Of a stretch of 64,000 nt of DNA, positions 1 to 64,000 are shown one piece after another. The position numbers and the translations under genes were made by a program. Numbering within the stretch: position 1 is the stretch's first letter; the number at the start of each line of letters is the position of its first letter. The notes beneath the pieces are model-generated. The model did not search any database. It worked only from the letters and a program-made list of their open reading frames with translations, and was not told where the DNA came from. The stretch comes from Methylotenera sp. (GTDB lineage: Bacteria > Pseudomonadota > Gammaproteobacteria > Burkholderiales > Methylophilaceae), in NCBI GenBank assembly GCA_013141495.1, contig JABFQV010000002.1, forward strand, positions 1-64,000, written 5' to 3'.

Positions 1-2
1 TC

Positions 3-332
3 GGCATTCGCTTCTCGCTCGACGACTTTGGCACTGGCTACTCCTCACTACAATACTTAAAAAAACTGCCGCTGTACCAACTTAAAATTGATCAATCCTT
101 TGTGCGTGATATTGCCGATGATATCAGTGACCAAGCCATTGTACGCACCATTATTGCCATGGCACAAACGCTAAACCTGAATGTGATCGCCGAAGGCGTT
201 GAAACCGAACAGCAACGCCAATTATTGCAAAGCAACGGTTGCCACACCTACCAAGGCTACTTATTTAGCCAGCCGGTGCCGATTGCTGAGTTTGAGGCGT
301 TGATGAGTCAATTACAAGGCTTGAAGATTTAG
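3..332 (+). CDS. EAL-domain c-di-GMP phosphodiesterase, C-terminal part (truncated at window start)
   Basis: Frame is open from nt 3: [37 protein letters not shown]...[11 protein letters not shown]...[15 protein letters not shown], typical EAL motifs. Confidence 0.93.
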
Positions 333-404
333 CTATAGAAATAATTAACCCGGATTTTTGCATTATTTATTTGATGGTTAATCTGGGTTTAAACTAATCA
401 GTGT

Positions 405-2282
405 TTAAAAATAAGACGAGCGGTCAACACCGTTTGCAATCTCTTCTAGTACCTGCAAAAATTCATCGCCATAACGTGTTAACTTGGCTTGACCAACACC
501 ACTGATTTTACCCATTTCTGTCAGGCTGCCCGGGCGGAGATTAAGCATTTCAAGTAGCGTGCTATCATGGAATATGACGTAAGGTGGCACACCTTGCTCT
601 TTAGCCAGTTCGATACGCTTGGCTTTGAGGGCGTGCCATAGTGGGTCGTTGTTTAGCTCGGCGTAAGATTCTTTTGCACGTGCCCCGCGTTCTACTTTGC
701 TGACTTTTCGGTTGCTGACTTCAATATCGCGACGTAGCCAGACTTCAGTCTCACCGCGCAATACAGGGCGAGATGTTTCGCTAAGTCTTAGGCCGCCAAA
801 AGCATCCATATCGGTTTCTAAATAACCCGCTGCGACTAATTGCCGAAAAACACTACTCCACTGCTGGGGTGATATGGCTTTGCCAATGCCAAATGTGCTG
901 AGCTGGTGATGGCGAAACTGTTCAACTTTTGGCGTGGTTTTTCCAAGCAGTACATCGGTGAGATGTACTACACCAAAGCGTTGCCCGGTACGATAAACGC
1001 ATGATAAAGCCATTTGCGCAGGTTGCGTTGCATCCCAAGTATCAACAGGGGTAAGGCAATTGTCACATTGGTCACATTTCCCGTCATGTTGCTCGCCAAA
1101 ATAGCGCAATATGGTTTGGTGACGGCATGTAGTTGACTCACAAAAGCCTAATAATGCATCCAGTTTTTGTCGCTCAACATGTTTACGTTCTTCTGAGGCG
1201 TCGCCACTGTCCAGCATTTTGCGCATGCTGACAACATCGCCTAATCCGTAGGTCATCCAAGCATTGGCTGGCAAACCATCTCGACCGGCACGACCTGTTT
1301 CCTGATAGTAGCCTTCCATGCTTTTGGGTAAATCGAGATGTGCAACAAAGCGTACATTGGGTTTATCAATGCCCATGCCAAACGCAATGGTGGCGACAAT
1401 AATCACGCCTTCTTCGCGTAAAAAACGTCGCTGGTTGGCGTTGCGTATGCTGCTATCTAAACCTGCATGATAGGGCAGGGCATCCCATCCGCGCGATTTT
1501 AGCCAGTCGGCGGTTTCTTCAACTTTACGTCGCGATAAGCAATAGATAATGCCTGCGTCATTCGCATGTTCAGCTTCAAGAAAGGCTTCAAGCTGTTGGC
1601 GTGCGTTGGCTTTTTGTGTGACGCGGTATTGAATGTTAGGGCGATCAAAACTGGAAACAAACTGGCGAGCTTGTTCAAGTTTGAGCCGCTCAACAATTTC
1701 CACTCGCGTAAGTGCATCTGCTGTTGCCGTGAGCGCAATGCGCGGTACTTGTGGAAAGCGCTCATGTAAAACCGTGAGCTTGCGGTATTCTGGGCGAAAG
1801 TCGTGTCCCCATTGCGATACGCAGTGTGCCTCATCAATCGCAAAAAGCGCAATCCCTATGTTGTGTTCTATCTGTTCCAGCAATGATAAAAAACTAGGCA
1901 TGAGCAGTCGCTCGGGCGCTACATAGAGGATTTGTAAATCACCGCGCATCAGTTGTGCTGTAATTGCGCTGGCTTCATGTGTGCTTAAGCTGGAATTTAA
2001 AAATGCAGCCTGCACGCCAAGTTGCTGCAAAGCGTCAACTTGGTCTTGCATCAAGGCAATGAGTGGCGAAACCACAATACCAACCCCATTGCGTAGCAGG
2101 GCTGGCAATTGGTAGCACAGTGACTTGCCACCACCGGTTGGCATCAGCACTAGGGCATCACCACCTGCAACCACATGCTCGACAATGGCTTGCTGTTCAC
2201 CACGAAAAGTAGTGTAGCCAAAGACGTCATGCAGGCATTGATGCGCGGTGAAACTGTGTGTCGATAAGTTTGTAAAAGTCAC
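405..2282 (-). CDS. recQ: ATP-dependent DNA helicase RecQ
   Basis: Helicase motifs [43 protein letters not shown] and HRDC regions at C-terminus; GTG start. Confidence 0.96.
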
Positions 2283-2305
2283 TAAAACGCAACGCTAAGC
2301 TAAGC

Positions 2306-3901
2306 TTATTCAACCCCTTGACTTATTAAGTAGTCTTCATAATTACCAGTAAAGTCAATAATTTTGCCTGGCTTAATTTCGATAATACGCGTGGCGATAG
2401 AGCTTACAAACTCACGGTCGTGGCTGACGAAAAACAGCGTGCCTTTATATTTATCGAGTGCGGTATTGAGTGCCTCAATAGACTCCATGTCCATGTGGTT
2501 GGTCGGTTCATCCATGAGCATGACATTGGTTCTTGCCAGCATCATTTTGCCGTATAGCATGCGACCTTTTTCACCACCGGATAATACTTTGACCGATTTT
2601 TTAGTATCGTCACCACCAAATAATAAACGTCCTAGCATGCTGCGCACTACTTGGTCGTCATCACCAGGCTGGCGATAAAGCGACATCCATTCAAACAAGT
2701 CTTCGCCATTTTCAAATTCGTATTCGTGATCTTGTGCAAAGTAGCCGATATTGGCTTTCTCTGCCCATTTAACTTCGCCGTGATTAGGTTGCAGGTCACG
2801 CGCCAGGCAACGTAAAAATGTGGTTTTACCAATACCATTTTCACCAATAATCGCGACTTTTTCACCGGCTTCAAAGATCATATCAACATCATTAAACAAC
2901 GGTTTATCAAAGCCGTGGCTGAGTTTTTTCAACTCAACAGCGTTGCGGTACAGTTTGTCGCGATCGTCAAACTCAAAGCGGATAAACGGATATTGACGGC
3001 TTGAAGGTTTAAATTCCTCAATTTTGATTTTATCAATTTTCTTGGCACGACTGGTCGCCTGCTTCGCTTTTGAGGCATTGGCAGAGAAGCGGCGCACAAA
3101 GTCCTGCAGTTCAGCGACCATCAGTTTGGCTTTATCATTGTCTTTGGTTGCCTGCGCACGTGCGGCAGTGCTGGCTTCCATATAATCATCGTAATTACCT
3201 GGGTAAACCGTAATTTTTCCATAATCCATATCGCAAGTATGCGTACAAACCTGGTTTAAAAAGTGACGGTCATGTGAAATGATAATCATGGTGCAGTCAC
3301 GGTTATTCAGTACATCTTCTAACCAACGAATGGTGTTAATGTCCAAGTTATTGGTAGGTTCATCCAGCAGCAAAATATCCGGGTTAGAGAACAGCGCTTG
3401 CACCAGCAAAACGCGCAATTTCCAACCAGGTGCTACGGCGCTCATTGGGCCGTTGTGTTGCTCAATCGGGATACCTACGCCCATCAAAAGCTCGCCAGCA
3501 CGTGCTTCGGCAGTGTAGCCGTCATATTCCGCAAACACGCCTTCCAGCTCGGCGGCGCGCATGTAGTCATCCTCAGTGGCTTCTAAATTAGCGTAGATCG
3601 CATTTTTTTCTACATTCGCCTTCCACATTTCTTCATGGCCCATCATGACCACATCGAGCACACGTTGATCTTCGTAAGCAAACTGGTCTTGGCGAAGAAA
3701 CGCCATACGCTCATGGCTGTCGATTGAAATATTGCCCGCACTAGGCACTAATTCGCCCGCCAGCACTTTCATGTAAGTGGATTTACCACAGCCATTGGCA
3801 CCGATTAAACCATAGCGATTGTTATCGCCAAATTTAACAGAGACATTTTCAAACAATGGCTTAGCGCCAAATTGCACAGTGATGTTGTTGCTGATTAACA
3901 T
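2306..3901 (-). CDS. ybiT: ABC-F family ATPase, YbiT-like
   Basis: Two ABC domains ([38 protein letters not shown]); strong overall resemblance to E. coli YbiT as remembered. Confidence 0.9.
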
Positions 3902-3924
3902 TATTGCTTTTCCTAATTGTATTT

Positions 3925-4087
3925 TTCACCACAGAGCCGCGGAGGCAGACAGGCACAGAGAAAACTAAAATCACGCAACTCGTCATTCTGAGCAAAGCGA
4001 AGAATCCAGCACTTAAGTTAGCATCATGGATTCTTCGCTTTGCTCAGAATGACGAGAGTTCGGTTTTCTCCGCGTCTCTGTGGTGAA
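3925..4087. repeat. Nested palindromic intergenic repeat (outer CACCACAGAG arms, inner 30-bp perfect hairpin)
   Basis: TTCACCACAGAG 3925-3936 pairs with CTCTGTGGTGAA 4076-4087; CTCGTCATTCTGAGCAAAGCGAAGAATCCA 3979-4008 pairs exactly with 4027-4056. Confidence 0.9.
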
Positions 4088-4099
4088 TTGCTTTTATAT

Positions 4100-4702
4100 T
4101 TAAAACTTATTATGTACTACCACTTCATCCATCGCTAATTGCCCGCCGCGCGGCATGGCTTGTTTTAAAGCTTTGCCCACTACCACAAACATGGCTGGCG
4201 TATGATCCGCTGGCAAGTTAAGTAGTTTGGCTACGGCATCAAAGTCAAAGCCATCCATCGGGCAGCTGTCGTAGCCCATTTCTTTGGCTGTCAACATGAT
4301 GTTCATGGCGGCCATGCCACATGAGCGCATCGCTTCATCGCGCTGCACTTGTTCTAAGCCCTCGTAATATTGGCCTATGGCTGGAACGAGATAATCTTGC
4401 ACCGGCTTGGGTGCGTTTACCCAATAGCGTTCAGGTTGTTTTGCCCATGCTTTTAAATCTGCGGTCAGCACGATCAGCAATGAAGCTTCTTCAACCTGTG
4501 CCTGATCCCAACTCACGTTACGAATTTCTTTGCGAAGCGCAGGATCGTCCACTACGACAAAGCGCCAGTTTTGAATATTAAAAGCTGTGGGTGACAGCAT
4601 TGCCAATGACATGAGTTTGGCAATTTCTTGTTGCGTCATTTTATGCGTGGGGTCATACGCCTTGACTGAGCGTCGTTCTACAATGGCTTGGCTAACAATC
4701 AT
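4100..4702 (-). CDS. Nitroreductase family protein
   Basis: RRSVKAYDPTHKMT..., AMLSPTAFNIQNWRFVVV, GYDSCPMDGFD; translationally coupled (ATGA) to the upstream GreA/B-like gene. Confidence 0.88.
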   Translation of the reverse strand: MIVSQAIVERRSVKAYDPTHKMTQQEIAKLMSLAMLSPTAFNIQNWRFVVVDDPALRKEIRNVSWDQAQVEEASLLIVLTADLKAWAKQPERYWVNAPKPVQDYLVPAIGQYYEGLEQVQRDEAMRSCGMAAMNIMLTAKEMGYDSCPMDGFDFDAVAKLLNLPADHTPAMFVVVGKALKQAMPRGGQLAMDEVVVHNKF

Positions 4703-5202
4703 GATTCGTAGTGGATATCCAAAATTTCTAAAGTAATGTCACCAACAGGACGTTGCCAAGTGACGGTGTCGCCAATTTTTTGACCCAGCAAAGCTTTTGC
4801 TAACGGTGAAACCCAGCTGACTTTGTTGATGGTGGCATCAGCTTCATCCTCACCTACGACGTGAAATGTATGCTGAGCACCTTCGCCATCCTTCACCTCA
4901 ACTGTTGCACCAAACAACACCGTTTCGTGGCTTTGTGTTTTAGGGTCAACCAATATGGCTGAATCTAGCCGTGCACGCACATAACGCAAATCACGCTCAA
5001 TTTCAGCAATTTTGTCTTTACCAAAGGTGTCTTCGGTCGTGTCTTTTAGGGTGTCCAGTTGCGCTAATAGTGACTCTTCAAGCGTTTGTAGCTCCAGTGC
5101 GCCTGTGGGTGTCACGTAATTAGGATGCTCGCTAATGGGACGCTCGACAATATCGTCGCCAGCTTGCTCAAATCTTTCTTCATTTACAAATGCACGACTC
5201 AT
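4699..5202 (-). CDS. GreA/GreB-family transcription elongation factor-like protein
   Basis: Start reassigned to MSRAFVNEERFEQ (AGGAG upstream), shorter than the ORF track; C-terminal GreA/GreB-like domain (VLFGATVEVKDGEGAQHTFHVVGEDEAD...SPLAKALLGQKIGDTV). Confidence 0.8.
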   Translation of the reverse strand: MSRAFVNEERFEQAGDDIVERPISEHPNYVTPTGALELQTLEESLLAQLDTLKDTTEDTFGKDKIAEIERDLRYVRARLDSAILVDPKTQSHETVLFGATVEVKDGEGAQHTFHVVGEDEADATINKVSWVSPLAKALLGQKIGDTVTWQRPVGDITLEILDIHYES

Positions 5203-5215
5203 AGATGATCTCCTG

Positions 5216-6823
5216 TTATTCCCACTCAATGGTTGCTGGCGGTTTGCCTGAAACGTCATAAACCACGCGGTTAATCCCGCGCACTTCATTGATAATGCGA
5301 TTAGAAACGCGACCTAAAAGCGCGTATGGCAGTTCTGCCCAATGCGCGGTCATAAAGTCACTGGTGACTACGGCGCGTAATGCCACCACGTAATCATAAG
5401 TACGGCCGTCGCCCATTACGCCGACTGACTTAACGGGTAAAAATACCGTAAATGCCTGGCTGGTAAGTTCGTACCAAGTTTTACCAGTGACATCATCTTT
5501 AGTGTTGCGTAGCTCTTCAATAAAAATTGCGTCTGCACGGCGTAGTAAATCTGCAAAGTCTTTTTTAACTTCACCTAAAATACGCACGCCCAAACCAGGG
5601 CCGGGAAAAGGGTGGCGATATACCATGTCCGGTGGCAAGCCCAGCGCCACACCAAGCTCACGCACTTCATCTTTAAATAGGTCGCGTAGTGGCTCCAACA
5701 GTTTTAAGCCTAAGGTTTCTGGCAACCCACCCACGTTGTGGTGACTTTTAATGGTGACGGCTTTTTTGGATTTCGCGCCGCCTGATTCAATCACGTCAGG
5801 GTAAATTGTACCCTGCGCTAAAAAGGTTGCCCCTTTATGCCCACCGTTCCCCGCTTTAAGCTTGGCGGCTTCGGCTTTAAATACTTCTACAAATTCGCGA
5901 CCGATAATTTTGCGTTTGGCTTCAGGCTCACTCACACCTGCCAAATGCCCCATAAATTGGTCGGTAGCGTCCACGCGAATAACGTTTACATGTAAGCGCC
6001 CAGCGAACATATCCATCACCATGTCGCCTTCATTCAAGCGCAATAAACCATGATCCACAAATACGCAAGTGAGCTGGTCGCCAATCGCTCGATGAATAAG
6101 CGCTGCGGCAACGCTTGAGTCAACGCCGCCTGATAAGCCTAAAATCACTTCTTCATCACCCACTTGGGCTTTAATTTTAGCCACAGCCTCAGTAATGTAA
6201 TCGCCCATAATCCAGTCTGGGTTTGCACCGCAAATGTCTAACACAAAGCGGTTGAGCATCGCCTGACCTTGCTTGGTGTGCGTCACTTCAGGGTGAAACT
6301 GCACTGCATAAAATTTGCGTGTTTCATCTGCCATTGCCGCGACAGGCGTCGTTTCGTTACTGGCAATCACTTTAAAGCCGGCAGGTAATTCAGTTACCTT
6401 GTCGCCGTGGCTCATCCACACATCAAGCAAACCGTGACCTTGGGCATTGGTGTTGTCTTGAATGTCGCGGAATAGGGCAGAGTGACCATGCGCGCGCACT
6501 GCAGCATAACCAAACTCACGTTTATGCCCAGCCTCGACCTTGCCGCCGAGTTGTTGCGCCATGGTTTGCATGCCATAACAAATGCCCAATACCGGCACGC
6601 CGAGTTCGAATACCGCTTGCGGCGCTTTGTCTGTTTCTTCTTCATACACGCTGGCATGACTACCTGAAAGAATAATGCCGTCAGCGCCAAAGTTGCGCAC
6701 AAAGTCGTCAGAGACTTCACATGAGTGAATTTCGCAATACACATGCGCCTCACGCACGCGGCGTGCGATGAGTTGAGTCACTTGGGAACCGAAGTCGAGT
6801 ATAAGGATTTTTGAATGAGACAT
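5216..6823 (-). CDS. guaA: GMP synthase (glutamine-hydrolysing)
   Basis: GATase motif GICYGMQ, PP-loop [12 protein letters not shown]-terminal [31 protein letters not shown]. Confidence 0.98.
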
Positions 6824-6840
6824 TTTTTAGCCGTAAAATG

Positions 6841-6894
6841 CACAGAGAACACAGCCTCAGAGTTTTTGATTTCTCTGATGTTGTGTTCTCTGTG
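6841..6894. repeat. Palindromic repeat between guaB and guaA
   Basis: CACAGAGAACACA 6841-6853 is the exact reverse complement of TGTGTTCTCTGTG 6882-6894, with a further TCAGAG...CTCTGA inner stem. Confidence 0.85.
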
Positions 6895-6917
6895 GCTAGA
6901 GTTAATATTTAAGTGAA

Positions 6918-8405
<1,488 letters not shown>

Positions 8406-8593
8406 TTATACAGAGATATGAGCGAGTTAGCGAGAGTGGGGCGATATTTTTGTTAACATTTGTCAATGCCAGTCAGTCACCTCAATGCTAGTAAGGCGTA
8501 TGAGGGTTGTTACCGCACGTGATAAGTGCGCAACACTTGCTTGTAACTGAGATAGGTCATAATATGTACAAAATGTGTGAAAAAGGATCCGGT

Positions 8594-9112
8594 ATGAAAA
8601 TTCGCTTGTTATTGCTGTCAGTTGCAATGTTGCCTATGCTGGCAAATGCTGATATTTACAAATGGAAAGATAAAGACGGTAGTGTGCGTTATAGTGATGT
8701 GCCGCCGGCATCTAATGTGAAGCAAGAGCCGATGCAGGGAAAAAAGTTACCTAAAGCCACAGGTGATGCACCGCTATCTGCAGTTGAGGGAGACGTCACA
8801 ACTGCAATTAACCGAGGTAAAGCGGCAGTAGTAAAAGAGCCTGCGGATAAAGCGCCACTAACTAAAGAAGAGGCTGCTGCCAAACGTGCTAAAGATGCTG
8901 AAGCACAAAAAAAAGCAGATGAAGCAAAGCAGGCAGACTTAAAACTTAAGCTTGAAAACTGCAAGGCATCTAAGTCAAATTTAGCGACTTATATCAATGG
9001 TGGCCGAATTGCTAAAACGAATGAAAATGGTGAGCGTGTATATTTGGGTGATGATGAAATCAACCAAGGTAAGCTTGATGCACAAAAAGATGTTGAAAAG
9101 TATTGTGACTAG
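8594..9112 (+). CDS. DUF4124-domain periplasmic protein
   Basis: Start reassigned to MKIRLLLLSVAMLPMLANADIYKWKDKDGSVRYSDVPP (signal peptide plus DUF4124-like IYKWKDKDGSVRYSD). Confidence 0.8.
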   Translation: MKIRLLLLSVAMLPMLANADIYKWKDKDGSVRYSDVPPASNVKQEPMQGKKLPKATGDAPLSAVEGDVTTAINRGKAAVVKEPADKAPLTKEEAAAKRAKDAEAQKKADEAKQADLKLKLENCKASKSNLATYINGGRIAKTNENGERVYLGDDEINQGKLDAQKDVEKYCD

Positions 9113-9230
9113 TTCAACTAAAGAGCGTGCTTTATCTGCATCATTTCAACGCAATTTTAGTTGGTATCGCTTGGGCGATTGCCTAACTCGTAAGCATCAA
9201 TTTACCAGCCTGCGCGAACATTTATCCTGA

Positions 9231-9818
9231 TTACTTCTCATTGCCTAAAGCGCGCCGATATTGTTCCAGCTTGGCTTCGTAATCTTCTGCATCACCATAA
9301 TCCAAAAATCGCGCATAACGCGAATGCGTGCTTAAAATCTTTCTGGCGTGTTTAATCGGGCAAAAATATTGCTCGGTTCGCCCTACAATTTCACTGATAT
9401 AAGCAATCATCCCGGTACCGTAAGCGCAATAAGTGCAGTGGAATTTTTCAATAAAGTTAAGGTAACTCAGTTGTTGCCTATCAAAAATAATGTAGTCACC
9501 CCGGCGTACCTTTTTAATACCATAAATTGGAAAGCAGGTGAGTTGATAAAACGTAATAAAAATGTCGGTAATGATTAGCGGAATAATCATGGCGTAAATG
9601 ATAGGGCCGGTAATTAGATTTTGCGGGCGATCGGTAATCAACCAGCGGAAAAAATTTCTTTTAAGCCTGCGGTGTGTTTCTTTAATGGATTGCTCAAACT
9701 CGACTCGTTTACCTTTGATTTGAAAAAACATGGTGGACGGCTGTTCACTTAGCGCGGTACGTAAGTCATCTTCAAGCGCTGTGATTTGGTCTAGTAACTG
9801 TTGAATGCGATCGTTCAT
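9231..9818 (-). CDS. Conserved hypothetical membrane protein
   Basis: Start reassigned to MNDRIQQLLDQITALEDDL; central hydrophobic segment and HCTYCAYGTG cysteine motif. Confidence 0.7.
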   Translation of the reverse strand: MNDRIQQLLDQITALEDDLRTALSEQPSTMFFQIKGKRVEFEQSIKETHRRLKRNFFRWLITDRPQNLITGPIIYAMIIPLIITDIFITFYQLTCFPIYGIKKVRRGDYIIFDRQQLSYLNFIEKFHCTYCAYGTGMIAYISEIVGRTEQYFCPIKHARKILSTHSRYARFLDYGDAEDYEAKLEQYRRALGNEK

Positions 9819-10041
9819 GTTAAACCCATTGTGATGACTGAGGGTGTAAGTATAACGGCATATGACCAAGCATTACGCCTAATAGTATTGCATGGTTGAT
9901 TTGGATTGATTGACCTGCAACATTTAATTGAATATTGATAACCCATGGTGGATGGTTGAAGCTAATCTGCCAATATCTTCTGCTACCCAACGATAAAACC
10001 TATCATTAACTACGCCTGTATAACGCTACGTTTTTTAATGA

Positions 10042-11379
10042 TTATTTACTTTGAAAAAAGCCTTTTAATCTATCCACCGCCCCGCCTGCTTTAATACCCA
10101 AGCTAGTACCAACCCCTGGCCCTAAAATGGCGGTCCCTGCAATGGCTCCAGCCATTGCCGCTTTGGAAGGTAATACCACTGGGTTACTTAAAGTGCCCGA
10201 AACTTCAAGTGGAATCGCCACCAAGCTCACGCTATGCTTTAGCTCAACCTGTGCAATCCCATCTAGCTCTTTATTTGGTTTTATTTTAACCTGCCCAGTG
10301 GCAGTTAATAAGCCAGAGCTTATTTTAAGATCACGCAGATTATGCTGCCGGCCCCTCATGCTAAATAAACCTGAAAACTCATTAAATTCGGTTTCAGCGT
10401 TGCCTGTATCTTGCTTTACTAACAAGCTCGCTACCTTTACCAAATCCAAGCCATGCAATACACCGTTATTTACGCTAAATCTAAAATCTGCCTGCATGTT
10501 ATCTATCAGTGCGGTGGCCTCTTTTGCACTGCTAGAAAAATCACCGTGACTAAGTAAGCTACCACTTAAATAAACAGCCTTGCTCACCATGCGGCTGGGC
10601 TCTTTTACTGATAAGTTATGTACTTTTAATTTGCCGCTTGTGCGCCAGTTTTTATCCCAAGACACCATTGCATTGCCTGTCAACTTACCCTTATAAAGGT
10701 CAATGTTGATATTGGGAATCTCTAATCGATTACCTGTTATCTGCATTTCAATTTGCGCCTTATCAATCACTAAAGGCAATCCTATTGGCAAAAGCAATTT
10801 ATCTGCTTGCACTAATATCAAATAATCACCACCCTTAGGCGTTACATCAGCTTTCAGCGCGCCATCGGCCGTTTCTAATTTTGCTGATGTCAATACATTC
10901 GCATTTGTGAAATCAGCATCCAAGTTAACATGGGGCAGCTTCATATCGGGCCAATCGAACTGTAGCGCATCAACCTTAACATTACGAATATTGATAGTGG
11001 CTACATCGCTATTATCCGATGGCTTACTAGATAAGGTAGATATAAGCGCCACAGCCGCCTGTTTGATAATAGGCTTGCTCACATTTAAATCAATTACTTT
11101 GGTTGCAGAAAACAAGGTAGTTAAGCTTGGAACCACCACAATCTGCGCTACCTTTATTTCTTGGAACTTACCAAGGGTAATGTCATTTACCACCACTCGT
11201 GGGCTAGGTAGCAATAACCAATGCCCAGAAGCAATCGTCACCGGCACCCCTAGCTTTTCACTTGCCATACCTTCAACTTTATTTAGATAAGATTGTGTGG
11301 GAATGAAAAAAGGTAAGAAAATCAATAAGCTAATTACAGCAGATGACCAAATTGATATTTTTTTGATATTTTTCGTCAA
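10042..11379 (-). CDS. AsmA-family-like protein
   Basis: N-terminal TM, repetitive AsmA-like beta-rich sequence, C-terminal GILGPGVGTSLGIKAGGAVDRLKGFF-like tail. Track start 11478 would overlap the tRNA; TTG at 11379 (TTGACGAAAAATATC) preferred. Confidence 0.7.
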   Translation of the reverse strand: MTKNIKKISIWSSAVISLLIFLPFFIPTQSYLNKVEGMASEKLGVPVTIASGHWLLLPSPRVVVNDITLGKFQEIKVAQIVVVPSLTTLFSATKVIDLNVSKPIIKQAAVALISTLSSKPSDNSDVATINIRNVKVDALQFDWPDMKLPHVNLDADFTNANVLTSAKLETADGALKADVTPKGGDYLILVQADKLLLPIGLPLVIDKAQIEMQITGNRLEIPNINIDLYKGKLTGNAMVSWDKNWRTSGKLKVHNLSVKEPSRMVSKAVYLSGSLLSHGDFSSSAKEATALIDNMQADFRFSVNNGVLHGLDLVKVASLLVKQDTGNAETEFNEFSGLFSMRGRQHNLRDLKISSGLLTATGQVKIKPNKELDGIAQVELKHSVSLVAIPLEVSGTLSNPVVLPSKAAMAGAIAGTAILGPGVGTSLGIKAGGAVDRLKGFFQSK

Positions 11380-11451
11380 AATAATCCTAAAAAATGTTGA
11401 GTAGTGATTGACCGAATCCCGCTTAGTCAGTATTATAGCGCCTTCACCAAT

Positions 11452-11527
11452 TCCTCGATAGCTCAGTTGGTAGAGCAACGGACTGTTAATCCGTGTGTCC
11501 CTGGTTCGAGCCCAGGTCGAGGAGCCA
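11452..11527 (+). tRNA. tRNA-Asn(GTT)
   Basis: Full cloverleaf TCCTCGATAGCTCAGTTGGTAGAGCAACGGACTGTTAATCCGTGTGTCCCTGGTTCGAGCCCAGGTCGAGGAGCCA, anticodon GTT, encoded CCA. Confidence 0.97.
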
Positions 11528-11534
11528 AGAATTT

Positions 11535-11561
11535 AAGCCCTGCAGCGATGCGGGGCTTTTT
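11535..11561 (+). terminator. Intrinsic terminator after tRNA-Asn
   Basis: AAGCCCTGCAGCGATGCGGGGCTTTTT hairpin plus T tract. Confidence 0.75.
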
Positions 11562-11681
11562 CTATTGTACTGTTGAATTGAAGTGTTCTTATGCGCATCA
11601 AAATAGACAGGGATTTGTACGTAATACCTTCAGCGAGGCTTGATCTCGGTAGGTTTCAACTAAATGTAAGGAGCAATACCC

Positions 11682-12218
11682 GTGACCAACGCACAACGCA
11701 GAGCACTCAATCGCATGGCTGAAATGAATTCACCAAGTAACGAGAGTAAGCCTGAGCCCACGCACAGCAACGCATTCTGTCCGCATGAGGCTGGCGCGTA
11801 TTATCTTGTAACAGTGGGGACTGTCAGCAAGATTATCCAGCGATTAACCATGGAAATGGAGCCTCCCGTTCACACCTACGCCATCACCACTATTCATTTT
11901 GAACAAGATCCCGATACTGGCAGGTGGGTCTGGTTTGATGGTAAGGAGAAGCTATCCCCGCGCAAAAACCAGGATAGTTGGCGTATTGGCAATAAGAAGT
12001 TATATGACACACGCGAAAGCGCCGAGGCTGAACTTCAGCACTTGATGGCTAAAAATGGGGACCGGGTGACCAAAGTGCATGACCTGCCAGATGATTTGAC
12101 TAAACTGAAAAAGATTCGTAGTGCCCACCATCCAGACCGCAATAACCCCGATTCTGACCATGATCTCTACCAGGCGGTTATCGAGAAAATTGACAGGATG
12201 CGTGCGGTAAGTGTGTGA
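11682..12218 (+). CDS. Hypothetical protein with C-terminal J-domain-like HPD motif
   Basis: Spacing and AAGGAG upstream of GTG start; C-terminus LKKIRSAHHPDRNNPDSDHDLYQAVIEKIDRMR resembles J-domain helix II, HPD loop and helix III. Confidence 0.65.
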   Translation: MTNAQRRALNRMAEMNSPSNESKPEPTHSNAFCPHEAGAYYLVTVGTVSKIIQRLTMEMEPPVHTYAITTIHFEQDPDTGRWVWFDGKEKLSPRKNQDSWRIGNKKLYDTRESAEAELQHLMAKNGDRVTKVHDLPDDLTKLKKIRSAHHPDRNNPDSDHDLYQAVIEKIDRMRAVSV

Positions 12219-12358
12219 GCCACAGCGTAGTTCATTAGCAGACAATCAAAAGCTGCGGTTTCATAGATGTAGATGGCAAAGCGGAGTGGGATGCCACAAA
12301 GTAGGTAACAAGCTGGGTTGATGCATTGTTTGTAGGCTAGTAACGCTATAATGGCGTG

Positions 12359-13009
12359 ATGTTATCTCAATACATTGCACATGATCTTGAACATCAGTTA
12401 ACTCAAATTGCAGAGCATGGTTTTTGTGTGATGGATAACTTTATCACCCAAGCTACGGTTTTAGCTTTAGCTAACGAAATTAGCTCACTGGATAGTGCCT
12501 CTCAAATGCATGAGGCAGGCACAGGGCAAACGCAAATTACGATTAACAAGCAGTTGCGCGGGGATTCTATTTATTGGCTCAATGAAGCTAATTCAAGCGT
12601 AGCGCAGAAGATTTACTTAGCTCAAATGGAGTTGTTACGAATAGCGTTAAATCAGCACTTATATTTAGGTTTATTTGCGCTGGAAAGCCATTTGGCGCTA
12701 TATCAGGCTGGTACGGGTTATGGAAAGCACCTTGATCAATTTCACAAAAATAACACTCGGTCTAGCGACCAAGCTGTGCGTAAAATCAGCTGCATTTTAT
12801 ATTTAAACCAAAATTGGACTGAAGCGAATGGTGGCTATTTGCGGCTTTATCACAATCAAGCTAGCGAAACTACAGATGCACCATACGTTGATATAGCACC
12901 ATTAGGGGGCCGATTGGTTTTATTTCTATCCGATACTTTTTACCATGAAGTATTACTCACAAATAAAGCAAGAGCGAGTCTGACAGGTTGGTTTTTAACA
13001 CGCCAGTAG
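12359..13009 (+). CDS. 2OG-Fe(II) oxygenase (prolyl 4-hydroxylase-like/SM-20-like)
   Basis: HLDQFHKN (HxD), SCILYLNQNW, GGYLRLY, GGRLVLFLSDTFYHEV, ARASLTGWF. Confidence 0.85.
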   Translation: MLSQYIAHDLEHQLTQIAEHGFCVMDNFITQATVLALANEISSLDSASQMHEAGTGQTQITINKQLRGDSIYWLNEANSSVAQKIYLAQMELLRIALNQHLYLGLFALESHLALYQAGTGYGKHLDQFHKNNTRSSDQAVRKISCILYLNQNWTEANGGYLRLYHNQASETTDAPYVDIAPLGGRLVLFLSDTFYHEVLLTNKARASLTGWFLTRQ

Positions 13010-13132
13010 CAATTAAACCAAGTGCTGGAAGCGCTTGCCCTTAATTTTTTCCGGGGTGAGGTACACGCTCTATTTGTATTTATTCTTTAAAAAGCAGCTA
13101 GCTTCCACACCCTCTATTGCCTTGGCTCTAAT

Positions 13133-14143
13133 CTAACATTCAAAGTTGCAACTCAGCATTTTATTAAATTCCACTGCCAGGGCTTGATCAATCTTTGCGA
13201 TTGCTATGTTGGCGTTATCTAAGCCTTCTTTGTCACCTTGCGACTGTGCAATTGCACCCAGCCTGAATAGTGAATCCGTATTATTGGCATCAAATGTGAT
13301 AGATTTCTCGTAAGCCTTTTTGGCTTCATCCAGTTGATGCAGGTTTTCATTAGCAACGCCTAGCTCATACCACGCCTCTGTATTTTTCGGGTCTATTCTG
13401 ATCCAGTTCTGTGCCACTTGCGCGAGTTTTGGCCAGTCTTTACCCAGCTCTGGAATCGCCACCTGCATAAAAAATGGTTTGTTATTGTCTTCTTCTTCCC
13501 AGAATGCTTTGCCAGTAATAGGAAACTTTGTTTCAACTGGTAGTTTTTCTAAGTCTGCAAGCCATTCGATGGGCAGTGAATAAAAATAGGCCGGGCGACC
13601 TGGCGTTTTAAAGGTGTTGATACCAAGTAATTTACCTTCAAGATCAAAAATGCCACTACCGCTAGCACCCATTAAAAACTTAGCACTACTTCTAATGACT
13701 TTCCCGCCTTCAAATTCGTATGTGGACTTCACCATGCCAGCCGAGGTTAGCGGGGCGGGAACGCCGTTAGAATGACCGATGGCGAGGACTTCTTGACCGC
13801 GTTTGATATTGTTGCCTTTGCCGATAGGTGCCGGCTCAAACGGTAGGTTGTAAGTAGAAACCAAACATAAATCATGCCATCTATCCGCTTGCACCGAGGT
13901 GATTTCATAAGAATCTTCACCGCGAGAAACCCATGGCTCTTTGGTACTACGGAATATATGGCAGTTGGTAATGACTTTATTTTTAGCTACCACCACACCT
14001 GAGCCATAAGCTAGGCCACCGCTATTGTTGTAACCCCTTATCATCACTACTGATTGTAAAGATTTTAGTATTTTTGCTTGGTCTAATGCTAAAGCCGGCT
14101 GAATGTAGCTTAATAATGCTACGAGTAAAGTGAATCCACGCAT
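13133..14143 (-). CDS. Secreted trypsin-like serine protease with C-terminal TPR repeats
   Basis: Start MRGFTLLVALLSYIQPALA (GGAG upstream); triad H in ITNCHIFRS, D in RWHDLCLV, S in GASGSGIFD; TPR NTEAWYELGVANENLHQLDEAKKAYEKSI. Confidence 0.85.
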   Translation of the reverse strand: MRGFTLLVALLSYIQPALALDQAKILKSLQSVVMIRGYNNSGGLAYGSGVVVAKNKVITNCHIFRSTKEPWVSRGEDSYEITSVQADRWHDLCLVSTYNLPFEPAPIGKGNNIKRGQEVLAIGHSNGVPAPLTSAGMVKSTYEFEGGKVIRSSAKFLMGASGSGIFDLEGKLLGINTFKTPGRPAYFYSLPIEWLADLEKLPVETKFPITGKAFWEEEDNNKPFFMQVAIPELGKDWPKLAQVAQNWIRIDPKNTEAWYELGVANENLHQLDEAKKAYEKSITFDANNTDSLFRLGAIAQSQGDKEGLDNANIAIAKIDQALAVEFNKMLSCNFEC

Positions 14144-14368
14144 CGCGATCTCCAATGTTAGTCATTATTTTTTTAATCAAGTATCGTTTTTAAAAACGGC
14201 GCTATGCAAGGCAGCGTTTAATAGATAACGTGATATTCACTCAATGACTATGAACCAATGGCAAAGTTCTAGTGATTAAATATTTCTTATTTTTAACATT
14301 AAGATTAGTTAGCGATAGAACGCCAATAAGCTGTTAAAATTTAACGTTAATTTACAACAAAGCACAAC

Positions 14369-16402
14369 GTGTTCGTCACTTTTCCAAATAGTAAATATCA
14401 GTTGCACCAGCCTTTTCCACCGGCGGGCGATCAGCCGCAAGCGATAGACAAGCTGACGCAGGGGATTAACGACGGTTTGAAGTTTCAAACGTTGCTGGGC
14501 GTGACCGGCTCTGGTAAAACTTACACCATGGCTAATGTCATTGCGCGCACGGGTCGCCCTGCCATTGTGATGGCGCCTAACAAAACGTTGGCCGCGCAGT
14601 TGTATAGTGAGTTCAGGGAGTTTTTCCCTAACAACTCGGTAGAGTATTTCGTGAGTTATTATGATTACTATCAGCCTGAAGCCTATGTGCCCTCGCGTGA
14701 TTTATTTATTGAAAAAGACTCAAGCATCAATGAGCATATCGAACAAATGCGGCTTTCGGCTACCAAAGCGCTGCTAGAGCGCGAAGACAGCATTATTGTC
14801 GCTACCGTTTCTGCTATTTACGGTATTGGTGACCCAAGTGATTACCATGGCATGGTGCTACACGTGCAGCAAGGCGATAAAATCGAACAGCGCGACATGA
14901 TTACGCGCTTGGTAGGGATGCAATACGACCGCAACGATTTTGATTTTTCACGCGGGGCGTTTAGAGTGCGCGGCGATGTGATTGATGTGTTTCCTGCTGA
15001 AAATAATGAAACCGCAGTGCGCATCTCGATGTTTGATGATGAAATTGAATCGATCACCTTATTTGATCCGCTCACTGGGCAGATTTTTAATAAAATTCCG
15101 CGCTACACGGTTTACCCGTCAAGCCACTATGTCACGCCGCGTGAAACCACGATTAAAGCGATGGAGAAAATCAAACATGAGTTGAAAGGCCGTGTGGATT
15201 TTTACATTAAAACCGGCAAACTGGTTGAAGCCGCGCGTATTGAACAGCGCACACGTTTCGATCTTGAAATGCTCAACGAAATTGGCTTTTGCAAAGGCAT
15301 CGAAAATTACTCGCGACATTTATCAGGGCGCAACCCGGGGGACCCGCCGCCAACGCTGATTGATTACTTACCCGATAATGCGCTGATGATTATTGATGAA
15401 AGCCATGTCACCGTGCCACAAGTGGGCGGCATGTATAAAGGTGACCGTTCGCGTAAAGAAAACTTGGTGGATTACGGCTGGCGCCTGCCTTCAGCCTTGG
15501 ATAATCGACCACTGAAGTTTGAAGAGTTTGAACATATTATGCGTCAATGCGTGTTTGTGTCGGCGACGCCTGCGGAGTATGAAAAAACACATCAGCAACA
15601 AGTGGTAGAAATGATTGCGCGCCCAACAGGCTTGATTGACCCTGAAATTATCGTAAAACCAGCTGACACACAGGTAGATGATTTGCTAGGAGAAATTAAA
15701 AAGCGTGTGGACGTAGGTGAGCGCGTATTAGCCACCACGTTAACCAAACGTATGGCAGAAGACCTCACCGACTACTTAACTGAGCATGGTATTAAAGCGC
15801 GTTATTTACATAGTGATATCGATACTGTTGAGCGTGTTGAAATTATCCGGGATTTACGTTTAGGTGAGTTTAACGTTTTAGTCGGCATTAACTTATTGCG
15901 CGAAGGTTTGGATATTCCAGAAGTATCGCTGGTGGCGATATTAGATGCCGACAAAGAAGGATTTTTACGTTCAGAACGTAGTCTGATTCAAACATCAGGC
16001 CGCGCTGCACGCAACTTAAATGGCAAAGTGATTTTTTACGCCAATAAAATAACGCGCAGCATGAAAGCCGCCATGGATGAAACCGAGCGCAGGCGCGGTG
16101 TACAAATAGCGTTTAATACTGCAAACGGCATTACGCCCAAAGGCATCACCAAACGCATTAAAGATATGATTGATGGCGTTTACGATAAAGATGAACTGCA
16201 ACGCGAGCATAAAGCGTTAAAAGAACAAGCCAATTTTGAATCTTTAAGTGAAAAACAAATCGCCAAAGAAATGAAGCGCATAGAAAAAGCCATGCACGAT
16301 GCCGCTAAAAACCTGGAGTTTGAAAAAGCTGCCGATTTTAGAGATCAGCTCAAAAAGCTCAGAATAAGGTTTTATGGGGCGGAAATGCCAGACCTTGTTT
16401 AA
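14369..16402 (+). CDS. uvrB: Excinuclease ABC subunit B
   Basis: [36 protein letters not shown]-terminal UVR motif; GTG start. Confidence 0.98.
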
Positions 16403-16531
16403 GTTTTAGTGGGGAGTATCATGTGCAAAATTAAAGTAGAACAGGTTTTTTAATATGAACGCCAACAAAAAGTTTGTGTCATAAAGTGTGTGAAAAAGCA
16501 GTATTTTTAACTTTAAAGTTAGGAGTTTTCA

Positions 16532-16858
16532 ATGAAAATCACTCAAATTGTAGCAATGGTAGCGTTAGCGTTAGGCTTTTCTCAAATGGCTTTAGCTGAC
16601 CACCATGGTGCAGATGGAAAGCGTTGTGCGCACAAGCCGGGCTTGCAAGCAATGGATGCGGACAATGACGGCACAATTAGCCGTGATGAGTTTACAGAGG
16701 CACACCAAAAAATGGCTGATGAAATGTTTACAAAGCTAGATACCAACAATGATGGCAACATCGACCAAGCCGAGCAAAAGGAGCGTAAAGGGATGATGGG
16801 TAAGCATTGTAAAATGCAAGGTCACAAAATGCATAAGATGGAAGATTCTACTAAATAG
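16532..16858 (+). CDS. Secreted EF-hand protein with His/Met-rich termini
   Basis: Signal peptide; EF loops DADNDGTISRDE and DTNNDGNIDQAE; His/Met/Cys-rich tail MMGKHCKMQGHKMHKME. Confidence 0.85.
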   Translation: MKITQIVAMVALALGFSQMALADHHGADGKRCAHKPGLQAMDADNDGTISRDEFTEAHQKMADEMFTKLDTNNDGNIDQAEQKERKGMMGKHCKMQGHKMHKMEDSTK

Positions 16859-16995
16859 TCAATAGGACGCCTCTAATAAGCGGCAGTGTGTCAGATTTAG
16901 CTTTATGTGCAGACTGTGATAGCCAAACCAGGTAGCGCATAAGGTTGCTTTTAAATACACCAAATGTGTGGCTGTTGTTAGATCTGCGATTTTAG

Positions 16996-17024
16996 TTGAT
17001 TAAAAACATGCTTTTGTCTATAAT
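16996..17024 (+). promoter_or_regulatory. Sigma70-type promoter of the rpsF operon
   Basis: TTGATT (16996-17001), 17-nt spacer, TATAAT (17019-17024). Confidence 0.75.
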
Positions 17025-17034
17025 CGCGCGCTTG

Positions 17035-17063
17035 CTTGGTAGCGTTACCAAGTGAGTTTTTTT
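17035..17063 (+). promoter_or_regulatory. Leader hairpin with T tract upstream of rpsF (possible attenuator)
   Basis: CTTGGTA gcgt TACCAAG then TGAGTTTTTTT, starting a few nt after the predicted transcription start. Confidence 0.5.
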
Positions 17064-17139
17064 ACCTTGTCACACCACAACCTATATAAGTATGTATTTT
17101 TACTAAAGAGTGGGTGGCTTTAATCCAAAAGGAGCGTAC

Positions 17140-17532
17140 ATGCGCCATTATGAAGTAGTATTTATCGTCCATCCGGACCAAAGCGAGCAAGTGCCTGCGA
17201 TGATTGAGCGTTACCGCGCGCTTGTAACTAGTGACGGCGGTGCAATGCATCGTTTAGAAGACTGGGGCCGTCGCCAACTGGCTTATCCGATCCAAAAAAT
17301 CCACAAAGCACATTATGTGTTAATGAACATTGAATGTAGCCAAGCTGTGTTAGAAGAATTAGAGCACGGCTTTAAGTTTAATGATGCAGTATTGCGTCAC
17401 TTAACCATGGCTACAAAAACTGCTGTGACTGCACCATCACCAATGATGAAAGAAGAAAAATCTAAATCAGTGTTGAGCAGAGATGCAGCACCTGCGCCAG
17501 TAGCTGCATCGGCAGAGGTTGCAGCAGCTTAA
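17140..17532 (+). CDS. rpsF: 30S ribosomal protein S6
   Basis: [25 protein letters not shown]...[30 protein letters not shown] upstream. Confidence 0.97.
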
Positions 17533-17550
17533 GTTTTAGATTAAACCCAA

Positions 17551-17850
17551 GTGAATAAGCTGGAGTTGCAAGCTGAAGTTGTGCTGATTGAGCCGCTTCG
17601 CTACACGCCAGCTGGCATACCGTTGTTAAGTGTTGTTTTGCGCCATACTTCAGATCAAATAGAAGCTGGCATGAAGCGTAGGGTGGAATGTGAAGTAAAT
17701 GCGGTTGTGTTAGGTGACCAGATATTAGGAACCCCTGCATTGAAAGGCCTGAAAGTAGGCGCACATATTAGAGTGACTGGTTTTTTAGCCAAACGCAGCC
17801 TTAAAAGCACACAGTTGGTGATGCACATTAACCATATAGAGTTTATATAA
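17551..17850 (+). CDS. priB: Primosomal replication protein PriB
   Basis: OB-fold single-strand binding protein between rpsF and rpsR; GTG start. Confidence 0.9.
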   Translation: MNKLELQAEVVLIEPLRYTPAGIPLLSVVLRHTSDQIEAGMKRRVECEVNAVVLGDQILGTPALKGLKVGAHIRVTGFLAKRSLKSTQLVMHINHIEFI

Positions 17851-17891
17851 GCGCAAGCTTGATATAAATTAAAAAATTTTAGGAGTTCAAG

Positions 17892-18125
17892 ATGGCAAGA
17901 GATATGTATAAACGCCGCCGTTACTGCCGTTTTTCAGCAGAAGGCATTAAAGAAGTAGATTACAAAGATGTGGATTTACTGAAAGATTTTATTTCAGAAA
18001 ATGCAAAAATTATCCCAGCACGTATGACGGGCACAAAAGCACGTTATCAACGTCAATTAACATCTGCGGTTAAACGCGCACGTTTCTTGGCTTTGTTACC
18101 ATACACTGACAAACATTCAGGCTAA
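17892..18125 (+). CDS. rpsR: 30S ribosomal protein S18
   Basis: [49 protein letters not shown]. Confidence 0.97.
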
Positions 18126-18135
18126 GGAGAATACT

Positions 18136-18585
18136 ATGCAAGTTATTTTATTAGAAAAAGTTGGTAATCTTGGTGCTTTGGGTGATGTGGTTAAAGTTAA
18201 AGATGGTTTCGGTCGTAACTTTTTGATTCCACAAGGTAAAGCTAAACGTGCAACTGAGGCTAACAAAGCTGAGTTTGCTGCACGTCGTGTAGAGTTAGAA
18301 AAACAACAGGCAGCTATTTTAGCGGCTGCACAAGCGCGTGGTGAAAAACTAGCTGGTTTTGTTGTTGCTGTTGCACAAAAAGCCGGTGTTGATGGTCGCT
18401 TGTTTGGTTCTGTGACTAATGGTGACATTGCTGATGCATTAGTAGCGCTTGGTCATGATGTGCCTAAAGCATTAGTTCGCTTGCCAAATGGTCCATTAAA
18501 AACAATTGGTGATCACGTGGTTTCAGTGGCATTACACCATGATGTTGTTGTAGATATTACAGTTTCAGTTTCTGCTGAAGCGTAA
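18136..18585 (+). CDS. rplI: 50S ribosomal protein L9
   Basis: [36 protein letters not shown]. Confidence 0.98.
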
Positions 18586-18650
18586 AAAATAAAGTATCGT
18601 TGCCATAAGTTGTTGCTTCGATACCTTTAATTAGCGTAACAAAAAAATAA

Positions 18651-18676
18651 AAAAGGCTGCTTCGGTAGCCTTTTTT
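18651..18676 (+). terminator. Intrinsic terminator after rplI
   Basis: AAAAGGCTGC TTCG GTAGCCTTTTTT. Confidence 0.9.
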
Positions 18677-18707
18677 ATTTTGATTGAACGGTGTGGTGTT
18701 ATCTTTT

Positions 18708-18853
18708 AAAGATCTTTGCAAAAGTACTAATTGTGGATGAAGTGCAAGGCGCACGGAACACAGCGGCCGAGATAGTACGCGGTGTACAGCGATGATGCGA
18801 GTACCACGCAACGCAGCAATTCGCTGCAAGTAGTACTTTTGCAAAGGTCTTTT
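18708..18853. mobile_element. MITE-like element (about 146 bp) with near-perfect 21-bp terminal inverted repeats
   Basis: AAAGATCTTTGCAAAAGTACT at left vs reverse complement of right AGTACTTTTGCAAAGGTCTTT: one mismatch in 21; no coding capacity for a transposase. Confidence 0.75.
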
Positions 18854-18975
18854 TTTAATCTTAAACCAAAAGTGCGAAATATCTGTTTGCCAGCGACGTG
18901 AGCTTTAAGCGCGTTACATTTTTTTACAATTAAGCTACAATTCATCAAAATAAACAAAAATATAAAGGTATTCTG

Positions 18976-20757
18976 ATGTTCGGTTACAATTACCCACCCC
19001 CTCACGATTCTGAAATAAAGCAACAGTTAGTTCATCAGCAGGCTTCATGGTCAGGTCTTGCTGCTTTTTCACATCAGTTTAAATTATCGCCGCGCATCGT
19101 CGCTACGCCGCTACTTTTATGTTTAGCACTACAAGGTTGCGCAACCAATCCAGAAACCGGCAAGTCCTCAATCGGCGAAACATTTAAACAAACGTTTAAT
19201 AGCGATGATCCTTGTGCAAACAATGCGCGCAACATTGGCATTTTAGGAGGGACGATATTAGGCGGAATTATCGGTAGCCAAGTTGGCGATGGTAAAGCGA
19301 CAGGTATCTTGCTAGGTATTGGTATTGGTGGTGCCTTAGGTGCGTTCATTGGCTCAGAAGTGGATAATCGCCAGTGTGCGCTTTCAAAAATTGGCAAAGA
19401 ATATGGCTTGGATATGCAAGTTACTCCATTGGCCGTCAGTACTGAAGCAACAACGGGTAAAGAGGGGACTGAAGCTACAACTAAGTCGGCAGAGAATACC
19501 CAAAAAGTTGGACTCTCTGTATCGGTGGTCGATGTAGATGGAAAGCCACAGTTTAACAGTGGCTCGGGTGACCTTCAGGCTGATGCAAAGCAACACTTTA
19601 GCGAAATTGCCAAACAATACTCCGCCAGTGAGCAGGTGGTACTTATTGGTCAGGGTAAAACCGAGCACGAAAAGAAAGCCATTTTTAATGAGCTACGTAA
19701 AAAACGTATTTTATTGATTGGTCATACCGATGATACTGGCAATTCTAAAGCAAATGCCCATCTGTCAGAGAGGCGCGCAAAAGAAGTTGCCAGGTTATTC
19801 AAATCTATGGGCGTTGAAGAGGGACAATTATTCTATCAAGGCGCGGGTGAGACCATGCCTATTGCAGACAACGCAACCACTGAAGGTCGCGCTAAAAACC
19901 GTCGGGTAGAGATTGTTGACCTGACAAATGATGATGCTTTCAAGCTTTATCTGCAAAATAAACGTGCCAAAACTGAGTATTACCGCCCTGTCGATGCGGT
20001 TGAAGCAAAAAACAATGCGGATACCTCAATCAATACGCGACAAGCCGAAACGGCAACCTCCAACAAATCTCCATCTAACAAAAAAGAGCAGCCAGTAGTT
20101 GTGACTAAAAAGTCAGACCAGAAAATCACGACTTCTAAAGACGCTGCCGTCGTTAAAAATAAATATACACCTCCCTCTTGGATTGATTTTGGCGGATTAC
20201 CTGCTACGCGCGAGAATGCTGCCGTTAATGTGGGAGAGGTCGCCAGCGAAAAACCTAAATTCGCCTTCATTAGCACCGCACAAGCAAGTGATATGAGACA
20301 TATCAGTGTGTGCAATATGGATAGGCCTCGTGACTCAGGTGCCGTGAAATCACTTAAAGATGGTAAAACCTATGCAACCAACGAGCATCTTCCTAGCCTT
20401 AATGGCCGCTCTTGGAAAGATACTGTAGGTGGAAATCTCGTGGTGCTAAACCGTGTAGCGGTATTGCGTGATGGCGCAACATTAGCCAATGCCCCAGAAC
20501 TCAAAGTATATGCCAACTACAACGCAAGCAAAAATCGCAACGCTAAACCTGATTTGGCGATTGCGCCTGCGGTAAATATTTATCAAGGCAGCAATGGCTT
20601 GCTTTACCGAGTCTTTGCACAAGGCAATCAAGGCTTGCAGTGCATGGATGTGCTAATGCCGCTTGATAATAGTGGCGTTGCTAAAGGTGGTAAGGTGGTA
20701 TACGGCAATAAAGAAAATGTTTTGGTGGCTGACTTTAAGCCTGTCATGGTTCGTTAA
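18976..20757 (+). CDS. Glycine-zipper/OmpA-like envelope protein, putative lipoprotein
   Basis: LLLCLALQGCATNPETG lipobox-like; GGTILGGIIGSQVGDGKATGILLGIGIGGALGAFIGS glycine zipper; GHTDDTGNSKANAHLSERRAKEVARLF...EGRAKNRRVEI OmpA_C-like; unknown C-terminal domain. Confidence 0.8.
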   Translation: MFGYNYPPPHDSEIKQQLVHQQASWSGLAAFSHQFKLSPRIVATPLLLCLALQGCATNPETGKSSIGETFKQTFNSDDPCANNARNIGILGGTILGGIIGSQVGDGKATGILLGIGIGGALGAFIGSEVDNRQCALSKIGKEYGLDMQVTPLAVSTEATTGKEGTEATTKSAENTQKVGLSVSVVDVDGKPQFNSGSGDLQADAKQHFSEIAKQYSASEQVVLIGQGKTEHEKKAIFNELRKKRILLIGHTDDTGNSKANAHLSERRAKEVARLFKSMGVEEGQLFYQGAGETMPIADNATTEGRAKNRRVEIVDLTNDDAFKLYLQNKRAKTEYYRPVDAVEAKNNADTSINTRQAETATSNKSPSNKKEQPVVVTKKSDQKITTSKDAAVVKNKYTPPSWIDFGGLPATRENAAVNVGEVASEKPKFAFISTAQASDMRHISVCNMDRPRDSGAVKSLKDGKTYATNEHLPSLNGRSWKDTVGGNLVVLNRVAVLRDGATLANAPELKVYANYNASKNRNAKPDLAIAPAVNIYQGSNGLLYRVFAQGNQGLQCMDVLMPLDNSGVAKGGKVVYGNKENVLVADFKPVMVR

Positions 20758-20771
20758 TTAGGAAATTTTGG

Positions 20772-22331
20772 ATGATCGATACAATCAAAGAGTTATTTTC
20801 ACTCTCGCCAGTTTTGGCTTGGAGTCTCGTGAGCACGTTGCTAGCGTTAGTTATCGTGATCGCCTTGTGGGATAAGGTTTCTTGGATGTGGTTAAACTTC
20901 TCGATGGATTGGTGGCGTACTTCTAGTCTGTCTAAGGATCTTAATAAAGACACAGCCAACTCAGCTTGGTTTAAAGCAGAAAAAGCTTTATGTAGAGAAT
21001 ATAAGAAATTTATTCGACTCCAAAGCCAAGCTGATTTTGATGAGAAAGTAGATTATCTGACTAAAGCAGGCGACAATGGCCGCTCGCCAACGCCTACTTG
21101 GATTTTTGTACTAACCGCAATTTTGGTGTTTATTGAGGCTATGGGGTTTAGTTATGTGTTGGCAGGCTATACCATCCCTGGTGCTAGTGAAACCACACAA
21201 CAATATGGTGCATTAGGTATTGCCTTTTTGATTTCTATTATTTTATTTGCATTTACGCACTTCGCAGGACATGAGCTTTATGTGTCTAATAAAATAAAAC
21301 ATGCGAGACGTGAGTGGTCTGAAGATGGGCGTAAACAGAAATTTACGACGGATACTATCGCTTTAGCTGGCAAAAAGAATAGTAGTGATGATGGGCAGCC
21401 CAGCTATACGCAAATGGTGAATCGGGTCGGTACACATGAAAACTATATGATGACGTATGTCACCATTGCTTGTGTATTGATTGTAGCGATTGGTGCTACT
21501 TACGTGCGCGGGCAAGTATTAGAGAAAATGCTACAGCAGACTGTGGTAAATAGTCAAAATCAAGCTGAACTTGGATTATCCATAACCGAGGATGGCTTAA
21601 ATATGACGGTTAAAGGCGCAGATGACTCTGCTTTGCCTGATGCTGATAAGGCGCAAAACCAAGCTTCAAAAGACAAAGCCGTGCAGGATGAAGTCAGTAT
21701 AGACAGGCATGGTGGTTGGGGTACATTTATCATTTTGGCATTTATTTTTATCTTTTTGCAATTACTTGGCGTTCTTTTTGGATACAAATGGGGTTTTGCT
21801 GGTAGAGATAGCAAATCTGCCTATAAAGCGATAGGTAGCGGTCGCTATACGTCCTATGCGGATGTGCGTCAACGCTATAGCGAAGTAGCCGATACCGCAC
21901 AAGCCAAGCTTGAGAATTTGCAACAAAAGTTGATGAAACGTAATGTCGATATTGGCACGGAAGGGATGCACACAAAAAACACCTTCCTAGAGTTTATGAA
22001 AATGGCGCGTTTGGAAGAGTCTGGAGACAGGGCAGATCAAGATAGTCATACCACTCGTCAGGCTGTAAAAGATAGTGCTACCTCTAGTGTGCAAGAGCCT
22101 ACGCCCAAGCCAGCAGAAGTGGATGCACCTCTGACAGTTCACCAAGCGATGCAACAATTAAATGCATTACAAGATAAAGAGGATAAGCGAGCCTACATTA
22201 AAAGCCTGCCTGTTTCTATGCAAGAGGAAGTCAAAAGCGCGCTGGCACTGGCAAAAGCTGAAGAAGCAAAAAAGGCGCAAGATCAAGCTAAATTAGCGCA
22301 ATTAGATGCAGAGCTGGATGATTTGCTATGA
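20772..22331 (+). CDS. Multi-pass membrane protein of unknown function
   Basis: About five hydrophobic segments and a charged, Q/A-rich C-terminal tail; ATGA overlap with the next gene. Confidence 0.75.
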   Translation: MIDTIKELFSLSPVLAWSLVSTLLALVIVIALWDKVSWMWLNFSMDWWRTSSLSKDLNKDTANSAWFKAEKALCREYKKFIRLQSQADFDEKVDYLTKAGDNGRSPTPTWIFVLTAILVFIEAMGFSYVLAGYTIPGASETTQQYGALGIAFLISIILFAFTHFAGHELYVSNKIKHARREWSEDGRKQKFTTDTIALAGKKNSSDDGQPSYTQMVNRVGTHENYMMTYVTIACVLIVAIGATYVRGQVLEKMLQQTVVNSQNQAELGLSITEDGLNMTVKGADDSALPDADKAQNQASKDKAVQDEVSIDRHGGWGTFIILAFIFIFLQLLGVLFGYKWGFAGRDSKSAYKAIGSGRYTSYADVRQRYSEVADTAQAKLENLQQKLMKRNVDIGTEGMHTKNTFLEFMKMARLEESGDRADQDSHTTRQAVKDSATSSVQEPTPKPAEVDAPLTVHQAMQQLNALQDKEDKRAYIKSLPVSMQEEVKSALALAKAEEAKKAQDQAKLAQLDAELDDLL

Positions 22332-23176
22332 AAACTTTTACGATGAAACAGGGCTTTCTGATGACCTCGTGCTTCATCGCCTCAAGTTTGGCTGTGGCTG
22401 GGCAAATGAATGCGATACCGACTTGCTACAATGCAAAAATAACAGCGCCCAATGAGAATGTTGAAACGGAGTTGTTTGTGATTATCGATCAAACCACCCC
22501 GTTTGATGCAAGGCTTAAGCAAGCTGTGGCTGAAAATGTACGCCCCTTTTTGCAAAGCAATCATGCCTTTTCTGTGACGCAGTTTTCAGCTTTTACACAA
22601 GGGCATTACACTGAAGTGCTTGTTTCAGGCAAACTAGATGCAACGCTAGCGCAAAAGCAGCGCGATGATATTTCTAAACCAGTATTGGCGAAATATGATC
22701 AATGTATCGCCCTGCAAACAAAGCAGGCTTCTCGGCTTTTAGGCGGTGCAATGAAGTCATCATTTAGTGCAGACAATAGTACAATTACTAAATCAGACGT
22801 ATTTGCCAGCCTCAAAGACATTTCAAGCAAAGTTAAACAATCCAAAGCGGACACAAAAGTCGTGTTAATAGCTTCGGATATGCTGGAAAATTCTTCTATT
22901 ACCAGCTTCTATGCCAAGCAAGCAGTGCGCCAAATCAACCCTGAAAAAGAGCTTAAATTAGCGGAAGACAGCCAAATGTTTGCTGATTTTGCTGGTGCCA
23001 AAGTGTATGTGATTGGCGCTGGGCTATTAGCTGAGGATGCTAAACAAGCAAAAGGCGTTTATCGCTCACCGCAAATAATGCAGGCACTGGCAACTTTCTG
23101 GAAAGCTTGGTTTCATAAATCCAATGCCGAGTTGATTGAGTTTGGGCAGCCTGCACTATTAAACCCCGTTCGTTAA
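22328..23176 (+). CDS. Secreted VWA-like protein of unknown function
   Basis: N-terminal signal-like segment; ELFVIIDQTTPFDARLKQA...TKVVLIASDMLENSS...AKVYVIGAGL resembles a VWA fold with degenerate MIDAS. Confidence 0.6.
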   Translation: MKTFTMKQGFLMTSCFIASSLAVAGQMNAIPTCYNAKITAPNENVETELFVIIDQTTPFDARLKQAVAENVRPFLQSNHAFSVTQFSAFTQGHYTEVLVSGKLDATLAQKQRDDISKPVLAKYDQCIALQTKQASRLLGGAMKSSFSADNSTITKSDVFASLKDISSKVKQSKADTKVVLIASDMLENSSITSFYAKQAVRQINPEKELKLAEDSQMFADFAGAKVYVIGAGLLAEDAKQAKGVYRSPQIMQALATFWKAWFHKSNAELIEFGQPALLNPVR

Positions 23177-23210
23177 TTGCTAATTCATCACAATTAGAGG
23201 ATCGATACGT

Positions 23211-23405
23211 ATGCGTTTACTGATAGCATTTATTTTACCTTGGCTCACATTTTTTACGATAGGTCGTCCTATTGCAGGCACTATTTGCTTGATATTCCAA
23301 ATCACAATCATCGGTTGGATACCTGCAACTATTTGGGCAGTATATGCATTAAGTCAATATAAAACAGACAAAAAAATTGAGGCCGCACTACAAAAGCATT
23401 CATGA
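23211..23405 (+). CDS. PMP3/YqaE-like (UPF0057) small membrane protein
   Basis: 64 aa, two TM: LLIAFILPWLTFFTIGRPIAGTICLIFQITIIGWIPATIWAVYAL. Confidence 0.8.
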   Translation: MRLLIAFILPWLTFFTIGRPIAGTICLIFQITIIGWIPATIWAVYALSQYKTDKKIEAALQKHS

Positions 23406-23467
23406 AAGTAGCGGATATTAAAGAAGGAAAATTCTGCTTGCCATTGCATCAATAAAGGGAATCAACA

Positions 23468-24298
23468 ATGAGTGCTATTTTAAGTTTTATCGGTAGTTTA
23501 TTGACATTTTTACTATTTATTGCACTTGTCGTCGTAGCTATCGCTTTTTGGGGTTATAACACTTTACGTTCGTTATCAGAAAATATCCGTGAAGGTTGGT
23601 CTAACATTGGGGTGGTCGCAAAAAAACAGGTTTCTCTTATCAATCAACTGCAAGATGTAGTAAAGGGTTATCAGGAGTCTGAAAAGCTAGTGATGCTTAA
23701 AGTGTCTAGTGATGTATCATCGGCTAATCAATTGGCGCAATTTCATCAACAATCGAGCATGCTACTTTCGGCGGTTGGAAGCATGGCGCAAAAGTTTCCA
23801 GAGTTAAAAGCTAACGAACAATACCAACGGATTATTGATAGCATTCAAACTTGTGAGGCTCAACTTGAATCAGCGCGTCAAAAATATAATGCGGCGGTTA
23901 AGGCTTACAATGTCAAACGCAGTTCTATCCCCCACGTATTATATGCATCAACCTTGGGGTTTAAAAATGCCCCCTATCTTGAGTTTGATGGAGAAACGCC
24001 TTTACTAGAAGTTGGTACAATGAAAACTTTTGTTACGGACGATGACGGCGAACGTATCAACATATTATTAGGGCAAGCTGGTAATAAGCTTTTAGAGGTC
24101 GGTAACAAGGCCATTGAAAGTAGTAAGCAAATTGCTGATGCAGCGCATGAGAAAATAAAACAAATCCAAGAAACAAAAACTGGCGCTAACGTTTCTCAAG
24201 ATAAGACTGAGTCAACTTCTACTTGCCCTGCTTGTGGTGTAAGTGTTTCTACAGCAAGTGCTTTTTGTAACCACTGTGGCACTAAACTCAGCACCTGA
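23468..24298 (+). CDS. LemA-like membrane protein with C-terminal zinc ribbon
   Basis: N-terminal TM; YNTLRSLSENIREGWSNIGVVAKKQVSLINQLQDVVKGY...YNAAVKAYNVKRSSIPHVL; CPACGVSVSTASAFCNHCG. Confidence 0.82.
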   Translation: MSAILSFIGSLLTFLLFIALVVVAIAFWGYNTLRSLSENIREGWSNIGVVAKKQVSLINQLQDVVKGYQESEKLVMLKVSSDVSSANQLAQFHQQSSMLLSAVGSMAQKFPELKANEQYQRIIDSIQTCEAQLESARQKYNAAVKAYNVKRSSIPHVLYASTLGFKNAPYLEFDGETPLLEVGTMKTFVTDDDGERINILLGQAGNKLLEVGNKAIESSKQIADAAHEKIKQIQETKTGANVSQDKTESTSTCPACGVSVSTASAFCNHCGTKLST

Positions 24299-24422
24299 CT
24301 GCAGGGAGTCTCTAAAAATTCACCTAAAATTAATACTTCTTGGATTGACTATAAAAATGTAATTTTTATAGGTCCCCTTAATTGAGCATCGGCAGGGTAG
24401 CAATGTTGGGTATAATCACGTC

Positions 24423-25805
24423 ATGGCTGATGAACAATTAGATGCACTTAAAATCCCCCCCCACTCAGTAGAAGCAGAGCAATCTGTCATTGGTGGTTTG
24501 CTGCTCGAAAATGAAGCGCTGGATAAAGTTGCGGATATTTTAAGCGCACAAGATTTTTATCGATATGACCATAAGCTTATTTTTCAGCACATTGCTAAAC
24601 TGATTGAGCATAATAAACCTGCCGACATTGTGACGGTGGCAGAATCGTTAGAAAACTCTGCTGAGCTTTCAGGCGTAGGCGGCATTGCCTATTTGGGCAC
24701 GTTGGCACAAAACACGCCTACAGCGGCTAATATACGGCGCTATGCAGAAATAGTGCATGAGCGTTATGTGATGCGTCAATTGGTGGTAGTGGGGTCTGGC
24801 ATTGCCGAGAGCGCTTACGCGCCGAACGGTCGTGATGCGCAGCAGTTGTTGGATGAAGCTGAGGCTAAGATATTTCAGATTGCAGAGGGTGGTAAACGTA
24901 GCACTGAAGGCTTCGTGGATATTAAAGTATTGTTGCCACAAGTGGCTGACCGTATTGATCAATTATTTTCGCGTGACAATCAGTCTGATGTCACTGGCGT
25001 ACCGACAGGGTTCGCTGATTTGGATTCAATGACCTCCGGCATGCAGGGCGGTGATTTAATCATCGTCGCAGGGCGACCTTCTATGGGTAAAACGGCATTT
25101 TCACTCAACATGGCCGAAAATGTGGCGCTGGATACTGGGCTACCTGTTGCCGTGTTCTCGATGGAAATGGCGTCAACACAGCTTGCAATGCGGATGATAG
25201 GCTCAGTAGGGCGCTTGGATCAACATCGTATGCGCACGGGTAAGTTGGAAGATGAAGATTGGGAAAAACTGACGACTGCGCTGGGCAAACTCAACGAGGC
25301 GCCTATTTTTATTGATGAGGGCGCGGGTTTAAGCAGCTTTGATGTGCGTGCAAGAGCGCGACGATTGCATCGCCAAACAGGCAAGCTGGGCTTGATTGTG
25401 GTCGATTACTTGCAATTGATGGCGGCACCCGCAGGGCGGCAAGGTGAAAACCGTGCCACTGAAATTTCTGAAATTTCACGTTCTCTTAAGGCGCTTGCCA
25501 AAGAGCTTGATTGTCCCGTTGTTGCACTCTCCCAACTCAATCGCAGTGTAGAGCAACGCCCAGACAAACGTCCGGTCATGAGCGATTTACGCGAATCTGG
25601 CGCGATTGAGCAAGATGCGGACGTGATTTTGTTTATCTATCGTGATGAAGTTTACAACCCTGATAGTGCCGATAAAGGCACCGCGGAAATTATTATTGCC
25701 AAGCAACGTAACGGTCCTATTGGTCGGGTTAGATTGACGTTCTTGGGTCAACATACCCGCTTTGAGAATTTTGCCGGTTCGAGTCATATGTCTGATGAAT
25801 ACTAG
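24423..25805 (+). CDS. dnaB: Replicative DNA helicase
   Basis: PPHSVEAEQSVIGGLLL, GRPSMGKTAFSLNMA, DYLQLM. Confidence 0.98.
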   Translation: MADEQLDALKIPPHSVEAEQSVIGGLLLENEALDKVADILSAQDFYRYDHKLIFQHIAKLIEHNKPADIVTVAESLENSAELSGVGGIAYLGTLAQNTPTAANIRRYAEIVHERYVMRQLVVVGSGIAESAYAPNGRDAQQLLDEAEAKIFQIAEGGKRSTEGFVDIKVLLPQVADRIDQLFSRDNQSDVTGVPTGFADLDSMTSGMQGGDLIIVAGRPSMGKTAFSLNMAENVALDTGLPVAVFSMEMASTQLAMRMIGSVGRLDQHRMRTGKLEDEDWEKLTTALGKLNEAPIFIDEGAGLSSFDVRARARRLHRQTGKLGLIVVDYLQLMAAPAGRQGENRATEISEISRSLKALAKELDCPVVALSQLNRSVEQRPDKRPVMSDLRESGAIEQDADVILFIYRDEVYNPDSADKGTAEIIIAKQRNGPIGRVRLTFLGQHTRFENFAGSSHMSDEY

Positions 25806-25814
25806 GCTGTAGTC

Positions 25815-26918
25815 ATGCGTCCAATTTTAGCGACTATTTCACAAAGTGCATTGCAACACAATTTGGCGGTTGTCAAACAGTACGCTCCGCATTCAAAAAT
25901 AATGGCTGTGGTTAAAGCCAACGGTTATGGGCATGGTTTAATCAATGTGGCCTGCGGCCTAAATACAGTTGATGGTTTTGCTGTGCTTGGCCTGAACGAG
26001 GCTATTGATTTACGTGAAGCAGGTTTTGAGCAAGCTATTTTGCTGTTAGAAGGCGTATTCAGTGCGCAAGAACTTAGAATTGCAGCAAGTTTTGGTATCA
26101 ATATAGTAGTACATTCTCTGGCGCAAATAGATATGCTGGAACATGCAAAAATAGCCCAGCCGATTGCCATTCACCTTAAAATCAATACAGGTATGAACCG
26201 TCTGGGGTTTGCGCCAACTGAGTTTTCTTTGGTATTTAATCGATTAAAAGCCTGTGAAAATGTCGCGGATATAACGCTGATGACCCACTTTGCTACGGCA
26301 GATGAGGAGCCTGGTATAGATCAGCCGCTGGCGTTGTTTCACCACACTATTAAAGAAATCAATTCGCCCAGTCCTTTACCAATATCTTTGGCAAACTCAG
26401 CCACTATCTTACGCTACCCACAAGCCCATGCTGATTGGGTGCGCCCAGGTATTATGCTGTATGGCGCTAGCCCTGTGGGTGGTACGTCAGCGATAACGTT
26501 TGGCTTAAAGCCGGTGATGCAATTTACCAGTGAAATTATTAGTGTGCAAATGCTACAAGCGGGTGATAGCGTGGGTTATGGCAACCGGTTTACTGCCAGC
26601 AAACCAACACGGGTCGGCATTGTGGCTTGTGGCTATGCGGATGGTTATCCACGCCATGCAGGTCAATATGCGGCTAGTGGCAACCAAGCTAAAGCGCCGA
26701 TTGCTGTAGCCGGTAAAGCCACACAGGTGGTTGGTCGTGTTTCCATGGATATGCTGTTTTGTGATTTAACTGATATTCCACAAGCGGGTATTGGCGCATC
26801 CGTGGAGCTATGGGGCAATAACGTGCCGGTAGATGCGGTGGCTGAAGCTGCGGGTACTGTCGGTTATGAATTATTATGTGCGGTAGCAGCGCGCGTCAAG
26901 GTGAAAATGGTTGATTGA
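25815..26918 (+). CDS. alr: Alanine racemase
   Basis: [43 protein letters not shown]. Confidence 0.97.
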
Positions 26919-28303
26919 TGGCTAAAGCAAAAACGGTTTATACCTGTACAGAATGCGGTGCCAGCGAGCCTAAATGGCAAGGCCAATGTCCAAGCTGTAT
27001 GGCATGGAACACTTTGGTCGAGAGTATTGAAGAAACCGCCACCACCAACCGCTACGCTAATAAATTTGAGGGTTTGGCGCAAAGTAGCACCCTGCAAAAA
27101 TTAAGTAGCATCAAAGCCGCAGATATTGCACGTCAGCCGACGGGCATCAGTGAGTTTGACCGCGTGCTGGGCGGCGGTTTAGTCGAAGGTGGTGTGGTGC
27201 TGATCGGTGGCGACCCTGGTATTGGTAAATCCACTTTGTTGCTACAAGTGCTGTGTCATTTAGGTGGCCGCAAAAATGGTAAAGCCTGCCAAGCGATTTA
27301 CGTGAGCGGTGAAGAGTCACCGCAACAAATCGCCATGCGCGCCAAGCGTTTAGGCTTGGATGCCAGTGAAGTTGAATTATTGGCTGAAATCAACCTTGAG
27401 AAAATTTTAGCCACGCTACAAACACATAAACCCAATATTGCGGTGATTGACTCTATCCAAACGGTGTATTCCGAGGCGCTACAATCTGCCCCGGGTTCGG
27501 TGGCACAAGTGCGCGAATGCTCGGCACAGCTTACACGGATGGCCAAGCAGCTGGGCATTACGGTGATTTTAGTCGGGCATGTTACTAAAGATGGCACGCT
27601 CGCAGGGCCACGTGTGCTGGAGCATATTGTCGATACCGTGTTGTATTTTGAGGGCGACCAAAACTCCAGCTTTAGACTGATCCGCGCATTTAAAAACCGC
27701 TTCGGTGCCGTGAATGAGCTTGGCGTATTTGCCATGACCGAGCACGGCCTGCGCGAAGTTTCTAACCCATCGGCTTTATTTCTGTCGCACCATGAAAGCC
27801 AAGTGTCTGGTAGCTGTATTACAGTAACAATGGAAGGCACGCGTCCTTTATTGATTGAAATTCAAGCACTGGTAGATGAAAGCCATGCGCCTAATGCCAA
27901 GCGTTTGTGCGTAGGCTTGGAGCAAAACCGTCTGGCCATGTTGCTAGCCGTTTTGCACCGTCATGCGGGCATCCCGTGTTTTGATCAGGACGTGTTCATT
28001 AACGCGGTTGGCGGTGTGAAAATCAGTGAGCCAGCGGTAGATTTAGCTGTGTTGTTATCGATCGTTTCTTCTTTAAAAAACAATCCATTAGAGAGTAAAC
28101 TTATTGTATTTGGTGAGGTTGGCTTAGCCGGTGAAGTGCGTCCGGTACAGGGCGGGCTGGTGCGTTTGAAAGAAGCGGCAAAACTTGGATTTACTAAAGC
28201 CATTGTACCCAAAGCCAATGCCCCCAAACAGCGTATTGAAGGTATAGAAGTGATAGGGGTTGAGCGGTTGGAGCAGGCTTTAAATCAACTTAGAAATCAA
28301 TAA
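26918..28303 (+). CDS. radA: DNA repair protein RadA
   Basis: Zinc finger CTECGASEPKWQGQCPSC, GGDPGIGKSTLLLQ, KNRFG motif. Confidence 0.97.
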   Translation: MAKAKTVYTCTECGASEPKWQGQCPSCMAWNTLVESIEETATTNRYANKFEGLAQSSTLQKLSSIKAADIARQPTGISEFDRVLGGGLVEGGVVLIGGDPGIGKSTLLLQVLCHLGGRKNGKACQAIYVSGEESPQQIAMRAKRLGLDASEVELLAEINLEKILATLQTHKPNIAVIDSIQTVYSEALQSAPGSVAQVRECSAQLTRMAKQLGITVILVGHVTKDGTLAGPRVLEHIVDTVLYFEGDQNSSFRLIRAFKNRFGAVNELGVFAMTEHGLREVSNPSALFLSHHESQVSGSCITVTMEGTRPLLIEIQALVDESHAPNAKRLCVGLEQNRLAMLLAVLHRHAGIPCFDQDVFINAVGGVKISEPAVDLAVLLSIVSSLKNNPLESKLIVFGEVGLAGEVRPVQGGLVRLKEAAKLGFTKAIVPKANAPKQRIEGIEVIGVERLEQALNQLRNQ

Positions 28304-28315
28304 TAGGGGATTTGA

Positions 28316-28710
28316 AACCTTTGCACCACAAGGGTACTCCGATCAGACAAAACTGATAAGTACTACTAAGCCTGCTTTGCAGGCAAGCATTACTAATTTT
28401 CTAAGTGCTAAGCCAGTATTTGGCTTCCCCACATAATATATGAGCTATACCAGTGCTTGGCATCCCCGCAGAATATATCTGCTAAAGCAGATTATTCATG
28501 CGTGAAAGCTCATTATTCTGAGTGAAAGCACTTGAAAAGTCGTATGCATGAAGTTATTTTACCTCTAAAGACCTCCCGACCTGTCATTCTGAGCATAGCG
28601 AAGAATCCAGATGATTGGCTGATTGCAATGGATTCTTCGCTATGCTCAGAATGACGGTTTTTGACACTTTTGCTAAAAATTGAGTCAGTTCTTGTTTTGT
28701 GCAAAGGTCT
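28316..28710. repeat. Mosaic repeat island bounded by ACCTTTGCAC inverted repeats, containing hairpins and a 37-bp-period duplication
   Basis: AAACCTTTGCACCACAAG at left and reverse complement AGACCTTTGCACAAAACAAG at right; internal GCCTGCTTTGCAGGC; 28413-28447 vs 28450-28484 imperfect direct repeat; 27-bp perfect hairpin 28583-28609/28629-28655. Confidence 0.75.
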
Positions 28711-28712
28711 TA

Positions 28713-30044
28713 CTATTTATTAACTTTAGCGATTAAATCCGCACAAGTAATACCGCTTCTAATCGCGCCTTCAATCGTGGCTGGGTACTCTGCATGCGTA
28801 TAATCACCGGCCAGAAATAGCTGTGGCTGTGCTGTTTTATTACCAGGTCTGGCTAGGTTGGGGGTGCATGCAAAAGTTGCACGTTTTTCTGCAATCACTT
28901 TATGCCACAATGGTTTTGGTAAATGTGGAAAAGCGCGATTAAGTTCTTTGGCCACGTTAAGCGCAAGCGCATCCTGCTTCATTTTTTGATGGTTACCTTC
29001 AGCGCTCACAATAACCGCTATTAGGCCTTTTTGACCACAAAGCTGACCTCTATCAAACGCCCATTGCCCAATAGTATTGCTTAAACCTGACATCACTGTT
29101 GGCAATTGTATTTCAGCAGGATATTGTAAATAGATGGTGTAGATGGGCTGATATTGATAGGTTTGGGTAGCTTCAAGCGTGCGCTCAAGTTTAGGCAGTG
29201 ATGCTAAAAGCTGGTCAATGCGTGCCGGTGATATGGCAACAATAACATGGCTGAAAGTTGATTTCCCATCTCGCGTTTCTAAGCTAAAGCTATTGTTTTC
29301 AATCTGCAGGTGGCGAATACGCTGATTGAGCTTAATCACACCGCTTTTTTTTTGTATAAAGCTTGCCAGTGGTTGCGAGATTATTTGTGATAAATCTAAC
29401 CGAGGTAATAAAAAGTCACTATTAGTTTTACTGCCAGTAAAAGAATCTCTAAGCACGTTCAAAAATATACGCGTACTTGCCTTGTCAATAGGCGTATTGA
29501 GTGCGGCTAGGCATAGCGGCTCCCATAACAGTTCAATAAGCCGTACCGTTTGTTGGTGACTAATTAAGAACTCCTCTAACGGGCGGTCACTGATTATTTC
29601 ATACCGGGTATTTTTAAGGTAGCGCATCAGTTTTAATGCTGCGACACGCTCTGATAAGCTGATGCCTCTGCAACATAAAAAGCCAAAAAGCATATTAAGC
29701 GGTGCAGGTAGAAAACTGGCTGATTTGAGAGAGAATACAGACTTTGCAGCAGCAGACTGCATGTTGATCTGTAACGGTTGGCGCAAAAATACTTGATTTT
29801 CATCGACGCCTACTTTTTTTAATAAGGCTAAAGTCTCAGTGTACGCGCCTAATAAAATATGCTGGCCGTTGTCCAGTAATTGCATTAAATCGTTATTTTC
29901 AACCACGATGGTACGCGCGCGCCCACCTAATTGAGAGCTGGCCTCAAACACCGTCACGGCATAACCACGCTCTGCTAGATTTGCCGCAGCACTAAGCCCC
30001 GCGCAACCGCCGCCAATCACCGCAATCCGAGTATTATTTGTCAT
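28713..30044 (-). CDS. hpnE: Hydroxysqualene dehydroxylase / squalene-associated FAD desaturase
   Basis: FAD motif VIGGGCAGLSAAANLAERGYAVTVFEAS; context hpnC-hpnD-hpnE. Confidence 0.9.
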   Translation of the reverse strand: MTNNTRIAVIGGGCAGLSAAANLAERGYAVTVFEASSQLGGRARTIVVENNDLMQLLDNGQHILLGAYTETLALLKKVGVDENQVFLRQPLQINMQSAAAKSVFSLKSASFLPAPLNMLFGFLCCRGISLSERVAALKLMRYLKNTRYEIISDRPLEEFLISHQQTVRLIELLWEPLCLAALNTPIDKASTRIFLNVLRDSFTGSKTNSDFLLPRLDLSQIISQPLASFIQKKSGVIKLNQRIRHLQIENNSFSLETRDGKSTFSHVIVAISPARIDQLLASLPKLERTLEATQTYQYQPIYTIYLQYPAEIQLPTVMSGLSNTIGQWAFDRGQLCGQKGLIAVIVSAEGNHQKMKQDALALNVAKELNRAFPHLPKPLWHKVIAEKRATFACTPNLARPGNKTAQPQLFLAGDYTHAEYPATIEGAIRSGITCADLIAKVNK

Positions 30045-30077
30045 TTAGGGGCGCTCGTATATTCACTCAAAACGCCT

Positions 30078-30917
30078 TTACAAGCTTTTAAGCCAAACGC
30101 GCGTAGCCAAACCAAGCTTACGTAACGCTCCAAGCGAGGTACGTGAACTCAATACTTTTTCGGCGCCGTCGGTTTTAATTTCACGCAGTAATGTGCGGTA
30201 AATGGCTGCCATCATCAAACCAACGCGCTGACTTTTACGATCTTCAGCCGGCAATTCATGCAGAGCGCGGTCATAATGGCTTTCCGCACGCTCAATTTGA
30301 AATTCCAGTAGTTTTTTCACGGCATCAGATTCGCGACTTTGCAAAATATCATCTTCTGTGACTTTGAATGTGGCTAAATCATCCAACGGAATGTAAATGC
30401 GATTGCGTCGTGCATCTTCGCCCACATCGCGGATGATATTGGTGAGTTGAAATGCCATGCCTAAATCGTGCGCATATTTGAGTGTTTTACGGTTGTTAAA
30501 GCCAAATATTTGCGCAGACAAAATGCCAACCACGCTGGCAACACGGTAACAATAAAGCTGTAGCTGTTTAAAATCTTGATAGCGGTTGAAGTTTAAATCC
30601 ATTTCCATGCCGTCAATAATTTCATGAAAATGCTCTTCACTTAAATGATAGGTATGAATCACATTTTGTAATGCGCGCGTCACCGGGTGTATGGGTTTAC
30701 CTTGATACAAATTTTTAATTTCATCTTTCCACCAGGCGAGCTTCACTTGGGCGACTTTTAGCTCGGTGAACTCATCTACAATATCGTCAACTTCACGACA
30801 AAACGCATACAGTGCGGTAATCGCCTCGCGTTTTGGTTTTGATAAAAACATAAAGCTGTAATAAAAGCTTGAGCCGCTTTTTTTAGTTTTTTGTTGGCAA
30901 TATTGCTTAGGCGTCAT
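30078..30917 (-). CDS. hpnD: Presqualene diphosphate synthase
   Basis: MTPKQYCQQKTKKSGSSFYYSFMFL, DDIVDE, NIIRDVGEDARRNRIYIP. Confidence 0.92.
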   Translation of the reverse strand: MTPKQYCQQKTKKSGSSFYYSFMFLSKPKREAITALYAFCREVDDIVDEFTELKVAQVKLAWWKDEIKNLYQGKPIHPVTRALQNVIHTYHLSEEHFHEIIDGMEMDLNFNRYQDFKQLQLYCYRVASVVGILSAQIFGFNNRKTLKYAHDLGMAFQLTNIIRDVGEDARRNRIYIPLDDLATFKVTEDDILQSRESDAVKKLLEFQIERAESHYDRALHELPAEDRKSQRVGLMMAAIYRTLLREIKTDGAEKVLSSRTSLGALRKLGLATRVWLKSL

Positions 30918-30959
30918 TTTGATTCTTGCTACCTTTTTATAGCTGCAAAAAAGCAGCTT

Positions 30960-31862
30960 TTAAATTTTAATGAGTGCTTTTAAAAGTACAATTAACCAAT
31001 CTCCGTGGTGGAGTGTTGGTCTATGCTTGAATACATCACCATTCACGTGGCTTAGCTTGCTAATAATGCGCTCGCCACCGGCAATAATCATCCGCATTTC
31101 AAAGCCGATACGTCCTTTCAAAATACGCCCGAGCGGCTTTCCGGCATATAGGCAAGCATTAACGCGACGTAGATTAAACTGCATAAATTGCTGCCAGTTT
31201 GCATCAACAAGTTCATTACCATCTACGTAGTTTTGAATTTGTTGCTCGGTAATACCAAATGCCGCCAGTTCTTCCTGGCTCATGTAAATACGTTGTTTGC
31301 CCTCATTTTTTTTAAAATCAATAGCAATGTCTTGTAAAAAATTGATGATTTGTAGTGCAGTGCAAATGTGATTGGATAATGCAATATTTTCAGGGGTGGC
31401 GTTTTGGTATAAATGTAATAGTAATTGGCCAATCGGGTTGGCTGAGCGCTTGCAGTAATCAAGCACCTCATCGTGATTAGCGTAACGTGTTTTAGTAACA
31501 TCTTGACTAAAGGCATCCAGTAGCGCGTAGAAGGGCGCGTAGGGCAGCTTTTTTGCCTTAATCATTTGCCCCAAAGTCGCAAAAAATGGTGTTTGCGGCT
31601 TGATGTAAGCGTGCAATAAATCCAACTCATCGCGAAAACTATTGAGTAAATTTAATCTATGCTCAATCGTAAAATCACCTTCATCAGCAAAGTCATCCGC
31701 TTGCCTGGCAAAGCTGTAAATTAAAGCAATAGGTTCGCGTAGGTGTTGCGGCAAAAAAATAGAGGCCACCGGAAAGTTTTCGTAATGGCTGCTAGCATGG
31801 CTAATGCTTTGATGCGTGATAGTCTGAGGCATTGCCAATGGATCTGTATGAAATAGCGTCAT
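30960..31862 (-). CDS. hpnC: Squalene synthase-family protein (hydroxysqualene synthase)
   Basis: ARQADDFADEGD, INFLQDIAIDFKKNEGKQRIYMS; start uncertain between 31862 and 31880. Confidence 0.9.
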   Translation of the reverse strand: MTLFHTDPLAMPQTITHQSISHASSHYENFPVASIFLPQHLREPIALIYSFARQADDFADEGDFTIEHRLNLLNSFRDELDLLHAYIKPQTPFFATLGQMIKAKKLPYAPFYALLDAFSQDVTKTRYANHDEVLDYCKRSANPIGQLLLHLYQNATPENIALSNHICTALQIINFLQDIAIDFKKNEGKQRIYMSQEELAAFGITEQQIQNYVDGNELVDANWQQFMQFNLRRVNACLYAGKPLGRILKGRIGFEMRMIIAGGERIISKLSHVNGDVFKHRPTLHHGDWLIVLLKALIKI

Positions 31863-31989
31863 GGCGTGAGTATGCCACAAAATAGTGTGAGTTTTACCTG
31901 CATTAGCTTCAATGCAGCTTCAATATTTATTGCAATATTTAGACAAAGCTTTGTTAAAATAAAACCAACAAAATTTTTGAAAGTGTTTT

Positions 31990-32754
31990 ATGTTAGCAAT
32001 TATTGGCGGCACAGGCTTAACGCAATTGGATAATTTAAACATTACCAAGCGCTTAATAGTGCGCACCCCTTATGGTGAACCGTCGCAACCACTGATTTTT
32101 GGTGAAATTGCTGGACGTGAAGTGATTTTTCTAGCGCGTCACGGCAATGGGCATACCATCCCGCCACATGAAGTGAACTATCGTGCCAATATTTCAGCAT
32201 TGCACTTACAAGGTGTGACTGAAATTGCGGCAATTGCCACAGTGGGTGGTATTCATTCGGATTTAGCCGCAGGCGTGATCGCGATTCCGCATCAAATTAT
32301 TGATTACACTTACGGGCGTAAAAACACATTCCACGATGGCATCAGCCAACCTGTAAAGCACATTGATTTTACGGATCCATATTGTCCAAATCTACGTGAA
32401 AAATGGCAGCAAGCGGCACTGACCGCAGGCGAGCCTGTTATCAACCACGGCATTTATGCCGCTACACAAGGGCCACGCCTAGAAACGGCGGCTGAAATCA
32501 ACCGACTTGAGCGCGATGGTGCAACGATGGTAGGGATGACTGGTATGCCAGAAGCAGCGCTGGCACGCGAGCTTGGGATAAGTTATGCCACTATTTGTCC
32601 GGTGGCTAATTATGCAGCAGGACGTGGTGACAGCTTGCATGGCATTAAATATGAAGAGGTGATTGCCAACCTTAATCTAACCATGGTGCGTGTGCACAAC
32701 ATTATTGCGCAATTGGTCAAACAAAACGGTTTTAAAAAGACCGCAAATAACTAG
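31990..32754 (+). CDS. mtnP: S-methyl-5'-thioadenosine/thioinosine phosphorylase family
   Basis: IGGTGL, ARHGNGHTIPPHEVNYRANI, QIIDYTYGRKNTFHDG, GMTGMPEAALARELGI; the DYTYGRKNTF segment resembles remembered MTI phosphorylases. Confidence 0.85.
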   Translation: MLAIIGGTGLTQLDNLNITKRLIVRTPYGEPSQPLIFGEIAGREVIFLARHGNGHTIPPHEVNYRANISALHLQGVTEIAAIATVGGIHSDLAAGVIAIPHQIIDYTYGRKNTFHDGISQPVKHIDFTDPYCPNLREKWQQAALTAGEPVINHGIYAATQGPRLETAAEINRLERDGATMVGMTGMPEAALARELGISYATICPVANYAAGRGDSLHGIKYEEVIANLNLTMVRVHNIIAQLVKQNGFKKTANN

Positions 32755-32782
32755 TGCAAGTAGCACCGCGAAAGGTAAATAA

Positions 32783-33331
32783 ATGGCAGTAAAAAGTGTT
32801 TTGCGTATGGGCGAACCTTGCCTATTATTAAAAGCAACGCCCGTTGAAAAATTCGACACGCCTGAATTACATGGCCTTATTCAAGATTTGCAAGATACCA
32901 TGCAATACATGAATGGTGCTGGTATTGCCGCCCCTCAAATCGGGACAAGCTTACGCGTTATTATTTTTGGACAAAAAGAGTCAGATGGTAGTAAAAATCC
33001 ACGCTACCCAGATGCTGATGCCGTGCCCTACACTGTGTTGGTTAACCCGGTACTCACGTTAATTGGCGAAGACGTAGAAGACGGTTGGGAAGGGTGTTTG
33101 TCGGTCCCGGGAATGCGTGGCGTAGTGCCACGTCACCTACGTTTGCATTATGCAGGATTTGATCAATACGGAAATAAGATAGATCGACTAGTGAGTGGGT
33201 TCCATGCACGCGTTGTTCAACACGAAAATGACCACTTGGATGGCATTTTGTACCCGATGCGTATTAGGGATTTAAAATATTTTGGCTATTCTGATGTATT
33301 TTTTCCAAATCAGGATATTCAAGACGACTAA
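32783..33331 (+). CDS. def: Peptide deformylase
   Basis: GIAAPQIG, EGCLSVPG, QHENDHLDG. Confidence 0.97.
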   Translation: MAVKSVLRMGEPCLLLKATPVEKFDTPELHGLIQDLQDTMQYMNGAGIAAPQIGTSLRVIIFGQKESDGSKNPRYPDADAVPYTVLVNPVLTLIGEDVEDGWEGCLSVPGMRGVVPRHLRLHYAGFDQYGNKIDRLVSGFHARVVQHENDHLDGILYPMRIRDLKYFGYSDVFFPNQDIQDD

Positions 33332-33376
33332 TTTGTTGTTATAATGGCGCCTTCGTTACACAGGTAACGTTTAGAC

Positions 33377-33466
33377 GGAAGAGTGGCAGAGCGGTTTAAT
33401 GCTACAGTCTTGAAAACTGTCGTGGGTGCGAGCCCACCGTGAGTTCGAATCTCACCTCTTCCGCCA
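33377..33466 (+). tRNA. tRNA-Ser(TGA)
   Basis: GGAAGAGTGGCAGAGCGGTTTAATGCTACAGTCTTGAAAACTGTCGTGGGTGCGAGCCCACCGTGAGTTCGAATCTCACCTCTTCCGCCA, long variable arm, anticodon TGA. Confidence 0.97.
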
Positions 33467-33476
33467 GAACACTATT

Positions 33477-33502
33477 AAAAAAGCCCCTTTCGAGGGGCTT
33501 TT
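33477..33502 (+). terminator. Intrinsic terminator after tRNA-Ser
   Basis: AAAAAAGCCCCTTTCGAGGGGCTTTT. Confidence 0.85.
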
Positions 33503-33633
33503 GCTTTTTACCCCACATAAAACCAATATTAAGCAATGTAGTTAAAATAAATAGCTAGCTAGGGGCTTTTATGAGTAAGATAGATTTTCTGCGCTATTAG
33601 TTAATGGTGGCTTGATGACATCCACTGAGTATG

Positions 33634-34908
33634 TTAACGCGTTAATCCAGCACTTCGATTAGCAGGTTTAGCTAACAGTAAATGAACGTCACCTAAAGCT
33701 CGCTCTTCAAAACCACCTTCACAATAACAGAAGTAAAATGTCCACATTTTGATGAACTCTTCAGAGTATCCCAATTTTCGGACCTGATCTAGGTTAGAAA
33801 AGAAGTTTTCACGCCACATGCGTAGTGTTGTTGCGTAGTGTGGGCCAATGTCTTTTAGGTCAATCAGGCGCATATCTGTCACGTTGGTTACACTATTTAA
33901 CATGGCCGTGTTGGATGGAATACAGGATCCTGGAAATATATAGCGCTGTATGAAATCAACGGATTTTTTAGCGCTTTCATAGCGCTGATCTGCAATCGTG
34001 ATTGCCTGAATCAGAGCAAGTCCTTCAGGTTTCAGTAGCGAACTAAGCTTTGCAAAATAGGTGTCATAGAACTGGTAGCCAACAGCTTCAATCATTTCGA
34101 TAGAAACCAGCTTGTCGTATTGACCGTTCAAGTGTCTGTAGTCATCGAGCAGTAGTGTGATTTTATCGCTTACGTCAGCGGCTTCAACCCTCTTTTTTGC
34201 CAGATGGTATTGTTGTTCTGATATGGTAGTTGTAGTGATTTTGCAACCATAATTTTTTGCAGCATAAATAGAAAACCCGCCCCAGCCGGTGCCAATTTCA
34301 AGCACATGGTCGGTGGGTTTAAGGTCTAGTTTGTCGCAGATTGTTTTCAACTTGAGCTCAGAAGCCTGCTGTAGCGTCTTTGTGTCGCTATTGAACATGG
34401 CGCTGGAGTACATCATGGTTGGATCCAAAAATAACTGGAACATGTCGTTACCGAGGTCATAGTGCGCTGCTATGTTCTTACGGCTACCTTCTGTGGTGTT
34501 GCTATTTAACCAGTGCAATAAACGCATGATTGGTTTTGTCAGCCATTGGTAGCCGCCCTCAAGGTTATCCATCACTGGCTGGTTAATGCACATCAGGCGA
34601 ATCACGTTGGTGAGGTTATCCGCACTCCAGTAACCCAGCATGTACGCTTCACCCGCACCAATGCTACCGCCAAAGGCAATTTCTCCATAAAAACGCGGGT
34701 CATGCACATAAATAATCGCATGTAATGGATGGCTTGCGTCACCAAATGCATGATTTTCGCTACCATCGACCAAGTTAAGTTGACCTGACTGTAACTTACC
34801 TAAGTGATTTAATATCTGCAACTTTGCAAAGCTGGCAACCCATTTTGACCTACTTTTTACTTTAAGGCTGTTGGTGAGGGTTTCTTGCTGGGATATTGGT
34901 ATTGGCAT
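33634..34908 (-). CDS. Cyclopropane-fatty-acyl-phospholipid synthase-family methyltransferase
   Basis: AAHYDLGNDMFQLFLDPTMMYSSAMF, VLEIGTGWGGFSIYAA, IEMIEAVG, FIQRYIFPGSCIPS. Confidence 0.93.
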   Translation of the reverse strand: MPIPISQQETLTNSLKVKSRSKWVASFAKLQILNHLGKLQSGQLNLVDGSENHAFGDASHPLHAIIYVHDPRFYGEIAFGGSIGAGEAYMLGYWSADNLTNVIRLMCINQPVMDNLEGGYQWLTKPIMRLLHWLNSNTTEGSRKNIAAHYDLGNDMFQLFLDPTMMYSSAMFNSDTKTLQQASELKLKTICDKLDLKPTDHVLEIGTGWGGFSIYAAKNYGCKITTTTISEQQYHLAKKRVEAADVSDKITLLLDDYRHLNGQYDKLVSIEMIEAVGYQFYDTYFAKLSSLLKPEGLALIQAITIADQRYESAKKSVDFIQRYIFPGSCIPSNTAMLNSVTNVTDMRLIDLKDIGPHYATTLRMWRENFFSNLDQVRKLGYSEEFIKMWTFYFCYCEGGFEERALGDVHLLLAKPANRSAGLTR

Positions 34909-34910
34909 GA

Positions 34911-35705
34911 CTATTTATTTTTCTGGTTAGGGTGTTCATAAAAGGGAACGCGTTTAAGCCATAGCCGCAGTGCGTTCCAGTAGATTCCTACAATCACTTT
35001 GAGCGTCATGAACGGATAGGCTAAGAGCATCTTGTTCAACGTATATTCACTAATCTCAGTGCGCTTTAAGTTGAGTATTGCATTAAAGGTCAGCTCACCG
35101 TTTTTGAGGTTAAGCATTCTAATCAGGAGTTGCTCATCTTGCAGTTTGAACGACCAGTCATAAGCCATATCCATGGGCATAAAAGGTGACACATGAAATG
35201 CCTTGTTGAACTTGAATACAGCAGTTGCGCCGTCATTGGATGATGGGTTTTCAAAGTCATGCACATATACAAAACTTTCACCCCAAGGCGTGTTGGTGAT
35301 ATGGGTAACCATCGCGACGAGCTTGTCGCTATCGGGTGCAAAGCAGTAGTAAAACGTCACTGGGTTAAAGCAGTAGCCAAAGTAGCGCATATTAGTCAGC
35401 ATGCAGATGTGGCCGTTTGGCTTTGTTCCGGTAGCTTGCTGAACCAGATCTGATATTGACTCTTTTAGGGGAATTTCAGGGTTGCCGTAATAGTCTGCGC
35501 GCTTAAACCATGCCATATTTTTATTCTGGTAAGACCATAGTCTATAGCCGTTGAATAACGTAGGTAGCTCATTTAGATTCAAGAACATCATGAATACTTT
35601 ATAGTTAAAACTATGCCGCTTTGGACTACGTCTGCTATGTGAGACCCAGCCGGTGTAGATTGCGCTTTTCTGAGTGTTAACGATTGCCATCACGGTAGCA
35701 TTCAA
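34911..35705 (-). CDS. DUF1365 family protein
   Basis: [63 protein letters not shown]; adjacent to Cfa and FAD oxidoreductase. Confidence 0.9.
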
Positions 35706-36930
35706 AATGTTTAATGGCTTCGAGCGCGCTCACTACGCCGTCTTCATGAAATCCGTTGCCCCAATACGCGCCGGCAAAGCCGGTACGGTTAATGCCACTG
35801 ATCTCTGCATGCCTGGCTTGGGCTGCGGCACCTGCCAGCGTGTAAACCGGATGCATGTAATCTATGCGTTTAATCACCTTGGCAGGATCAATGCCGCCGG
35901 TATGGTTAAGTGTTACTAGCAATGGCTCATGTGACTGCAACCCTTGCAAGATGTTCATGTTGTAAGTAACGGCAACACGTTCTGACGCGGGGTTGGTGAC
36001 ATGATAATTCCATGCGGCCCATGCCAGCTTTCGCTTAGGCAACAAAGCGATGTCGTGATGAAGAAATATGCTGTTGTTCTGATATGGAATAGCACCAAGA
36101 ATGTCAGCTTCGGCTGATGACTTGTCACTTAATATGTTTAGCGCCTGATTGCTGTGGCAGGCAAAAAACACATAATCAAAATGCTCTTCTTCTCTAAACT
36201 TTGGCTTTAATACCACGGCATTAGGCAGGCGGCGCACGCTCTCAATTGGGGTGTTGAGTTGTATGGATTGCTTAAATGGCCTCGTTAGCGCATCTGCATA
36301 GCTGGCGGATCCACCGCTGATAGTGCGCCACTCCGGACGGTTATTCACAGTCAGCATGCCATGATTATGAAAGAAACGCACAAAAAAGCGTGCCGGAAAG
36401 TCTAGCATCTGCTTGGCATCTGTTGACCATATTGCAGAACCCATCGGTACGATGTAGTAATCAATGAATTGCTGACTATAACCGCCAAGTTGCAGATAAT
36501 CACCTAGCTTGATCTCACTGCCGTTGCCTAATAACTCAAGAGCGCTTTTGTTAAACCGTAGAATGTCTAGAATCATACGGTGAAATGAAGGTTTGAAAAG
36601 GTTAATGCGCTGAGCGAACAGACTGTTTAGTGAGGTGCCGTTATATTCAAGCCCGCTATCTTCGCAGCGTACGCTAAAGCTCATGCTGCTGGAACGCCAG
36701 GCGACGCCTAACTCATTGAGTAATGCAATGAAATTAGGATAGGTGCGGTCATTGAATACAATAAATCCTGTATCAACCGATATATCTTGACCCTCATGCC
36801 GGATCTGGTGGGTATGGGTATGCCCGCCGATATAATTGTTGGCTTCAAATACCGTGATGTCATGTGCTTTATGTAGTTTGTAGGCAATTGTATTACCCGC
36901 AATGCCGCTACCTATGATGGCAATCTTCAA
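35677..36930 (-). CDS. NAD(P)/FAD-dependent amine oxidase-like oxidoreductase
   Basis: [56 protein letters not shown]. Confidence 0.9.
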
Positions 36931-36953
36931 TCTTGTCGTCTCTGAAATAAAGG

Positions 36954-37886
36954 TTATTGAATATGTATTTTTTTAGATTCACGGATCGCAATTGGAACCG
37001 TTCTAAGGTCCCAGATCAAGCCTAGCGCTGACAGTGCTTTTAATCCGTAATAAGTGAGGTCGATCTCCCACCAGTAAAAACCCTGGCTTGCAGATGCCGG
37101 ATAGTGATGATGGTTGTTGTGCCAGCCTTCGCCCAGTGTCAGCAATGCAATCAGGAGGTTATTCCTGCTTTGGTCTTTTGTGGCATAGCGGCGGTTACCC
37201 CAAACGTGGGCTAAAGAGTTAACGGTAAACGTAGCGTGATAGAGCACCACGGTTGAAATCACGAAACCCCAGATGAAAAGTTGCATTCCGTTAGTGCCTA
37301 AACCAGGATGCGCAACGGCAAGCCAGTCGCCAAAGATATATATACCTACACCCAGTAGAATCGGTATGACGCTATCAAAGCGATCTAACAGCCGCAACTC
37401 AACAAAAGCCGACAGCTCCTTAACTCTATGCGTTTGGGTTGAAAAATTTCTGGAGGCCAGAAACCAGCCGATATGGCTCCAAAAAAAACCATGCTGCAAT
37501 GGAGAGTGTGAATCTTTATGGTTATCCGAATACGCATGATGATGGCGATGATGAGATGCCCACCAAAGCGGGCCGCGCTGCACTGCAGTTGCCCCCATAA
37601 CCGCCAGCACTAGCTGGAATGCGCGTGATGTTCGGAAAGCTTTGTGTGAAAAGTAGCGATGATAAAACCCGGTTACAGCAAACATGCGCACACCATAAAG
37701 TGTTAAGGCAAAGGCTAATGCAAACCAGCTGAAACCCACCCACAGCACAGAAAAGCACGCAAGATGAATGAGCACGAAAGGCATTACCCGCAGCCAATCA
37801 ATGTCAGACCAGATACCTTCTGCAGCGGAAGACTCAGCATGTACCCCTTTATTATCAAACCACGAGATTATTTTCTTGAACATCAT
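36954..37886 (-). CDS. Acyl-CoA (delta-9 type) fatty acid desaturase
   Basis: Three histidine boxes HRYFSH, HRHHH, HNNHHH in a membrane protein. Confidence 0.92.
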   Translation of the reverse strand: MMFKKIISWFDNKGVHAESSAAEGIWSDIDWLRVMPFVLIHLACFSVLWVGFSWFALAFALTLYGVRMFAVTGFYHRYFSHKAFRTSRAFQLVLAVMGATAVQRGPLWWASHHRHHHAYSDNHKDSHSPLQHGFFWSHIGWFLASRNFSTQTHRVKELSAFVELRLLDRFDSVIPILLGVGIYIFGDWLAVAHPGLGTNGMQLFIWGFVISTVVLYHATFTVNSLAHVWGNRRYATKDQSRNNLLIALLTLGEGWHNNHHHYPASASQGFYWWEIDLTYYGLKALSALGLIWDLRTVPIAIRESKKIHIQ

Positions 37887-37892
37887 GCTGCT

Positions 37893-38444
37893 CTATTTGT
37901 TTTCAAGCAGGTTGTGCGGGACTTTGCGCAGTTGACTGATGTCATAGCCCATATCGGCAACTTTTTTAACCAAATCCGCATAAGCCTTATCTTCAACTTG
38001 AGGTGTTCTCGCCATAATCCATACATAATCACGGGCGTTTCTCGCGATGATGGTCTGTGTGTAATTTTCATCAAGATATGCAATCAGATATTCAGCTTTG
38101 ATTGGCCAGATAAACTGCATGCCCCAGCGCGCGTTTCCGCTCCCATCCACAATAAATCCGCGGGGCTTATAGGTCTTTATTTTTCCATCAAGACTGCCTT
38201 TGTTAAAAGTGAAAGTCGTTGCAATAGTGCCGTCATCATCCAGATGGTAACTTTCAACCGCATTGAAAGACGCGGTTTCTATCGCAGTTGGAATCGCTGC
38301 AATCACATACCATGCACCCATGAACTTAGGGATGTCCACTTGCGCCACTGTGGTTATTTGCGGTTTTTGATTGGTAGCACATGCGCCTAGTAGGCTTGCG
38401 AATATGGTCATGATGAATAGATTCTTTAAGGTTTGAGTAGTCAT
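37893..38444 (-). CDS. Lipocalin family protein (Blc-like)
   Basis: Lipobox LLGACATN; VDIPKFMGAWYVIAAIP; YVWIMARTPQ; DISQLRKVPH. Confidence 0.9.
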   Translation of the reverse strand: MTTQTLKNLFIMTIFASLLGACATNQKPQITTVAQVDIPKFMGAWYVIAAIPTAIETASFNAVESYHLDDDGTIATTFTFNKGSLDGKIKTYKPRGFIVDGSGNARWGMQFIWPIKAEYLIAYLDENYTQTIIARNARDYVWIMARTPQVEDKAYADLVKKVADMGYDISQLRKVPHNLLENK

Positions 38445-38452
38445 TGTATAAA

Positions 38453-39082
38453 TTACCTGAGTTTATAGTTGATGGTATAGCCTTCAGGAGTAATCGACTT
38501 GAGGGCAACCCATTCGTGATTGTCAACCCGATACCACAGATCAATATTGAGTTTAGCCTTACCGGCAAGGCTGGCATTCAATTTGTAACGTAAAGCTTCA
38601 ACTTGATTACCTTTCACTTCCAGCGTTTCTTTCCCGATTTCGACGACTCTGGTGTCCAGCCACTCCGCATTTTGTGGATTGAGTAGTTTGGTTTGTTCCA
38701 GTATGTTCTGGTTCCAGTAAGCAAACGTCATTGGGCAGTTTGGCAATACTTGCTTTGCCTTGCCGTCATCTACCACAAACTGACTTTCACCCGACCGGCC
38801 ACTCACTTTAGTCATGACGTCGTTTTCTAAAGTGCTGGAATCAAGTCTTTTGAGGCAACCATCCTTCCATTGCTCGACCGCATCATGCTTGTATTGATAG
38901 GCATTGATAAACAATACCTTAACATTGAATTTAGCCTGGCTAACAAGCTCACTAGCCTCACTTAATCTGAATGTATGTTGACCTATCCTGGTTTTATCCA
39001 AATAGACATCAAAGTTCCATTCCTTTGCATAGCCAATGTTGGGGGTCACTACAGCAAGTATTAACCAAAGAGACTTTTTCAT
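38453..39082 (-). CDS. DUF6134-like periplasmic protein
   Basis: Signal peptide; EWNFDVYLDKTRIGQHTFRL...; domain name from memory. Confidence 0.65.
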   Translation of the reverse strand: MKKSLWLILAVVTPNIGYAKEWNFDVYLDKTRIGQHTFRLSEASELVSQAKFNVKVLFINAYQYKHDAVEQWKDGCLKRLDSSTLENDVMTKVSGRSGESQFVVDDGKAKQVLPNCPMTFAYWNQNILEQTKLLNPQNAEWLDTRVVEIGKETLEVKGNQVEALRYKLNASLAGKAKLNIDLWYRVDNHEWVALKSITPEGYTINYKLR

Positions 39083-39858
39083 TCTTTGATCACCTTTGGT
39101 TTACCTGGAATAAAAGCATTGGTTGACTTGATGTAATTAACGTATTCTGGACGGCGCTCCGCGATATCTTTTTCAAGCAAAGAAACGCCGCTCACCTTTA
39201 GTAGCAGGAATGTCATCAAAATTGCCGACGGCATTGCCCACCAAGCGCCGGCCGCGAGCGCAATCAGGTAGAAACCCCACCATACACAACACTCGCCGAA
39301 GTAATTAGGATGACGGCTATAACGCCAAACGCCCGTGTTCAGCACGTTGGATTTATTGGTCTGATTGCGCTTAAACATTGTTAATTGCCAATCTGCTATG
39401 GTTTCCCAGATAAAGCCGAAAATAAAAACTGTAATGCCTAGTATATCCAAGGTGTTTATTGGGTTGCTTGAACTGACAGCACCTAGAATGGGCAGTGAGA
39501 TTGCCCACGCCAGCATAGCCTGTAGCCCGAATACAATATAGATACTTTTAACGGCAAAGCCTGGTGAATTATTCCGGCGTATTTCGGCATAGCGGTGATC
39601 CTCGTGCGGCCCCCAGTTGCGCCATGTCAGGTATCCGCATAGTCGGGCCGCCCATATAACCAGCAGAATTATCACGATTAGGGATCTTGCGGTCAGCGCT
39701 ACCGTCTGGCTTATATAGGTAAACCCTGCCAGCACAAAGAACAGGCTCCACATGCTATCCACATGGGTGACATTATGACGGTACAGGCTGATAATCCAAC
39801 CTAGAAAACCAAACGCCAGCATCGCATACAGACCATTGAGATAAACGTACCAATTCAT
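39079..39858 (-). CDS. DUF1295 family membrane protein (steroid 5-alpha-reductase-like fold)
   Basis: VDSMWSLFFVLAG, GVWRYSRHPNYFGECCVWWGFYL, LLLKVSGVSLLEKDIAERRPEY. Confidence 0.9.
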   Translation of the reverse strand: MNWYVYLNGLYAMLAFGFLGWIISLYRHNVTHVDSMWSLFFVLAGFTYISQTVALTARSLIVIILLVIWAARLCGYLTWRNWGPHEDHRYAEIRRNNSPGFAVKSIYIVFGLQAMLAWAISLPILGAVSSSNPINTLDILGITVFIFGFIWETIADWQLTMFKRNQTNKSNVLNTGVWRYSRHPNYFGECCVWWGFYLIALAAGAWWAMPSAILMTFLLLKVSGVSLLEKDIAERRPEYVNYIKSTNAFIPGKPKVIKE

Positions 39859-40376
39859 CTGGCACGCTCGGTTTTAAGCTCATTCAGCCGTTTGGCAAGA
39901 TGTAAAAGTAGCGGTGTAATTACCGCCCAGCCAACGGCGAGCGCGATATAAGAAGTATTTCCATACAATGACACTGCACCAATTTTCTCGGCACCCAGAT
40001 AGGCCAGTGGACCACCTGCAGCGCCAAACAGCACAGAGGTTATATATCGCTGCTGCATCCATGCTAGGCTTACATTTAATGTGGAAGCAAAACCTCCCCA
40101 CAGTGCCAGTATCCATACCGGGACAAGTGACGCGCTCCAACCGTGCTGCTGATAAGCTACCCACTCCATTGAAAGCATTGTCTGGTCGAAACTAGCGCCA
40201 ATCAACAAAGCAGCAACAATCAGCATTAGCTCAGTTGTTGCCTGTTTAGTTTTGAATAGATGCCATCCGAGCACAGCTAAGGTGACGGCAACGCCAAGCC
40301 ATGGCAGCCCTTTAGCTGCACCGGCAACGCAAGCCAGCCAAGCGATCTGAAACAGAATAAAGTTAGTTAACAGCAT
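39855..40376 (-). CDS. DUF2878-like membrane protein
   Basis: Start reassigned to MLLTNFILFQIAWLACVAGAAKG; several TM helices; operon context. Confidence 0.75.
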   Translation of the reverse strand: MLLTNFILFQIAWLACVAGAAKGLPWLGVAVTLAVLGWHLFKTKQATTELMLIVAALLIGASFDQTMLSMEWVAYQQHGWSASLVPVWILALWGGFASTLNVSLAWMQQRYITSVLFGAAGGPLAYLGAEKIGAVSLYGNTSYIALAVGWAVITPLLLHLAKRLNELKTERAR

Positions 40377-40380
40377 GGGT

Positions 40381-41442
40381 CTATAGCCTGCGCTCGAACT
40401 GGTAGTGGGTAACCCACCACTCCTGCCCTTGCTTATAACCAAACAGCTCGGCACACGCCATGTAGAATATACGCCAGCGGTTACGCCACTTCTCTACGCT
40501 CTCAAGACCATAGGTTTTCTCAAGAATCATATCGATTTCATCGTGATGATTGTCCATATTTTCGAGCCAGGCATTGGCGGTTTTTTCATAGTGGGTGCCA
40601 TCCCAGCGCCAGCGTTTTAAAAGTTTAAGGTCAAGCTGAAAATGCAACGGCAGATCGTCGCTTGGCATCATGCCGCCGGAAAAAAAGTATTGGCTCATCC
40701 AGTCATCGTCACCCTGAACCTCAAAGAGGTAGGGTGTGTTGCGATGCACAAAAATATGCATCATGAACTTACCGCCAGGCACTAACCAATCATGAATTCT
40801 CTTATATAAAATTCTGTAATTACGCATATGCTCAAACATCTCTACCGATACCACGCGGTCAAACTGATCGTCGATATCGTAATCTGCAGGATTGAATTTA
40901 TTCATGTCGCAAGTAATCACGCGTACATTTGTTAAACCGCGCGTTCTCGCAGTTGCCATGATATGCTCACGCTGTGAGTTCGAGTTTGAAACGGCGATAA
41001 TGTTGCTATTCTGGTAGCGTTCCGCCATCCACAGTGTGAGCGAACCCCAGCCGCAACCAAGTTCAAGCACATTCTGTCCATTATGGAGGTCGGCATGCTC
41101 ACAAGTCAGCGCAAGCGCATTGGCTTCAGCCTCGTTTAGCGTCTTGGTTTCTGGAAGCCAGAAACAGCTACTGTATTTCCTGTGCACCCCAAGACATAGC
41201 TCAAAAAATCTTGTTGGCAACTCATAATGCTGTTCATTTGCAAGCTCCGGTACCAGTGCAATAGGTGCGCTATTCATTGCTGAGACGAACTCGCTTAGGT
41301 CTTCAATACCTTTTTCACAATCATCCGCATAAATTTCTTTAAGACGTTTTTCAGATAGATTGCTTATTCCTTGCCGGATAAGTACATCAGGAATTAAACC
41401 TTTTTCTGCCAACTGAATGGCTAGGCTGGTGAGTTGCATCAT
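40381..41442 (-). CDS. SAM-dependent methyltransferase, cyclopropane synthase superfamily (divergent)
   Basis: VLELGCGWGSLTLWMAERY, VVSVEMFEHMRNY, GGKFMMHIFVHRNTPYLFE, YFFSGGMMPSDDL. Confidence 0.9.
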   Translation of the reverse strand: MMQLTSLAIQLAEKGLIPDVLIRQGISNLSEKRLKEIYADDCEKGIEDLSEFVSAMNSAPIALVPELANEQHYELPTRFFELCLGVHRKYSSCFWLPETKTLNEAEANALALTCEHADLHNGQNVLELGCGWGSLTLWMAERYQNSNIIAVSNSNSQREHIMATARTRGLTNVRVITCDMNKFNPADYDIDDQFDRVVSVEMFEHMRNYRILYKRIHDWLVPGGKFMMHIFVHRNTPYLFEVQGDDDWMSQYFFSGGMMPSDDLPLHFQLDLKLLKRWRWDGTHYEKTANAWLENMDNHHDEIDMILEKTYGLESVEKWRNRWRIFYMACAELFGYKQGQEWWVTHYQFERRL

Positions 41443-42173
41443 TATCCTTTTTATCTTTATTACATGAGTGCCCTTGCTAATGATTCAATATATTTGAGTT
41501 AGTTTCTTTTTTTATTAACTATTCAGTAAAAAGCGTTATGCAAGCTGGAATTTAGACAACAAGCGTTGACACCATGGGGTAGATGCACATGGCAAAGCGG
41601 TACTTTGTAAGCGACTAAGCTGTAGCGAGATGGAGAAACTCTTTGCAAACCTAGCACTATGTTTGATTGGTATGGAGGGTTGCTGCAGTGCGCATAACTG
41701 GGTAGTGTTCCGTTTTTACAGACACATCAATAAAAGCTGTAATTTTTACCAATTAAGTGATGGAGAAATATCTGACCCATCACAAGTGAAATGTGATGGT
41801 ATCGCACCTTCATGCACAAATGATTGATCTGAAGCGGCAGTTACGGTACATGTAAAAGTAGTAAACCGATATTAACTGCAAGTGATCCGAGTTAGATCTA
41901 AGAGCAGACCAACCCCTAAAACAAGTAAGATAGGCTAAAACAAATGATGAGAATTCAGTTGGCGCGCTATAGAAAGATTACTTTTTATTTTTTTCATGAT
42001 AATAACTTTTTTGATGTTGTATAATTGCACCGTGTAAATATTTGTGAATATATTTTCATATTTATTTGCGTCGAGAAAAGCAGTAAGCATATCTTATATA
42101 ATTGGCAAGGTTTTGATTTTATAAGATAAATTTAATTTATTAAATCACACTTCTTTTTTTTGCCACGAATTTT

Positions 42174-42207
42174 ATGCCGTTTTTACAGAAGCGGCATTTG
42201 TTTTTTT
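42174..42207 (+). terminator. Terminator-like hairpin in the leader upstream of the first cupin gene
   Basis: ATGCCGTTT / AAGCGGCAT stem followed by TTGTTTTTTT, 24 nt before the ATG. Confidence 0.65.
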
Positions 42208-42230
42208 AGCCAATATTTTAAGGATTAAAC

Positions 42231-42509
42231 ATGAGCCAAATCATCATAGACCATAACCCATCTGAAGAAAAACTTAAGGAACTAGGCGTTTCTAGCTGGT
42301 CAATCTGGGATTGCGCACCTTCTAAATTTCCACTTAACTTTGACTCAGCAACAGAAAGCGCATACTTGCTTGAAGGCGAAATTCGTGTAACACCACAGGG
42401 TGGCGAAACAGTAGTGGTTAAAGCAGGTGACTTTGTAGTGTTCCCTAAAGGTTTAAAATCAAACTGGGAAGTAACCAAGCAATTGAAAAAACATTACAAA
42501 CACTCATAA
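42231..42509 (+). CDS. Cupin domain protein (DUF861-like)
   Basis: SSWSIWDCAPSKFPLNF...AYLLEGEIRVTPQGGETVVVKAGDFVVFPKGLKSNWEV. Confidence 0.85.
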   Translation: MSQIIIDHNPSEEKLKELGVSSWSIWDCAPSKFPLNFDSATESAYLLEGEIRVTPQGGETVVVKAGDFVVFPKGLKSNWEVTKQLKKHYKHS

Positions 42510-42537
42510 TTGCAATTTAGTTAGAGTGGAATACAAT

Positions 42538-42563
42538 AAGCCTTGATGATTCAAGGCTTTTTT
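42538..42563 (+). terminator. Intrinsic terminator between the two cupin genes
   Basis: AAGCCTTGA TGAT TCAAGGCTTTTTT. Confidence 0.85.
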
Positions 42564-42601
42564 ATTGCCTTGATTTTTTGCAGTTAATTTAGGAGAACAA
42601 C

Positions 42602-42874
42602 ATGACTAAAATTATTGTAGAAAAGCCCACTGCAGAAAAATTAGCCTCACTGGGCGTAACCCGTTGGCCAATCTGGTCTAAAGAGGTGTCGCAATTTCCA
42701 TGGAGTTTTGGTCCGCAGGAGATTGCCTATATTCTTGAGGGTGAGGTGACGGTAACCCCTAATGGCGGTGAACCGGTGAGCTTTATCGCGGGTGATTTAG
42801 TGACTTTTCCGGCGGGAATGTCATGCACTTGGCATGTAAAAAAAGCGTTACGTAAGCATTATCAGCTAGGTTAG
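42602..42874 (+). CDS. Cupin domain protein, paralogue of preceding gene
   Basis: TRWPIWSKEVSQFPWSFGPQEIAYILEGEVTVTPNGGEPVSFIAGDLVTFPAGMSCTWHVKKALRKHYQ. Confidence 0.87.
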   Translation: MTKIIVEKPTAEKLASLGVTRWPIWSKEVSQFPWSFGPQEIAYILEGEVTVTPNGGEPVSFIAGDLVTFPAGMSCTWHVKKALRKHYQLG

Positions 42875-42913
42875 TTTTTTAATGAGCCAGACGCAGCTTT
42901 AAAGTGCCTCTAG

Positions 42914-45529
42914 TTAAATTTTATCCATCAGTGCAAGATATAAAGATTGAATGCTTTGATCATTTAATCGTTCACCATTTTTAGCTGAAATTAAAAAGGT
43001 ATCTTCGGCACGATTGCCTAATGTGTTGATTTTGGCATTGTGTAGCTCAATAGCATGTTTTATAAATTGTTGTGCCAGTGTAGCCAGTAAGCCAGGTCTG
43101 TCATTCGCGGCAATATCTAATTTGTGATTATTATTTTCAGGCACTTCTACAATGGTAACTTGCGTTTGTATAGGCATGTGTTTTACCTGGCGGCTGATTC
43201 GGCCTTGAAGCGGCGCTTCTAATGATGCGTTGTTATCTAGCTTTTGCGTGAGCTCTACCTCAATAAATTTCAATAAGCCACTGTAGCTTACAGACTTACC
43301 TGATTGATCTAAAACAATAAAGCTATCTAGCGCATAGCCGTGATTAGTCGTGTAAATTTTAGCTTCTACAATGTTGTAGCTCATGCGATCAAAAAAGTTA
43401 CAGATACGTGCAAACAAATCATTTTTATCTTTGGTGTAAATCATAATCTGAATACCGTCACCATAGGGGCTTAATCGAGCGCGAACAATTGGCCGGGTCG
43501 TGTTCAGGTGCGGCGTTAGTAGCCGACTGTGCCATGCAACTTCATCACTTTCATGACGAACAAAGTAGTTTTCTCCAAACTGCACCCATAGCTGCTGGTA
43601 TGCATGTGCACTTAAGCCGATTTTTTTTAATTTATCTGTAGCTTCGGCAATGCGCGTTGCAATGGTTTGCTTGGTGTGGAATACAGGGTCAATCAATGCG
43701 CGCTTGGTCGCGTGGTACAAGCTTTCTAGCAGTCGTGCTTTCCATGCGTTCCAAACCATTGGGCTCGTGCCACGGATATCAGCCACGGTAAGCAAGTATA
43801 AAGCATCTAATCTACGTTCATTTTGTACAAAGTTTGCAAATGACTCAATGATGGATGGATCTGATAAGTCTGACTTTTGCGCGGTGGCTGACATTTTTAA
43901 ATGCGCCTCAACCAGCCAGGCTACAAGCGCGACATCCGCCTTGGGTAAGTCGTGTGATTTACAAAATCGCGCGGCATCTGCCTTGCCTAATGAGGAGTGA
44001 TCGCCACCGCGCCCTTTGGCGATGTCGTGAAATAAAGCGGCTAAATACAATAAATGTGGTGCGTCAAATTCAGCAAATAGTTTACTGCAAAGTGGAAATT
44101 CATGTTTGAGCTCTAGTTTTGAAAAGCGGCGTAAATTAGCCAACACATTAAGAATATGTTCATCGACGGTGTAAACATGAAATAAATCATGCTGCATCTG
44201 CCCAATAATTTTGCCGAATGCTGGAATGTAACTGCCCAAAATGCCGTAGCGGCTCATGGCGCGTAATGCGTGATTCACGCCATTGGCTTGTGACAATATC
44301 TCAATAAAGCGTTTTTTATTAAGAGGATTTTGTCGAAAATCACGATTGACTAAGTTTTTAACGCGTTGCAAATTGCGCAACAACGTTACGCCCATGCCGG
44401 TAAGTTCAGGGTGTTGTTGTAATAGTAAAAATGCCTCAAATATGGCAGAGGGCTGCTGCTGTAGCAAGCCTGCAGTTTTGGCTTCAAGTAACTGATTGCG
44501 CGATTCAAAGTGAGCGTTAATCGTTTGGATGAGCGGTGGTTTAACTTGGAGCAGTTGCTGTAATAACTTAAGCAAAATTTCATTTATTAAGCTTACAAAC
44601 TTGGCGCTACGGTAATAACTTTGCATCAACTGTTCGCTGGCACGTTTACGAGGTGTGTTGATGTAACCCAGTGAGCAGGCTAATTCATTTTGAAAATCAA
44701 ACAGCAATCTATCTTCACGTCGCCCACTCAAAAAGTGCAGGCGTATGCGCAGTGATTGCAATTTCATTTCATGATGCCTGATCTGGCGCGCCTCAAGCTT
44801 TGTGATGACATGGTGCTTTGTGAGGGTGGCCCAGAGGCCGGTGACGTTTGATTGTGAGCCATCATACAACTGCAAGCTTTGCGCCAGCCACGCAATCATG
44901 TGCAGATCACGTAATCCACCAGGGCTTTCTTTGATATTAGGCTCTAAGTTATAGGCTGTATCATTAAATTTTGCATGGCGCTGATCTTGCTCTTTAATTT
45001 TCTCAGCAAAAAAATTAACAGTATTTAAGCTGGATTTAACCTCGGCTAAAAAAGTTTGATAAAGCGCTTTATTGCCTGATATTAGTCGCGATTCCAATAA
45101 ATTAGTTTGTACCGTAATGTCTTTCTTTGCCTCAAATATGCATTCATTTAAATTGCGCACGCTATGGCCAACCGTTAAGCCTAAATCCCACATTAAGCCT
45201 ATCAGTAACTCAATGCCATGATTTAATGCCTCACTGTCTTTGATGTGTTCGGGCAATAATATGAGCAGATCAATATCCGAGTGTGGATAAAGCTCAGCGC
45301 GTCCATAACCACCCACTGCAATTAAACAGCAGTCTGAATCGATGCGTAATTCTGCCCATATTTCTGCAAGCAGTTGGTCAATAAGCTTGCAGTGTTGCTT
45401 GAATAATCGGGTGGTGTTTGGATGCTCGGAAAAGTGTGTTTTTAACGCTAAAAATCCATCTTTTAGCGTATGGCGCCATAATGCAATCTGATGCTTTTTA
45501 ACTTCGATTTCTTTAGGTTTTGTTTGCAT
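42914..45529 (-). CDS. glnD: Bifunctional [PII] uridylyltransferase/uridylyl-removing enzyme
   Basis: AVGGYGRAELYPHSDIDLLIL nucleotidyltransferase, AALFHDIAKGRGGDHS HD domain, C-terminal ACT domains. Confidence 0.97.
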   Translation of the reverse strand: MQTKPKEIEVKKHQIALWRHTLKDGFLALKTHFSEHPNTTRLFKQHCKLIDQLLAEIWAELRIDSDCCLIAVGGYGRAELYPHSDIDLLILLPEHIKDSEALNHGIELLIGLMWDLGLTVGHSVRNLNECIFEAKKDITVQTNLLESRLISGNKALYQTFLAEVKSSLNTVNFFAEKIKEQDQRHAKFNDTAYNLEPNIKESPGGLRDLHMIAWLAQSLQLYDGSQSNVTGLWATLTKHHVITKLEARQIRHHEMKLQSLRIRLHFLSGRREDRLLFDFQNELACSLGYINTPRKRASEQLMQSYYRSAKFVSLINEILLKLLQQLLQVKPPLIQTINAHFESRNQLLEAKTAGLLQQQPSAIFEAFLLLQQHPELTGMGVTLLRNLQRVKNLVNRDFRQNPLNKKRFIEILSQANGVNHALRAMSRYGILGSYIPAFGKIIGQMQHDLFHVYTVDEHILNVLANLRRFSKLELKHEFPLCSKLFAEFDAPHLLYLAALFHDIAKGRGGDHSSLGKADAARFCKSHDLPKADVALVAWLVEAHLKMSATAQKSDLSDPSIIESFANFVQNERRLDALYLLTVADIRGTSPMVWNAWKARLLESLYHATKRALIDPVFHTKQTIATRIAEATDKLKKIGLSAHAYQQLWVQFGENYFVRHESDEVAWHSRLLTPHLNTTRPIVRARLSPYGDGIQIMIYTKDKNDLFARICNFFDRMSYNIVEAKIYTTNHGYALDSFIVLDQSGKSVSYSGLLKFIEVELTQKLDNNASLEAPLQGRISRQVKHMPIQTQVTIVEVPENNNHKLDIAANDRPGLLATLAQQFIKHAIELHNAKINTLGNRAEDTFLISAKNGERLNDQSIQSLYLALMDKI

Positions 45530-45585
45530 TGGTATGATGCGCCATCAAGATTTTTGTTAAATGATAACCGCACTAAATCGATTGC

Positions 45586-46389
45586 TTATTTAGAAATAAA
45601 GTCAGGCGTAGCTGGCGCGCCGCTTGATAATGTCATCACTTCATAACCGGTTTCCGTGACTAAAATCGTATGTTCCCATTGTGCAGAAAGACTGCGATCT
45701 TTAGTTACAATCGTCCAGCCATCAGGCATTTGTTTAATGTCGCGCTTGCCCGCATTAATCATCGGTTCAATGGTAAACATCATTCCCGCCTGTAATTTAA
45801 GCCCAGTACCTGGTTTTCCGTAGTGCAATACTTGCGGATCTTCGTGGAATTTTTTACCAATACCATGGCCACAAAACTCACGTACAACACTGTAGCCGCT
45901 TTTTTCAGCAAACGATTGAATTGCGTAGCCAATATCACCCAGAGTGGCGTTTGGTTTAACTTTTTCTATGCCCAACCACATGGCTTGGTAAGTGATTTCG
46001 CATAAACGTTTAGCCTGAGTGGATACCTCACCTATATAAAACATGCGACTGGTATCACCATGGTAACCATCTTTGATGACGGTAATATCGATGTTCACGA
46101 TGTCACCATTTTTTAGTACTTTGTCGCTAGGCACGCCGTGGCAAATTTGTTGATTGATTGAGGTGCAAATAGATTTTGGGTAAGGTTTATGTCCACCGGG
46201 GGCGTAATTTAGCGGGGCTGGAATCGTTTTTTGCACATCTACCATGTAGTCGTGGCATAGTTTATCAAGTGCATCGGTCGTGATGCCATGCACAACGTGC
46301 GGTGTAATAAAGTCAAGTACTTCAGAGGCTAGTTTGCCTGCGATACGCATTTTTTCAATGTCTTGCTGGTTTTTAATCGAGATGGCCAT
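45586..46389 (-). CDS. map: Methionine aminopeptidase type I
   Basis: ICHGVPSDKVLKNGDIVNIDITVIKDGYHGDTSRMFYIG, EFCGHGIGKKFHEDPQVLHYG. Confidence 0.97.
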   Translation of the reverse strand: MAISIKNQQDIEKMRIAGKLASEVLDFITPHVVHGITTDALDKLCHDYMVDVQKTIPAPLNYAPGGHKPYPKSICTSINQQICHGVPSDKVLKNGDIVNIDITVIKDGYHGDTSRMFYIGEVSTQAKRLCEITYQAMWLGIEKVKPNATLGDIGYAIQSFAEKSGYSVVREFCGHGIGKKFHEDPQVLHYGKPGTGLKLQAGMMFTIEPMINAGKRDIKQMPDGWTIVTKDRSLSAQWEHTILVTETGYEVMTLSSGAPATPDFISK

Positions 46390-46620
46390 GTGGAATTGTG
46401 TGAAGGGTTGTGTTGGCTGATTTTAACATAGCCAATGCGTCGGTGCCGAATGCCCTTAGATGTTTTAGCTTTAATGATTAAAACTTCAGCTTAAATTGCG
46501 CATAATTGAGTTGTTAAAATAAAACGAAACTATGGTTAATCATGCTTTTATGCTGTTATTTCTATTTTAGATTATAAGTCATAAGATGTAAGATACAAAA
46601 ATACCAGAGGAGGATTGTAA

Positions 46621-47457
46621 ATGGCATCTGTACCTGTAGAGTTGGCTGCAAAAGATATTAACGCATGGGTGAATTATATTAGCACCGCGGCAATCCCCGT
46701 ACTTAAACTTACCGCACGTGAGCTCGGTCAATTGCAGCAAGATGAAGATAACACTAGCGCGCGAGCCATAACCGCGGTTGTACACCATGATCCCATGATG
46801 GTGTTTAAAGTATTGAGCTATTCACAAAAACATAAAAGCAGGAGTCAGTTGCAGGATTTAGTTGAAGTCGAGCAAGCTATTTTAATGATGGGGACGTCTG
46901 CATTTTTTCGGAACATTCCTCCCACACCTTTGGTTGAAGATACACTTAAAGCTAACTTACAAGCATTGACGCATTTACTCAGGCTAATCCGACGCGCGCA
47001 CCGTGCGGCTAAGTTTGCTGCAGAGTGGGCGGCACATTTAATGGATTTGCATGCTGAAGAAGTGCTTATTGCTACATTGCTACATGACCTGTCAGAAATG
47101 CTGATGTGGTGCTACGCGCCAGATAAAATGAATGCAATGTGTGCGATGCAGGCGGCAGATAAAACGTTACGCAGTAAAGCGGTGCAGCAAGAAGTGTTAG
47201 GCTTTCAATTGCAGGAGCTACAACAAAGAATCGTTGAAGTATTTCAGCTTCCTCCATTACTTTCCAAATTGATGCAAGATCAGGCATCTCAAGAGCAGCG
47301 CGTTCTTAATGTGAAGTATGCTGTAAATCTAGCTCGCCATTCTGCTAACGGGTGGGATGATGCCGCGCTACCTGACGATTATCGTGACATTGCACAGTTT
47401 CTTCGTATGGATGTCGATAAAGTAATGCGCGTGATAGGCGTGCCAGCAACTGTTTAG
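46621..47457 (+). CDS. HDOD domain protein
   Basis: DINAWVNYISTAAIPVLKLTARELGQL...ITAVVHHDPMMVFKVLSYSQ; LIATLLHDLSEMLMWCYAP. Confidence 0.85.
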   Translation: MASVPVELAAKDINAWVNYISTAAIPVLKLTARELGQLQQDEDNTSARAITAVVHHDPMMVFKVLSYSQKHKSRSQLQDLVEVEQAILMMGTSAFFRNIPPTPLVEDTLKANLQALTHLLRLIRRAHRAAKFAAEWAAHLMDLHAEEVLIATLLHDLSEMLMWCYAPDKMNAMCAMQAADKTLRSKAVQQEVLGFQLQELQQRIVEVFQLPPLLSKLMQDQASQEQRVLNVKYAVNLARHSANGWDDAALPDDYRDIAQFLRMDVDKVMRVIGVPATV

Positions 47458-47769
47458 AGTCCACATGTCCGGTGCAAACTGTTTTATCAATCAGAATAAA
47501 TCTTAGCGCCGGCTTACTTTTCCCTTAATGATGATTGTGCTGGCAAACCCAGCGGCTTAATGCTATCATGCCCGTCTTTGCAAATTTAGCAAAAAATTAT
47601 GTGCGTATGTTGTTGAGCAATATGTTAATCAATATGTTAATCAATAGAGCACGTAAAAATTTACACACAACCCATTCAGGGGTGCTTTAGTTTAGGCCTA
47701 ATAAGGTTTAATTTACAAAGTGTTTTTGGAGTTGTGTGAATTCATAACCCTTTTGAAAAGAGAAATATT

Positions 47770-48507
47770 ATGTCAGTCACTATGCGTGATATGTTAGAAG
47801 CCGGTGTTCACTTCGGCCATCAAACCCGTTACTGGAACCCAAAAATGGCACCGTTCATTTTTGGCGATCGCAACAAAATCCATATTGTTAACCTTGAAAA
47901 AACATTGCCATTGTTTGAAGAAGCACTTAAACATGTGCGTACATTGGCAGCAAACAAGGGCCGTATTTTATTCGTAGGTACCAAACGCCAAGCGCGCGAT
48001 ATCGTAAAAGAAGAAGCTAGCCGTGCGGGTTGTGCTTATGTTAATCACCGTTGGTTGGGTGGTATGTTAACTAACTTTAAAACAGTTAAGCAATCAATCA
48101 AACGCCTGCACGATTTTGAAGCAATGTTGCTAGATGGCAGTATTGAAAAATTCGGTAAAAAAGAAGCTTTAGGTTACAAACGTGAAATTGAAAAATTAGA
48201 GCGTTCAATCGGTGGTATTAAAGAAATGGGCGGTTTACCAGACGCTATTTTCATTATTGACGTTGGCCATGAAAGTGGTGCAATTACTGAAGCGGCAAAA
48301 TTAGGCATCCCTGTGATCGGTGTGGTTGATACCAACAACTCACCTGATGGCATAGCTTATGTGATTCCTGGTAACGATGACTCTAGCCGTGCAATTCGTT
48401 TGTATGCGCGTGGTATTGCTGATGCGGTATTAGAAGGCCGTAGCTCTGTAATTACTGAGATTGTTAAATCAGCTAATGAAGAAGTGGCTGAAGCCGTAGC
48501 AGAGTAA
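47770..48507 (+). CDS. rpsB: 30S ribosomal protein S2
   Basis: [38 protein letters not shown]. Confidence 0.98.
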
Positions 48508-48520
48508 TTGTTCTAATTAT

Positions 48521-48545
48521 AAAAGGGGCTTAGTGCCCCTTTTTG
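48521..48545 (+). terminator. Intrinsic terminator after rpsB
   Basis: AAAAGGGGC TTAGT GCCCCTTTTT. Confidence 0.88.
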
Positions 48546-48635
48546 ATTTTAATAATTTAGAATATAAAATATATAATTAAATCAAATTACTAAACTACTT
48601 TTTTAATGTAGTTTGTTGAAATTAAGGAGCTTAAA

Positions 48636-49511
48636 ATGGCTGAAATTACCGCAAGTATGGTAAAAGAATTACGTGAGCGCACTGATGCGCCTATGATGGA
48701 TTGTAAAAAAGCTTTAACTGAAGCTGAAGGTGACATGACACGTGCTGAAGAAATTTTACGTGTTCGTTTTGGTAATAAAGCAAGCAAAGCTGCTGGTCGC
48801 GTTGCCGCTGAAGGTACTGTGGGTATCAGTATTAGTGTCGACGGGAAAACTGGCGCGATAGTTGAAGTGAATTCTGAAACAGATTTCTGTGCTAAAAACG
48901 AAGACTTTTTAAAATTTGTAAATGAACTCGCTGATATAATTGCAGTGAGCGATGCCTCTGATATTGAGGCTGTTGGTGCGCTTGCGATGCGTGACTCTAC
49001 GGTAGAAGAAACACGTGCGCAACTAGTAGGTAAAATTGGCGAAAACATTACACCACGTCGTTTTGTGCGTCCAGTGGTGCAAGGTAAGCTTGCTAGTTAT
49101 GTGCATGGCAGTAAAATCGGTGTGTTAGTCGATTTGGTCGGTGGCGATGATGTTTTAGCTAGAGATATCGCAATGCATATTGCTGCAGCTAAACCAAAAG
49201 CGTTAGATGCTTCTGGTATTGATGCCAGCCTGATTGAAACTGAGCGTCGTGTAGCTATTGAAAAAGCAAAAGAAGCCGGCAAGCCTGAAGCCATGTTGGA
49301 AAAAATTGCTGATGGTACTGTGCAAAAGTTCTTGAAAGAAGTGACTTTGTTAAGCCAGGTTTTTGTTAAAGATGACAAATTCACGATTGAGCAATTGTTG
49401 AAATCAAAAGGTGCAACCGTTGCATCATTTACACTGTTTACAGTGGGTGAAGGCATTGAGAAAGCAGTTGTTGATTATGCGGCAGAAGTTGCAGCCGCTG
49501 CTAAGGTTTAG
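48636..49511 (+). CDS. tsf: Elongation factor Ts
   Basis: [34 protein letters not shown]. Confidence 0.98.
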
Positions 49512-49551
49512 TAGGGTCTTACGGTAACGCAATAAGTTGCCGGATAGTCAT

Positions 49552-49581
49552 AAAAAATGGATTAGGCGCGATGCTTAGTCC
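49552..49581 (+). terminator. Intrinsic terminator after tsf
   Basis: AAAAAATGGA ... TCCATTTTTTTT inverted repeat. Confidence 0.8.
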
Positions 49582-49691
49582 ATTTTTTTTAGTGTTAACG
49601 CATCAAAAACCCAGCATTCTTAGGTTTAATTTTGTGCCTAAGACTGTCATTTTATGCTTAAATAAGCAAACTTTAAATTAGAGGAATCCTC

Positions 49692-50408
49692 GTGTCTGCA
49701 CCAGCCTATAAGCGCGTTTTACTTAAACTTTCTGGCGAGGCTTTAATGGGAGATGATGCTTATGGTATCAATCGCGCTACCATTACCCGCATAGTGAATG
49801 AAATCAAAGAGATAGTGGATTTAGGCGTGCAAGTAGCCGTAGTGATAGGCGGCGGCAATATTTTTCGTGGTGTGGCTCCGGCGGCAGAAGGTATGGATAG
49901 GGCAACTGCCGACTACATGGGCATGTTGGCTACTGTGATGAATGCAATGGCGTTGCAAGATGCAATGAAGAATATTGGTTTAAATGCGCGCGTGCAATCT
50001 GCCTTAAGCATTGAGCAAGTGGCAGAACCTTACATTCGTGGCAAAGCCATTCGCTACTTAGAAGAAGGGCGTGTGGTGATTTTTGGTGCGGGTACCGGTA
50101 ACCCATTTTTTACTACAGATACGGCTGCCGCATTGCGTGGTATGGAGATGAATGCTGAAATTGTAATTAAAGCGACTAAAGTGGATGGTGTTTATACAGA
50201 TGATCCAAAAACCAATCCAGAGGCCATGCGGTACAAAACACTAAGTTTTGATGAGGCCATAATTAAAAATCTTAAGGTAATGGATGCGACAGCGCTGACC
50301 TTATGCCGCGATCAAAAGTTGCCTATTTCAGTCTTTAGTATTTTTAAACAAGGTGCATTAAAAAGAGTAATAATGGGTGAAGATGAAGGCACTAAGGTAT
50401 TACCTTAA
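49692..50408 (+). CDS. pyrH: UMP kinase
   Basis: [35 protein letters not shown] start. Confidence 0.98.
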
Positions 50409-50456
50409 TCATGAGCGATAAGTAAAAAAATTTAAGAAGTAACGTTGGAGAAATAA

Positions 50457-51014
50457 ATGCTTGAAGATATTAAAAAAACTGCAGAACAGAAAATGCAAAA
50501 ATCATTAGAGTCACTTAAAAATGACTTGGCTAAAATCCGTACAGGTCGCGCTCATGTTGGCTTGTTAGATCACGTAATGGTGGAATATTACGGCTCTATG
50601 GTGGCGGTAAATCAGGTGGCAAACGTCAATTTAGGTGACTCGCGCACAATCAATGTGCAGCCTTATGAGAAAAACATGATAGGCAAAGTTGAAAAAGCGA
50701 TTCGTGACTGCGATTTAGGCTTAAACCCAGCGACCAATGGTGATTTAATTCGCGTGCCAATGCCAATGCTGACAGAAGAGCGTCGCCGTGATTTGACTAA
50801 AATTGTACGTACAGAGGGAGAAGGTGCAAAAGTTGCTATCCGTAACGTACGTCGTGATGCAAATGATACGCTTAAGAAACTGATTAAAGACAAAGAAATC
50901 TCAGAAGATGACGAGCGTCGTGCGCAAGATGATATTCAAAAGGCGACGGATAAAGCAGTGGCTGATGTAGATAAAATGCTGCAAGTTAAAGAAACTGATT
51001 TGATGGCGGTTTAG
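50457..51014 (+). CDS. frr: Ribosome recycling factor
   Basis: [41 protein letters not shown]. Confidence 0.98.
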
Positions 51015-51089
51015 TGTTGGATCTTGATTTAGCAAAAATAAAATTTTTTCAATACGAAGCCTCAGTCCTCGAAGATATGGAGTCTTGAT

Positions 51090-51848
51090 TTGGGTCTGTT
51101 CAACAGTGCTACACAGCATGTCCCTGACGTTGCTGAGATACCGAAGCATATTGCAGTGATTATGGATGGCAATGGTCGCTGGGCACGTAAACGTTTTTTA
51201 CCGCGCATTGCAGGGCATAAGCGCGGTGTTGAAACCGTGCGTGATTTAGTCAAGCAATGCGTGCAACTAAAAGTAGAGTATTTAACACTATTTGCATTTA
51301 GTAGTGAAAATTGGCGCAGACCTGCCGAAGAAGTTTCGTTTTTGATGGGCTTGTTTATGAGCGCGCTTAAGCGAGAAGTGGTGAAGCTGCATCAAAACAA
51401 TATCAAACTGGTGATGATTGGTGATCGCAGCCGTTTTGACGCGGCACTGATTGCTCAAATTGATGAATCTGAACAACTGACAGCCAATAATACCGGTTTG
51501 ATTCTAACAATAGCGGCTAATTATGGTGGGCGATGGGATGTGCTGCAAGCTGTCAATAAAATGCAGCAAGCGATGCCACAGCTAACCGGTCATTATCGAG
51601 AAGAGCATTTAACACCGTATTTGTCGATGAGTTATGCACCGGAGCCTGATTTATTTATACGCACCGGCGGCGAAAAAAGAATAAGCAATTTTTTATTATG
51701 GCAGCTGGCTTATTCTGAACTTTATTTTACCGATACCTTATGGCCAGACTTTAATGAGGCTGCATTTAATTTGGCAATTCAATCTTATCAACAGCGTGAA
51801 CGCCGTTTTGGCCGCACTAGCGAGCAGCTTTCAGAACCTAAAAATTAG
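51090..51848 (+). CDS. uppS: Isoprenyl transferase (undecaprenyl diphosphate synthase)
   Basis: IAVIMDGNGRWARKRFLPRIAGHKRG, LTLFAFSSENWRRP, DLFIRTGGEKRISNFLLWQ. Confidence 0.97.
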   Translation: MGLFNSATQHVPDVAEIPKHIAVIMDGNGRWARKRFLPRIAGHKRGVETVRDLVKQCVQLKVEYLTLFAFSSENWRRPAEEVSFLMGLFMSALKREVVKLHQNNIKLVMIGDRSRFDAALIAQIDESEQLTANNTGLILTIAANYGGRWDVLQAVNKMQQAMPQLTGHYREEHLTPYLSMSYAPEPDLFIRTGGEKRISNFLLWQLAYSELYFTDTLWPDFNEAAFNLAIQSYQQRERRFGRTSEQLSEPKN

Positions 51849-51908
51849 GTTTGTTATATTCGCTTTCTATTTCCCAATAATATTCAACTAAGCTAAAAGT
51901 CCATAAAG

Positions 51909-52733
51909 ATGCTGAGAACACGAGTTATTACCGCTACCGTACTTATTGCTGGAATTTTAACGGCACTTTTTTTAGCCTCAGTTAAAACTTGGGCTATTCT
52001 CACGCTAGCGATCATTTTAATCGGTGTTTGGGAGTGGTCCGATTTAATTAAACTCAATCAAACTCAAAAGTTATTTTTTGTGGTGAGCGCATCTCTATTA
52101 GGCTTATTTATCGCTTTTATTTCAAAATCACCATTCGCCGCTTATCAGCATTACATTGTGTTGAGCTTGCTTGGGTTGTCAACGTTGTTTTGGCTACTGA
52201 TTGCACCGATATGGCTTATTACACGTAAAACATGCACTAATCGCTTAATGATGGCCATACTAGGGTTGTTGCTTTTGCTAGCTACTTGGTTGGGTTTTGT
52301 CGGCCTGCATGCGATTAGCCCTTGGTTGTTGTTAGCAACAATTGCTGCGGTTAGCATTGCTGATAGTGCCGCTTATTTTGCAGGTAAGCGCTTTGGTCGT
52401 CATAAACTCGCCCCGGAGATTAGTCCAGGCAAAACATGGGAAGGTGTCGCTGGTGCCGTGATTGCGATTACTTTATACGGGGCTGTTCTATGTTACTTAA
52501 AACAATATAGCCTTTGGTTAATTGTAGGCTTGTGGTTAATCGTGGTGTTAAGCGTCATGGGCGATCTTGTTGAATCGCTATTGAAGCGTCAAGCTGGCTT
52601 AAAAGATAGCGGCCAGTTATTGCCTGGTCATGGTGGAATTTTGGATAGAATAGATGGCCTTATTCCAACCTTAGCGATTACTTCGTTCTGTATTTACCTT
52701 CCACTTTTTGCAGGGCTACAAGCGCATGCATAA
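51909..52733 (+). CDS. cdsA: Phosphatidate cytidylyltransferase
   Basis: DSAAYFAGKRFGRHKLAPEISPGKTWEGV, LVESLLKRQAGLKDSGQLLPGHGGILDRIDGL. Confidence 0.97.
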   Translation: MLRTRVITATVLIAGILTALFLASVKTWAILTLAIILIGVWEWSDLIKLNQTQKLFFVVSASLLGLFIAFISKSPFAAYQHYIVLSLLGLSTLFWLLIAPIWLITRKTCTNRLMMAILGLLLLLATWLGFVGLHAISPWLLLATIAAVSIADSAAYFAGKRFGRHKLAPEISPGKTWEGVAGAVIAITLYGAVLCYLKQYSLWLIVGLWLIVVLSVMGDLVESLLKRQAGLKDSGQLLPGHGGILDRIDGLIPTLAITSFCIYLPLFAGLQAHA

Positions 52734-53985
52734 TGCATCGACCGACTATAACTCGCAACAGGCGGCTGTTCAAAATGTAACCATATTGGGCGCAACCGGC
52801 ACCATTGGTGTGCAAACACTAGAGGTTATTTCACAACACCCGCAACGTTTTAAAGTGTTTGCTTTAACCGCAAGCACTAACGTCAACAGTTTATTTAAGC
52901 TATGTAAAAAGCATACCCCCCAATATGCAGTGATGTTAGATGCAAATGCCGCGACTGAGTTAACTGCACAACTAAAAGATGCAAATGTTGGCACAATTGT
53001 GTTGCAGGGTGAACATGCATTGAGTGAAGTAGCCGCGCATGAATCGGTGGATGTTGTGATGGCGGCAATTGTTGGCGCGGCTGGGCTGCATCCAGCTATG
53101 GCTGCAGCAAAAGCAGGTAAACGCATATTGCTTGCAAATAAAGAAACGTTAGTTATGGCGGGCAATCTTTTTATGCAGGCGGTAGCCGATGGTGGCGCTA
53201 CTTTGCTCCCCATAGACAGTGAGCATAACGCTATCTTTCAAGTGATGCCAAGTGTAAAACGTGAAAACCTAGCTGACAGCGGCGTGAAGCGCGTTCTACT
53301 AACTGCATCTGGTGGTCCATTTCGTAATGCAAGCCTAGCAGAACTACAAGCTGTGACGCGTGCCCAGGCGTTAAATCATCCTAACTGGGTGATGGGGCCT
53401 AAAATTACAATTGACTCTGCGACGATGATGAATAAAGGATTAGAGGTCATTGAAGCGCATTGGTTATTTAATGCGGCACCATCACAGATTGATGTAGTCA
53501 TACATCCACAAAGCATTATTCACTCTATGGTCGAGTATATTGATGGCAGTGTGTTGGCTCAATTAGGTAATCCTGATATGCGAACGCCTATTGCTTATGG
53601 TTTAGGTTACCCAGATAGACTGCACAGCGGCGTGAGTGGTCTGGATTTAGTAAAAATCGGGCGATTAGATTTTAGTGAACCCGACCCGATACGCTTTCCA
53701 TGCTTACGTTTAGCTTATGAGGCATTAAAAGTGGGCGGCACTGCACCGGCTATTTTAAATGCGGCTAATGAAATAGCGGTAGAGGCGTTCTTGGCAGAGG
53801 AAATCGGTTTTATGGATATTCATGCCATCATTGAGTCTGTTTTGTTGGCATCCCAGATTGACGCTGTGACTTCAATTGAGCAATTGGTGGCGGTTGACGC
53901 CAGCGCGAGGCGGGCTGCAAAAGATTGGCTGAAACACAAGTACTCAAGCATGCCTGCGCAAACTTTAAAAGTGGTGATTAAATAA
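52726..53985 (+). CDS. dxr: 1-deoxy-D-xylulose-5-phosphate reductoisomerase
   Basis: VTILGATGTIGVQTLEV, LANKETLVMAG, DSEHNAIFQ, ASGGPF. Confidence 0.97.
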   Translation: MHNASTDYNSQQAAVQNVTILGATGTIGVQTLEVISQHPQRFKVFALTASTNVNSLFKLCKKHTPQYAVMLDANAATELTAQLKDANVGTIVLQGEHALSEVAAHESVDVVMAAIVGAAGLHPAMAAAKAGKRILLANKETLVMAGNLFMQAVADGGATLLPIDSEHNAIFQVMPSVKRENLADSGVKRVLLTASGGPFRNASLAELQAVTRAQALNHPNWVMGPKITIDSATMMNKGLEVIEAHWLFNAAPSQIDVVIHPQSIIHSMVEYIDGSVLAQLGNPDMRTPIAYGLGYPDRLHSGVSGLDLVKIGRLDFSEPDPIRFPCLRLAYEALKVGGTAPAILNAANEIAVEAFLAEEIGFMDIHAIIESVLLASQIDAVTSIEQLVAVDASARRAAKDWLKHKYSSMPAQTLKVVIK

Positions 53986-55352
53986 TGTTAACTGCTTTAG
54001 CTTTTATATTTACCATAGGCTTGCTGGTCACAGTCCATGAGTATGGTCACTTTCAAGTTGCCAGATGGTGTGGCGTCAAAGTGTTAAAGTTTTCAGTGGG
54101 TTTCGGCAAGCCGTTATGGTGTAAAAAGTTTGGTGCAGATCAAACGGAATTTGTCATTGCAGCGATTCCATTAGGTGGCTACGTGAAAATGTTGGGTGAA
54201 GATCAATTTAGCCAAGATGAAACGTTTGTGAGTCATGATATGACACGTGCGCTAAATCGACAAAGCGTGGGTAAGCGCATGGCTATTGTGTTGGCAGGGC
54301 CGTTAGCAAACTTATTATTGGCGATCATCCTTTATTGGCTATTGTTTATGATGGGCGTGGTGGGGCTGAAACCTATTGTCGGCAATGTGGTTGAGCATAG
54401 CCCCGCAGCCGCTACCCACATCAGTTCTGGTGATGTCATTCAAAAAATTAACAATAAAGATGTTGCTACCTGGCAAGATGTACGCTGGCTGTTGCTACAA
54501 GACTCATTGAAAAATAAGCAGGTAGAGATTCAGGCAATCAACGCTAAAAATGAAATGCATGTATATCAAATTGATGTATCAACGCTTGATTATGACGACG
54601 CTAAGCAGGATATTTTAGAAAAGTTAGGCTTAACCATTTATCGCCCTGAGATGCCTGCCATCGTCGGTGAAATTGCAAACAATAGTCCTGCACAAAGCGC
54701 GGGGTTAAAGCCGAATGATTTAGTATTGGCGATCAATCAAAATAAAGTCAGTACTTGGGAGTTTTTTGTACAGGAGATTCAACAGCACCCTGATGTAAAT
54801 ATTGATATTTTAGTGCAACGTGATGCAGAGGAAATCAACATTCGCGTTAAACCTGATGCTGTCGTTGAAAATGGTAAGACAATCGGGCGGATAGGCGCAG
54901 CATTCAAAATTGGTCAAACTGAGCTGGATCAGTTTTTAGTTACTAGCCATTATTCAGTGGCTGGCGCGCTGGTTAAAGCCGTAGAGAAAACTTGGGACAC
55001 GGCAATATTTAGCTTAAAAATGCTAGGCAACATGTTGGTGGGGCAGGTGTCATGGAAAGGCATGAGCGGACCGGTAACCATTGCCAGTTATGCTGGGCAA
55101 AGTGCAAATATGGGCATTAAAGTGTTTATTGGCTTTTTAGCACTGATTAGTATCAGTATAGGTGTGTTAAATCTATTACCTATTCCCATATTAGACGGCG
55201 GTCATTTCATGTATTATATGGTTGAATTTTTTACAAAAAAACCAGTATCTGAAGCGGTGATGAATTTTGGTCAAAAAGTAGGCTTCATTTTGCTTGGTAG
55301 CATCATGGTTTTAGCGCTTTATAATGATATAAACAGATTAACGACAGGCTGA
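53985..55352 (+). CDS. rseP: RIP metalloprotease RseP
   Basis: VHEYGHFQVARWCGVKVLKFSVGFGKPL, two PDZ regions, PILDGGHFMYY. Confidence 0.97.
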   Translation: MLTALAFIFTIGLLVTVHEYGHFQVARWCGVKVLKFSVGFGKPLWCKKFGADQTEFVIAAIPLGGYVKMLGEDQFSQDETFVSHDMTRALNRQSVGKRMAIVLAGPLANLLLAIILYWLLFMMGVVGLKPIVGNVVEHSPAAATHISSGDVIQKINNKDVATWQDVRWLLLQDSLKNKQVEIQAINAKNEMHVYQIDVSTLDYDDAKQDILEKLGLTIYRPEMPAIVGEIANNSPAQSAGLKPNDLVLAINQNKVSTWEFFVQEIQQHPDVNIDILVQRDAEEINIRVKPDAVVENGKTIGRIGAAFKIGQTELDQFLVTSHYSVAGALVKAVEKTWDTAIFSLKMLGNMLVGQVSWKGMSGPVTIASYAGQSANMGIKVFIGFLALISISIGVLNLLPIPILDGGHFMYYMVEFFTKKPVSEAVMNFGQKVGFILLGSIMVLALYNDINRLTTG

Positions 55353-55356
55353 TTGA

Positions 55357-57690
55357 ATGGCGATTCAAAATTTGAAGCACTCAAAAATTAAAAATTTAAA
55401 ACTAAAATCTATGTTGCTGATAGTTTCCGGCTTATATGCCGGTAGTGTTTTGGCGCTTGAACCATTTGTGGTCAAAGATATTCGCGTAGAGGGAATTCAG
55501 CGTACAGAGGCGGGAACAGTGTTTAGTTACTTGCCTGTTAAAGTGGGCGAGACCATGGATGATGAGCTTGCGTCTGTTGCGATTAAATCTCTTTATAACA
55601 CCGGGTTTTTTAAAGATGTTCGTATTGAAGCAGAAAATGACGTCCTAATCGTGACCGTGCAAGAGCGTTCAGCCATTGCTCAAATTGACTTTAGCGGCAA
55701 CAAATCTTTCCCGACTGACAAAATGAAGGAAGGCTTAAAGCAGATTGGGCTTGCTGAAGGTCAGATTTTTGATAAATCTCAATTAGATCGTGCCGAACAA
55801 GAGGTTAAGCGCCAATATTTATCACAAGGTAAATATGGCGCCACCGTAAAAACGGTTGTATCCCCATTAGAGCGTAATCGCGTCGCCGTACGTTTTGATA
55901 TTGAAGAAGGTGCGGTTTCAAAAATCCGCGACATCAACATCGTAGGTAATCAAGCATTTACCATGGATGATTTACGCGCACAGTTTTTATTAACAACCCC
56001 TAACTGGATGAGTTGGTGGAATAAAGACGATCAATATTCTAAACAAAAACTAAATGCTGACTTAGAAACGTTGCGGTCTTTTTATATGAACCAAGGCTAC
56101 CTTGAGTTTAATATTGATTCCACACAAGTTTCCATCACCCCTGACAAAAAAGATATTTACATTACAGTGAATATTACGGAAGGTGAAAAATATACGATCT
56201 CAGAAGTCAAATTAGCTGGCGAGACACTAGTGCCTGAAGATGAGTTACGCCAGTTGATGCAAGTGCAGGCGGGTGATACTTTTAGTCGCGAAAAAGTAAC
56301 GCAAACCAGCAAAGCCATTAGTGATAGATTAAGTAACGATGGTTATGCATTTGCAAACGTTAATCCGGTACCTGAAATCAATAAAGAGTTACATACTGCA
56401 TCATTCACCTTTTTTGTGGATCCAGGTAAACGTGTATATGTCCGCCGTATTAACATTGTGGGTAACACACGTACCCGAGATGAAGTGGTACGCCGTGAAG
56501 TACGTCAGTTAGAATCTGCATGGTACGCCTCCAACAAAATCAATCGCTCTAAAGAACGTATCACGCGCACAGACTTTTTCTCTGATGTAAATGTAGAAAC
56601 GCCTGCGGTACCAGGCACGGCAGATCAAGTTGATTTAAATATCAGTGTGACTGAAAAATCTACCGGTAGCGTGCAGTTTGGTGCAGGTTTATCAAGTAGC
56701 GAAGGTGTGGTGTTCGGCATTACCGTCAACCAAAATAACTTTTTAGGTACCGGTAACCGTGTAAGTGCACAGGTGAATACGGGTAAAGTTAACACAACTT
56801 ACTCACTGTCTTATACCGACCCTTATTTTACCCCTGATGGCGTAAGTCGTGGCATTGATGTTTACCGGCGCGATGTGAATACCAGTTCGCTTAGTATTGG
56901 TAGTTATAATACGTCTTCTTATGGAGGCGGTGTCAGGTTTGGCATCCCAATTAATGAGCGTGATGGGTTTAACTTTGGCTTGGCCGCTGATTTTACAAAA
57001 GTTGATTTAACTACCAATAGCCCTCAGCAATATCGTGATTTTTGTAATAACAGCAACGGTTGCACCAGTAACTCTCTGGTGGCAAGTGCAGGCTGGAGTC
57101 ATGACTCCAGAAACAGCATCATGTTTACCACGAACGGCGTTTTGCAAAGGCTTACTGGTGAAGTTTCATTGCCAGTATTGGATTTAGAATACTATAAAAT
57201 TGATTACAAACATGCTTGGTTTAAAGAAATTTATACAGGCTTTACCTTTATGCTGAATGGTGAGATTGGTTACGCTGACGCTTATGGCAGCAAAAATTAT
57301 CCGTTCTTTAAAAACTTTTTTATGGGTGGCGTCAATTCAGTGCGTGGTTATGATAATGGTTCACTCGGCCCTCGTAATACAGATGCAGTTACAGGTCAGA
57401 ATTTTGCAGTAGGCGGCACTAAGCGTCTGTTAGGCAATGCTGAGTTGTTCCTTCCAATTCCGGGTTTAAAAGACTCGAAACAATTTAGGTTAAGTGCATT
57501 TTTGGACGCCGGTAATGTATTTGGTAAAGATGACTCTTACAGCATAGGTGAGCTACGCTACTCAACAGGCTTAGGACTTAGCTGGTTATCTCCGTTTGGG
57601 CCATTAAAACTGGTTTATGCTAAACCTTTAAATAGTCAATCTGGTGATAATACGCAAACCATACAGTTCCAGCTTGGGCAACAATTTTAG
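55357..57690 (+). CDS. bamA: Outer membrane protein assembly factor BamA
   Basis: Five POTRA-like repeats, C-terminal Omp85 barrel with [12 protein letters not shown], terminal F. Confidence 0.97.
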
Positions 57691-57765
57691 TGTAGCTAAT
57701 GTTGATCACAAGTCTTATGGCATAATATAAACGTTAAATGCATTGTTGGTTTTAGGAGAATTTAA

Positions 57766-58269
57766 TTGAGTAAAATTTTGAAAAGTTTGATGCTGGCGAC
57801 TTTAGTGACGCTTGCAACTAGCACGCAAGCAGCAGAGTTAAAGGTTGGCTATGTACAGGTTGATAAAATTCTGCAAGATGCACCGCAAACTGCAGAAAGT
57901 GGCAAAAAGCTTGAGCGCGAGTTTAGTCCTCGCTCGCAAGAGCTAGATCGCATGGCAAAGCAGATTAAAGATTTAGAAACCGTTTTGGACAAAGAAGGCT
58001 TAACGCTCTCAGAGGCTGAGCGTCGCAATAAAGAGCGTGATGTACAAAACATTAAAATTGAATTTCAACGTAAGCAGCGTGAGTTGCGTGAAGACATCAA
58101 TCTGCGTAAAAATGAAGAGCTTGGTAGCTTACAAGATCGCATCAATAAGGCCGTACAATCAGTGTCTGAAGCTGAGGGGTATGATTTAGTGGTGTATAGC
58201 GGTGTTGCGTTTGCCAGCAAAAAGATAGATATAACAGATAAAGTGTTAAAAACGTTAGGTAAAAAATAG
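57766..58269 (+). CDS. skp: OmpH/Skp family periplasmic chaperone
   Basis: Signal peptide, KVGYVQVDKILQDAPQTAESGKKLEREF, coiled-coil, between bamA and lpxD; TTG start. Confidence 0.92.
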   Translation: MSKILKSLMLATLVTLATSTQAAELKVGYVQVDKILQDAPQTAESGKKLEREFSPRSQELDRMAKQIKDLETVLDKEGLTLSEAERRNKERDVQNIKIEFQRKQRELREDINLRKNEELGSLQDRINKAVQSVSEAEGYDLVVYSGVAFASKKIDITDKVLKTLGKK

Positions 58270-58317
58270 TTGAGTGAGTTTAGTATTAAAGCCGCTATAG
58301 CTAAATGCGTTTGATCA

Positions 58318-59355
58318 ATGAGTAAGCAATACTCGCTTGATGATATTGCCAAAGCCTTAGGCGGTTTTGTGATGGGTGATGGCACCACGTTAATATCACG
58401 TGTTGCCTCTATTGCCAATGCTAAAACCGGTGATATTAGCTTTATTAATGATACCAAGTATGAAAAATCACTGGCATTAACTAATGCTAGCGCTTGTATA
58501 TTAAAAGAAAAATACAAAAACCTAACGAACCTGCCTAAAATTATCGTTGATGATCCTTATGCTTATTTTGCAAAAGTATCAGGCTTATTGAACCCGCCAG
58601 CCGCAATCAAGTTAGGTGTTTCTGTTACTGCTGTTATAGATACGTCAGCTCAAATTCCGGCATCATGCAGTGTAGGTGCCTTAGCGGTTATTGGTGAAAA
58701 TGTAGTCCTTGGTGAAAACGTTGTGATTGGGTCTGGTTGCGTTATCGAAAACGACGTTACAATTGCAAGCCATACCCGTTTAGAGCCTCATGTAACGGTT
58801 AAGCACCACTGCGAAATTGGTGAACATTGCCATATATTTTCAGGTGCAGTGATCGGTTCAGATGGCTTTGGTTATGCAGAAGAGGCTGGACACTGGCTAA
58901 AAATTCCGCAAGTTGGCCGCGCAATACTGCATGCACATGTCGATGTCGGTGCTAATACTACGATAGATCGTGGCGCGCTGGATGATACGATTATCGAAGA
59001 GGGCGTAAAGCTTGATAATTTGGTTCAAATTGGGCATAACTGTATGATCGGTGCGCATACAGTCATTGCTGGCTGTGTTGGCATTGCTGGCAGTGCACGT
59101 GTTGGTCGGCATTGTAAAATAGGTGGAGCTGCCATGGTTTTAGGGCATTTGCAAATTGCTGATCATGTGACTATTTCACCGGGCAGCATGATTACACGCT
59201 CTTTGACAACCGCTGACACCTATACCGCATTGATGCCGTTTCAAACCCATAAGGCGTGGTTGAATACAGCTGCAAAAATCCGTCACTTAGATGAACTTGC
59301 AGCTAAAATTAAACAACTTGAAAAAGAGGTTGCATTGTTAAAATCCAAACAATGA
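58318..59355 (+). CDS. lpxD: UDP-3-O-(3-hydroxyacyl)glucosamine N-acyltransferase
   Basis: Hexapeptide repeats, GSDGFGYAEEAGHWLKIPQVGRAILHAHVDVGANTTIDRGALDDT. Confidence 0.97.
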   Translation: MSKQYSLDDIAKALGGFVMGDGTTLISRVASIANAKTGDISFINDTKYEKSLALTNASACILKEKYKNLTNLPKIIVDDPYAYFAKVSGLLNPPAAIKLGVSVTAVIDTSAQIPASCSVGALAVIGENVVLGENVVIGSGCVIENDVTIASHTRLEPHVTVKHHCEIGEHCHIFSGAVIGSDGFGYAEEAGHWLKIPQVGRAILHAHVDVGANTTIDRGALDDTIIEEGVKLDNLVQIGHNCMIGAHTVIAGCVGIAGSARVGRHCKIGGAAMVLGHLQIADHVTISPGSMITRSLTTADTYTALMPFQTHKAWLNTAAKIRHLDELAAKIKQLEKEVALLKSKQ

Positions 59356-59426
59356 ACAAAATCAATGTCCTAATTAAATAGAAATACGCTTAACGCACTA
59401 AGCTTTGAAATTATACCGAGATAAAA

Positions 59427-59894
59427 ATGACAAACACAACCACCTCTACTAGCATGGATATCCATGAAATTTTAGAACATCTACCACATCGCTATCCATT
59501 TGTTTTGGTTGACCGTGTAGTGTCTTTAGAGTTGGGTAAAGAAATCACCGCAATTAAAAACGTCAGTGTTAATGAGCCTTATTTTCCAGGGCATTTCCCT
59601 TATCATCCAGTGATGCCGGGGGTGTTGATTGTTGAGGCTATGGCGCAAGCTGCAGCAATTTTATCTTTTAAAACCATGAACGCAAAACCGAATGATGATT
59701 CTGTTTATTATTTTGCTGGGATTGACAGCGCGCGCTTTAAAAAACCGGTTTCTCCGGGCGACCAAATCGTCTTGAATGTTAAAATAGACCGTATTTTAAA
59801 AGGTATTTGGAAGTATTCAGGCGTGGCAAGAGTCGATGGCGTTATCGTTGCTGAGGCGCAAATGATGTGCATATTAAAAGCGATTGAGAAATAG
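59427..59894 (+). CDS. fabZ: 3-hydroxyacyl-ACP dehydratase FabZ
   Basis: [39 protein letters not shown]. Confidence 0.98.
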
Positions 59895-60040
59895 ATCTGT
59901 AACTAACAACCGCCAGCAATAAGATCGTACTGGATGACCTTAGTATTTATTAAGCAAGGCTTAATCAAACAAGTGCTTATTAAATCAGTATCGAAACAAA
60001 AACAAGCCAAATAAAAACAAGTATCAAGTGAAATAACCCA

Positions 60041-60835
60041 GTGAATCAAATCATGCCAATTGTAAAAATCCATCCGACAGCTATCATAGACCCTTCGGCA
60101 GAGCTCGATTCTAGCGTTGTGGTGGGCGCATATAGCGTAATCGGACCTAATGTAAAAATAGATGCTGGTACTAACATTGCTAGCCATGTGGCGGTGAATG
60201 GCCCAACTACCATAGGCAAAAATAACCAAATTTTTCAGTTTTCATCTCTAGGCGAAGCGCCGCAAGATAAAAAATATAAAGGTGAACCTACGCTATTAGA
60301 AATAGGTGACAACAATACTATCCGTGAGTTTTGTACGTTTAATCGTGGTACGGTACAAGACAAAGGCACTACAAAAATTGGTAACGATAATTGGATTATG
60401 GCTTATGTACATATCGCCCATGATTGCCAAATTGGTAATTATACAATTTTTGCCAACAACTCCTCTCTTGCCGGGCATGTAGATGTGGATGATTATGCGA
60501 TTTTAGGTGGTTTCACGCTGATACATCAGTTTTGTAAAATTGGTTCACATATCATCACGGCAGTTGGTTCTGTAGTATTTAAAGATATTCCACCTTATGT
60601 GACGGCTGCCGGTTACGATGCAAAACCGCATGGTATCAATGCCGAAGGTTTAAAACGTCGCGGTTTTTCAGCCGATAGCATTTTGCAAATAAAGCGTGCT
60701 TATAAAGTTTTATATCGTAAAGGGTTTACCTTGGACGAAGCAAAACTTGAGCTTGCCGCCATGCAGCTCAAAACACCAGAAATCAAATTATTGTCTGATT
60801 TCTTGGATGTTTCTACGCGCGGCATTGTCCGCTAA
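60041..60835 (+). CDS. lpxA: UDP-N-acetylglucosamine acyltransferase
   Basis: IHPTAIIDPSAELDSSVVVGAYSVIGPNV, GEAPQDKKYKGE, HDCQIGNYTIFANNSSLAGHV; start 60041 (GTG) or 60053 (ATG). Confidence 0.97.
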   Translation: MNQIMPIVKIHPTAIIDPSAELDSSVVVGAYSVIGPNVKIDAGTNIASHVAVNGPTTIGKNNQIFQFSSLGEAPQDKKYKGEPTLLEIGDNNTIREFCTFNRGTVQDKGTTKIGNDNWIMAYVHIAHDCQIGNYTIFANNSSLAGHVDVDDYAILGGFTLIHQFCKIGSHIITAVGSVVFKDIPPYVTAAGYDAKPHGINAEGLKRRGFSADSILQIKRAYKVLYRKGFTLDEAKLELAAMQLKTPEIKLLSDFLDVSTRGIVR

Positions 60836-60847
60836 GTATTCTCAGCT

Positions 60848-61981
60848 ATGGTTAGAATCGGCATTGTGGCAGGAGAAGCCTCCGGTGATTTGCTTGGCAG
60901 TCACTTGATTCAGGCATTAAAACAAAAACGCGCGGATATTGAATTCGTAGGTATTGCTGGCCCAAAAATGATGCGTGAAGGCGCAATGTCACTTTTCCCA
61001 ATCGAGCGCTTATCGGTACGCGGCTATGTTGAAGTGATTAGGCATCTTTGGGGTTTGCTTAAACTACGCCGTCAATTACTCAACCATTTTTTAAGTAATC
61101 CCCCCGATATATTTATTGGCATTGATGCACCTGATTTTAATTTTTGGCTAGAAAAAAAGCTTAAAAATAAAGGCATTAAAACCATCCACTATGTCAGTCC
61201 ATCTATTTGGGCCTGGCGCAAAAATCGCATCAAAAAAATTAAAAAAGCTGTCACTCAAGTGCTAGCTTTGTTTCCATTTGAGCCCGTTTTATATCAAGCA
61301 GAGAACATTCCAGTTAGCTATGTTGGGCATCCCTTAGCAGACATATTGCCAATGGAGCCAGATGTTGCAGGTGCGCGCCAAGTTTTAAAGTTAGAAGATT
61401 CAGACCTAGTGATTGCTATGTTGCCTGGCAGTCGCCAAAGTGAAGTTGAAGCACATGCAGATTTGTTTGTACAAACGGCTAAGTACATTTATGCAGATCA
61501 CCCCAAAGCAATATTTTTGGTGCCTTTAATTACGCGTGAAACACGTCATATTTTTGAACTGGCAATTTTTAATGAGCCCGAATCATTACCAATTCAGCTA
61601 CTATTTGGACATGCACATGACGCTATGGAAGCGGCCGATGTGGTGATAGTAGCCTCTGGCACGGCAACGCTAGAAGCGGCGCTACTTAAAAAGCCGATGG
61701 TCATTACTTATCGTATGTCTAAGTTAAGCTGGCAATTACTTAAGCGCATGCGCTTGCAGCCTTATGTTGGCTTGCCCAACATATTGGCAGGTAAGCTTAT
61801 CGTGCCTGAATTGCTGCAAGATGATGCAACGCCCGAAAAGTTGGCCGCAGCGGCTCTAATGCTGATTACTGATAAAACCAAACTTGCGGAAATAAAAACA
61901 GCGTTTATAGCGATTCATCACAGCTTACGTCAAAATACAGCTGAAAAAGCAGCTATTGCAATTCTTGCACATTTGGCATGA
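60848..61981 (+). CDS. lpxB: Lipid-A-disaccharide synthase
   Basis: [59 protein letters not shown]. Confidence 0.97.
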
Positions 61982-62580
61982 GTAGGCCGTGGTTAATTTG
62001 CGGTGTAGATGAAGCCGGACGCGGGCCACTCGCTGGCGCTGTATATGCGGCAGCCGTGATACTTAACCCGGATAGGCCGATTCAGGGCTTGGCGGACTCC
62101 AAAAAACTCAGTGAAAAAAAGCGTGATGCGCTTGCAATAGAAATTAAACAGCATGCTTTAGCGTGGGCGATAGCCAGCAGTAGCGTAGAAGAGATTGATC
62201 ATATCAACATCCTGCAGGCTAGCTTACTTGCCATGAAGCGCGCGATTGAAGCGATGCAGGCGCAATTTGATATTGCACCTGAGTTAGGTGCAATTTTAGT
62301 GCAGGTGGATGGCAATCAATGCCCTAAAATCAGCTTGCCATGCGAGGCGATTATAAAAGGCGACAGCAAAGTTCAAGCTATTTCTGCGGCTTCGATCCTA
62401 GCTAAAACAGCGCGTGATGCAGAGCTGTATGTTTTAGATAAACAATATCCGCTCTATGGTTTTGCGCAACATAAAGGCTACCCCACAGCTGCACATGTGG
62501 CCTTGTTGCAGCAACATGGTGTGTCAGCCATACATAGGCGTAGCTATGCGCCAGTAAAAAGGCTTTTACTAAGCCAATAA
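61978..62580 (+). CDS. rnhB: Ribonuclease HII
   Basis: [54 protein letters not shown]. Confidence 0.97.
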
Positions 62581-63288
62581 TAAAAATACCGTCGGTTTTT
62601 TGTGTAAATCTGGCAACGTGGTTTGCTTCCACTCTTTAATCCGTTTAGTCACTATATATTCGTCCGACAGGCTGATATTGCACGCAATACACAACCTTGT
62701 TTCACTTTGACAGTTGGCGAGTATGTCCTCTAGCATGTGCTGGTTGCGGTAGGGTGTTTCAATAAATAGTTGCGTTTCTTGTGCGTATTTTGATTGTTTT
62801 TCAATGTCTTTAAGCTGTGTAATGCGTGCGGCTTTATCACTAGGTAAATAACCAAAAAAGGTAAAGCGTTGACCGTTTAGGCCGCTAGCCATTAGGCTGA
62901 GTAGAATAGACGAAGGCCCCACCAAAGGTGCAACGCGTATGCCTTTTTGATGTGCTAACGCTGCAAGTTTTGCGCCAGGGTCTGCAATGCCGGGGCAACC
63001 TGCTTCACTCATTAGACCTATATCTTTACCTGCCATTAAACTGCCCAGTAGTGCGGGTAAGTCTTTATCTGCGGTGTGTTCATTCAGGGTTTTGAGCACA
63101 AGCTCACGGATGGGTTTGCTATGCTTGATAGTGCCTAAAAAGTGGCGCGCAGTTTTTTCATTCTCAACGATAAATTCGTCCAGTTGTTGCGCAATAGTGA
63201 CTACATCAGGCGGCAACACTTTGGCAATGTTATCATCACCAAGCGTGACGGGGATAAAATACAGTGTGCCGAGTTTGTGGTTAGTCAT
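62569..63288 (-). CDS. SAM-dependent methyltransferase, tetrapyrrole methylase/RsmI-like family
   Basis: [58 protein letters not shown]; overlaps rnhB by 12 nt tail-to-tail. Confidence 0.87.
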
Positions 63289-64000
63289 TAGTATTTCACT
63301 TGAACACGATAGTAAAGGGTGGCTTTGCCTTCGGCTGGAATTTCAATTTTCCAAACCGCCGTATTGCTGCTGGCTTTTTGGCTAGGGTGGCTTTCTTTCA
63401 TCATTTTCCAATCAGCGGGAATCGGTTCTTGTACCGTGACAGTCACACGTTCTTTTTTTGCATTTTTGAGTACAACTTCATAAGCACTCTCGAACATGCT
63501 ATTGCCTTTTGCAGGACGTGGTAAGGTTTTGAAGTCAATTTGTTTTTTATCGGCGGTGACATCAAAAGCATTGCCTAGTTTTAACCGTACCACTTCATTT
63601 TTAGGGGTATGGTCAATACTGTCTTCACCTACAAATTGCGCATTGCCTTGGTTATCTTTTTTATACACGCGCATCGTGCCTTTGGGTAATGGTAATCCAA
63701 GCTTTGCGGTTTCTTTGTTATCGAACTCTACAAACACGCCCACTTTCATTTTTTGTCCCAAGTCACCATAGCTAGCACCGTAATAGTAATCGGCACCGCG
63801 TAATACCAGCTCTTTACGTGCAGGGACGTTAGATGCCGATAACAAAGCCACTTGTTTATTTTGATTGTCGCTAATCGTAGTCGGGCGGTCTAGCGTATAA
63901 AGATGATATTCAAGTAATGACTCTTCCGCCATCGGAGCAACAGCATCTGCCATCATCGCAGCTTCTTTGCGCATCATCATAGCGCGCGGCTGGCTCTCTT
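63288..64000 (-). CDS. DUF4139-domain protein, C-terminal part (truncated at window end)
   Basis: Frame stays open to the window edge; LYTLDRPTTISDNQNKQVALLSASNVPARKELVLRG...HTPKNEVVRLKLGNAFDV; stop overlaps the next start (TAATG). Confidence 0.82.
   Translation of the reverse strand, partial: ESQPRAMMMRKEAAMMADAVAPMAEESLLEYHLYTLDRPTTISDNQNKQVALLSASNVPARKELVLRGADYYYGASYGDLGQKMKVGVFVEFDNKETAKLGLPLPKGTMRVYKKDNQGNAQFVGEDSIDHTPKNEVVRLKLGNAFDVTADKKQIDFKTLPRPAKGNSMFESAYEVVLKNAKKERVTVTVQEPIPADWKMMKESHPSQKASSNTAVWKIEIPAEGKATLYYRVQVKY

Follow-up and report, generated by a model that had tools for sequence, protein, structure and literature searches.

Three adjacent genes, here called A, B and C, form a widespread, undescribed operon that recurs across bacterial phyla. 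Searches of an open-access library found no published description of such an operon. The trio lies in the window (the whole stretch of DNA analysed, 64,000 nucleotides of Methylotenera sp. contig JABFQV010000002.1), together with two further genes, D and E, which are optional add-ons. A sequence-only reading of this DNA had proposed an undescribed envelope system made of all five genes. An undescribed, conserved envelope system is supported, in the form of a predicted outer-membrane and peptidoglycan-binding lipoprotein, a multi-transmembrane protein and a putative periplasmic protein with a von Willebrand factor A (VWA) fold. The five genes are not one module, however: the unit that recurs in the gene neighbourhoods is the trio.

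The five genes lie on the same strand between the hairpin that follows rplI and dnaB, flanked by ribosomal genes and priB on one side and by dnaB, alr and radA on the other (Table 1). Our ORF check of the window agreed with the sequence-only reading to the base, in coordinates, strand and short or overlapping junctions. The A/B, B/C, C/D and D/E junctions measure 14, -4, 34 and 62 nt, B/C being an ATGA overlap, and E is separated from dnaB (position 24423) by 124 nt. The terminator that had been placed after rplI is a real hairpin and is also present in relatives. At its left edge the insert carries a palindromic repeat, of which the genome has two other near-full copies as well as partial ones.

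Table 1. Features of the A–E locus (positions in the window)
Feature	Position	Strand	Description
Intrinsic-terminator-like hairpin 3' of rplI	18644..18681		
Segment exchanged for about 220 nt in G016, a close relative	18680..24408		alignment break
Palindromic repeat, left edge of insert	18708..18852		
Gene A	18976..20757	+	593 aa; predicted lipoprotein with Gly-zipper, OmpA-like peptidoglycan-binding domain and conserved uncharacterised C-terminal domain
Codon of invariant lipobox cysteine (LQGC) of A	19138..19140	+	sequence and invariant column
OmpA-like domain of A	19684..19902	+	Pfam OmpA, residues 237-309
Gene B	20772..22331	+	519 aa; predicted inner-membrane protein, new family, about five transmembrane segments
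Gene C	22328..23176	+	282 aa; putative secreted periplasmic protein, VWA fold (predicted)
Gene D	23211..23405	+	64 aa; PMP3/YqaE-like small membrane protein, local addition
Gene E	23468..24298	+	276 aa; LemA family, C-terminal zinc ribbon, lineage-restricted accessory

In the 60 loci that carry C, every complete operon-type locus has B next to C, and the order A-B-C hardly varies, with junctions that are short or overlapping in distant taxa too. The operon occurs on both chromosomes and plasmids and ranges over Alpha-, Beta- and Gammaproteobacteria and Campylobacterota; its conservation across phyla is far beyond chance. Methylobacillus caricis and M. gramineus are among its carriers. Over 41 loci, A, B and C agree closely in their pairwise distance matrices (r 0.89-0.96), a sign of co-inheritance, not contact. 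In a scan of 84,980 species, matches were confined to double-membrane phyla. The trio is rare among relatives (2 of 150, judged by B) and is sometimes broken (L081, L113 and G864); it is therefore dispensable. A search by DNA similarity to the Enterobacter copy found no carriage in E. coli.

D and E behave differently. Both are ordinary members of their families by Pfam score (Pmp3, 33.4 bits against a cut-off of 22.9; LemA, 92.4 against 26.2), as the sequence-only reading had supposed. The zinc ribbon it saw in E scores below threshold and has its CxxC...CxxC pattern intact; E also forms a clade apart from the other LemA copies compared. We consider it very improbable that A–E form a single dedicated five-gene complex. 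The genes are contiguous and co-directional, no terminator-like site was found on the + strand in their intergenic gaps, and E lies 3' of the trio in five loci, the one here and L080, L081, L094 and L095; outside the window it does so in Methylotenera G007, an unclassified proteobacterial MAG and two Rhodospirillaceae. However, D accompanies the trio nowhere else among the loci examined, E is absent from most loci, and a close relative of E (74% identical) sits on a conjugative-element-like contig without A-B-C. The neighbourhood data thus largely refute the five-gene complex: co-occurrence of the five families, the check suggested with it, holds for A, B and C together and not generally for D and E.

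The insertion site is variable. The sequence-only reading had claimed that many proteobacteria have little or nothing between rplI and dnaB, and this holds: we found no protein genes there in G016, G014, G011, G013 or G007, and two unrelated genes in G001. The window's A-B-C copy is missing from the same site in G016, a close relative with a 99% identical dnaB. This insertion/absence polymorphism, the patchy distribution of the trio and its carriage on plasmids, mobilizable and conjugative ones included, would suit an anti-phage or anti-conjugation defence in which A and C detect penetration of the envelope while B acts through its membrane core to depolarise or kill the cell. The OmpA domain of A also resembles ZorB profiles, and some neighbours match PADLOC models (IetA, TRIP13 and PDC-S families, for example). 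These are scattered single neighbours, however; no recurrent effector or defence partner was seen among 126 flanking proteins, and no copies of the trio were found in phages or viral contigs. Moreover, the tree of C follows host families to a large extent, and several Pseudomonas species keep the trio at one chromosomal site. The defence role floated earlier is thus unsupported, and we regard it as quite unlikely.

The label of glycine-zipper/OmpA-like putative lipoprotein suits A well. Its OmpA domain scores 68.9 bits (Pfam cut-off 27.2), and D252 and R267, the conserved Asp and Arg of the OmpA peptidoglycan-binding site, are invariant in 44 of 44 homologues. Profile matches to the Gly-zipper fall slightly below cut-off. 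The lipobox cysteine, Cys55, is likewise invariant in all 44; it follows a signal sequence within an unusually long N-terminus of 54 residues and marks A as a predicted lipoprotein. C446 and C556 are also invariant in the homologue alignment.

B belongs to a new protein family and is predicted to lie in the inner membrane. We found no relatives in Pfam, NCBIfam or PADLOC, no solved structure in the PDB related in sequence to B or C, and no significant Foldseek match to the B model. About five transmembrane segments are centred near residues 23, 122, 155, 236 and 328, with an invariant glutamate, E122, inside the second, and a probable long helical cytoplasmic tail follows. The topology is uncertain, as the predicted structure is moderate in quality (pTM 0.65) and resembles no known fold. 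Weak matches of the B profile, at its N-terminal part, in G237, G483, G397, G381 and G517 were treated as spurious; those genes read as GspF-like, from type II secretion loci. Zinc ribbons turn up repeatedly in regions that should be cytoplasmic: they are fused to B in four family members and present in E.

C matched no family profile, and calling it VWA-like was a guess that no profile bears out, yet the predicted fold confirms it. The AlphaFold2 model (pLDDT 87.8) finds overwhelmingly VWA domains in Foldseek (top matches at E 3e-5, prob 1.00, with TM-scores of only about 0.3-0.5), and C is predicted to have the VWA alpha/beta fold, a common protein-binding fold. Its invariant residues are D54xT56, S183-D184-x-L-E-N-S and C33/C126. 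The residues D54, T56 and D184 of a MIDAS motif (DxSxS...T...D) are thus invariant, and the second Ser is not conserved. Adhesins and pilins often contain VWA folds, SpaC and PilB are among the Foldseek matches, and C has a signal sequence beside the predicted lipoprotein A; on these grounds the trio might be a secretion, surface-display or cell-contact apparatus in which C, exported or activated by B, serves as an adhesin or ligand that A holds at the outer membrane. However, the signal sequence of C is an ordinary N-terminal one, with no anchor or second domain, and B is related to no ATPase or known transporter. We judge this reading improbable.

Unexpectedly, solo homologues of C, which form a sister branch of the operon-type C, adjoin flgP-flgT in 10 of 12 gammaproteobacterial loci. 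These genes encode outer-membrane lipoprotein and periplasmic scaffold components of polar flagellar motors, for which the inventory of ring components was still incomplete in the review PMC7990780. Relatives of C therefore recur with outer-membrane scaffolds, and the sister branch is a candidate for an as yet missing scaffold part of these motors. The trio itself could be a scaffold linked to motility that branched off from a component of the flagellar outer-membrane disk, and FlhA was indeed found in all ten solo-C genomes searched. The linkage is confined to the solo relatives, however: neither the window nor other A-B-C loci show it, A-B-C loci do not in general adjoin flagellar genes, and the carriers G478 and G364 have no FlhA in drafts that are 94% and 98% complete. 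We hold this origin distinctly improbable. The C-terminal domain of A was also considered as a FlgP/FlgT relative and ruled out, there being no similarity.

We tentatively favour, as quite possible, a reading in which A, B and C form one envelope-spanning complex, a tether or sensor of the spacing between outer membrane, wall and inner membrane, or of wall damage. What follows on localisation, assembly into a complex, metal binding, signalling and role in physiology is our proposal. The lipid of A would fix it in the outer membrane, and its OmpA-like domain would grip peptidoglycan. B would sit in the inner membrane, exposing a periplasmic helical hairpin and its long cytoplasmic helical tail. 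C would be a periplasmic adaptor that joins the C-terminal domain of A to the periplasmic part of B by way of a pocket that may be MIDAS-like or depend on metal. Movement of A relative to B might then change the membrane core of B, with its invariant Glu, and the cytoplasmic tail, to which lineage-specific adaptors may attach: the zinc ribbons fused to some B homologues, or here the LemA protein with its own. In favour of this reading are the constant gene order, the co-inheritance of the three genes, their invariant residues, the predicted fold of C, the restriction to double-membrane phyla, the link of solo C to flgP-flgT and the recurring zinc ribbons; in a group of Pseudomonas, though in that lineage only, a mechanosensitive-channel-like gene (mscS) also lies 3' of C. 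Against it weigh the uncertain topology of B, the unconserved second Ser in the motif of C, and the rarity and occasional breakage of the trio. To our knowledge, few systems physically couple outer membrane, wall and inner membrane (Tol-Pal, Ton, Mot and Zorya). If the favoured reading is true, the trio would extend this list by one, bringing in a new membrane family and a periplasmic VWA adaptor; its carriers include plant-associated and aquatic bacteria as well as campylobacterial ones. A bolder and rather doubtful extension is that A-B-C represents a kind of trans-envelope machine so far overlooked in Pseudomonadota and Campylobacterota, based on a new family of inner-membrane proteins with an intramembrane Glu and on a periplasmic VWA adaptor, and that flagellar outer-membrane scaffolds contain a further overlooked component from this VWA family.

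How does the trio compare with known systems? An OmpA-like peptidoglycan-binding domain and an inner-membrane partner with a probable long helical cytoplasmic tail are shared with ZorAB of Zorya, a MotAB-like anti-phage motor, and the sequence-only reading had noted a superficial resemblance of the OmpA and multi-transmembrane pairing to MotAB/ZorAB-type complexes. The resemblance fails. Neither profiles nor fold reveal any kinship of B with the motor subunits ZorA, MotA and ExbB, and A, which matches ZorB models mainly through its OmpA domain, has a lipobox Cys and Gly-zipper in place of the single N-terminal transmembrane segment of ZorB and MotB. Moreover, the trio involves a VWA-fold protein, no ZorC/D or ZorE was found near the window, and no Zorya family is among the 25/43 families listed for the flanks of relatives. 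We rule out Zorya/MotAB membership. Tol-Pal likewise combines an outer-membrane lipoprotein bearing an OmpA-like domain with inner-membrane and periplasmic partners, but A is not Pal (51.1 bits against an equivalog cut-off of 125.35), C has a predicted VWA fold where TolB has a propeller, and the trio holds no TolQ/R/A relatives. The predicted fold of C is shared with the Bat proteins (BatA/BatB) and with further bacterial VWA proteins, and BatB (3ibs) is among its Foldseek matches, whereas C would be a free periplasmic protein and has no MoxR ATPase gene next to it. The Vibrio-type H-ring proteins FlgP and FlgT (PMC7990780) are encoded beside solo C and share the theme of outer-membrane lipoprotein and periplasmic scaffold, but differ from the C-terminal domain of A and from the VWA fold of C. 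Closest in N-terminal layout to A are the YiaD-type Gly-zipper/OmpA lipoproteins, its best NCBIfam match (109 bits, below the cut-off of 175); unlike them, A extends into a further conserved domain of some 200 residues and keeps the same partners in its operon.

The host of the window is a Methylotenera-like methylophilid, and its congener G007 matches a Methylotenera MAG. The sequence-only reading placed five same-strand genes between rplI and dnaB, and its coordinates for them are exact; all five lie on the plus strand. We call these genes A to E. A and B are 14 nt apart, B and C overlap at ATGA, and gaps of 34 and 62 nt follow C and D, respectively. Neither B nor C has a family match in Pfam, NCBIfam or PADLOC. 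However, the five do not form the single module proposed in that reading: the recurrent unit is the trio A-B-C, and D and E are additions.

Features of the rplI-dnaB insert in window coordinates
Feature	Position	Strand	Length	Description
Palindromic repeat	18708-18852		~145 bp	Near left end of insert
A	18976-20757	+	593 aa	Predicted lipoprotein; OmpA domain above cut-off, Gly-zipper matches just below cut-off
B	20772-22331	+	519 aa	Predicted inner-membrane protein
C	22328-23176	+	282 aa	Predicted secreted protein with predicted VWA fold
D	23211-23405	+		PMP3
E	23468-24298	+		LemA with zinc ribbon

A profile of C run against 84,980 species genomes gave 54 loci; six plasmid loci bring the set to 60, four of which have C without A or B (solo C). 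A-B-C runs uninterrupted at 49 of the 56 non-solo loci. L113 keeps this order although its B is broken into two parts, the order at two Enterovibrio loci is B-C-A, contig ends interrupt L085, L095 and L109, and at L081 B is truncated and A is missing. Wherever the position is visible, B adjoins C. Distances among A, B and C are correlated (r 0.89-0.96, 41 loci), as expected if the three are co-inherited. B is present in 3 of 150 related genomes, counting the window's own. A divergent A-B-C variant (L136, L149 and L206) has a shorter B (~445 aa) and a C in which DES replaces the DQT motif.

PMP3 adjoins the trio at no other locus compared. LemA lies downstream of C at G007/L080, at L081 and in two Rhodospirillaceae MAGs (L094, L095). 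E and these trio-linked LemA proteins form one branch (support 99/98), separate from the other LemA copies compared; the alphaproteobacterial pair within it has long branches and no zinc ribbon. Another congener, G021, encodes a LemA-zinc-ribbon relative 74% identical to E, with A-B-C absent. Its contig (L074, 551-10106) resembles a conjugative element and also encodes YccF, a T4SS coupling protein and an LPD7 protein.

The nearest relative, G016 (dnaB 99% identical), has ~220 nt in place of window 18680-24408. Because this gap (L072) holds its own palindromic element, unlike the window's, the rplI-dnaB site seems to accept insertions. The window repeat has two other near-full copies in the genome (90-92% identical) and several partial ones. 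G001 carries two unrelated genes at the site, and G007 has the trio and E at another genomic location.

Across 44 homologues of A, the lipobox Cys and OmpA residues D252 and R267 are invariant, and two Cys are kept in its uncharacterised C-terminal region. The stretch ahead of the lipobox is unusually long (54 residues, window 18976-19140), as it is in the G007 homologue. B has about five hydrophobic segments. All 46 members compared keep E122 within segment two, and the acidic loop separating segments four and five suggests a periplasmic hairpin. Four B members have zinc ribbons. No solved structure significantly matches the predicted model of B (pLDDT 84.6, pTM 0.65). For the C model (pLDDT 87.8, pTM 0.85), matches to VWA domains reach probability 1.00 but TM-scores of only ~0.3-0.5. 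D54, T56, S183 and D184 of C are invariant, and its MIDAS is incomplete.

We propose that A-B-C forms an outer membrane-wall-inner membrane complex in which C would be the adaptor linking A to B, and the B tail would dock lineage-specific cytoplasmic adaptors. This is the best-supported reading, and we consider it probable. The complex may further work as a sensor or tether; with that role included the whole becomes tentative, at slightly under an even chance.

Defence is a live rival for the trio, consistent with its patchy distribution and with OmpA-B-C on plasmid records of Aliarcobacter, Pantoea, Paraburkholderia and Acidiphilium (B located by tblastn), but nothing else speaks positively for it. 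Sizeable portions of the C tree track host families (in Pseudomonadaceae, Enterobacterales, Vibrionaceae, Burkholderiaceae and Campylobacterota), a pattern more in keeping with a stable conditional function than with a defence gene that moves rapidly. In a Pseudomonas group (L096, L097, L099, L100, L107, L116 and L127) C is followed by a co-oriented mscS-like mechanosensitive-channel gene, a suggestive pointer to envelope mechanics in one lineage.

Solo C homologues are related to C (HHalign probability 100) and occupy one side of a branch in its tree. At 10 of 12 gammaproteobacterial solo-C loci (L194-L203 and L130-L133) an LPP20/FlgP-like gene is adjoining and divergent, the LPP20 matches being at or slightly below the Pfam cut-off. 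Nine of these ten also have FlgT, called by Pfam in L130-L133 and elsewhere by a profile built from those proteins. Of the remaining two, L197 is at a contig edge and L200 has no flgP or flgT neighbours. FlhA is found in all ten solo-C genomes searched and is absent from two A-B-C genomes. FlgO, FlgP and FlgT make up the outer-membrane H-ring of Vibrio motors, according to a review (PMC7990780) that as yet had no protein to assign to the O-ring. Solo C is a candidate for a flagellar periplasmic component not recognised so far.

We found no description of an A-B-C operon in the open-access literature, though one may exist elsewhere. Peptidoglycan-anchored trans-envelope complexes are already known, whereas neither the A-B-C composition nor the B family is. 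The sequence-only reading had noted a superficial likeness of the OmpA and multi-TM pair to MotAB/ZorAB-type complexes, but on the features tested (for Zorya, from PMC11890865 and general knowledge) the trio belongs to neither Zorya nor Mot, nor to Tol-Pal. It may nevertheless work in a loosely similar way, as a wall-anchored trans-envelope device.
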